NCBI GenBank assembly: GCA_018697675.1
Contig: JABINC010000002.1
Location: 1-42,481 of the forward strand
Direction of reading: 5' to 3'
DNA: 42,481 nucleotides
From: Candidatus Peregrinibacteria bacterium
GTDB taxonomy: Bacteria; Patescibacteriota; Gracilibacteria; UBA1369; JABINC01
The translations under genes and the position numbers were made by a program. The notes below the pieces were generated by a model that made no database searches, had not been told where the DNA came from, and was given only the letters and a program-made list of their open reading frames with translations. Below are positions 1 to 42,481 of the stretch, in pieces (the first letter of the stretch is position 1; each line of letters begins with the position of its first letter).

Positions 1-121
1 CAACATAAATATCAAAAAAATATTCAGAACAAGCCACTTCCACCTACATATAAATTTAAAGAAAAAATTCTTCAACAAAAGATATTTAAAAAATCTTAGG
101 ACAAAATATCAAATAATCCCC

Positions 122-151
122 TTGACTACAAACTTTTCACTAAACTACAAT
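122..151 (+). promoter_or_regulatory. Sigma70-like promoter upstream of rpsJ leader (TTGACT-N18-TACAAT)
   Basis: TTGACT at 122-127, TACAAT at 146-151, 18-bp spacer. Confidence 0.7.
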
Positions 152-157
152 GCGCCC

Positions 158-287
158 ACAACAAAACGAGGTAACTGCAATGCTTTCAAAGTAATCAGCA
201 CACCTCCTCGCCTACTTCTTCGGAAATGGCGGGACATCCTCAAAACCTACCAAATAAGTTTAACCGAGGATGTACTCGGTTTTTTTT
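158..287 (+). ncRNA. Putative structured leader/attenuator RNA (or independent sRNA) upstream of rpsJ
   Basis: Lies between promoter 122-151 and intrinsic terminator 262-287. Hairpin cgcc(209-212)/ggcg(228-231) capped by cUUCGg. ACATCCTC (234-241) is complementary to GAGGATGT (266-273), mutually exclusive with the terminator. Confidence 0.55.
262..287 (+). terminator. Intrinsic terminator upstream of rpsJ (attenuator candidate)
   Basis: AACCGAG(262-268)-GATGTA-CTCGGTT(275-281) followed by a T run to 287. Confidence 0.75.
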
Positions 288-322
288 AAAATTTCACACA
301 TAATAATTTAACCCTATATAAC

Positions 323-637
323 GTGTCACAAAAAATACGTATAAAAATCAGAGCATTCGATTACAAGATAATCGACTCTGCAACACAAACAATTATTGAA
401 AACGCTGAAAATACAGGTGCAATAATTGCAGGACCTATTCCACTACCAACTAAAATCGAGAAGTTCACAGTAAATAAATCTACATTCGTGAACAAAACTT
501 CTCGTGAACAGTTCGAACGCCGAACTCATCAACGTCTGATCGATATTACAGAAACTACTCCAAAAACAATAGATGCTCTGACAAATCTAGCACTCCCAGC
601 AGGTGTAAGTGTAGAAATTAAGATGATCGCTGAATAA
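323..637 (+). CDS. rpsJ: 30S ribosomal protein S10
   Basis: Protein [18 protein letters not shown]... matches S10; GTG start. Confidence 0.97.
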
Positions 638-1645
638 TTAGTATCCTCTTTTAGAAGTCCAAAGATCCTCACCATATTGGAGAGGGTCTTTTTTTGAACC
701 ATCAAAGAGCGAGATTAATTCAAATTCAACCTCTGAATGCTTATCAATATTAACCTTAAACATAAGATCATCTCTACTATCATTTAGAGAATTTGCAAAA
801 TAAGTAATATTACTTTCTTTGTCGTAATGATAAAAAGCTGGATACAATTCCTTAATATCTCCTGATCCCCAGAAAACTTTCTTATTCTGAGCAAGAGATA
901 AAATATCTGGGAAAACTTCAGAAATATTATTTCCCTTCAAAATAATATTCTTATAATCAGATGTAGACCAATAAATCATCTTTTCCAGCTCCTCACTCTC
1001 AGAAACCCAAACAAGCTTATGCGTAAAAATAAAAACATTTTTCACTTCAGGATTTCTTTTAGCTTCAGATATTTCACTACGAATAAATTCCAGTTGATCC
1101 TCGGACATACTCGTTAATAAACTATCTCCTGTATCTAAGAAAATAAAATATTCTGAATCTTTTTTAAAAGAACTATAAAATTCGCCAAGGTATTTTTCAT
1201 GAAATGATCGTGCATTTTCTGGGTCAGAAGCCAAAACATCATGATTCCCTATGGAGGCAAAGATTGGCAACTCCAATTCATCTAATACAGTATTTTTAAG
1301 TGCAAAATAATTATCCTCTTCTCCATACATAACACTATCCCCAATAAAAACCATGAATTCAGCTCCCATCTTATTTATATCATCTACAAAAGATACAATT
1401 GAAGATGCAGGAAAAACATTCTTTCTAATTGACCTATCCACCAAAGGAGCCCAAAACCGCGGGGCTCCATATATATGCCCAACAGCCAAAAATGAATAAC
1501 TACCTTCAACAGATTTATGAACACTCTTAATGTTAGCGCCCAAATCTTCTTCAACATTGTCATTTGCACTATAAAGATATGAACAAACCGCTCCAAGCAA
1601 GAATATTCCCAATACAACAACTAAATTTAATATATATTTCTTCAT
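638..1645 (-). CDS. Metallophosphoesterase (calcineurin-like), N-terminal membrane anchor/signal
   Basis: Motifs FIGDSVMYG, GNHD and FTHK, with a hydrophobic N-terminus. Stop codon is directly adjacent to the rpsJ stop. Confidence 0.75.
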   Translation of the reverse strand: MKKYILNLVVVLGIFLLGAVCSYLYSANDNVEEDLGANIKSVHKSVEGSYSFLAVGHIYGAPRFWAPLVDRSIRKNVFPASSIVSFVDDINKMGAEFMVFIGDSVMYGEEDNYFALKNTVLDELELPIFASIGNHDVLASDPENARSFHEKYLGEFYSSFKKDSEYFIFLDTGDSLLTSMSEDQLEFIRSEISEAKRNPEVKNVFIFTHKLVWVSESEELEKMIYWSTSDYKNIILKGNNISEVFPDILSLAQNKKVFWGSGDIKELYPAFYHYDKESNITYFANSLNDSRDDLMFKVNIDKHSEVEFELISLFDGSKKDPLQYGEDLWTSKRGY

Positions 1646-1762
1646 TCAAATGTTTACGAATCCAGGAAGTATAACACAAAAACTATACTAATTCATCCTC
1701 AACAACTTGCCTTAATTCAAAAATAAATGCCTAATATGCTCCCACGGAACTTGAAAAAAGCC

Positions 1763-1791
1763 TTGACTCTACCATTTGCGATCCCTACAAT
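1763..1791 (+). promoter_or_regulatory. Sigma70-like promoter for rplC operon (TTGACT-N17-TACAAT)
   Basis: TTGACT 1763-1768, TACAAT 1786-1791, 17-bp spacer. Confidence 0.75.
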
Positions 1792-1796
1792 ACGCG

Positions 1797-1916
1797 GGCC
1801 CCTTAAAAAAGGGCCAAAAAACAATGTTAGTCCGCTAGTATAAGCGGATAAGGTGGAGGCTCCCAACACTGGGAATAAATAACAAGACCAAAACCTACAG
1901 TTCTAACCTCTATACT
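1797..1916 (+). ncRNA. Putative structured 5' leader of rplC
   Basis: Three successive hairpins: ggccc/gggcc (1797-1815), tccgct/agcgga (1831-1848), tccca/tggga (1861-1874), between promoter and rplC. Confidence 0.5.
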
Positions 1917-2495
1917 ATGATAGGTATAATCGGGAAAAAATTAGGTATGACTCGTGTCATCCAGGACGATGGTCGTGTGATCCCAGTCACAGTTGTTCAG
2001 TGCCTACCAAATGTGGTAACGCAAGTGAAGACTGCTGATAAAGATGGATATCCGGCGCTAGTACTTGGGTTTAATGCGTTGAAAAAACCTACGAAAAACA
2101 AGAAATACCATGTAAAAAAGGAATTTCAAACAGAAGACGCCCTTGAAAAAGGTGCTGAAATAAAAGTAGATATCTTCGAAGAAGGAGATAAGGTGAGGAT
2201 AAGTGGAATTTCTAAAGGTAAAGGTTTCCAAGGTGTGATAAAGAGATATAACTTCTCGAGGGGTCCTGAAACTCATGGATCTCATCACCACAGAAGACCT
2301 GGTTCAATCGGAGCCTGTGCTAAACCTGGACGAGTCCACAAAGGTAAAAAATTACCTGGACGAATGGGTACTGACAAAACCACTTTAAGAGACTGTATGG
2401 TCGTACACATAGATTCAGAGGATAATTTGATTGCTATAAAGGGATCTCTCCCTGGGGCAAAAAACTCAATAATCACAATAACAAAACAAGGATAA
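1917..2495 (+). CDS. rplC: 50S ribosomal protein L3
   Basis: MIGIIGKKLGMTRVI... and HGSHHHRRPGSIGACAKPGRVHKGKKLPGRMG. Confidence 0.98.
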   Translation: MIGIIGKKLGMTRVIQDDGRVIPVTVVQCLPNVVTQVKTADKDGYPALVLGFNALKKPTKNKKYHVKKEFQTEDALEKGAEIKVDIFEEGDKVRISGISKGKGFQGVIKRYNFSRGPETHGSHHHRRPGSIGACAKPGRVHKGKKLPGRMGTDKTTLRDCMVVHIDSEDNLIAIKGSLPGAKNSIITITKQG

Positions 2496-2498
2496 TAA

Positions 2499-3131
2499 AT
2501 GGCAAAAGCTACTCTTTACAATCAGAAAGGAGAGAAAAAAGGAGACGTCACTCTAAATAAAGAGATGTTCGAAGTCCCTATGAACGAAGCTCTTATAAAA
2601 AGAATGCTTCAATACCAAATGAACAATGCTCGTCAATCAACCGCTCATACAAAGACTCGTGGAGAAGTAAGGGGTGGTGGGCGAAAACCATTCAGACAAA
2701 AAGGTACGGGATCTGCTCGTCAGGGTACGATTCGTGCCCCACACATGCGTGGAGGTGGAGTAATATTTGGCCCTAGAAATACTAGAAATTTCTCAGAAAT
2801 GATGCCGCGCAAACAAAGAAGAAAGGCGCTATTCATAGCTCTATCTCAAGCGGCTGCAGACGGAAAAATACTAGCTATCGATAAATACGAAGGGGAAGTA
2901 AAAACAAAGGGTTTCGCAGCAATGCTAAAAGCTCTACCAGTCGAAAGAAACTACCTAGTAGTAATCCCGGGGAAATCTGAAGCAGTGCAGAAATCAAGTG
3001 CAAACATTTCAAATGCAAAGACTATACTTGCAAATTATCTAAACGTATTCGATGTCATGAAATACAAAAATATAATTTTCATCGGAGACGCATTAAAAAA
3101 GACCGAAGAAGTATTTTTATCTAAAAAGTAA
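2499..3131 (+). CDS. rplD: 50S ribosomal protein L4
   Basis: GGGRKPFRQKGTGSARQGTIRAPHMRGGGVIFGP motif; operon position. Confidence 0.98.
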   Translation: MAKATLYNQKGEKKGDVTLNKEMFEVPMNEALIKRMLQYQMNNARQSTAHTKTRGEVRGGGRKPFRQKGTGSARQGTIRAPHMRGGGVIFGPRNTRNFSEMMPRKQRRKALFIALSQAAADGKILAIDKYEGEVKTKGFAAMLKALPVERNYLVVIPGKSEAVQKSSANISNAKTILANYLNVFDVMKYKNIIFIGDALKKTEEVFLSKK

Positions 3132-3427
3132 TGGATTTAACAACCTACACAACATTATTGGCTCCAGTAGTAAGTGAAAAAAGCTCTAAAATGGCTGAAG
3201 AAGGAAAATATTCTTTCTACATCAGCCCAAGGGCTACAAAGATCAATGTGAAAAATGCTGTCAAAAGAATTTACGGAGCAGAAGTAGAGAAGGTGAACAT
3301 TGTAAAGTCACCCTCTAAAAGCAGATGGGGTAAAGGTAGGAAGTTAGTAACGAAAAGAGATGCGAGGGTGAAAGCTATCGTAACTATAAAAGACAAAAAA
3401 ACTATCGATATAAATAATATCAAATAA
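3131..3427 (+). CDS. rplW: 50S ribosomal protein L23
   Basis: PVVSEKSSKMAEEGKYSFYI...; TAATG overlap with rplD. Confidence 0.96.
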   Translation: MDLTTYTTLLAPVVSEKSSKMAEEGKYSFYISPRATKINVKNAVKRIYGAEVEKVNIVKSPSKSRWGKGRKLVTKRDARVKAIVTIKDKKTIDINNIK

Positions 3428-4260
3428 TGGTAAGAGTATTAAAACCAACAACACCGGGAAGAAGAAAAATGAGTTTTCCAGACTTTTCATCTCTTACGAA
3501 AGGTGCAAAGCCTCTAAAAAGATTACTTGCTCCAAAAACGAGAACTTCTGGTCGAAATAACAAAGGTACGATAACTATACGACACAGAGGTGGGGGACAC
3601 GCTAGGCACTACCGAATGATTGATTTCAATAGAGTGGAGAAAAATGGTGTTCCAGGAAAGATAACATCTGTGGAATACGATCCAAATAGAACTGCATTTA
3701 TAATGCTTGTTACATATAAAGATGGAGATAAGAGATATCACATATTGCCAGAGGGCAAAAAAGAAGGAGATGAGATAATTACAGCGGAAAAAGCAAAGGT
3801 CAAGCCAGGAAACAGAATGATGCTCAAAAATATTCCGGTTGGATACTCAATTTACAATATTGAGATGAAGATAGGAAAAGGTGGTCAGATCGTAAGATCG
3901 GCCGGAGCATCGGCAAAATTGACTTCATTGGAAGGTCAATACGCTCAAGTACAACTTCCATCGTCAGAAATTCGACTAGTTCCAAAGGAGGCTTACGCGA
4001 CTATCGGAGTAGTGAGCAATGCGGATCATTCAAATGTAAGAATTGGTCAAGCTGGAAGAAAGCGACGAATGGGTAAAAGACCTCAGGTAAGAGGTAAGGC
4101 GATGAATCCATGCGATCACCCACATGGTGGTGGAGAGGGAGGATGTCCAATTGGAATGAAATATCCTAAAACTCCTTGGGGAGCTCCAGCTCTTGGAAAA
4201 AAGACTAGAAGGAACAAAAGTACTAATAAGTGGATATTAAAACGCCGAACAAAGAAATAA
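3427..4260 (+). CDS. rplB: 50S ribosomal protein L2
   Basis: GRNNKGTITIRHRGGGHARHYR; NPCDHPHGGGEGGCPIG. Confidence 0.99.
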   Translation: MVRVLKPTTPGRRKMSFPDFSSLTKGAKPLKRLLAPKTRTSGRNNKGTITIRHRGGGHARHYRMIDFNRVEKNGVPGKITSVEYDPNRTAFIMLVTYKDGDKRYHILPEGKKEGDEIITAEKAKVKPGNRMMLKNIPVGYSIYNIEMKIGKGGQIVRSAGASAKLTSLEGQYAQVQLPSSEIRLVPKEAYATIGVVSNADHSNVRIGQAGRKRRMGKRPQVRGKAMNPCDHPHGGGEGGCPIGMKYPKTPWGAPALGKKTRRNKSTNKWILKRRTKK

Positions 4261-4284
4261 TATCAATTATTAACTCATAAAAGC

Positions 4285-4557
4285 ATGTCACGAAGTTCGA
4301 AAAAAGGACCTTATGTAGACCCACGACTCATGAAAAAAGTCATGGAAATGAATGCACGAGGAGAAAAAAAAGTAATAAAGACATGGTCTAGAAAATGCGA
4401 TATTGCTCCAGAATTCATTAATCACACATTTGCAGTACACAACGGTAAAAAACACATTCCAGTATTTGTATCTGATCAAATGGTAGGCCACAAACTAGGT
4501 GAATTCGCACCTACTCGTATATGGAAAGGACATGCCGGACAAAGAAGGGGTAAATAA
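4285..4557 (+). CDS. rpsS: 30S ribosomal protein S19
   Basis: [15 protein letters not shown]...[12 protein letters not shown]. Confidence 0.98.
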
Positions 4558-4590
4558 GCAACAAATTAATAATCTATTCAAATCCAAAGG

Positions 4591-4920
4591 ATGAAAGCAC
4601 ATCTAAAACAAGTTAGAATCAGTCCAAAGAAAATGAACTTGGTAGCAAGTATTGTCAGGGGCAAAAGCGTAGACAAGGCATTAGAAACATTGAAGTTCAT
4701 GCCAAAAAAAGGTGCTGATATACTTTATAAAGTAATTGCATCCGCTGCAGCAAATGCAGAGCATAACTTCAAACAAGACGCTTCAAAACTAATGATAGAA
4801 GAAATAATTGTAAATGAGGGGACGACTTACAAACGAAGACAGCCGGTATCAAGAGGTCGTTCGCATCCAATCCTGAAGCGGACAAGTCATGTGACAGTCC
4901 GAGTAAATGTGTCTGAATAG
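4591..4920 (+). CDS. rplV: 50S ribosomal protein L22
   Basis: VRISPKKMNLVASIVRGKSVDKAL...RGRSHPILKRTSHVTV. Confidence 0.97.
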   Translation: MKAHLKQVRISPKKMNLVASIVRGKSVDKALETLKFMPKKGADILYKVIASAAANAEHNFKQDASKLMIEEIIVNEGTTYKRRQPVSRGRSHPILKRTSHVTVRVNVSE

Positions 4921-4990
4921 ACACTTTACTCTCAAAACGACCGAAGGTCGAAATGAAAAAATACATAATTTCAATTAATAAGAATAAAGA

Positions 4991-5635
4991 ATGGGTCAAA
5001 AAGTAAATCCAAAAAGTTTTAGAATCGGTATAAATTGCACATGGGACTCTATGTGGTATGCCGACAAAAAGAACTACAAGAAGTTCCTTCATGAGGACTT
5101 CGCGATAAGAAAGTTCTTGGGGAAATTGCTTAAAGATTCTTCTGTATCAAAGATCGGTATCCTCCGAAGTGCAAATCAAGCAACGATTAATATTCACACT
5201 GGAAAACCAGGATTGATTATCGGAAGGCAGGGGCAAGGAATCGAAAAAGTTAAAGATAAGCTATTCAAAGAATTTGATCAAAATTTCATTATCAATATTA
5301 AAGAAGTCCGAAAACCTGAGTTAGATGCAACATTAATAGCTGACTCAATAGCGAGGCAAGTTGAAAGGCGTATCCCATATCGAAGGGCCGCCAAGGGAGC
5401 GCTTCAAAAAGCTATGGAGATGGGCGCAAAAGGAGTGAAAATATTTGTAGCAGGACGTTTGAATGGAGTGGAAATTGCAAGAAGTGAATTCTTCAAAGAT
5501 GGTAATATTCCTCTTCATACACTGAGATCAGACATCGATTACGCGATATCAAGAGCTGGAACGACTTACGGAGTCATCGGAATCAAGGTATGGATATATA
5601 AAGGAGAATTGTTTGACAAGAAGAAGGTCGCCTAA
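4991..5635 (+). CDS. rpsC: 30S ribosomal protein S3
   Basis: MGQKVNPKSFRIGI; PGLIIGRQGQGIEK KH domain. Confidence 0.98.
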   Translation: MGQKVNPKSFRIGINCTWDSMWYADKKNYKKFLHEDFAIRKFLGKLLKDSSVSKIGILRSANQATINIHTGKPGLIIGRQGQGIEKVKDKLFKEFDQNFIINIKEVRKPELDATLIADSIARQVERRIPYRRAAKGALQKAMEMGAKGVKIFVAGRLNGVEIARSEFFKDGNIPLHTLRSDIDYAISRAGTTYGVIGIKVWIYKGELFDKKKVA

Positions 5636-5729
5636 AGGCGTTTAAGTCTTCAACTGAAATAATAATAAATAAATATATATATAACATTAATATCCTCTAG
5701 CTAGGACATTAAAACTAACTATTAGACTC

Positions 5730-6143
5730 ATGCTAGTACCACGAAGATATAAACATCGAAAGCAGCACAGACTTAGAGGAAGCTTTAAAGGGAAAGCTAT
5801 GCGAGGAAGTTTAATTTCATTCGGGAAATATGGTCTAAAAGCTATGGAAATCGCAGAAATTAATTCAAGACAGATAGAGGCAGGGCGACGAGCAATTACT
5901 AGATACATCAAACGTGGAGGTAAGGTATGGATTAGAATATTCCCAGACAAGCCAGTCACTCAAAAAGCAGCAGAGGTACCAATGGGATCTGGAAAAGGAT
6001 CTGTTGAATACTACGCAGCGCTAGTAAAGCCTGGAACTATGATATACGAACTGGATGGAGTGGATGAAGATGTTGCAAGAAGCGCTCTAAAAAGAGCTGC
6101 TCAAAAACTACCAATCAAATGTAAAATAGTCGTAGCTCAATAA
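5730..6143 (+). CDS. rplP: 50S ribosomal protein L16
   Basis: [17 protein letters not shown]...[28 protein letters not shown]. Confidence 0.98.
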
Positions 6144-6165
6144 ATTCCTTACAAACAAACTAATT

Positions 6166-6390
6166 ATGAAAACTATAGCTGAACTAAAAAAATTAAGTGA
6201 AAAAGATTTCTACAAAGAACTCGAAAAGGCTCAAAGAACAGTAATGAAACTTACATTTGAAGCAAGAACTGGCCAATTATCAGGTGCTCATAAACTGCGT
6301 AATGCAGGAAACTATATAGCACAAATCAATATGGTAGCAGGAATGCGAAAAAACCAAGTGATGGAAGCTACAGAATCTAAGAAGAAATAA
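6166..6390 (+). CDS. rpmC: 50S ribosomal protein L29
   Basis: Size and operon position; LRNAGNYIAQI-type C-terminus. Confidence 0.92.
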   Translation: MKTIAELKKLSEKDFYKELEKAQRTVMKLTFEARTGQLSGAHKLRNAGNYIAQINMVAGMRKNQVMEATESKKK

Positions 6391-6418
6391 TTAAAAAAAC
6401 TTATAATAATAAAAGGCA

Positions 6419-6667
6419 ATGAGAAGTAAAAAAGGAACAATCATAAAAAAGACGGAGAAAACTTTAAATGTAGAAGTACATGCTTACAAGGTACATCCAA
6501 AATACAAGAAAAAGTACCGAACGACTAATAAGTTTCTGGTTCACAATCCTGAGAATAAATATGAAGTAGGAGACACTATTACATTCTACGAAACAAAGCC
6601 AATCAGTAAAAGAAAATGTTGGCATGTAGAATTGCCCACTAGCGAGCCAAAGGCGAGCGCTAAATAA
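6419..6667 (+). CDS. rpsQ: 30S ribosomal protein S17
   Basis: KTLNVEVHAYKVHPKYKKKYRTTNKFLVHNPENKYEVGDTI. Confidence 0.95.
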   Translation: MRSKKGTIIKKTEKTLNVEVHAYKVHPKYKKKYRTTNKFLVHNPENKYEVGDTITFYETKPISKRKCWHVELPTSEPKASAK

Positions 6668-6698
6668 AAATATCAATCAATAACTATCATACGAAGTA

Positions 6699-7076
6699 AT
6701 GATACAAGCAGAAAGTTACATAAAGGTTGCAGATAACACCGGAGCAAAATATGCAAAGGTGATCAAAGTACTTGGAGGTTCGAAAAGACGCTACGCAAGT
6801 ATAGGTGATCTAGTTGTCGTAAGTGTGAAAGAAGCTTCTCCAAAAGGAGTAGTAAAAAAGAAAAGCGTCCAGAAAGGAGTGGTAGTTAGAACTAGAAAGG
6901 AAATTGGAAGAAAGGATGGTTCTTATATAAGGTTTGATGATAACGCAATTGTAATTGTCTCAATAGCAAAAGGAGAAGTTCAACCAAAAGGAACTCGTGT
7001 ATTTGGCCCAATTGCAAGAGAAATAAGAGATCGCGGTTATCAAAAAATAGTATCTCAGGCACCGGACGTGCTGTAA
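6699..7076 (+). CDS. rplN: 50S ribosomal protein L14
   Basis: [38 protein letters not shown]. Confidence 0.98.
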
Positions 7077-7088
7077 TCAATTATTGTT

Positions 7089-7451
7089 ATGAAAATTAAA
7101 AAAGACGACACAATTAGAGTAGTTGCCGGAAAGGACAAGGGTAAGGATGGAAAAGTCCTAAGCACTATAAGTAAGAAGCAAAAGGTAGTCATAGAAGGAG
7201 TTAATATAAGAACTCGACATATCAAGAAAACTTCTCAACAAGCAGGGCAAATAGTTAAATATCCTGCTCCAATACATGTTTCAAACGTTATGATCTTAGA
7301 TCCAAAAGATAGTAAACCAACAAAAATTGGATATTCTATAGGAAAAGATCGTAAGAAACTCCGAATATCAAAACGCTCAGGAGAGGTGTTGGATAGCAAG
7401 TCAGCTAAGGCAAAAACTGCTAAGAAAGCTGCCCCTAAGAAAACGAAATAA
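7089..7451 (+). CDS. rplX: 50S ribosomal protein L24
   Basis: DTIRVVAGKDKGKDGKVLS KOW motif; lysine-rich C-terminal tail. Confidence 0.96.
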   Translation: MKIKKDDTIRVVAGKDKGKDGKVLSTISKKQKVVIEGVNIRTRHIKKTSQQAGQIVKYPAPIHVSNVMILDPKDSKPTKIGYSIGKDRKKLRISKRSGEVLDSKSAKAKTAKKAAPKKTK

Positions 7452-7480
7452 AATTCATATATCTAACTAAATATTAAAAC

Positions 7481-7494
7481 TAAGTACTCGACTA
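7481..7494 (+). repeat. Start-codon-proximal motif TAAGTACTCGACT (rplE)
   Basis: Directly upstream of ATG 7495; same core at 8085-8097, 12582-12593 and, degenerate, 14644-14657. Confidence 0.6.
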
Positions 7495-8055
7495 ATGAAA
7501 CTCTCAGAAAAATACAAGAAGGAAGTAGTAAAAGAACTGATGAAGGAGCTCGGCATCAAGAATATAAATGCCGTACCACGCATCAAGAAAGCAGCGATAA
7601 ACGTTGGGATTGGGTCGTACCTTGCCGGAAGCAAAGATTACTCACAAGTAATGGAAAATATTACTCAGATTGCAGGTCAAAAAGCTGTTGTGAGAAAAGC
7701 AAAGATAGCGGTATCGAACTTTAAATTAAGAAAAGGAATGCCAGTTGGAATCTCTGCTACGATAAGAGGAGCAAAAATGGATGATTTCCTGACAAGGCTA
7801 GTAAACGTTGTATTCCCTAGAGTAAGAGATTTCCGCGGAATAAGTGTAAAAAGTTTCGATAAAAATGGTAATTACACAGTAGGAATCAAAGAATATACCG
7901 TTTTCCCTGAAGTGAATCCTGATGATGTAATCAAAATTCATGGACTTCAGATAAACATAGAAACTTCTGCAAAAACTCCTTACGAAGGATATCTACTATT
8001 GAAAAAACTTGGATTTCCATTCAAAGATGAAGTGAAGAAACCCGAAATAAAGTAA
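7495..8055 (+). CDS. rplE: 50S ribosomal protein L5
   Basis: AAINVGIGSYL...PRVRDFRGIS...IKEYTVFPEV. Confidence 0.97.
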   Translation: MKLSEKYKKEVVKELMKELGIKNINAVPRIKKAAINVGIGSYLAGSKDYSQVMENITQIAGQKAVVRKAKIAVSNFKLRKGMPVGISATIRGAKMDDFLTRLVNVVFPRVRDFRGISVKSFDKNGNYTVGIKEYTVFPEVNPDDVIKIHGLQINIETSAKTPYEGYLLLKKLGFPFKDEVKKPEIK

Positions 8056-8081
8056 TACACACCCTCTAAAAAAATAATAAT

Positions 8082-8098
8082 AATTAAGTACTCGACTC
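8082..8098 (+). repeat. Start-codon-proximal motif AATTAAGTACTCGACT (rpsN)
   Basis: Directly upstream of ATG 8099. Confidence 0.6.
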
Positions 8099-8323
8099 AT
8101 GGCACGTAAATCAGAAATAGCTAAAGCGAAGAAAAACAACGGCATTCACGCAAAGATGATTGCAAAAGGAAAACGTGGAGTAGGAGCTACTCGCAGCGAA
8201 AACAGATGCCGTCTATGCGGACGTCCTCGCGGATTCATGAGAAAGTTCGATATGTGCAGAATCTGTTTCAGACAATCTGCCGGAAAAGGCCTTATAATGG
8301 GAATCAAGAAAAGCTCTTGGTAG
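8099..8323 (+). CDS. rpsN: 30S ribosomal protein S14 (zinc-binding CxxC-CxxC form)
   Basis: [24 protein letters not shown]. Confidence 0.95.
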
Positions 8324-8344
8324 TGCGAACGATAGTGAGCACCA

Positions 8345-8363
8345 GTCCTGCCCTAAGCAGGAC
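8345..8363 (+). other. Intercistronic hairpin rpsN/rpsH
   Basis: gtcctgc (8345-8351) / gcaggac (8357-8363), 5-nt loop. Confidence 0.6.
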
Positions 8364-8392
8364 ACAATAAAAAAATAATATTAAGCAAAATC

Positions 8393-8779
8393 ATGACAAC
8401 TACAGACCCAATAGCGGATCTCCTTACACGGATAAGAAATGCCCAATTAGCAGGCAGGAGTGATACATCTGCGCCTCATTCAAAACTAAAAGAAGCAATC
8501 TGTAAGGTATTAAAAGACAGAAAATTCATAGAAGATTATTCTGTAGATAAAAGTGGAACATTCCCTGAGCTAAACGTGGAATTCTCAGCTTTGAAAGCAA
8601 ATCTAGAACTGAAGAGAGTATCTAAGCCTGGGCAAAGAATCTACATAAATAAAGGGGAAATGCCTAGAGTGAAAAATGGATTAGGAATAGCGATCATATC
8701 AACTCCAAAAGGAGTTATGACTGGAATGAGCGCTAAAAAAGCCGGAATAGGAGGGGAACTATTGTGTACTGTTAGTTAA
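8393..8779 (+). CDS. rpsH: 30S ribosomal protein S8
   Basis: DPIADLLTRIRNAQLAG...GLGIAIISTPKGVMTGMSAKKAGIGGELLC. Confidence 0.97.
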   Translation: MTTTDPIADLLTRIRNAQLAGRSDTSAPHSKLKEAICKVLKDRKFIEDYSVDKSGTFPELNVEFSALKANLELKRVSKPGQRIYINKGEMPRVKNGLGIAIISTPKGVMTGMSAKKAGIGGELLCTVS

Positions 8780-8880
8780 GAATTAACGCACCACAGTCTA
8801 CAGGTGGAATTGTCCACATAATTTAGAAACAAGTAATACATATCCTCAAAACAATACATTAAAAATTAAGCATTAGACCT

Positions 8881-9429
8881 ATGTCACGAATCGGAAAGCT
8901 ACAAATCGAAATCCCAAGTGGAGTTGAAGTACGGCAAGATGGACCTACTGTATACGTCAAAGGTCCCAAAGGGGAACTATCTATGGAGATTAACCCTGAT
9001 ATGAAAATCATCCTTGAAGAAGGAATTATACGAGTAGAGCGTCCATCTGATGAAAAAGAGCACAGAAGCCTACACGGATTAACAAGAAGTCTTCTAAGCA
9101 ATATGGTAGAAGGGGTAACTAAAGGATTTGAGAAAAAACTCGAGATATTAGGAGTTGGATACAGAGCTCAATTACAAGGGACTAAGCTTATTTTAAGCCT
9201 CGGTCATTCACACCCAATCGAATACCCTAGCCCAGAAGGAATTAAAATAGAAATGGATCCAGAAAAGAAAAATATTATAATTATAAGCGGTATTGATAAA
9301 CAAAAAGTTGGTCAGACTGCCGCTGAGATCAGAGAATTTAGAAAACCTGAACCATACAAGGGAAAAGGTGTTAGATACTTAGGTGAATACGTAAGAAGAA
9401 AAGCAGGTAAATCAGCCGCTAGCGCTTAA
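8881..9429 (+). CDS. rplF: 50S ribosomal protein L6
   Basis: [38 protein letters not shown]. Confidence 0.98.
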
Positions 9430-9457
9430 AATAACAAACTAAATTAAATTAATTACA

Positions 9458-9793
9458 ATGCAACAAGATAAAAGAAAAAAGAGACAACGAAAGATTAGAA
9501 AGACTGTTCAAGGAACGGCTTCTAGACCAAGACTTGCTGTTTTCAGAAGTTTGAAATCTACATCTGCACAACTTATTGACGATAATAAGGGAGTAACATT
9601 GGCATCAGCTTCAGATATAAAGATAAAGAAAGGAACCGGAGTTGAAAGAGCAAAGGCGGTTGGACTAGAAATAGCAAAACTAGCCAAAGAGAAGAAAGTT
9701 GCAGAATGTGTATTTGATCGCGGAGGATACCTATATCACGGAAGAGTAAAAGCACTTGCCGAGGGAGCTCGTGAAGGTGGGCTAAACTTCTAA
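9458..9793 (+). CDS. rplR: 50S ribosomal protein L18
   Basis: [47 protein letters not shown]. Confidence 0.97.
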
Positions 9794-9827
9794 ACTTAGA
9801 TTTAAATAATAATTAACCATTACAACT

Positions 9828-10544
9828 GTGTCAGCACGTAAATCAAAAAGACGGACTCTACCAAAAGAAAATAAGGAATTCGAAGAAGAAGTGATCGCAA
9901 TTGATCGCGTAACTCGTGTTGTAAAAGGTGGACGACGCCTCAGATTTCGTGCAACGGTAGTAATTGGAGACAAAAAAGGACGTGTAGGAATAGGAATTGG
10001 TAAATCAAATGAAGTAACAGGAGCAATCTCAAAGGCAATAACAAAAGCTAAGAAATCGCTTATTACAATTCCTTTGATAAATGATACGATCCCACATGAG
10101 ATCAAGCACAAATTCAAGGCTGCTAAAATTCTACTCATGCCAGCTGCCCCAGGTACAGGTATTATTGCAGGTGGTGCAATCCGTAAGGTTGTAGGACTAG
10201 CAGGGATAAAAAACATTCTTGGAAAATCAATCGGATCAAATAATAAACTTTCTACTACTCGTGCAACATTCGAAGCATTGGGACTACTAGTAGAGAACCC
10301 TTACATCAAGAAAATTGAAAAAGAAATTCCAAAGGTTCCTGAAAAAGAAGAGGTGAAAAAAGACGAACCAAAGAAAGAGGCTAAAAAGGAAACTAAGGTC
10401 GAAAAAAAGAAAACATCACCTAAAAATCCTACTCCTAAAAAAGAAACTACGCCAAAAGCAGAGCCAAAGGCAAAAAAAGAAGAGGTGAAAAAAGACGAAC
10501 CAAAGAAAGAGGCTAAAAAGGAAACTAAGGTCGAAAAAAAATAA
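9828..10544 (+). CDS. rpsE: 30S ribosomal protein S5 with Lys/Glu-rich C-terminal extension
   Basis: S5 core (GGRRLRFRATVVIGDKKGRVGIGIGKSNEV) with ~70-residue K/E tail; GTG start. Confidence 0.96.
   Translation: MSARKSKRRTLPKENKEFEEEVIAIDRVTRVVKGGRRLRFRATVVIGDKKGRVGIGIGKSNEVTGAISKAITKAKKSLITIPLINDTIPHEIKHKFKAAKILLMPAAPGTGIIAGGAIRKVVGLAGIKNILGKSIGSNNKLSTTRATFEALGLLVENPYIKKIEKEIPKVPEKEEVKKDEPKKEAKKETKVEKKKTSPKNPTPKKETTPKAEPKAKKEEVKKDEPKKEAKKETKVEKK
10342..10408 (+). repeat. 67-bp exact direct repeat copy 1 (S5 tail)
   Basis: Identical to 10474-10540; 132-bp in-frame offset. Confidence 0.9.
10474..10540 (+). repeat. 67-bp exact direct repeat copy 2 (S5 tail)
   Basis: Identical to 10342-10408. 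Confidence 0.9.
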
Positions 10545-10572
10545 TTAATATTTCAAAATTAAGCAAAAGAGA

Positions 10573-11088
10573 ATGGAATTAAATACGCTAAAACCAATCA
10601 ACAAGACTAAGAAACAACGCGTCGGACGAGGTGACGGCTCTGGACGTGGAACTTATTCTGGACGTGGAATGAAAGGACAAACTGCAAGAGCTGGAGGTCG
10701 AAGACGACCAGGTTTTGAGGGAGGACAAACTCCACTTATCAGAAGAATGCCAAAACTTAGAGGATTCAAATCTCCAAACAAAATCACTTACCAAGTGGTC
10801 AACGTTGGTGATCTAGAAAAAACTTTTGACGCTGGAACTAAAATCACAAAAGAACTACTTGCAAAAGAAAAATTGATTTTCAATAGCAAAAAGCCAGTTA
10901 AATTATTAGGAAATGGCGAGCTGAAAAAAGCTTTAGAAATAACTGTAGAATTAGTATCAGCATCAGCATTAAGCAAAATTGAAAAAGCTAAAGGGAAAGT
11001 AACTCTATTCCCTCAGAAAAAAGTAGTTAAGAAGGCTGTGAAGAAAGAATCTGTAGAGAAGAAAGAGGAAAAAGAATCTAAAGAATAA
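10573..11088 (+). CDS. rplO: 50S ribosomal protein L15
   Basis: RVGRGDGSGRGTYSGRGMKGQTARAGGRRRPGFEGGQTPL. Confidence 0.97.
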   Translation: MELNTLKPINKTKKQRVGRGDGSGRGTYSGRGMKGQTARAGGRRRPGFEGGQTPLIRRMPKLRGFKSPNKITYQVVNVGDLEKTFDAGTKITKELLAKEKLIFNSKKPVKLLGNGELKKALEITVELVSASALSKIEKAKGKVTLFPQKKVVKKAVKKESVEKKEEKESKE

Positions 11089-11093
11089 GGAAC

Positions 11094-12392
11094 ATGCTCA
11101 AATATCTACAACAGATTTGGAAAACTAAAGACCTAAGAAATAAGATCCTATATACAATTGGGATTTTGGTCTTATATCGAGCATTCGTACAAATTTCAAT
11201 TCCAGGCATCAACCTAGCAAATCTAGCAGCGTTATTTGATACTGCAGCTGGTGGAGCTCTTGGAGCGTTCTCATTACTTACAGGTGGATCGGCAGAAAAC
11301 TTCTCGATCGTGCTTATGGGACTATCTCCATACATCAATGCTTCCATCATTATGCAACTTCTTACCGTTGTAATTCCAAGCTTAGAAGCTTTGAAAAAAG
11401 AAGGGCAACAAGGGCAAGTTAAAATCAGTAAATACACCAACTGGCTGACTGTACCTCTAGCTTTTGTGCAAAGTTACGGAATGCTGGTTTTGATCAATTC
11501 AAGTGCAGGTAGTCTACCTGTTATAGAAAATATTCGTGATCCACTTTTAGTATTACCTATCATGGTAACTATTACAGCAGGTACGATGCTTCTTGTTTGG
11601 TTAGGTAATTTAATCACAGAAAAAGGTATTGGAAACGGTATATCACTAATAATTATGGTAAGTATCCTTGGAGGATTAGCTCCAATGATTTCATCATCAA
11701 TGCAGGTAGTAGGCCAAGATTCTTCGAAATTATTGCCAATAGCTGCAATAGCTATATTTGGGATATTGCTCACAATTCTCATTGTAATTGTAAATGAAAG
11801 TTACAAAAACATACCAATTTCATATGGTGGTCGTGGCCAAAAACTCAGACAACACTTCCTTCCTCTAAGGCTAAACCAGGCAGGAATGATTCCTATCATC
11901 TTCGCTGTTTCACTTATTGCATTTCCTAGTGTACTTGCACAATTCTTGCAAAATTCTGATTCAACTATCATGCAAGGAGTCGCTACTTTTATTGCAACTC
12001 ATTTTGGCCAAACGGGACCTCTATACATGGCAATCTACTTTTTATTAATTTTAGGATTCACATTCTTTTACGTTAGTATCACTTTCAATCCAGAGCAAAT
12101 GGCAGAAAGTATTCAAAAAAGAGGTGGATTCGTACCAGGATTACGCCCAGGAAAAGCTACCAGTGATTATCTAGAAAGACTTTCAAATAGATTAACTATG
12201 TTCGGCGGAATTTTCCTTGCTTTCGTAGCCGTAGCTCCAATGATCGCACAAAGCTTAACATCTCAAGGCGGTGGAGCAGTCCCAGTTTTAGTTAGTGGTG
12301 CAGGACTTATAATCGTTGTTGGAGTAACTCTTGATTTGATGAGACAGATAAGTGCACAGCTTGCTATGCATAATTATGATAAATTTTATTGA
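11094..12392 (+). CDS. secY: Preprotein translocase subunit SecY
   Basis: Multi-TM; NPEQMAESIQKRGGFVPGLRPGKATSDYL; TGA stop. Confidence 0.98.
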   Translation: MLKYLQQIWKTKDLRNKILYTIGILVLYRAFVQISIPGINLANLAALFDTAAGGALGAFSLLTGGSAENFSIVLMGLSPYINASIIMQLLTVVIPSLEALKKEGQQGQVKISKYTNWLTVPLAFVQSYGMLVLINSSAGSLPVIENIRDPLLVLPIMVTITAGTMLLVWLGNLITEKGIGNGISLIIMVSILGGLAPMISSSMQVVGQDSSKLLPIAAIAIFGILLTILIVIVNESYKNIPISYGGRGQKLRQHFLPLRLNQAGMIPIIFAVSLIAFPSVLAQFLQNSDSTIMQGVATFIATHFGQTGPLYMAIYFLLILGFTFFYVSITFNPEQMAESIQKRGGFVPGLRPGKATSDYLERLSNRLTMFGGIFLAFVAVAPMIAQSLTSQGGGAVPVLVSGAGLIIVVGVTLDLMRQISAQLAMHNYDKFY

Positions 12393-12399
12393 GTTAAAG

Positions 12400-12480
12400 G
12401 TTGACGAATTACGAGCCCTAATTTCTAAGCGACCGATAGACGAGGAGCTTAGAAGAAATTAGAGGCAAGTAAGAGTCAAC
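12400..12480 (+). other. Long imperfect hairpin in secY-adk intergenic region
   Basis: Arms gttgac...ttac...ctaatttctaagc / gcttag(aag)aaattag...gtaa...gtcaac. Confidence 0.55.
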
Positions 12481-12578
12481 TGTAATAAAAAAGAAGAACA
12501 TTACTTTCACAGTCTACAAATAAGATAGGTAGGTTATATAGAAAAAAGTAGTCTAAATCCTCTAAGCAAAATATTAAT

Positions 12579-12593
12579 AATTAAGTACTCGAC
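12579..12593 (+). repeat. Start-codon-proximal motif AATTAAGTACTCGAC (adk)
   Basis: Directly upstream of ATG 12594. Confidence 0.6.
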
Positions 12594-13232
12594 ATGGACC
12601 TCGCACTATTCGGCATACAAGGATCTGGTAAAGGAACCCAAGGTAAGATTATCGCAGAAAAGTATAATCTAAAACTTTTTGAAACTGGAGCCGAACTCCG
12701 GAAACTCGCAAAAGAATCTTCTCCACTTGGACTAAAAATCAAAGCAATTATAAATGCAGGCTACCTAGTCCCAACCGAAGTAGTAATGGAAATAATCGAA
12801 AACTTTTTGCAAGACATCCCTACAAATGAAAGAGTCCTGTTTGATGGAATTCCACGTTCAAAAGAACAAATGGAACATTTCAATAACATAATGTCAAAAC
12901 ATGGCCGTACATTCAAAGGAGTGCAAATCAACATAACAAAGGAAGAAGCGATGGATAGATTACTAGCTAGAAAAATCTGTTCGGGATGTAAAGCTGTTTA
13001 TCCTGCTTGGATCACCGAAGAAGAATGTAAAAAATGTGGTGGGGAACTTACTCGCCGTGCTGATGACAATGAGGAAAGTATCAGAACTAGACTTTCGGCT
13101 TATGAAAATGAGACACTTCCGGTGATAGAATCTTACAAATCAAATGATCAAATGATAATTGTAGATGGGATGGGCACTATTGAAGAAATAACTGCCCTAC
13201 TCGCTTTAGAACTAGATAAGATATTCGAGTAA
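12594..13232 (+). CDS. adk: Adenylate kinase (zinc-binding LID)
   Basis: GIQGSGKGTQGKIIAEKY; FDGIPRSKEQ; CSGC...CKKC LID. Confidence 0.97.
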   Translation: MDLALFGIQGSGKGTQGKIIAEKYNLKLFETGAELRKLAKESSPLGLKIKAIINAGYLVPTEVVMEIIENFLQDIPTNERVLFDGIPRSKEQMEHFNNIMSKHGRTFKGVQINITKEEAMDRLLARKICSGCKAVYPAWITEEECKKCGGELTRRADDNEESIRTRLSAYENETLPVIESYKSNDQMIIVDGMGTIEEITALLALELDKIFE

Positions 13233-13243
13233 ATTTTAAAAAC

Positions 13244-14011
13244 ATGCAAACTAGAATAAAGACGGCTGAAGAAATTGAAGCAATGAGAAAAGGTGGAAAG
13301 GTATTAGCCGGAGCACTAAAGGCCTTAGAGGCTTTTGTCAAACCAGGAATTACAGGCAAACAAATTGATGAATTTACTGAGAACTACATAAAAGATCATG
13401 GGATGACTCCAGGATTCAAAGGGTATCGCGGATTCCCAGGAACTGTCTGCCTTTGTATAAATGATGTTGTAGTTCACGGAATCCCAAATTCAAATCAAAT
13501 AATTAGAGATGGTGATATTGTAACTATTGATTGTGGCGTAATCTATCAAGGTCTATATACAGATTCAGCGGTCACATATATCATCGGTAACGCTCTAGAA
13601 GAAACGGTAAAATTTGTAAAAAAGGTGCAAAAAGCACTTTATGAAGGAATTAAACAAATAAAACCTGGACGAAGATTAGGAGATATCGGTCATACCATTG
13701 AAAAAGCGGTAAAAAAAGAAGGCTACCACATAGTTAGAGAATTAGTTGGACATGGAATAGGTGAGCATCTCCATGAAGATCCTCATGTACCAAATTTTGG
13801 TAAAAAAAATACTGGAATGGCCTTGAAGCCGGGTATGACATTTGCAATAGAACCAATTGTAGGATTAGAAACTGGTGAAATCAAAACTCTCAAAGATGGC
13901 TGGACTATAGTAACCCCAGATCGCTCTTTATCTTGTCAATGGGAACACACGGTGCTGATCACTCATAATGGATATGAGATCCTAACTCTTCGAGAGGGCG
14001 AAAAACTATAA
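13244..14011 (+). CDS. map: Type I methionine aminopeptidase
   Basis: GYRGFPGTVCLCINDVVVHGIP; VGHGIGEHLHEDPHVPNFG. Confidence 0.97.
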   Translation: MQTRIKTAEEIEAMRKGGKVLAGALKALEAFVKPGITGKQIDEFTENYIKDHGMTPGFKGYRGFPGTVCLCINDVVVHGIPNSNQIIRDGDIVTIDCGVIYQGLYTDSAVTYIIGNALEETVKFVKKVQKALYEGIKQIKPGRRLGDIGHTIEKAVKKEGYHIVRELVGHGIGEHLHEDPHVPNFGKKNTGMALKPGMTFAIEPIVGLETGEIKTLKDGWTIVTPDRSLSCQWEHTVLITHNGYEILTLREGEKL

Positions 14012-14159
14012 AAGTACCCTAGAAAGGCATGCTAGGCCATACTTTCTCTGAAACGCAAGGCTTTTGTAAGGCTGCTCTGTTTTGCGCTTGCATAAGCTAT
14101 GTGATTTAAGTAAAATCCAGTAGCTATTTTCTCAAGCATCCGTTTTAAGAACCTCATTT

Positions 14160-14471
14160 ATGAGCGACAGTAAGAGCAAAATCGAAGTTTTAGGGAGGAT
14201 TGTAGAATGCCTTCCTGGCACACACTTCAAAGTAGAAATAGCTGACGATGCTTACCCAGAAGGATTCATCGTAGAGGGGCACCTCTCAGGTAAAATGCGG
14301 GTAAACTACATAAAGATTATCCCTGGAGATTACGTGAACATTGAGTTATCTCCATATGATATGGGCAAGGGAAGAATTACTTATAGACATAAAAAAGATC
14401 CAAGGGGCCAAATAACAGAGGAAGAAGGAATCGCAGAAATCCCCGAAGAAACGACCGAAAAAACAGAATAA
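14160..14471 (+). CDS. infA: Translation initiation factor IF-1 with acidic C-terminal tail
   Basis: LSGKMRVNYIKIIPGDYVNIELSPYDMGKGRITYRHK. Confidence 0.95.
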   Translation: MSDSKSKIEVLGRIVECLPGTHFKVEIADDAYPEGFIVEGHLSGKMRVNYIKIIPGDYVNIELSPYDMGKGRITYRHKKDPRGQITEEEGIAEIPEETTEKTE

Positions 14472-14517
14472 AAACAAAACCTACTCTAACTAAAGTAAAA
14501 TCAATATTTAATTAGCT

Positions 14518-14631
14518 ATGAAAGTACGAGCTTCAGTAAAAAGGATATGTGACAAATGCCGAATCATCAGAAGAAAAGGTGTGATTAGAGTCATTTGTGA
14601 TAATCCGAAACATAAGCAAAGGCAAGGCTAA
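14518..14631 (+). CDS. rpmJ: 50S ribosomal protein L36 (absent from the supplied ORF track, 37 aa)
   Basis: Translated by eye: [37 protein letters not shown], canonical L36 at the canonical position. Confidence 0.97.
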
Positions 14632-14641
14632 TAATATTAAT

Positions 14642-14658
14642 AATTAATTATTCGACTG
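14642..14658 (+). repeat. Start-codon-proximal motif AATTAATTATTCGACT (rpsM)
   Basis: Directly upstream of ATG 14659; two or three differences from the rpsN copy. Confidence 0.5.
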
Positions 14659-15039
14659 ATGGCAAGAATCGCTGGTGTAAACATTCCAAAGGACAAAAGG
14701 GTTGAGATATCTCTAACTTATATAACTGGTATTGGGAAATCTCTCAGCAACGCAATTTTGGAAAAACTAAAGATTAACCCGGATACAAGAGTAAAAGACC
14801 TAACGGAAAATGAAATCAATCTACTTCGTGATGAAATAGCAAAATTCCCAACCGAAGGAGATCTTCGAAGGAAAGTATCACTAGACATCAAACGTCTTCA
14901 AGACATTGGATCGTACAGAGGTTACAGGCACAAAAGAGGGCTGCCAGTAAGAGGTCAAGCTACTAGAAGAAATTCTCGAACAAAACGTGGGAAGAAGATA
15001 ACCGTAGGATCGGGACGAAAGAAAGATGTTAAGAAATAA
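14659..15039 (+). CDS. rpsM: 30S ribosomal protein S13
   Basis: [49 protein letters not shown]. Confidence 0.98.
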
Positions 15040-15063
15040 AAATAATCAATCATAATTAATTAA

Positions 15064-15444
15064 ATGGCAACAGCAAAGAAAAAAGTAAAAAGAAGGATAG
15101 TTACAGAGGGGCGCGTTTATATAAATGCGACTTACAATAACACTCTCGTGACTATAACTGATGCTGAAGGGGACACCCTATCTTGGGGATCATCTGGATC
15201 AAGTGGATTCAAAGGAACTCGTAAGTCCACTCCTTATGCCGCTCAAGTAGCTGCTGAAGCTGCTGTAGAAAGAGCTAAACCATATGGCCTTCAAAAAGTA
15301 AGAGTATTTGTAAAAGGTGTTGGAACTGGGCGCGATCAAGGTATCCGCGGACTAATCGCCGGAGGCCTTGAATTAATTTCAATCGAGGACCTAACTTCAC
15401 TTCCGCATAACGGATGTAGAAGGAAAGGTGCTAGACGTGTCTAG
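15064..15444 (+). CDS. rpsK: 30S ribosomal protein S11
   Basis: INATYNNTLVTITDAEGDTLSWGSSG; PHNGCRRKGARRV. Confidence 0.98.
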   Translation: MATAKKKVKRRIVTEGRVYINATYNNTLVTITDAEGDTLSWGSSGSSGFKGTRKSTPYAAQVAAEAAVERAKPYGLQKVRVFVKGVGTGRDQGIRGLIAGGLELISIEDLTSLPHNGCRRKGARRV

Positions 15445-15493
15445 CTGTAGCGAAGCGAAAGGCTTGGAGTAAATAAGATAATAAATAATTCAT

Positions 15494-16111
15494 ATGTCAA
15501 CATACAGAGGTGCGAAAGCAAAATTATGTAGAAGAATTGGAATCAACCTATTCGGTAGTCCAAAATACGACAAGATCTTAACCAAGAAAGGTTATCCACC
15601 TGGGGTACATGGGAGATCTAAGTTTTCAAAAAAATCTGAATATGGGAAACAATTGGAGGAGAAGCAAAAGGCTCGTTTTATGTTTAACACTTCGGAAAAA
15701 CAATTTAAAAAATACTACGAGAAGGCCGACAAAATGCCAGGGGTTACAGGTGAAGAGCTGCTACGATTACTAGAACGTCGAGCTGATAACGTGATTTTCC
15801 GCGCTGGATTCGCTATTACTAGATTTCAATCTCGCCAAATGGTAAGTCATGGGCTTTTCAATCTAAATGGACGACGTATCGATGTTCCTTCTATAAACAT
15901 ACGAGAAGGAGATGTGCTAGAAATCAGAGAAAGAAGTAAAAAAAGTAAGCTTTTCGAAGACACTCTAACCGCTAACGAAAAATACAAAGTGCCAGGTTGG
16001 CTCGAAGTTGACCCAAAAAAGATGACTATTACTATTAAACGTCTACCAGAAAAAGATGAATTAGAACAATCTATAAATAGTCAGTTAATCGTTGAGTTCT
16101 ACTCTAGATAA
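15494..16111 (+). CDS. rpsD: 30S ribosomal protein S4
   Basis: RGAKAKLCRRIGINLFG; LLERRADNVIFRAGFA; S4 domain. Confidence 0.97.
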   Translation: MSTYRGAKAKLCRRIGINLFGSPKYDKILTKKGYPPGVHGRSKFSKKSEYGKQLEEKQKARFMFNTSEKQFKKYYEKADKMPGVTGEELLRLLERRADNVIFRAGFAITRFQSRQMVSHGLFNLNGRRIDVPSINIREGDVLEIRERSKKSKLFEDTLTANEKYKVPGWLEVDPKKMTITIKRLPEKDELEQSINSQLIVEFYSR

Positions 16112-16162
16112 AACTCAAAAACCTAAAGAATTTAATCAAATTTAATTTCAACCCTACTCTCT

Positions 16163-17137
16163 ATGCATCAAATTCAAGAAGAAATAGGTGTCCCAAAAAT
16201 CACTCCAATAAAAAGTGATGGCAATCGCGCTACGTTCGAGATTGGCCCACTTCCAACAGGATACGGAATGACACTTGGTAACGCCCTACGAAGAGTACTT
16301 ATCTCTTCACTTCCTGGAGCGGCGGTAGCAGCAGTCAAGGTAAATGGCGTAGCTCACGAATACTCAACCTTATCTGGAGTAAAAGACAGTGTTTTAGACA
16401 TGATTCTAAATATAAAACTTCTCCATGTTAAAAAAGAGAGTTCTGAACCATCTATCCTAACCCTAAATGTAAACAAAAAAGGAGTAGTAAAGGCAAAAGA
16501 CATAAAAACTCCTTCTGATGTAGAAGTTATGAATCCAGATCTATACATAACTACCCTAGATGACAAAGCTAAATTGGAAATGGAAATCACAATAGAAAAA
16601 GGGGTTGGATATATACCAGTGAGCGAACGAAACAAAAAAGAAGACCCATTTTTGATTTGGGTTGATACAATTTTCTCACCAGTAAAGAAGGTTAAATATG
16701 ATGTGGAAGCAGCCAGAGTTGGTCAAATGACGAATCTAGATAAATTGATAATCGAAGTTGAAACAAGCGGCAGCATGAGTCCAGAAGATTCACTTAAGTT
16801 TGCTGCAAATATCTTAAAATCATACTTTGATTTATTCGATAATTCAGAAGTGCCAGTAGAGGCAGAATTCATGAGTGACCTTCAAAGTATTGCAAATAAA
16901 CAAAAAGAGGCTGAAGCTCAAAAGCCAGCTCAAGAGAAATATACTCCAATCGAGATTTTAGGACTTTCACCAAGAACTCTAAATTCACTTATCAATGGAG
17001 GAATCGGATCTATCGAGCAATTGACAAAATGTACAGAAGCGAAGCTTACAAACCTAAGAGGGTTTGGTAAAAAAGCTCTTACAGAGGTCGCAGCAGCTCT
17101 AGAGTCTAGAGACCTGAAATTAGATGATGAAAGTTAA
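16163..17137 (+). CDS. rpoA: DNA-directed RNA polymerase subunit alpha
   Basis: GYGMTLGNALRRVLISSLPGAAV; C-terminal domain LGLSPRTLNSLINGGIGSIEQL. Confidence 0.98.
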   Translation: MHQIQEEIGVPKITPIKSDGNRATFEIGPLPTGYGMTLGNALRRVLISSLPGAAVAAVKVNGVAHEYSTLSGVKDSVLDMILNIKLLHVKKESSEPSILTLNVNKKGVVKAKDIKTPSDVEVMNPDLYITTLDDKAKLEMEITIEKGVGYIPVSERNKKEDPFLIWVDTIFSPVKKVKYDVEAARVGQMTNLDKLIIEVETSGSMSPEDSLKFAANILKSYFDLFDNSEVPVEAEFMSDLQSIANKQKEAEAQKPAQEKYTPIEILGLSPRTLNSLINGGIGSIEQLTKCTEAKLTNLRGFGKKALTEVAAALESRDLKLDDES

Positions 17138-17203
17138 CGCAGTTTGAAAAAACAAGTCAACTGAAAATAAAATAATTTAAATTAATAACTAAAGTAGAAT
17201 ACA

Positions 17204-17662
17204 GTGAGACACAAAGTCAGTAAAAATAGATTAAATGTATCAAGCTCTCACCAAAAGGCGATTGTGAGAAACATGGCAACGTCAATCATTCTCCACGAAA
17301 GAGTGAAAACAACTGCTAAAAAAGCAAGCATAGTAGTCCCAATGGTTGAAAAACTCATTACGATAGCAAAGAAGAAAGATACTATGGGTGCAATTAGAAA
17401 GATAAACGAAATTGTATTCGACAAAAATGCATCGAAAAAACTGATGGAAGTTCTAAAAGAGAGATACGCTGACAAAAATTCGGGATTTACAAGAATAACA
17501 AAGTATAAGAGTCGAGACGGAGACAACGCTCCATTGGTAATCATCGAACTATTAGAAGGCAAGCCAACTGTAAAAGAAGAGAAAGCCGAGGCTCCAAAAG
17601 CCGCTAAAGAGGATAAAAAAACCACCACCAAAAAAACTACATCCACTAAAAAGACTAAATAA
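17204..17662 (+). CDS. rplQ: 50S ribosomal protein L17 with Lys-rich tail
   Basis: MRHKVSKNRLNVSSSHQKAIVRNMATSIILHERVKTT; GTG start. Confidence 0.97.
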   Translation: MRHKVSKNRLNVSSSHQKAIVRNMATSIILHERVKTTAKKASIVVPMVEKLITIAKKKDTMGAIRKINEIVFDKNASKKLMEVLKERYADKNSGFTRITKYKSRDGDNAPLVIIELLEGKPTVKEEKAEAPKAAKEDKKTTTKKTTSTKKTK

Positions 17663-17664
17663 AG

Positions 17665-18093
17665 ATGAAAACTTACGTAGCAAAACAAGCGGATATTGAA
17701 CATAATTGGTACATCGTTGATGCCAAAGACCAAGTTCTAGGCCGACTTTCAGTAGAAATTGCAAAAATTCTCCGAGGTAAAAATAAACCAACTTTCACAC
17801 CTCATTTGGACTGTGGAGACAATGTTATTGTTATAAATGCTGAAAAAATTCGATTAACAGGAAACAAAGAAGAGGGCAAGAAATACTATTCACACAGTGG
17901 ATATATGGGAAGCCTAAAATCAAAGACAGCTGCAAAACTGAGAGAAGAGAAACCGACTGCGCTATTATACAGATCTGTTAAAGGAATGATTCCTAGAAAC
18001 AAACTAAGAGACAAAATTATGGACAAGTTAAAACTTTACGTAGGAGAGAAACACCCACACATAGCACAACAACCAAAAGAATTAAAATTCTAA
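17665..18093 (+). CDS. rplM: 50S ribosomal protein L13
   Basis: WYIVDAKDQVLGRLSVEIAKILRGKNKPTFTPHLDCGDNVIVINAEKI. Confidence 0.97.
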   Translation: MKTYVAKQADIEHNWYIVDAKDQVLGRLSVEIAKILRGKNKPTFTPHLDCGDNVIVINAEKIRLTGNKEEGKKYYSHSGYMGSLKSKTAAKLREEKPTALLYRSVKGMIPRNKLRDKIMDKLKLYVGEKHPHIAQQPKELKF

Positions 18094-18117
18094 TAATATA
18101 ATTAACTACTCAAACTA

Positions 18118-18576
18118 GTGCCAGAAAGTAAAGCAAAATCAGCCAAAAAAGATATCAAAGACAGTTCAGTTCCTACTGGACGTGTAGGAAAATATCATTA
18201 TGCAGTTGGAAAAAGAAAAACATCTGTTGCAACTGTACGTTTATATGAAAAAGGGAAAGGAAATTTCCATGTAAATGGAAAAACTCTTGAGGATTTTGCA
18301 AATTCAAAAGATCTAGTAGAGGTAGCAAATGCTTCACTTAGACTTGTTAAAATGCTCAAAGACTATGACATCACTATACAAGTAAAAGGCGGTGGATTTC
18401 GAGGACAAATTGACGCAATCAAGCACGGAATCTCTCGCGCATTAATAGTTGCAAATCCTGAACTTAGAACAAGTATTAAAAAAGCTGGCTACCTGACACG
18501 TGATTCTCGTATTAAAGAACGAAAGAAATTCGGTCTAAAGAAAGCGAGGAAGTCACCACAGTGGTCAAAACGTTAG
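18118..18576 (+). CDS. rpsI: 30S ribosomal protein S9
   Basis: YHYAVGKRKTSVATVRLY; KKFGLKKARKSPQWSKR; GTG start. Confidence 0.97.
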   Translation: MPESKAKSAKKDIKDSSVPTGRVGKYHYAVGKRKTSVATVRLYEKGKGNFHVNGKTLEDFANSKDLVEVANASLRLVKMLKDYDITIQVKGGGFRGQIDAIKHGISRALIVANPELRTSIKKAGYLTRDSRIKERKKFGLKKARKSPQWSKR

Positions 18577-18579
18577 GCT

Positions 18580-19227
18580 ATGCATTTCACAGTTTTAACA
18601 CTCTTTCCAAATCTCTTCGAGTCGTATTTGAGCGATTCTATTTTGGCACGGGCAATTGAGAAAAATCTAATAACGATAGATTTTTTAAATATCCGTGATT
18701 TCACAACCGATAAACATGGGAAAGTGGACGACACACCTTATGGAGGAGGGGCTGGAATGCTCATGACATGCCAACCACTTTTTGATTGCATCAAAGTCGC
18801 AAAGGAGAAAAATAAAGGGCCTGTAGTCTTTTTGACGCCACAGGGGGATACATTTACACAAAATACTGCAGAAGCCCTCGGAGCACAACACAATGAGCTA
18901 ATTTTACTCTGTGGACGATACGAGGGAATAGACCAACGCATAAGAGATGAACTTGTGGATATAGAGATCTCTGTCGGAGATTTCGTACTGACCGGAGGCG
19001 AGCTCCCCGCAATGATAATGATAGATGCCATCACACGCCTGATCCCAGGCGCGCTCGGCGACGAAGATTCACACAAGCTCGATTCATTTTCAGATGCTTT
19101 TGAAGGTAAAAAAGAACATCCACACTATACCAAGCCAGCCGAGTTCGAGGGGCTTTGCGTCCCCGAAGTCCTGCTGTCTGGAAATCACGCGGAAATTGAA
19201 CGCTGGAGAAAAGAGCATCTAAAATAG
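18580..19227 (+). CDS. trmD: tRNA (guanine-N1)-methyltransferase
   Basis: FTVLTLFPNLFESYLSDSI; LCGRYEGIDQRI; SVGDFVLTGGELPAM. Confidence 0.97.
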   Translation: MHFTVLTLFPNLFESYLSDSILARAIEKNLITIDFLNIRDFTTDKHGKVDDTPYGGGAGMLMTCQPLFDCIKVAKEKNKGPVVFLTPQGDTFTQNTAEALGAQHNELILLCGRYEGIDQRIRDELVDIEISVGDFVLTGGELPAMIMIDAITRLIPGALGDEDSHKLDSFSDAFEGKKEHPHYTKPAEFEGLCVPEVLLSGNHAEIERWRKEHLK

Positions 19228-19266
19228 TGAAAAACGCTTGCAATCAGAGGAAATCGGCATAAACTC

Positions 19267-20553
19267 ATGGCCCAAATAACTTATAAGGCAATGTTTTCAT
19301 TAACTCTAAAAAGATTTCGCGACCTCCCAAAAGAAACCAAGGCGATGGTCTGGCTTTATCTTGTATACAATTTCGCTGAAGTCTTGGTCGGAGTTTTTCT
19401 CAACATCTTCGTATTCCTCCAAACCGACTCCATCCTAAAACTCGGAATATTCAACTTATGTGGATTCGGAGGAATCATCCTAGGTTTCTCAGTTTGGGGA
19501 ATATTAATTTCACATTTCAGACTTTCAATGAGACTAAATTACTTGAAGTCTTTCGCCGTATGCATAACTTCATTTTTAATCTTAATCTTCCTACCACACA
19601 CAGAATTTTACTTATACTTATTCGGCCTAATAAATGGTATGGGACTAGGTATTTTTTGGATCGGAGTACACTCATACGAAATGCTTTTTACAAATGAAAA
19701 AAATCGTGATTTTTATTCTTCAATGGTAACGGCAATATCTCAAGCACTCAGAATAATAGGACCAGCCATAGCCACTTTGACATTCATAATTTCCGAAAGG
19801 CTCCTACACGTCGAAACATTCAAACTACTCTTTATTATAATTCCATTCGTCTACCTACTCTCCCTGCCTTTCATCTTCGCCCTCCCGGATTATTTCCCAG
19901 AAAAAATTCAACTCAAAGAATGGAAACGTTTAATTTTCGACAAAAAAATCCGCCATGCACGAAGATATTACATGACCCAAGGATTCGGCTGGGGACTCTA
20001 CGCTCCAACTCTCGCAATTATCGCAATATATTCGATGAAAACGATTATAAATTTCGGAATTCTCCAAACAGTTATAGGAATAATTTCAGTCCTAATGATA
20101 ATTTTCCTCTCGCACAAGCGCCACGAAAACAATCGCCTCAACATAATGTTTTGGGCACTCCTCATCGAATCAATCGCCTATGCAGGCCTTGTCTTCTGGC
20201 AAGTCAGCCCTTATATATACATAATTCACATCTTGATAGTTACCCTCGCTTATCCTACTTTTAGAGTTTCTGAACATGTCATAGATCTAAAATCTATTGA
20301 ATTGATAAAAGAAAAAGAGCACTCAAGCTTCTACAGCGGCATGCTCTATCGCGATTTCATCCTCGGATTCTCAAGAATAGGTGCAGTAGTATTTATAATA
20401 ATCCTAAGCCTGATTTCCTCAGAAAATTTCACATTGGGAACTGCCGTCATCTTAATCGCCATCAACAACATGTGCATCTGGTGGGCAGCAAAATGCCTCC
20501 TTAATAAAACTTCCGTAAAAAACAATAGCCCCAAAGACGCTCCTGTGCTATAA
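19267..20553 (+). CDS. MFS-like multi-TM membrane protein
   Basis: 428 aa, roughly 12 hydrophobic segments, MFS-like layout. Confidence 0.65.
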   Translation: MAQITYKAMFSLTLKRFRDLPKETKAMVWLYLVYNFAEVLVGVFLNIFVFLQTDSILKLGIFNLCGFGGIILGFSVWGILISHFRLSMRLNYLKSFAVCITSFLILIFLPHTEFYLYLFGLINGMGLGIFWIGVHSYEMLFTNEKNRDFYSSMVTAISQALRIIGPAIATLTFIISERLLHVETFKLLFIIIPFVYLLSLPFIFALPDYFPEKIQLKEWKRLIFDKKIRHARRYYMTQGFGWGLYAPTLAIIAIYSMKTIINFGILQTVIGIISVLMIIFLSHKRHENNRLNIMFWALLIESIAYAGLVFWQVSPYIYIIHILIVTLAYPTFRVSEHVIDLKSIELIKEKEHSSFYSGMLYRDFILGFSRIGAVVFIIILSLISSENFTLGTAVILIAINNMCIWWAAKCLLNKTSVKNNSPKDAPVL

Positions 20554-20580
20554 TTATAGGAAATATTAACTATAATTATT

Positions 20581-21114
20581 ATGGCTTTAGAAGACTCTGT
20601 AGACACTTTAGAAGTAAATTTCGCAAGAGAGGCGATATTGGCAGTGTCACCACATATTGATGTTGATGAAGAATTTGATAAAGCCGAGAAGGCTCAAGAA
20701 GAGGTGGAAACAATCACTGAAAGCCTAATGACGATAACAGAAGGAATGAATCAAGCTGATATTGAAGATATTCTTGAGGCATTAGGAGACAATGCAAGTA
20801 ATCCTGTATACATGCGAAATTTGGCCAGATTAAAAACAGAGCTAGGAATCGATATTACACTTGATTTAATAGATTGGTTTCCAGCTGAAATAGGGGGAAA
20901 TAATAACCATATCGATGGAATGATATACATAATTGAAGAGGCGTTAGCATCTGGGGCTACTCTAAGAAAGCCACATAAAACAATTCCCGCCTTCAGTCGT
21001 AAAAAGATTAGAGATCTAGTCCAGACGAATCCAAATGCATTAATAAAACTTTTCGAAGAAAAAGGAGTAATTTCTGCAGAGATAATGGAGAGACATGCTG
21101 ATTCATTTTTGTAA
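20581..21114 (+). CDS. Hypothetical protein
   Basis: 177-aa uninterrupted ORF with an AT-rich upstream region; no recognised family. Confidence 0.6.
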   Translation: MALEDSVDTLEVNFAREAILAVSPHIDVDEEFDKAEKAQEEVETITESLMTITEGMNQADIEDILEALGDNASNPVYMRNLARLKTELGIDITLDLIDWFPAEIGGNNNHIDGMIYIIEEALASGATLRKPHKTIPAFSRKKIRDLVQTNPNALIKLFEEKGVISAEIMERHADSFL

Positions 21115-21170
21115 GATTTGAATTTCCCGAAAAATTAGCTACAATGTGCCGGACTTAAGCAAAAATAAAA

Positions 21171-23954
21171 ATGGCACATGCTTTAAAATTGGGAGAAGTT
21201 TTTAAGACATTTAAAACTTCCGGGAAAGGACTGTCGGATGCTGAAGTGAAGCAAAGACTTGAGGTACACGGCAAAAATGAGCTTACAGCTCATAACAAGA
21301 CTCCGCTTATTATTAAGTTTTTGGAAGAATTCAAAGATTTGATGGTGATTATTTTGATAATTGCAGCCCTCATCGCAGGAGTGGCTGGAGAAATGATAGA
21401 TGCAAGCGTGATTTTATTTATCGTGATTTTAAATGCATGTATTGGGTTTGCGCAAAAATTCAAAGCGGAAAAAGCACTAGAAGCTCTGCAAAAGATGGTA
21501 TCTCCAAATGCGAGAGTTGTGAGAAATGGGAAAGAAATGATGATTAATGCAGAAAATCTGGTCCCCGGCGACATCGTGATTTTAAGCGAAGGCGACAAGA
21601 TCACAGCGGACATGCGGCTTATAGAGGCCGCGGAGCTCCGAGTTTCTGAATCAGCCCTCACAGGAGAGTCCAGACCAGTCTCAAAGATAGCAGACATAAT
21701 TTATGACAAAGATGAGCACATCGCAGAGATGCAAAATATGGTATTTATGGGAACTTCAATAGTTCGAGGAACCGGACGAGCGGTAGTCGTAGGTACGGGA
21801 ATGAATACTGAATTTGGAAAGATCGCGAAATTAACAACTGGAACTGTAAAAGACGCAAGTCCTCTCCAAAAAGAAATCCTCAAAATTGGAGTTTTTGTAG
21901 GGAAAATAACACTCGTACTTTCAGCTATTTTATTTCTAGTCGGATACTTTATCCAAGATGATGGATTATTAGAATCATTCTTATTCTCAGTATCAGTTGC
22001 AGTAGCAGCGGTCCCAGAAGGTCTCCCTGCAACCATCACAATTGCTCTAGCGATAGGGGTGCAACGCCTGGCCAAACGTAATGCAATTATAAAACAGCTC
22101 GCTTCCGTAGAAACTCTCGGCTCCACAACAGTGATTTGCAGCGACAAAACCGGAACTCTCACAAAAAACGAGATGACTGTTCAAGAAATTCACTTCGGAG
22201 ATTACAATGCAAAAGTAACCGGAGTTGGGTATTCACCTGAAGGAGATATTCATTTCAAAGCGGATAAAGAAGTTGTCTCAATTTTAAACCATCGCGGACA
22301 CAAAGTAAGTATGGATGATTTGAAAAATCGCCATAAAACTTTATATAAAATGTCAGAGCTAATTTTCAAAAATGCAGCACTCTGTAATGACGCTAAATTG
22401 ATAACAGAAAAAGGGAGCTCAAGCATACTTGGAGACCCTACTGAGGGAGCCTTGCTGACAATGGCAGCAAAGGGGGGGTATTTAAAATCAAAGCTCGAAA
22501 AGTCACATAAACGTATATTTGAACTACCATTTGAATCAGGCAGAAAACGTATGAGCGTAATCATAAAGGAAAGTGGAAAATTCTTCGCCTACACAAAAGG
22601 TGCGCCAGAAATGATTATCCCAAAATGCACCCATATAATAAAAAATGGCGAAATTAAAAAACTAACTCCAAACGACAAAAAACGATTAGAAAAATTAAAT
22701 AAAGACATGGCCACTCGCGCGCTTCGCGTAATTGCTTTTGCATACAAAGAAGTCAAAGAACAAAAAATATACAAAGAGTCAGAAGTTGAATCAAAACTGG
22801 TTTTCACGGGGCTCTGCGGAATGATCGATCCACCTAGAACAGAGGTGAAAGAAGCCGTAGCACTAACCCACCGCGCCGGAATCAAAATATACATAGTGAC
22901 AGGAGACCAAGGGCTGACTGCCAATGCGATCGCACAAAAATTAAACATAGTACAAGGTAAGAATGTCCGCATAATTACAGGGAAAATTCTCAACCGGCTA
23001 TCCACCGCAAAGCTCAAAAAAGAATTTAAAAAACACGATCAAATCATATTTGCAAGAGTTAGCCCCGAACATAAACTCAAAGTCGTAGACACTTTAAAAC
23101 AAATGGGGGAGGTCGTAGCAGTCACGGGAGACGGCGTAAATGACGCCCCAGCTCTGAAGCGTGCAGATATTGGAGTCGCTATGGGAATTGTTGGGACAGA
23201 TGTTTCCAAAGAAGCAGCCAACATGGTTCTCGCAGATGACAAATTCAACACGATCGTAACCGCGATAGAAGAAGGCCGAACCATTTATAATAATTTGAAG
23301 AAATTTATTTTTTATATTTTCTCCTGCAATATCGGCGAACTGTTTACCATCTTCGCAGCCATAATTCTCGCCTTACCCGCCCCACTCACCGCCGTACTCA
23401 TCCTCGCTGTTGACCTCGGAACAGACGTCCTCCCAGCTCTTGCCCTAGGGGTAGAGCCCCCTGAAGCAAACGTGATGAACGCTCCTCCCAGAAATCCAAA
23501 AACAAGAATAATGACCAAACAATTTATCATTCGTTATGTTTATGTCGGATGCTTTATAGGACTTATTGTAACCGGCCTATTCTTATTCCAACTTTACAGT
23601 TACGGCTGGGAATGGGGAGAAACTCTCAGTCGTGATTCAATTGCCTACATGAAAAGTTCCACAACTGCATTCGCAGTACTCGTGCTAATACAAATGGTCA
23701 ACGCATATAATGCCAGAAGTGAAAATCAATCAGTTTTCACACTAGGTCTACTCAAAAACCTCTGGCTTATAGGAGCAATCTCAATTTCAATTTTAACCCT
23801 TCTCGTATTCGTTGAAGTCCCATTTATTCAAACTCTTCTTCACACAACCAGCCTCACAGTCAATGAATGGATATTGATAATCGTTGCTTCATTTGGAATA
23901 CTTATCGTAGAAGAATCTCGCAAATTTCTCCTTAAAACCAAAAATGTTAATTAA
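21171..23954 (+). CDS. Cation-transporting P-type ATPase (P2/Ca2+-type)
   Basis: [56 protein letters not shown]. Confidence 0.95.
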
Positions 23955-24825
23955 CCTTTTTCGAAAAAACAGAGAAATTAAAATTCCAATTTTCACTATA
24001 GGAGGATGGTTAACTTGGGAAGATATATATATCAGAGATGATTGGCGAATTCAAAAAAATATAGTAATCAATGGCCTCTACAGACTTATAGATAACAAAT
24101 ATAAACTAAAGGCCTCTGGAAGCTTACAATATTGCAAAAAACTTTTATCACAATCCAAAAAAGAGAAAAAATACAACAAAGTAGTTATTCTAATTCACGG
24201 TGTTCTTTGCCATAAACTATATATGACAAAAATCGAGAAAAAATTAAAAAAACAAGGCTATACCACTTTCAACTTCGGCTATGCAAGCAATGCTTACGAA
24301 ATTTCACATCATTCAAAAATAATTGAAACCTTCGCAAAAAACATCCAATATAAAGAAATGAATTTTGTTACATTTTCAATGGGAGGACTCGTAGCAAGAC
24401 AATTCATAAATCGAATTCCAAGGATGAAACGGCTTGTGATGATAGCTCCACCAAACAAAGGCTCTGACATGGCAGATATTTTTGGGAGGTCAAAATTGAT
24501 AAATGCAATTTTCGGCCCTGGACTAAAGCAAATGGAAAGTAGCATTAAAAGTTTCGCAAATCGTAGCCCCTTACCAAAATGTGAATTTGGAATAATTGCT
24601 GGAAAAATAAAGAACCACAAAGGCTGGTGGCATCCAACAAGAATCCTTTATACCTTATGGCACAAAAAAAAGAATGATGGGCTTGTCTCAGTAGAACAAA
24701 CAAAGCTCAAACAAATGAAAGATTTCATAGTACTTCCCTACGACCATGCAGTAATTCCATTTAAGAAGAAAACTATAAAACAAGTTATAAACTTTATCAA
24801 AAAAGGTAAATTCAAACATGATTGA
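23944..24825 (+). CDS. Alpha/beta hydrolase, lipase/esterase-like
   Basis: VVILIHGVLCHKLYM, FVTFSMGGLVARQFI nucleophile elbow, PYDHAVIPF. Confidence 0.75.
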   Translation: MLINLFRKNREIKIPIFTIGGWLTWEDIYIRDDWRIQKNIVINGLYRLIDNKYKLKASGSLQYCKKLLSQSKKEKKYNKVVILIHGVLCHKLYMTKIEKKLKKQGYTTFNFGYASNAYEISHHSKIIETFAKNIQYKEMNFVTFSMGGLVARQFINRIPRMKRLVMIAPPNKGSDMADIFGRSKLINAIFGPGLKQMESSIKSFANRSPLPKCEFGIIAGKIKNHKGWWHPTRILYTLWHKKKNDGLVSVEQTKLKQMKDFIVLPYDHAVIPFKKKTIKQVINFIKKGKFKHD

Positions 24826-25078
24826 TCAAATAAAAGCAATACTCACGGAAAAACCTTCATACCTCAGAATAAAAGTTCTTCCCAAATCGCAAAAGAACGA
24901 AATCACAGAGATCCTAGAAGACGGCACAATTAAAATCCGCATCAAAGCAGTCCCCGAAAAAGGCAAAGCTAATCAAGAACTTATAAAATTCCTATCCAAG
25001 GAACTAGAAGTTGCAAAAGACTCCATTTCAATAATTAGTGGCAAAACCGACCAACTTAAACTAATCAAAATTGACTAA
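24818..25078 (+). CDS. DUF167 (YggU) family protein
   Basis: LRIKVLPKSQKNEITEI...IRIKAVPEKGKANQELIKFLSKEL. Confidence 0.85.
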   Translation: MIDQIKAILTEKPSYLRIKVLPKSQKNEITEILEDGTIKIRIKAVPEKGKANQELIKFLSKELEVAKDSISIISGKTDQLKLIKID

Positions 25079-25931
25079 CATCGACCTCACAAATATAGAG
25101 CACATACGAGCTATTCTCAAAACCCATGGAGCATACGCCAAGAAAGCTCTTGGGCAGAATTTTCTAGTAGATCGCGAAGCTCTCGACAAAATAATAGGAG
25201 CTGGAAACATTCAGATCAATGATCAAATTTTAGAAATCGGACCTGGGCTGGGAGTTTTAACTCACGAAATTCTCAAAAAAACACCAAATCTCACAAGTCT
25301 TGAAATGGATCCGCAAATGATAAAAGTCGTAGGAGCAAACATGGCGAATCTTCATACTCCAGAAGAACTATCAAACTGGCAACTCATACACACCGATGCA
25401 CTAAAATACGACATAGATGCCTCTCATTTAAAGCCCAATTACAAAATCCTCGCCAACATCCCATATTTCATCACCTCTCCTCTCCTACGGCATTTTTTAA
25501 AAGACCAGTATCTAAAAAACTCTAAAACAATTCCTTCGATAATAGTTTTCCTAATTCAAAAAGAAGTCGCAGAAAAGATAACGGATAAACGCAAAGAATC
25601 AGTAATAGGATTAAATATAAAAGTTTTCGGCGAACCAGAGATCATAAGTATGGTCCCGGCTAACTCTTTCCACCCCGCTCCAAAAGTTGACTCAGCCATC
25701 TTACGCATCACAGTTCACGACACCCCAAAAGTTGACCTCACAAAAATAGACATAAACCGCTTCTTCGAACTTATAGAACGCGGCTTCAAATCCCCCCGCA
25801 AAAAACTCCGAAACAACCTCCCAGAAGCTCTCCTGAACTCAGCCGGCATCGATCCAGACCTAAGAGCCGAAAAACTTACTATTGAGGATTGGGAGCGTCT
25901 AGCCCAAACCAAATCCGATCAAACAAAATAG
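25071..25931 (+). CDS. rsmA: 16S rRNA dimethyladenosine transferase (KsgA)
   Basis: AKKALGQNFLVDREAL; ILEIGPGLGVLT; ILANIPYFITSPL; TTG start. Confidence 0.95.
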   Translation: MTNIDLTNIEHIRAILKTHGAYAKKALGQNFLVDREALDKIIGAGNIQINDQILEIGPGLGVLTHEILKKTPNLTSLEMDPQMIKVVGANMANLHTPEELSNWQLIHTDALKYDIDASHLKPNYKILANIPYFITSPLLRHFLKDQYLKNSKTIPSIIVFLIQKEVAEKITDKRKESVIGLNIKVFGEPEIISMVPANSFHPAPKVDSAILRITVHDTPKVDLTKIDINRFFELIERGFKSPRKKLRNNLPEALLNSAGIDPDLRAEKLTIEDWERLAQTKSDQTK

Positions 25932-26670
25932 TTCGAACAAAATAGGCTATATCAGGATTTTCTATGAAAGTCGTAGTTAATCGTCCTTCGGTATAAGAAA
26001 GAAAAGCTACTGTGTTATTCCAAAGGAAAAATGCGGAACTCCATTTAACTGATCCCGACAAAAGACGAATCTCAATCTTATATTTCTTAGAATTCTCATT
26101 AACTTTCTTGGCAAATTTACAATCGGGGAAAATCAATCTCGTATTGATACCCTTGCCAGCACGTCTACCAAAATAATTTTCTAAATAATCCGAATCAACC
26201 AATTCCGCCAACATTTCAACATTAGAAAAAACTAGCATCTCACCCTTTGAACTCAAAGATTCTTCAAGCATTTTTTTGAATCCTTCCACTCCTTCATAAA
26301 ATTTCACCGAAGGCTTACCGACTTCTTCACTACGCATAGATTGCAGAAGCTTCACAGCATAATCAACATTACTTTCAATAAGAGAAATTTCGTTTTTCTT
26401 CCTCTGAATAAGCTGATAAAGCACATCTGGCTCTTCCGCTACAATTAAACGTTTTTTACCCTTTCTAGTCCCGGTTAAGAACCCTTTTTCAATCAAACTT
26501 TCAATAGCGCTATGGACCGTTACACGATTTTGTTTCAGTTTTTTAGCTATATCCTGGACTGAACAAGCTCCCATTTTGAGAGCTTGAATATAGATCTGGG
26601 TTTCACGATCCGCACATCCAAACATCTTGAACTGAACACCAATTCTATTTAAATCTGCAGAAGAAATCAT
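25879..26670 (-). CDS. TrmB-family transcriptional regulator (paralogue 1)
   Basis: N-terminal winged HTH (IQALKMGACSVQDIAKKLKQNRVTVHSAIESLIEKGFL), FYEGVEGFKKMLEE effector-domain motif; resembles 35701..36504 and 38752..39516. Confidence 0.8.
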   Translation of the reverse strand: MISSADLNRIGVQFKMFGCADRETQIYIQALKMGACSVQDIAKKLKQNRVTVHSAIESLIEKGFLTGTRKGKKRLIVAEEPDVLYQLIQRKKNEISLIESNVDYAVKLLQSMRSEEVGKPSVKFYEGVEGFKKMLEESLSSKGEMLVFSNVEMLAELVDSDYLENYFGRRAGKGINTRLIFPDCKFAKKVNENSKKYKIEIRLLSGSVKWSSAFFLWNNTVAFLSYTEGRLTTTFIENPDIAYFVRTILFDRIWFGLDAPNPQ

Positions 26671-26685
26671 AATAAATCCATAAAA

Positions 26686-26704
26686 TGTAGACCAAATTTC
26701 TACA
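26686..26704. promoter_or_regulatory. Candidate operator TGTAGA-N7-TCTACA
   Basis: Inverted repeat 4 bp downstream of minus-strand -10 TATAAT (26708-26713). Confidence 0.45.
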
Positions 26705-26707
26705 AAA

Positions 26708-26736
26708 ATTATAACACATAGATTTAGCTAAAACAA
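26708..26736 (-). promoter_or_regulatory. Promoter of TrmB paralogue 1 (TTGTTT-N17-TATAAT)
   Basis: Minus-strand TTGTTT (26736-26731), TATAAT (26713-26708), 17-bp spacer. Confidence 0.6.
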
Positions 26737-26841
26737 GCCATCCCTCACCCTTTAAGGAAAAATTCAAACAAAAATCGTACATTTTTCATAACAAAATCCA
26801 GAAAACATATACAATGTACTCGTAACAATTAATTCATCCAC

Positions 26842-27834
26842 ATGAACTTCACACAAGACTTTCAAAAACTGCTTCTAAAGAAACCCCGCTACAACGTAAA
26901 ACAGGTTCAAGCGGAAAATTCTGAATTTGCAGACACAGCGATCAAATCCAAAAATTGCTATTACTCATTCTGCGTGTTCTACTGCGAGGACGTGTACTAC
27001 GGAAGATATTCCAGGAAATGCACAAATTGCTCTGGAATAACATTCTGCACCGAATGCCAATGGTGCATAGAATCCACAGACTGTATTAATGGATATATGC
27101 TTTCATACTGTCATCATTGCTCTAACTGTTCCGAGTGTTCATATTGCGCCGACTGCTTCGGATGCACAAACTGTTTCGGATGCATCGGACTTCACCAAAA
27201 ACAATATTATCTTTTCAATGAAAAACTTTCTAAGGAAGAATATGAGAGAAAAATCTCAGAACTCGACCTTTCCAATCCAGCGGTAATGAATATGGTCGCT
27301 CAAAAATTACAAGAAGTACAAAGCACAACGGTAAATCTCGGAATTCATCAAACAATGACAGAAAATTGCATAGGAAATAACCTCTCTGAAGCAAAAAACT
27401 GCTACCAATGTTACGACGCATTCAACTTAGAAGACTGCCTCTACAACATCGAGTGCAACGGAAACAAAGACTGCTGTGACATGACCGTATGTTTCGAAGC
27501 GGAGAACTGCTACTCATGTGTCCAAGCGCCAATCAACTACAACTGTAACTTCCTAATGCACACAGACCAATGCTCAGACAGCGAACTTTGCGCATATTCC
27601 AAAAATCTAAAAAATTGTTTCGGCTGTGTATACCTCGAAAATAAAGAATATCACATTTTAAATCAGCCATACCCCGAAGACCAATACCATGCAAAAGTTG
27701 CAGAAATCAAAAAAGAACTCCAATCAAATGGACTCTACAATATGATGATCTACTTCATATCAGATTATGAAATGCAGAGATATATGCACGAAGAAGATCA
27801 CGCAATTCAGCCGCTACTCCCAACATTAAATTAA
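26842..27834 (+). CDS. Cysteine-rich repeat (putative metal-binding solenoid) protein, two modules
   Basis: 33 Cys in 330 aa, including CHHCSNCSECSYCADCFGCTNCFGC. Two caps: NCFGCIGLHQKQYYLFNEKLSKEEYERK and NCFGCVYLENKEYHILNQPYPEDQYHAK. Confidence 0.8.
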   Translation: MNFTQDFQKLLLKKPRYNVKQVQAENSEFADTAIKSKNCYYSFCVFYCEDVYYGRYSRKCTNCSGITFCTECQWCIESTDCINGYMLSYCHHCSNCSECSYCADCFGCTNCFGCIGLHQKQYYLFNEKLSKEEYERKISELDLSNPAVMNMVAQKLQEVQSTTVNLGIHQTMTENCIGNNLSEAKNCYQCYDAFNLEDCLYNIECNGNKDCCDMTVCFEAENCYSCVQAPINYNCNFLMHTDQCSDSELCAYSKNLKNCFGCVYLENKEYHILNQPYPEDQYHAKVAEIKKELQSNGLYNMMIYFISDYEMQRYMHEEDHAIQPLLPTLN

Positions 27835-27853
27835 ATTTATAATCACTATTAAA

Positions 27854-28132
27854 ATGACTACTGAAAAAACAATTCTAAAGTGTAAAAATCCACATTGTGA
27901 AAAAGATTTTCACGTAATCCCACAAGAAGCAGATCTCTATAAGAGAAAAAATCTTCCAAGCCCAGACTTCTGCCCAGAATGCCGACACCGACAAAGAATG
28001 GCACTTCGAAACGAAAGAAAATTATACGGTCGCCCATGCGGCAAATGTCAAAAACAGATGCTTTCAACCTATCCGGAAACGGCACCCTACACAGTTTACT
28101 GCCAAGAATGTTTCTGGGCAAATATAGGCTAG
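27854..28132 (+). CDS. Small zinc-ribbon protein (zf-trcl-like)
   Basis: CKNPHC...FCPECRHRQRMALRNERKLYGRPCGKCQKQ...YCQEC; matches the N-terminus of 33989..35506. Confidence 0.75.
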   Translation: MTTEKTILKCKNPHCEKDFHVIPQEADLYKRKNLPSPDFCPECRHRQRMALRNERKLYGRPCGKCQKQMLSTYPETAPYTVYCQECFWANIG

Positions 28133-28984
28133 TTACTTCTTCCCATAATTAAAAAATGCTGACAAAAAAATCAGCATAAAACCCCCATAAAAACACAGAA
28201 GAATTACTCCTAAAATCAACTCAAATAAAGTAAGGTCAAAGCCGGTATCAAACAAGTACATCGGAAGTATGAATAATGCAGAAAGAAAGAACCAGGCTAT
28301 AGTAAAAAATAATGGATTCGAAATATAATACCCATTTTTGTCCTTACCTTTATAAATATCGTGTTCCTTCAGAGCTACAGAGAAGTCCGCAAAGATTTTT
28401 ACAATCACAACAGGAATTAAAACCGCAAGGCCATGCCCTACAACATGAAAAAGCGTTATCAAAACGAGTAACAGATAAACATGTATCAAAGATGAATAAA
28501 AAAGTGCATTCGTACATTTAGCTGTATCCAACTTTTCAGAAGATTTAGAAAGCTTTTTAACAAAATCCACAAGGAAATTAACTGTAAGAAGAATCATACT
28601 TGGCAGAAGAGCTGGAAGCACAACCCACATATAAAGAAACATCCGAACAGCAAAACCAAACAAATTATCAGCATCTAAATTTGGAATAGCAAACATTTCA
28701 CTATGTAATTCATAAAAAACCGCCAAAACAACGATAAGCTGCCACGCAAAAATCAAAGTGTAAGCAATTACATTCCCTCTCTCCTTCTTATTTAAAACAA
28801 GCAATTCCAACCAAATAAAGATCAAGAGAATTATGGCTTCAAACCAAAATAAAAATATAGTCTCTGTGACTCCCCAACCCCAGAAAACATACCCAGCTAT
28901 AAAAAGCAGGTTATAAAAGAGAAGTCCAAAAGCAAACAAGAAGTTCTTTTTGAAAAGTGCTGGTATGAGTCTAAGAAGTGCCAT
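28133..28984 (-). CDS. Multi-TM membrane protein (possibly DUF6498-like)
   Basis: 283 aa, strongly hydrophobic, overlaps the U32 peptidase end by 14 bp. Confidence 0.6.
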   Translation of the reverse strand: MALLRLIPALFKKNFLFAFGLLFYNLLFIAGYVFWGWGVTETIFLFWFEAIILLIFIWLELLVLNKKERGNVIAYTLIFAWQLIVVLAVFYELHSEMFAIPNLDADNLFGFAVRMFLYMWVVLPALLPSMILLTVNFLVDFVKKLSKSSEKLDTAKCTNALFYSSLIHVYLLLVLITLFHVVGHGLAVLIPVVIVKIFADFSVALKEHDIYKGKDKNGYYISNPLFFTIAWFFLSALFILPMYLFDTGFDLTLFELILGVILLCFYGGFMLIFLSAFFNYGKK

Positions 28985-30365
28985 GATTTGTTAATTCTTT
29001 TCTTTGCCGCAGCATAGCATGAACCGGCAAGCTAGGTACATTCAATTTGAAAAATGCCAGACCATCACCACCATGCACCGATTCTACTTTTTCATTTTTT
29101 TTCGATTTATTATGAGAGCCTGGAATCTTCCAAAGACCTTCAATATTAGCGGTAAATTCATCAATCGGAGTCATAATTTCAATTTCACTACCATCCAAAA
29201 CTTTGTTTCGAACTTCAACTATGTAAACATATTCACCCTCCTTCAAGCACTCTTTGGCATACTCATCGCCAAACTTTTCCTCAAACGCCTCCCTGCTTTC
29301 ATCAGCTTCCGCCCGTACAACTCCTGAGAAAATATGCGTTTGATACGGCACATTTTTCTCGTAATACTGAGCTGCCTCTGCGGGATTATCAACCAAGAAC
29401 CCAGGGATAAATCCACGGTTTGCAACCTTCGCAAGATCATCAATCAATTTAGGATCAAACTCCTTCCCAGCCTTGATATTATCAAGAGCTTTTCGATAAA
29501 TTTTCGCGACCGAAGCCACATAATAAATGCTTTTTGACCTTCCCTCAACTTTGAAACTTACAACTCCAGCATCGACCAAATCTTTCAGATATTCAACGGC
29601 ACAAAGGTCGCGTGAATTCATAATATAAGTGCCGAATTCATCTTCATCCACCGATAAAAATTCTCCAGGCCGCTTGAGCTCTTCGAGAAAATAATTCCCC
29701 TCAATCTCTTCATAATGTTCAGGATCATACACTCCTGAAGCAGGGCTAGCTTTATGAACTTTGTATTTCCAACGACAGCTATGCGCACAAGTTCCTTGAT
29801 TCGCATCTCTATATGAAAAATAATTGGAAAGAAGACACCTCCCACTATATGCCATGCAAATAGCTCCGTGCACAAAGGCCTCAATTTCAAGCCCAGGATT
29901 CTTATCATGGATTTCCTTGATCTCTTTTATAGAAAGTTCCCGAGAAAGAATAATTCGCTCAATCCCAGCCGACTCTCGCCAAAATTTAGCGGACGCCCAG
30001 TTCACATTATTCGCCTGAACCGACAAATGAATCGGAATCTCCGGCGCATATTCCCGAGCAAAAGCAATAACCCCAGGATCCGCCATAATCCATGCATCCG
30101 GTTTCAACTTCGCCATTTTTTTAATCAAATTCTCAAGTAAATCAACCTTCACATTATGCGGAAAAATATTCACCGTAAAATAAATCTTCTTTCCAATGCT
30201 ATGCGCAAACTCAGTCGCCTCACGCACACCATCAAGATCAAACTGATTCTCCCTCGCTCGAAGTGAAAGCATAGGCACTCCCACATACACCGCATCAGCC
30301 CCGTACTCAAACGCAATCTTTGTCTTTTCCAGATTCCCACCCGGAAGCAATAATTCTAATTCCAT
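28971..30365 (-). CDS. U32 family peptidase / TrhP (YegQ)-like
   Basis: ELLLPGGNLEKTKIAFEYGADAVYVG; EAFVHGAICMAYSGRCLLSNYFSYRDANQGTCAHSCRWKY. Confidence 0.92.
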   Translation of the reverse strand: MELELLLPGGNLEKTKIAFEYGADAVYVGVPMLSLRARENQFDLDGVREATEFAHSIGKKIYFTVNIFPHNVKVDLLENLIKKMAKLKPDAWIMADPGVIAFAREYAPEIPIHLSVQANNVNWASAKFWRESAGIERIILSRELSIKEIKEIHDKNPGLEIEAFVHGAICMAYSGRCLLSNYFSYRDANQGTCAHSCRWKYKVHKASPASGVYDPEHYEEIEGNYFLEELKRPGEFLSVDEDEFGTYIMNSRDLCAVEYLKDLVDAGVVSFKVEGRSKSIYYVASVAKIYRKALDNIKAGKEFDPKLIDDLAKVANRGFIPGFLVDNPAEAAQYYEKNVPYQTHIFSGVVRAEADESREAFEEKFGDEYAKECLKEGEYVYIVEVRNKVLDGSEIEIMTPIDEFTANIEGLWKIPGSHNKSKKNEKVESVHGGDGLAFFKLNVPSLPVHAMLRQRKELTNHGTS

Positions 30366-30434
30366 AAAATAAGCTTAAAAATAACTCCTAAAGCCCGGGA
30401 ATTCTATCGATTAGAGGGTGAAAAAGCAAATCAA

Positions 30435-30899
30435 TCACTCCAATTCCTCACATGCAAGTAGCCATTTTGCCTGATCAGGAAATCCTTTATTAAACCTTAA
30501 ATATTGCTCTTTAGAAGAGATCAAAAATTCTATACTAAACTCATCACCTTTTACACAACTGAATTTATACCAGTCCGAAAGTTCATCTTGATTAAAAATG
30601 ATCTCAATGTGATATCCATCTTCATCAAACTCAAGATTCTGAGATCGCCAAGTGTAATTGAACTCTGGAGGCCTAAAATCATAATCGATCCCATCTTCTT
30701 CACAAAGCCTCTTATTTTCAGAAATTCCACCATCTTCAGAATCAAAAGTTTCAGGCAGAGTTTTAAATCCATAAAACTTCATAAGATATTTACGAAACCA
30801 TTGCCAACGAACAAGACAGGCTTCATAGGTAATCTCATATGAAACTGGAAGTTCGTATTTTACATAATAAGTTTTATCTAACACGACTAGATTTTTCAT
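30435..30899 (-). CDS. Hypothetical protein
   Basis: 154-aa ORF; no recognised family. Confidence 0.5.
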   Translation of the reverse strand: MKNLVVLDKTYYVKYELPVSYEITYEACLVRWQWFRKYLMKFYGFKTLPETFDSEDGGISENKRLCEEDGIDYDFRPPEFNYTWRSQNLEFDEDGYHIEIIFNQDELSDWYKFSCVKGDEFSIEFLISSKEQYLRFNKGFPDQAKWLLACEELE

Positions 30900-31101
30900 T
30901 AGTAGGACGCTTATAAACTTACATTTTTAAATACACAAAAACTAGTCTATAGTTCGAGCAGCCAAGTAATAACCCAACTATGAACAAAGAATCACTTAAA
31001 CAGAAACCCAGAAGACATAGACTACGTATAGTTTCATCTAGTCGACGATATATATTTTCATGAGAAAATACATCCAGCAATAAATTAACATTAAAAAGCA
31101 T

Positions 31102-31785
31102 ATGAAATTATTTGACACTATATTCCATCTACTACTCGATGAAGAGAAAATCCTTTCTCTCAATTCCACAACGAAAATACACGCTATTAAAGATGATAAT
31201 GGAAACGATCATAATTACTATATCACCACAAAACAAAACGATTACATTGAAGATTCTGAATTTCCAAATCGAGAAATGATAGAAGAATTCCTGACCTACA
31301 TCATACTCAAAAAAGATCCACGAATAAAAAAAATAGAAAACTTTGTATCAAAACAAAGGAATAAAACCACACGAACCGACCTGGCAAAAGCTCTCCGCAC
31401 CGACCATCCCAAACTTACGAAAAGAGTTGAAAAATATTTAGGAGAAGAAGGCAAACTCATTGATGCGGCTGTCAAAATCAGAGTAGAGGGACTTGTAGAA
31501 AAATCTGGGTCTTCAATTATTTTCACGTCAAACCGAGACTATATTTCAGAATTATCATATAAAGATCATGTATTTACATATACAGAAAGTGAACGAGGTG
31601 GCCCTGCAACACCTATACAAACTTTTTCTTCGAATGAAGAAGCTAGAAAGTTCATCATAGATAAAGGCCATATAACTTTTCAAGATGGAAGACTTACAGG
31701 AAAAATAATATTTGCTGTTAAACTAAGACTCGAAGACAAATACAATTTACACACAGTTAGAGAATATCTTGATTCAATCTCATAA
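31102..31785 (+). CDS. Hypothetical protein upstream of ankyrin gene
   Basis: 227-aa ORF, 18 bp upstream of the ankyrin gene. Confidence 0.55.
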   Translation: MKLFDTIFHLLLDEEKILSLNSTTKIHAIKDDNGNDHNYYITTKQNDYIEDSEFPNREMIEEFLTYIILKKDPRIKKIENFVSKQRNKTTRTDLAKALRTDHPKLTKRVEKYLGEEGKLIDAAVKIRVEGLVEKSGSSIIFTSNRDYISELSYKDHVFTYTESERGGPATPIQTFSSNEEARKFIIDKGHITFQDGRLTGKIIFAVKLRLEDKYNLHTVREYLDSIS

Positions 31786-31803
31786 AAATACCAAAAAAAC
31801 ACT

Positions 31804-33999
31804 ATGAATAAATCAAATAATAAACGGGCTCCACTTAACGACGCTATTAAAAAAGATGATCTGGAACTCGTTGAAAAGCTCCTCAAAACAAAAATCAACC
31901 TAAATCGGATTCCCGCAGGACAAAATAGCACTCCACTTACATTAGCATGTTATTATAAAAACAATGAAATTGCCAAGGCTCTCATCAAAGCAGGAGCAGA
32001 CGTTAATAAAAAAGATAAAAAAGGCGACACTCCAATAAAATTAGCCTGTGACGCCTATGAAGACGATTCGAAAAAAATCGCAGAACTCACAAAACTCCTT
32101 TTAGAAAATGGAGCAGATCCAAATATATTCAAAAGGGATACCGATGGACCGATAAACTCCGCGGCAATGTATGGGCACCTAGAAGCTGTTAAGCTATTGA
32201 TAAAACACAAAGCGAACATAGATAAAAAAGGGAACTATGGGCGGACAGCCTTAATGTACGCTGCTTCTTGTTCACGTTCAATTAAAATAGTGAAAGCCCT
32301 ACTCAAATCTGGTGCCGACGTAAATATAGAAAATGAGGGCGAAGAAAATGCTCTTTTTGAAGTAATAACAAATGAAAAATCTAATGTGGAAATCGCAAAA
32401 TTACTCATCTCAGCCGGAACAAAAATTAACAGAGGAAATCATTATCATGGGAGCGCTCTACATTGGGCGGCTTTTTGCGGCAGAACAAATATCGTAAAAC
32501 TTTTATTAGAGAATGGTGCTGATATAAACAAAAATCACAAAAATAGCGGCCTCCCTATCAGTGAAGCTATGAGCCAAGGATGTACAAAAATTGTAAAAAT
32601 ACTTTTTGATCACTGGATAAATAGCAATTCAAAACAAGATCTTCTCGATAGTGGCATTTTAGAATATGCAGTCGAGAAAAAAGACATGGTATTCACAAAA
32701 AAAATAATTGCAGAAGCAAAAAAACGTAAAAAGAAACTTCCTGGAGATGCTCTCGTAGAAGCGGCCAGAACCGGAGACCTGGAACTGACAAAACTTCTCA
32801 TCGCAGCAGGTTTAAGCCCCGAAGAAGGACAATACTCAGAAACCCCACTGATGAAAGCGGCCTACTATGGGAGACTCAGCATAGTAAAATATCTTTTAGA
32901 TAACGGTGCCAACCTTGCAGCTAAAGATTGTCGAGGCAATACCGCCCTACTTCATGCGGCATGGTCTGGACGCACCAACGTTGTCCGCGAACTTCTAAAA
33001 CAAGGTGCGAAAATCAACGAAAAAAATAATTTAAACTGGAATGCGCTGATGCAAGCATGTATTGAAAAACATATCAAAACAGCAGAATTTCTTCTCAAAA
33101 AAGGCTCACCAACCGATGAAATAGACAAAGAAAAAGGTGTAACAGCTCTTACTCTTGCTAAACATTCAGGTTCTAAAGAACTTATCGACTTACTCATTTC
33201 CCATGGAGCCACTGAGCGCAAAATAAAACAAAGAAAAAAGGGAGAGGAATATTTTTCAATTTTTGATTGTGAAATATGCTCATATCTACCTCACAAAAAA
33301 GATCTCTGGAGAACTCTGCAAGTCGAAGAATTCAAAGGGCTAGAAAGCATATATACAGAACACTTGCAACCAGACAGACACACGGAAGTTTCGAATATGA
33401 TAAAAAAATGTACAAATTGTGGTACATATTATCATCAATATTATTCAGTAGATGATGAAGACGCATTCATAGCAGGACCTTCAATAAGTCATAATTTTCG
33501 AAGATTAAACTTAGAAGAGTTGAAAGTCACATTAAGAAAAATTAAAAAAACAGAAGAATTAAATGAATTCAAAAAAAGATATCCATCAATAATTAAAGAT
33601 CTTGAATCAAAACTTAAGAAAGGAGAAACTATCTCAAAAAACTTACTACTTCACGTTATAGAGTCCCTCACGGATTATTATATTACGAAAGAAAACTGGG
33701 AAGATTTAGAAAAATATTTACTTCAAAATTCTAACCCAGAAATAGCATTACAAACAGCGAGAGATCTCTGCCTCATATATGGCGTACAATATTATGACCA
33801 TAGAATGCCCTATTATACAGAGTACCGAGATTGCACAACGGGAATGCAGAAAAAAGCCAAACCTTTTATAAAAAAACACAATAAAAATATTTTACAAAGC
33901 ATTAACAAATTCAAAGACGATAAGAATCCACAAGTTAAGTTAAAATACGACGATGCAATAAACTCAATGAAGTATTATAAATTGAAACCTAGTAAATAA
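31804..33999 (+). CDS. Ankyrin-repeat protein with C-terminal Cys4 zinc-binding segment
   Basis: Many ankyrin repeats (e.g. TALMYAASCSRSIKIVKALLKSGADVN; SALHWAAFCGRTNIVKLLLENGADIN), then CEIC...CTNC. Confidence 0.9.
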   Translation: MNKSNNKRAPLNDAIKKDDLELVEKLLKTKINLNRIPAGQNSTPLTLACYYKNNEIAKALIKAGADVNKKDKKGDTPIKLACDAYEDDSKKIAELTKLLLENGADPNIFKRDTDGPINSAAMYGHLEAVKLLIKHKANIDKKGNYGRTALMYAASCSRSIKIVKALLKSGADVNIENEGEENALFEVITNEKSNVEIAKLLISAGTKINRGNHYHGSALHWAAFCGRTNIVKLLLENGADINKNHKNSGLPISEAMSQGCTKIVKILFDHWINSNSKQDLLDSGILEYAVEKKDMVFTKKIIAEAKKRKKKLPGDALVEAARTGDLELTKLLIAAGLSPEEGQYSETPLMKAAYYGRLSIVKYLLDNGANLAAKDCRGNTALLHAAWSGRTNVVRELLKQGAKINEKNNLNWNALMQACIEKHIKTAEFLLKKGSPTDEIDKEKGVTALTLAKHSGSKELIDLLISHGATERKIKQRKKGEEYFSIFDCEICSYLPHKKDLWRTLQVEEFKGLESIYTEHLQPDRHTEVSNMIKKCTNCGTYYHQYYSVDDEDAFIAGPSISHNFRRLNLEELKVTLRKIKKTEELNEFKKRYPSIIKDLESKLKKGETISKNLLLHVIESLTDYYITKENWEDLEKYLLQNSNPEIALQTARDLCLIYGVQYYDHRMPYYTEYRDCTTGMQKKAKPFIKKHNKNILQSINKFKDDKNPQVKLKYDDAINSMKYYKLKPSK

Positions 34000-35506
34000 A
34001 AGGAACAAGCTCATTTCTTTTCAAATATCGAGCTTCAAAACTCATGCGTGGTACTGCAACACCAATCTTTTTGTAAAAATCCAGTTCGCGTTTTTGAAAT
34101 CTAAAAGGCCTACCTTGAACCGGACACATATACACCTTACTTTCTAAATCCGCCCCTACTTCTGAAATCAAATCAGGAATAATTTCAACAGATTCACCAA
34201 CCCCAATTTCATCCGCCAAAACCGAAGAAGACGCCAAAGGAAAATAATCATTCGCCAAAGTGTCTTCGTATGGAAACATTGAAAATTTCTGAGGGAAGAA
34301 TTCTCCATATTCACCATTTTCTCTCATACATTCAACTATTCGATCAACAAGCTCAAAATACTCCTGTTCGGAGTATGGTTTATTAAAAATACAAAACTTT
34401 CCATCTTTCAAACCTATACATCCAAAACAATTTTCACAGCCCCAACAGTTATCACAATACTGTAAAAAGCTCGAACGCATACAATAATTACAATATTTCA
34501 AATCATAACAATGCGCGATAGTCACACAGTCAACACAGAGCTCCGTCTCCATTCCATAAGCATAGAAATCATACGAATCTTTCACGTCCCTAGAATTCAA
34601 AATATAACGACAATCCTGCAATTCAGTTACATTGCACGCATCAAATGCATTCCGGCTATTATAAATAGAATCCCCCGTGCAATTTTCAGAATTCAAAATA
34701 ATATGACGGATCCGCGGCCACTCTTTGCTCCACTCATCCCAACTTTTTTTCAAATGCTCAAGCACACCATTCGAATCAACTCGGTACTCCTTCAACTTCT
34801 GCTCATACTCCTCACGAGTTAATTGTTGGTTAAAAAAACAATATTCCTTCCGCTCAAGCCCATAACAAAACATCGAATTTTTTACTCCACGACAATTCCG
34901 AAGAAAAATCGAATCTGTACAGTTATCACAGTCATCCGAAAACTTCACATTGTAACAATTTTTAACATTCACGCATTCATAGCAAAGTTCCGAATGCAGA
35001 ATATTTGTACAGTCCACACAATCCGTGCACTTATCCGCAAATCGACAATACATACAATCCTCATCATCCTCAGAATTGAAAATAAAATAACAATTTCGAC
35101 AAAACCCACAATGATTTGAATATTCGGAATTCTCTTCATTCCCAGCACTAGCTTTATGCATTCGCGGAGCAATTTTCCATAAATCATAAAGTTGATCAAA
35201 AAACGACCTATCAAAATCATAGCTCTCGAGATATGGGGTCTCGAAATCTTGGCTGTGCCATTCATCCACATGATAAACCGGATACGGAACATCCGGCCGA
35301 ACATTCGAAATTATAGTTTCACCACTTAAATCAGATATGCGTTTATGAAGTTTTCTCTCGTTGCGAAAACTAAGCCTCCGCTTAAGTCTATCTTTCGGGC
35401 AAAGAGTCGGAAGAGGTACATTCCTTTTTTCGTAGTATGCCTGATCCTGATCATCGATTTGAAAATCTCCCGAACAGACTCTGCATTTTTTTGTGATAGT
35501 GGTCAT
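33989..35506 (-). CDS. Fusion of zf-trcl-like zinc ribbon and two-module Cys-rich repeat protein
   Basis: N-terminus CRVC...LCPKDRLKRRLSFRNERKL; then 30+ Cys in repeats; caps CYGLERKEYCFFNQQLTREEYEQK and NCFGCIGLKDGKFCIFNKPYSEQEYFE. Confidence 0.85.
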   Translation of the reverse strand: MTTITKKCRVCSGDFQIDDQDQAYYEKRNVPLPTLCPKDRLKRRLSFRNERKLHKRISDLSGETIISNVRPDVPYPVYHVDEWHSQDFETPYLESYDFDRSFFDQLYDLWKIAPRMHKASAGNEENSEYSNHCGFCRNCYFIFNSEDDEDCMYCRFADKCTDCVDCTNILHSELCYECVNVKNCYNVKFSDDCDNCTDSIFLRNCRGVKNSMFCYGLERKEYCFFNQQLTREEYEQKLKEYRVDSNGVLEHLKKSWDEWSKEWPRIRHIILNSENCTGDSIYNSRNAFDACNVTELQDCRYILNSRDVKDSYDFYAYGMETELCVDCVTIAHCYDLKYCNYCMRSSFLQYCDNCWGCENCFGCIGLKDGKFCIFNKPYSEQEYFELVDRIVECMRENGEYGEFFPQKFSMFPYEDTLANDYFPLASSSVLADEIGVGESVEIIPDLISEVGADLESKVYMCPVQGRPFRFQKRELDFYKKIGVAVPRMSFEARYLKRNELVPFIY

Positions 35507-35509
35507 AAG

Positions 35510-35527
35510 AATATTTTATAAAATATT
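35510..35527. promoter_or_regulatory. 18-bp perfect palindrome AATATTTTATAAAATATT upstream of Cys-rich fusion gene
   Basis: Self-complementary, begins 4 nt upstream of the start codon (minus strand). Confidence 0.45.
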
Positions 35528-35551
35528 TAAGACTACATAATACAAGGCTAT

Positions 35552-35580
35552 ATTAAACCTCAGCAGACGATCCTCGTCAA
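35552..35580 (-). promoter_or_regulatory. Promoter of Cys-rich fusion gene (TTGACG-N17-TTTAAT)
   Basis: Minus-strand TTGACG (35580-35575), TTTAAT (35557-35552), 17-bp spacer. Confidence 0.6.
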
Positions 35581-35620
35581 CCCCCATGTCGGCAAACCCC
35601 GTCCAACCACCCCCTGAAAT

Positions 35621-35649
35621 TTGACTTTCTTAAGCCACTAAGATAGAAT
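35621..35649 (+). promoter_or_regulatory. Promoter of TrmB paralogue 2 (TTGACT-N17-TAGAAT)
   Basis: TTGACT 35621-35626, TAGAAT 35644-35649, 17-bp spacer. Confidence 0.65.
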
Positions 35650-35663
35650 AAGTACGAAACTGA

Positions 35664-35675
35664 CGAAAATTTTCG
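35664..35675. promoter_or_regulatory. 12-bp perfect palindrome CGAAAATTTTCG, candidate operator
   Basis: Self-complementary, 14 bp downstream of the -10 of the TrmB paralogue 2 promoter. Confidence 0.45.
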
Positions 35676-35700
35676 ACAACCCAAAAAGCAGCCAAAAACC

Positions 35701-36504
35701 ATGATAGACAAACTTCAAAAATTAGGATTTACAGAAAAAGAAGCGGCCATATATTTGACAACTTTGGAGCTCGGATCAGGCTCTGCAGTATCCACGATTT
35801 CCAAAAAATCTGGAATCACCAGAACCACCACATATGACATTTTAGAATCCCTTCTCAAAAAAGGAATCATCACCAAGCATGAAAAAAAAGAACAGCTCTA
35901 TTTCGAAGCCAGACCTCCAGAACAACTCATGACATACCTCGAAGAGGAAAAGAAAAAGATCGAAGACAAAATGACAGAAGTAGAAGGCCTGCTTCCAGAA
36001 TTAAAAATCCATCACAGAGCTCTGGAAGGTCGCCCAAGAGTATATTTTTACGAAGGATTTGAAGGACTTATCCGAGTGTACGAAGAAACCCTAACCTCCT
36101 CTGAAGAGATCCTTGCATATGCATCCGACCAAGCAAATCAAGATGCCGTCCCAGCTTATTTTCCGAAATATTATAAGCGCAGAGCCGCAAAAAAGATCCC
36201 AATTCGAGCGATATTCCCAGATACCCCCTGCGACCGAGAGAGACATTCCCTAGATAAGCAAGAACTTCGCCGGAGCCGTATTGTACCGCAGGAAAATCTC
36301 GACTTCACACCAGAAATTAATTTTTTCGACAACAAAATGATGATCGCAGATTGGAAAGAAAAACTCGGAATCATCATCGAGTCACAGGAAATCGTAAATG
36401 TATTCAAACAAACATTCGAACTAGCTTGGGAAGCAGCCGAAAAATATCACAAGAAACTTGGGCTAAAAGATACCGCGCCGCAAACAAGAAAACAAAAGCG
36501 CTAG
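35701..36504 (+). CDS. TrmB-family transcriptional regulator (paralogue 2)
   Basis: MIDKLQKLGFTEKEAAIYLTTLELGSGSAVSTISKKSGITRTTTYDILESLLKKGII; FYEGFEGLIRVYEE. Confidence 0.9.
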   Translation: MIDKLQKLGFTEKEAAIYLTTLELGSGSAVSTISKKSGITRTTTYDILESLLKKGIITKHEKKEQLYFEARPPEQLMTYLEEEKKKIEDKMTEVEGLLPELKIHHRALEGRPRVYFYEGFEGLIRVYEETLTSSEEILAYASDQANQDAVPAYFPKYYKRRAAKKIPIRAIFPDTPCDRERHSLDKQELRRSRIVPQENLDFTPEINFFDNKMMIADWKEKLGIIIESQEIVNVFKQTFELAWEAAEKYHKKLGLKDTAPQTRKQKR

Positions 36505-37538
36505 AAAATCGAATCCAAATCTTTCTTCATTGCAAGCACCGCATTGTGTGCAGCTTGTTCGTAGTGCGACCCATCCACAGGGCCATCAACTTTTTCATAA
36601 GCGAATGTGATTCCACGAGAAGAATTCACGATCGCTCCTTTGCCGTCAGAATTGAAGCAAGGCTTAACATCAGCCGCTCCACCCCCTTGAGCACCATAAC
36701 CCGGCACCAAGAAAATACTTTGCGGCATCATCTCACGAAGGATTTTAGCCTGAGCTGGATAAGTCGCCCCAACTACGGCCCCAATACTCGAATATCCAGA
36801 TTCTCCAATTACATCTGCACCCCAACTCTCAACCAATTGAGCAACCATTTCAAATACCGCATGACCACCTTCTACTCCACGATCCTGAATATCAGCCCCA
36901 GACGGATTCGAAGTCTTCACAAGAATAAATGCCCCCTTCCCACGCTTCATACAAAGGTCAGCAAAAGGCTTGATCGAATCATATCCCATGTAAGGATTAA
37001 GCGTCACCGCATCAATATCTATAAATTCTTTTTCCTCTCCAAACACATCAACTTCTCCAAGAAAATAGTTCGCATAAGCCTTCGCAGTCGATCCAATATC
37101 AGACCTCTTAATATCAGCCAACACAAGAAGTCCTTTCTCCTTCGCATATCGACAAGTTTCCTCAAAAGCCAAATACCCGAAAAATCCAAACTGCTCATAA
37201 AATGCAATCTGAGGCTTCACAATTGGCACAAGATCACATACCGCATCTATAATTCCACGATTAAATTCAAGCAGCGCTTTCGACGCAGCCTCCGGAGTAT
37301 AACCATATTTTGCAGTTATAGGATCAATAATTGACGATGGAATTTGATTCAGCCGAGGATCCAAACCTACGCAAATACACGAACCTTTTTTATCAATCGC
37401 TCGATTCAACTTATCTGCAAAATTCTCTAACTTAGTATTCTCAAAAGTCACCTCTTCCACATCAGTCTCACCCACAATTTGAACCTCCACCTCCGGCCCT
37501 TCCTCCGGAACATTTTTCATGGCACCTTCATCATTCAT
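36501..37538 (-). CDS. pyrF: Orotidine-5'-phosphate decarboxylase (type 2)
   Basis: CVGLDPRLNQIP; LVLADIKRSDIGSTAKAYA; NPYMGYDSIKPF; start may be downstream of the annotated ATG. Confidence 0.93.
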   Translation of the reverse strand: MNDEGAMKNVPEEGPEVEVQIVGETDVEEVTFENTKLENFADKLNRAIDKKGSCICVGLDPRLNQIPSSIIDPITAKYGYTPEAASKALLEFNRGIIDAVCDLVPIVKPQIAFYEQFGFFGYLAFEETCRYAKEKGLLVLADIKRSDIGSTAKAYANYFLGEVDVFGEEKEFIDIDAVTLNPYMGYDSIKPFADLCMKRGKGAFILVKTSNPSGADIQDRGVEGGHAVFEMVAQLVESWGADVIGESGYSSIGAVVGATYPAQAKILREMMPQSIFLVPGYGAQGGGAADVKPCFNSDGKGAIVNSSRGITFAYEKVDGPVDGSHYEQAAHNAVLAMKKDLDSIF

Positions 37539-37623
37539 AAAAATTTACATTAAAAATTAAAATCACAAAAAAACTACCTTTTGAAAGCCAGTAAATCAAG
37601 AAAAAACACTATTAAACACGACC

Positions 37624-38670
37624 CTACGGCAAATAGAATTCCGAAATCACTTCATTTACAGGTATAACTCCATACACAGTAGTCATCAAATCCCAATAAG
37701 CTTGAGCCGCATCACCATTCCCATCTTCCAAAAACAATGGAACCTGCCCACCTTCAACAAAAAATAATCCAAAATCATGAAGAGAATCAGTATCCCCCCA
37801 AAGCTCATCAGGAAGAGACTCACCTCCACCCATTCCCCAACTTGAATAAATACTAGTTCCCAACTTAAAAGCTATAGAGGGAACAACTATAGGCCTACAA
37901 CCAACTTCATCACACTCAGGACGAAAAGTCTGCCCAATATTAACCTTAGAAACATAATTTCGATCACCCTCCCCTACAAGAGAATTCTCATTTCTACATC
38001 CAATTAATAAATTCACTTCCGATGGACGCCACACTGGAGCATCAACCGCATCCTCTATCGAGTCAAATTCAAAAAACGGCCCACCCTCAACTGAAAAATC
38101 AACATCACATTCTTTAACACTAGCATCGGGATCGCAAATGACAGTATACTTCCTACCATCCCCTACCCAAGGATATTCCTCAATCCATTGCTGCTCATAT
38201 TCGTACTCTTGTCTTAAATCTTCGGCCCAATCCCCCCCCCACCACTCATCCAACGCCTCAATCTCCTCAATACACTCTAAAGTCAAAAACCTTTCCGGAA
38301 CATAGTTATCATCAACTACTTCAAAATCACCATCTATACAATCTGAAAAGCCCTCATGTACAGCCTCAATAGCCTCCGTCCTTACTTCATCTTTGATCAC
38401 AGGATCGTCAGAAAGAGACCTATGCACTCTCTCCCTTACACCATCTATCACTCCCGAACACCCATGCAAATCAATTTCACTTCTATCTGAAGATCGTCCA
38501 TGCCGAAAAGGCCCAACGTCTAGCGGAATAAAATCTTCTAATTCATCAACGGGATCATCTTCTTTAGAGCATAATCCTACAAGGGTCACAACAGCCAAAC
38601 CTATCGCCACCAAAACAGGCAACACCCACCTTCTTTCCCCACCATGATTTACCTTGCCTTCACATCCCAT
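37624..38670 (-). CDS. Hypothetical exported/membrane-anchored protein
   Basis: N-terminal hydrophobic segment WVLPVLVAIGLAVVTLVGLC; acidic body; no family recognised. Confidence 0.6.
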   Translation of the reverse strand: MGCEGKVNHGGERRWVLPVLVAIGLAVVTLVGLCSKEDDPVDELEDFIPLDVGPFRHGRSSDRSEIDLHGCSGVIDGVRERVHRSLSDDPVIKDEVRTEAIEAVHEGFSDCIDGDFEVVDDNYVPERFLTLECIEEIEALDEWWGGDWAEDLRQEYEYEQQWIEEYPWVGDGRKYTVICDPDASVKECDVDFSVEGGPFFEFDSIEDAVDAPVWRPSEVNLLIGCRNENSLVGEGDRNYVSKVNIGQTFRPECDEVGCRPIVVPSIAFKLGTSIYSSWGMGGGESLPDELWGDTDSLHDFGLFFVEGGQVPLFLEDGNGDAAQAYWDLMTTVYGVIPVNEVISEFYLP

Positions 38671-38751
38671 AATAATTTATCAAAAATACAAAGACCTAAT
38701 AATATTACTCTTCCGAGATAAGTCAAGCTCACCCTATTAATAACAAGGCAT

Positions 38752-39516
38752 CTACTTCATATTATCTGGATTTTCCCAGGCTAAACGGTAAATAGTTTTC
38801 ATCGTATCTGCAAACTCCTTATTTTGAATCAGAATTGCAAATGCATCCTGATATAGATTCAAAAGGAGTACTTTGTCATCAAATACATCGATAGAGGAAA
38901 AAAACTCCCCTTTCTTCTTTGGGAACATGCAAGTGCGACGACAATGCTTTTTATTTTTTTTCTTATACTTTTTATGAGTTTCATTCTCCGGGCAAATCGC
39001 ATCTAAATGCAATTTTCTCTTTGAGCGTTCATCAATAAAATCATTCATAAATTTTTCCCCCATTTTCGTTAAATCATCATGAGCCGCAAATTCCAACACA
39101 TCTGTTTTTGAATCAAGAACGGTTAGGTAGGCTTTTTTACAACCATCAACGCCTTCAAAAAAAGTTACCTTAGGAGGAGAAGTATACGGATTTTTACATT
39201 CTTTTAAGAGTGGAATTATTTTTTCCAGAGCCTCTTGCCCAGATTTGAGCTCTTTTTCCTTAGCTTGCTCAAGATCTCCTGGTTCCGCATAAAAATACTG
39301 TGTGCGTCCTTTTTGAGATCTACGCAAATAGCCTTTTTTCACAAGATTATCACAAAGAAAATGTATCGTCGCCTTCGGAAATCCAGTTTTTTTGGCCAAC
39401 ACCGAAGCTGGCTGCATACCAATTTCAAGCAACACCAAATACAACTTTGCCTCCTTTTCTGTAAAACCCAATTCTAATAAATATTCCTCCATAAGATCGT
39501 CAGTAATTGTTGACAC
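38752..39516 (-). CDS. TrmB-family transcriptional regulator (paralogue 3)
   Basis: LLELGFTEKEAKLYLVLLEIGMQPASVLAKKTGFPKATIHFLCDNLVKKGYL; FFEGVDGCKKAY; GTG start. Confidence 0.88.
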   Translation of the reverse strand: MSTITDDLMEEYLLELGFTEKEAKLYLVLLEIGMQPASVLAKKTGFPKATIHFLCDNLVKKGYLRRSQKGRTQYFYAEPGDLEQAKEKELKSGQEALEKIIPLLKECKNPYTSPPKVTFFEGVDGCKKAYLTVLDSKTDVLEFAAHDDLTKMGEKFMNDFIDERSKRKLHLDAICPENETHKKYKKKNKKHCRRTCMFPKKKGEFFSSIDVFDDKVLLLNLYQDAFAILIQNKEFADTMKTIYRLAWENPDNMK

Positions 39517-39622
39517 TACCCACTTTACAACAAGTTAAATAAGTAGTAAAGATATAATTGTCATTATCAATATTTACTGACATTTACTCAAAACCTATCA
39601 CCATTTTTTAATAACTACAACA

Positions 39623-40366
39623 ATGGAAACAACAAAGCTCACATACCTTGAAAACCAAAACTTATACAAATCAGAAGCGAAAATCACCGATACTCAAAGC
39701 ACTGAAGATAATCGAATTGCAATCATTCTAGATCAAACTATTTTTTACCCTCAAGGTGGTGGCCAACCATACGATCAAGGAACAATTTCTCTAGATTCAA
39801 CCCTATTTGAAGTACAAGAAGTGCGATTCAAAGACGGAATTGTTTATCACATCGGAGAATATTTAGAAGGACAATTTAATATTGGGAACACAGTTCAATG
39901 CGAAGTTAACAAAGAACGTAGAGCGTTAAATTCACGCCTGCACTCAGCTGGACATCTTATCGGTCATATAATGCAAAAACTCGCACCACAATTCAACCCA
40001 ACCAAAGGACACCATTTTCCTGGAGAGTGCTATGTCGCATACGAAGGTAAAATCCCCGAGGAAGAGCGCGAACCATTCAAACAAAAAATCGAAAACGCCG
40101 TTAATGAAGCCATCTCACAAGATGTACCTATAGAAATACGCTCTGCCGATTACAATGAATTGAGAGAGTTATGCGATATGATTCCACTTTATGTACCAAA
40201 AGATAAGCCATGTAGAATTATGTCAATTTTGTTTTCCGACGGAGCGAAAACTATGCCATGTGGCGGCACCCATGTAGCTAGCATGGGAGAATTAAAAAAT
40301 ATTCATATTAAAAAATGTAGTTCGAAAAAAGGCGTAATTAAGCTAAGCTATGAATGCGAAATCTAA
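39623..40366 (+). CDS. alaX: Alanyl-tRNA editing protein AlaX
   Basis: RLHSAGHLIGHIMQK (HxxxH) and MPCGGTHV motifs. Confidence 0.88.
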   Translation: METTKLTYLENQNLYKSEAKITDTQSTEDNRIAIILDQTIFYPQGGGQPYDQGTISLDSTLFEVQEVRFKDGIVYHIGEYLEGQFNIGNTVQCEVNKERRALNSRLHSAGHLIGHIMQKLAPQFNPTKGHHFPGECYVAYEGKIPEEEREPFKQKIENAVNEAISQDVPIEIRSADYNELRELCDMIPLYVPKDKPCRIMSILFSDGAKTMPCGGTHVASMGELKNIHIKKCSSKKGVIKLSYECEI

Positions 40367-41035
40367 CTAAGCCCACTGCTTTTGCCAAGCCTGCGGATCT
40401 CGGGTGAATGCAAGCACCATCTCTTGTTCTTCAGCAGTAATCTTGCCCATTTCTACAGCTACATCAGTAAGAATCTGAACATTTGTGATAGGCCATGAAT
40501 TTACATTTACTTCTGCAAATCTAGTTGTCGCTTTTTCAAAATTATAAGTAAAAATCGCGAGCACATCGGTCACCGTGCCTTCCCCCTCTTCGCGAAGAGC
40601 TTCAACTGTCGCAACAGAACTTCCACCTGTTGAAATCAAATCTTCCACAACAAGCACATGACTTCCCTCTGGAAGGTCTCCCTCGATCATTTTACCGGCA
40701 CCATGCCCTTTTGGTTTTGAACGAACATAAACCATTGGAGACTCGATATCATATGCGAGGAATGACGCCCAAGGAATCCCAGCCGTCGAAGTCCCAGCAA
40801 GAAAATTAAACTCAAGCCCCTCTCCACCACCATTTTCAATAATATCCACAAAAGCATCAACAACTAATTCATAAGCTTTTGGATGTGAAATAAGCATACG
40901 GTTATCACAATACATCGGCGAACGCAGTCCAGAAGTCCAAGTAAAAGGATCCTTTGGCTGTAATTTCACCGCACCTATTTCGAGCAAAGCTTTCGCAACT
41001 TCGCGAGCATAATCAATCTTAACTTCATTCTCCAT
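40367..41035 (-). CDS. pyrE: Orotate phosphoribosyltransferase
   Basis: FTWTSGLRSPMYCDNRMLISHPKAYE; VLVVEDLISTGGSSVATVEAL. Confidence 0.94.
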   Translation of the reverse strand: MENEVKIDYAREVAKALLEIGAVKLQPKDPFTWTSGLRSPMYCDNRMLISHPKAYELVVDAFVDIIENGGGEGLEFNFLAGTSTAGIPWASFLAYDIESPMVYVRSKPKGHGAGKMIEGDLPEGSHVLVVEDLISTGGSSVATVEALREEGEGTVTDVLAIFTYNFEKATTRFAEVNVNSWPITNVQILTDVAVEMGKITAEEQEMVLAFTRDPQAWQKQWA

Positions 41036-41137
41036 ATTTTTGTAAATTAGAATTTATTTTCTTATCCTTTTTTAACCACTCACTATTCGAATCAATCACA
41101 TCTATTTATCATCAAACTCGCTCAAAACAGAATCCAT

Positions 41138-41941
41138 CTACCAATGGATTTTGTTCCCAACACTGTCCCGATGATATTTTGCAAAACCAGTTAGTTTACG
41201 AACATGCTCCAAAGACATCACAGGTCCTTTTACACAGCTCGGCTCTCCAGTTCCATCCACAGAACAATTTCCACAAACTCCCATTCCACATTTCATGTAT
41301 CGCTCTACTGAAATATCAGCATCAATTCCACGAGGCTCTGCAATATTTGCAACGGCATTCATCATCATTTCTGGTCCGCAAGTTGCTATAAATTTCACAT
41401 CCTTTTCTTCAACAATTTTTTCTAAAATTTGAGTGCAATATCCTTTGTGTCCTTTTGATCCATCATCGGTTGCGATATGAACTTCAATGCCATCCACTGC
41501 CGCAGCTTTTTCAAGATAAAGTAAAAGCCCTTCGTTTCTAGCACCGACTATGAAATCAACTTTGCAGCCATTTTTCACACATGCCTCTGCAAAAAAGAAA
41601 AGTGGCGCAGCCCCATAACCTCCGGCTACAGTTGCCACATTACAATTTTCAGGAATTCTATTTTTCGTACCATAAGCTCCACGAATTCCAACCTTATCAC
41701 CAATATTTACATTTTCAGCTAAATGATTTGAAAAAGGACCAACGGCAGCTATCGCCAAAGTCAATTTTTCACCATCATCATAAGCCACAGAAAAAGGTTT
41801 TTCATCCATACCCGGAATCCACAAATTTATAAATTGCCCAGGCTCCGCTCCTACCGAAATATCAAGTACATACTGATACACCTGATCATTCAGCTTTTCT
41901 TTAGATACTATCTTTGCAGCCCGCGGCATTCCCTGTAACAT
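41138..41941 (-). CDS. pyrK: Dihydroorotate dehydrogenase electron transfer subunit
   Basis: FAD/NAD domain; CGMGVCGNCSVDGTGEPSCVKGPVM [2Fe-2S] motif. Confidence 0.92.
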   Translation of the reverse strand: MLQGMPRAAKIVSKEKLNDQVYQYVLDISVGAEPGQFINLWIPGMDEKPFSVAYDDGEKLTLAIAAVGPFSNHLAENVNIGDKVGIRGAYGTKNRIPENCNVATVAGGYGAAPLFFFAEACVKNGCKVDFIVGARNEGLLLYLEKAAAVDGIEVHIATDDGSKGHKGYCTQILEKIVEEKDVKFIATCGPEMMMNAVANIAEPRGIDADISVERYMKCGMGVCGNCSVDGTGEPSCVKGPVMSLEHVRKLTGFAKYHRDSVGNKIHW

Positions 41942-41975
41942 ATTTTTTCAATTTAAAATCTGTGCACGTGCACAT

Positions 41976-42481
41976 TTAGTAATTTTTAGGCACACACCCA
42001 ATAATTTCTGTTAAATCTTTAACCCCATTTTCATCACACCATTCACTCATTTCTTTCGCAATCTTTCCAAACACTTCAGAGCCCCGGTAGTAAACAGCCG
42101 ACCCAACTCCAACGAGAGTTCCACCAGCCATCATCATCGCAATCGCATCACGCCCAGTAATAACTCCACCAGTTGCAATAATCGGAATCGAAACTGCCTT
42201 ATAAATATCATTCACACATTTCAAAGCTATCGGCTGGATCGCAGGACCGCTCAGCCCCCCAACTTTGTTAGCCAAAATCGGAGCACGCATATCAATATCA
42301 ATCGCCATTCCCGGCCCAACTGTATTAATTGCCGTAATTCCATCAGCCCCAGCGTCGGCGCACGCCTTAGCAATTTCCCCAATATTTGGAACATTCGGAG
42401 AAAGTTTCACAGCCACAGGAATCGAAGGAAAAAACTTCTTCACTTCACGAGTCAAATCCGCCGCATCCAAAACAGAACAAG
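41976..42481 (-). CDS. pyrD: Dihydroorotate dehydrogenase catalytic subunit, 5' end beyond window
   Basis: PVAVKLSPNVPNIGEIAKACADAGADGITAINTVGPG; reading frame stays open to the window edge. Confidence 0.92.
   Translation of the reverse strand, partial: CSVLDAADLTREVKKFFPSIPVAVKLSPNVPNIGEIAKACADAGADGITAINTVGPGMAIDIDMRAPILANKVGGLSGPAIQPIALKCVNDIYKAVSIPIIATGGVITGRDAIAMMMAGGTLVGVGSAVYYRGSEVFGKIAKEMSEWCDENGVKDLTEIIGCVPKNY

Follow-up and report, generated by a model that had tools for sequence, protein, structure and literature searches.

Cysteine-rich proteins of Patescibacteria are predicted to contain 12-residue β-solenoids and, in some copies, are paired with divergent TrmB-type regulators

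RESULTS

Two cysteine-rich genes lie beside divergent TrmB-type regulators

The window is the whole stretch of DNA analysed, 42,481 nucleotides of contig JABINC010000002.1 from a Candidatus Peregrinibacteria bacterium, and our study covered the portion from about 19 to 42 kb. Two cysteine-rich proteins of 330 and 505 amino acids are encoded there, in the reading frames named by the original prediction, which had been made from the sequence alone (Table 1). The 330-aa protein carries neither of the zinc ribbons found elsewhere in its family. Instead, a 92-aa double zinc ribbon is encoded by an open reading frame that starts 19 bp downstream. This C-terminal zinc module with a gene of its own was overlooked in the original prediction, as were the zinc-finger sites at both ends of the family.

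Two further gene pairs were observed in the same portion of the window. A 731-aa ankyrin-repeat protein (31804-33999, + strand) is convergent with the 505-aa gene and overlaps it by a few bases. A third TrmB-type regulator (38752-39516, - strand) is divergent from an AlaX-like protein (39623-40366, + strand), which consists of the C-terminal part of alanyl-tRNA synthetase and a SAD domain.

Table 1. Coordinates of the two cysteine-rich loci and their features in the window
Feature	Coordinates	Strand	Basis
TrmB-type winged-helix regulator, divergent from the 330-aa gene, 171-bp gap	25879..26670	-	PF01978, E=1.2e-6
Palindrome TGTAGA-N7-TCTACA, candidate operator	26686..26704	.	9 of 15 exact N6/7 copies at TrmB/solenoid junctions
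330-aa solenoid-only member (two Cys modules, no zinc ribbon)	26842..27834	+	ORF; homologous to residues 113-402 of the 505-aa protein; AlphaFold
330-aa protein, module 1 (about residues 25-120; eight 12-residue coils)	26914..27201	+	Alignment columns 121-216
330-aa protein, module 2 (about residues 174-265)	27361..27636	+	Alignment columns 270-362
92-aa double zinc ribbon, detached C-terminal domain (Cys 10/15/40/43 and 62/65/83/86)	27854..28132	+	Family zinc-ribbon match
505-aa member with two solenoid modules; 3 Cys remain in its N-terminal zinc-finger region, and its C-terminal ribbon is eroded	33989..35506	-	ORF, alignment, AlphaFold
505-aa protein, module 2 (about residues 274-366)	34409..34687	-	Alignment, AlphaFold
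505-aa protein, module 1 (about residues 125-220)	34847..35134	-	Alignment, AlphaFold
Divergent TrmB-type regulator, separated from the 505-aa gene by 194 bp	35701..36504	+	PF01978, E=2.4e-15

Cysteines are spaced in multiples of three

Both proteins had been predicted to space their cysteines in multiples of three, and the intervals are indeed as listed in that prediction. Among Cys-Cys intervals of 20 residues or fewer, 26 of 31 in the 330-aa protein and 27 of 28 in the 505-aa protein are multiples of three. Random placement of the cysteines (20,000 placements for each protein) yielded about 28-29% multiples of three, and none of the 20,000 equalled the value of either protein. The preference extends to the 188 distinct homologues, in which 4,701 of 5,662 intervals (83%) are multiples of three, with a median per protein of 84% and a minimum of 65%. 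In module 1, which aligns without gaps across these homologues, cysteine occupies 41.6% of in-phase positions and 0.52% of out-of-phase positions.

The exceptions can be placed. The interval of 11 in the 330-aa protein falls at the KNC-after-ENC coil of module 2; in the consensus of the family, this coil (columns 270 to 281) likewise spans 11 residues. The CC pair reflects a single additional cysteine at the +1 position. The initial intervals of 3 and 25 in the 505-aa protein are part of a zinc-finger site. The run of nine cysteines in CxxC spacing, noted previously in the 330-aa protein, occupies residues 90-114; orthologues keep the cysteine phase and not the exact nine-cysteine form. We rejected tandem expansion at the DNA level as the source of this run, since no DNA tandem repeat was found.

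The cysteine modules are predicted to form a 12-residue solenoid

AlphaFold models the 505-aa protein (pLDDT of 88.4, pTM of 0.88) as a solenoid with a β-bridge at about every third residue. For the 330-aa protein, the overall pLDDT was 75.8, with values mostly of 80-94 in module 1 and about 66-90 in module 2, and a β-bridge is formed at every third residue (Cys+1) throughout the CxxC run. Coevolution across the 188 sequences, computed by mean-field DCA, was strongest at a separation of 12 residues in both module 1 (z of 4.4) and module 2 (z of 4.0). When either module is written out with 12 residues to a row, its first five coils read E-N-C, K-N-C, E-D-C, K-D-C, and E-L-C, so that Glu and Lys form a ladder (E-K-E-K-E) alternating at steps of about 12 residues. 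The presence of the same ladder in both modules indicates that they are duplicates. Module 1 is length-locked, with no deletions and almost no insertions among the 188 homologues; in module 2, one step spans 11 residues and another spans 13 columns.

The residues found at cysteine positions when cysteine is absent are Ser (31-38%), followed by Leu, Val, Asn, Thr, Ile, and Ala, with Glu, Lys, and Arg each at 0.2% or less. Because the replacing residues are almost never charged, the cysteines would point into the core rather than line one face. The original prediction had placed them on one face of a solenoid; this part was not supported, as cysteine occurs at all four inward positions of the 12-residue coil and its small or hydrophobic replacements follow a core pattern. 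The residue preceding cysteine is mostly Asp, Asn, or Gly, as expected of tight turns. The lock on three is explained by the coil itself, which has four inward positions that hold all in-phase cysteines.

Collectively, the AlphaFold models and, independently, the coevolution signal strongly support a β-solenoid fold with a 12-residue coil in the two cysteine modules. That the cysteine positions are inward in character is likewise strongly supported; the direction of the side chains and the handedness of the coil are inferred. Foldseek searches of PDB and BFVD returned no match at E≤1e-3, only generic β-helices (TM of about 0.1) and short zinc-ribbon pieces, and the only PDB entries recovered by sequence were LIM-type zinc fingers, weakly similar to the C-terminal ribbon.

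The family is concentrated in Patescibacteria

Full-length members are about 560 aa long and consist of an N-terminal zinc-finger region, module 1, a cap (...K.Y.IFN...S.EEYE), module 2, a second cap (FGC.GL..K.YCILNKQYS.EEY), a linker, and a C-terminal zinc ribbon. In the architecture that we propose, the two solenoid modules would have arisen by internal duplication, would be capped by short helices, and would be flanked by zinc ribbons. No Pfam or NCBIfam model covers the solenoid, PADLOC gave no match, and we found no earlier description of the family in the literature searched, although one may exist elsewhere.

The 1.46-Mb genome to which the window belongs carries 18 full-length copies, of which ten form a single array on contig C38, in addition to the 330-aa gene. 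This array (L025 and L026) is broken by genes for a sodium:solute symporter, a Fic-domain protein, and a DUF3147 membrane protein, and a Mur-ligase-like protein is encoded at its end (L026). Across a set of relatives, the family was detected in 44 of 59 genomes, with matches per genome reaching at least 24. Among 380 genomes drawn evenly over the phylum, 32 carry it, mostly from the window's own class, and named relatives belong overwhelmingly to Peribacteria, Peregrinibacteria, and other Patescibacteria. Family members also occur on contigs labelled Nitrospirota (L063) and Micrarchaeota (L074). L063 shows the usual array together with the usual order of the ATPase described below, which makes it likely that these contigs are mis-binned Patescibacteria DNA.

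In the 330-aa protein, residues 33-115 match the phage family PHROG 15341 (E=1.2e-10). A tblastn search of phages and plasmids with the 505-aa protein gave no match, and the 330-aa protein gave four marginal phage matches. Weak tblastn matches of the 330-aa protein (E of about 3e-3) were to hypothetical proteins of Campylobacter phages CP20 and CPt10 and Flavobacterium phage FL-1. These are in line with PHROG 15341, and a phage version of the cysteine module may exist.

Zinc is most likely bound at the ends and not in the solenoid

Among the 188 homologues, the zinc-finger cysteines at the protein ends are kept or lost as sets, with phi values of 0.63-1.0 within each site. Such all-or-none co-occurrence is the signature of a metal site. 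The two CxxC knuckles of the treble-clef zinc finger behave in this manner (phi of 0.63-1.0), and when seven full-length copies were scanned with the treble-clef models PF13451/PF23477, one exceeded the cut-off (L006, 24.6 versus 24 bits) and others scored weakly. The zinc ribbons are basic. The solenoid modules are acidic, with a net charge of about -5 to -6 per module.

In contrast to the zinc-finger cysteines, those of the solenoid are gained and lost nearly independently. The mean phi in module 1 was +0.05 at a separation of 3 residues, -0.12 at 6, and +0.14 at 12, and the pattern in module 2 was similar. These values are consistent with stacking of like with like between coils and avoidance across the core, rather than disulfides across the core or metal rings of four cysteines. 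Therefore, the solenoid cysteines are most likely free thiols that serve mainly as stackable core residues, and zinc is most likely held at the ends.

Could the stacked cysteines instead line a tube with thiols for the storage or conduction of metal (Cu, Zn, or Fe), so that the solenoid would parallel the copper-storage and metallothionein proteins? Module 1 has up to 20 cysteines, which in some runs occupy every inward position. Between orthologues of about 70% identity, moreover, 88% of solenoid cysteines are kept compared with 65% of other inward residues, and most replacements are Ser; this higher conservation may reflect more than packing. However, the near independence of these cysteines differs from the behavior of the zinc-finger sets, Ser is the main substitute in the family with His and Asp rare, and certain members have just 6 cysteines in module 1. 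We therefore consider a metal tube unlikely.

A secreted β-helix stabilized by disulfides, as in the beetle antifreeze proteins, would share the 12-residue coil with every third position inward (PMC8038014). This reading is very hard to sustain, because the proteins lack a signal peptide, cysteines at the beetle disulfide spacing of 6 are anticorrelated (down to -0.56), and the terminal zinc fingers point to a reducing compartment. A string of independent CxxC zinc fingers along the whole protein, suggested by the CxxC motifs and the genuine zinc ribbons at the ends, is already largely refuted and close to untenable, as profile searches found no zinc-finger match within the modules, AlphaFold models them as regular solenoid, and they contain no all-or-none cysteine sets. 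The original prediction of a solenoid in place of zinc fingers is supported for the two cysteine modules by the models and by the coevolution peak at 12; real zinc-finger sites are present at the protein ends.

TrmB-type regulators and a palindrome mark a subset of solenoid genes

Both regulators beside the window's solenoid genes match the TrmB winged-helix domain (PF01978, cut-off of 25.6 bits). The one upstream of the 330-aa gene scored 28.7 and 30.9 bits in two scans and the one upstream of the 505-aa gene scored 59.2 bits. The match is confined to the N-terminal domain, and the sugar-binding C-terminal domain was not matched in Pfam for either protein. Of 11 TrmB matches in this genome, four are encoded divergently upstream of solenoid genes, namely, the two in the window and two in the C38 array. 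Across homologue loci, 14 of 26 divergent upstream neighbors are of the TrmB type.

The cassette consisting of the TrmB gene (- strand), the 330-aa solenoid gene (+ strand), and the 92-aa ribbon gene (+ strand) occurs in the same order in four genomes (G000, G001, G036, and G016), with identities of 55-65% for the solenoid and 57-74% for the ribbon. Conservation of the split pair in four genomes indicates a fixed arrangement rather than decay, and we rejected a pseudogene or frameshift as the origin of the 330- and 92-aa pair on this ground.

The window's own genome contains two exact copies of TGTAGA-N5-8-TCTACA, both at TrmB/solenoid junctions. Across the 59 genomes, nine of 15 exact copies with an N6/7 spacer lie at such junctions, of which four are the cassettes that supplied the motif and a fifth was seen simultaneously, leaving the other four, together with four named loci that likewise have the palindrome at the TrmB/solenoid junction, as independent occurrences. 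The remaining six copies have neither gene nearby, and a control search with the reversed pattern gave six matches in the 59 genomes, equal to this off-junction number. The palindrome is absent from the 505-aa junction, and a single operator common to both window cassettes was therefore rejected. These data strongly support the divergent pairing with TrmB-type regulators and the common palindrome. We propose that the adjacent regulator would switch some solenoid copies by acting at the palindrome, a candidate operator.

One solenoid face differs between paralogues and is maintained between orthologues

The two sides of module 1 differ in conservation. Coil positions 1-5 form a conserved side, with entropies of 0.7-1.9 bits in coils 1-4; the outward positions 7, 8, 10, and 11 form a variable side, averaging 2.7-3.6 bits and abundant in Asn, Tyr, Phe, His, Trp, and Gly. 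The orthologues compared (five pairs from two genomes of one genus) were 72.5% identical at 16 variable outward positions, against 69.6% over all columns, and paralogues were 16.9% identical there, against 39.2% over all columns. A face on which paralogues diverge and orthologues agree is a signature of specificity, and not of drift or an arms race. Judged from sequence comparison, the existence of such a face appears strongly supported.

No signal peptide or other classical export signal was found in the family, and a strongly hydrophobic 19-residue segment is present in three of the 188 proteins and in none from the window's own genome. The two modules and their flanking ribbons would make up an acidic rod that binds zinc at its basic ends and lacks a signal peptide. 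Taken together, surfaces particular to each copy, the lack of an export signal, the acidic rods, and the basic zinc ends suggest cytosolic recognition scaffolds, in which each paralogue may present its own surface to its own partner.

Two other roles were weighed against this one. In 15 loci, one of them the C38 array (L026:9083-11431), family genes adjoin a same-strand gene for a T4SS-coupling/HerA-like ATPase of roughly 490-790 aa, which lies before, after, or inside the solenoid arrays. The solenoid proteins could be substrates that this adjacent VirD4/HerA-like ATPase delivers to other cells, and the absence of a classical export signal would fit such substrates. We judge delivery improbable, however, given that most family loci lack the ATPase, only one of the three such ATPases in the window's own genome lies beside an array, neither window copy has one nearby, and the enzyme may be a DNA translocase.

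Alternatively, the acidic solenoids could be nucleic-acid mimics that serve as antirepressors or inhibit DNA-binding proteins, an activity reported for certain pentapeptide-repeat proteins. The charge difference between modules and ribbons, together with the location of the genes beside DNA-binding regulators, is compatible with such a role. The charge is moderate, however, the most conserved face alternates Glu and Lys, and the variable face is rich in Asn and aromatic residues instead of acidic ones, making mimicry a poorer candidate still than delivery.

DISCUSSION

Our preferred reading, which we regard as probable though well short of secure, is that these proteins are solenoids with 12-residue coils and a thiol core that would act as cytosolic recognition rods, some copies of which would be switched by TrmB-type regulators. 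A broader and more tentative reading, possible but in our view not the likelier outcome, is that a group of ultra-small bacteria maintains up to about two dozen intracellular solenoid receptors in genomes of 1-1.5 Mb, each with a thiol core and a face that is specific to the paralogue and conserved between orthologues, and several with a dedicated TrmB-type regulator and operator. If true, this receptor repertoire would represent a previously undescribed recognition system of the bacterial cytosol.

A family that reaches at least 24 copies in a reduced genome must repay its cost, and this one has neither a Pfam or NCBIfam model nor a solved relative. It would also place a β-solenoid with three residues per step in a bacterial cytosol that is probably reducing. 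To our knowledge, solenoids of this kind are otherwise known only from insect antifreeze proteins. The regulator and operator pair, together with the map of surface positions that distinguish paralogues, turns the recognition target into a question for the bench.

Comparison with known systems

PHROG 15341, a phage family of 276 positions with unknown function, has only the cysteine module in common with the present family. The large extracellular cysteine-rich proteins of Candidatus Peribacter (PMC4736985) come from related bacteria and are likewise encoded by clustered cysteine-rich genes, but they average about 1,655 aa and mostly have predicted signal peptides, whereas the present family averages about 560 aa and has none; no description of it was found in the main text of that paper. 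The Knotted Solenoid proteins of Brevundimonas and relatives are also β-solenoids with conserved core cysteines, and their crystal structures have no disulfides (PMC13123833). They differ in their Phe/Cys pattern, in being dimeric, and in belonging to other bacteria, and no relation to the present family was seen by sequence or fold search.

Pentapeptide-repeat proteins (PF00805; PMC8145042) similarly repeat a short peptide four-fold per coil with inward-pointing residues, but with five residues per step and 20 per coil in place of three and 12, and the family had no Pfam match to these repeats. Hexapeptide repeats of the left-handed β-helix also had no Pfam match, and Foldseek matches to LpxD/GlmU were at E≥0.0048 with a TM of about 0.1.

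A parallel in coil geometry is TmAFP, the Tenebrio-type hyperactive antifreeze protein (PDB 1EZG), with a 12-residue coil arranged out-in-out-out-in and inward residues C2, S5, C8, and A11 (PMC8038014). TmAFP is a secreted insect protein with a TCTxSxNCxxAx consensus, disulfides between cysteines 6 apart, and an ice-binding Thr face (PMC8038014). Neither this consensus nor the Thr ranks were found in the present family, whose consensus rows instead read [EK]-[ND]-C-Y-..., and no cysteine-pair signature is seen there at a separation of 6, where cysteines are anticorrelated. The present proteins are bacterial, lack a signal peptide, carry terminal zinc ribbons, and are about 560 aa long. What they have in common with TmAFP is the 12-residue coil, seen as the coevolution peak in both modules, with every third position inward and cysteines spaced in multiples of three.
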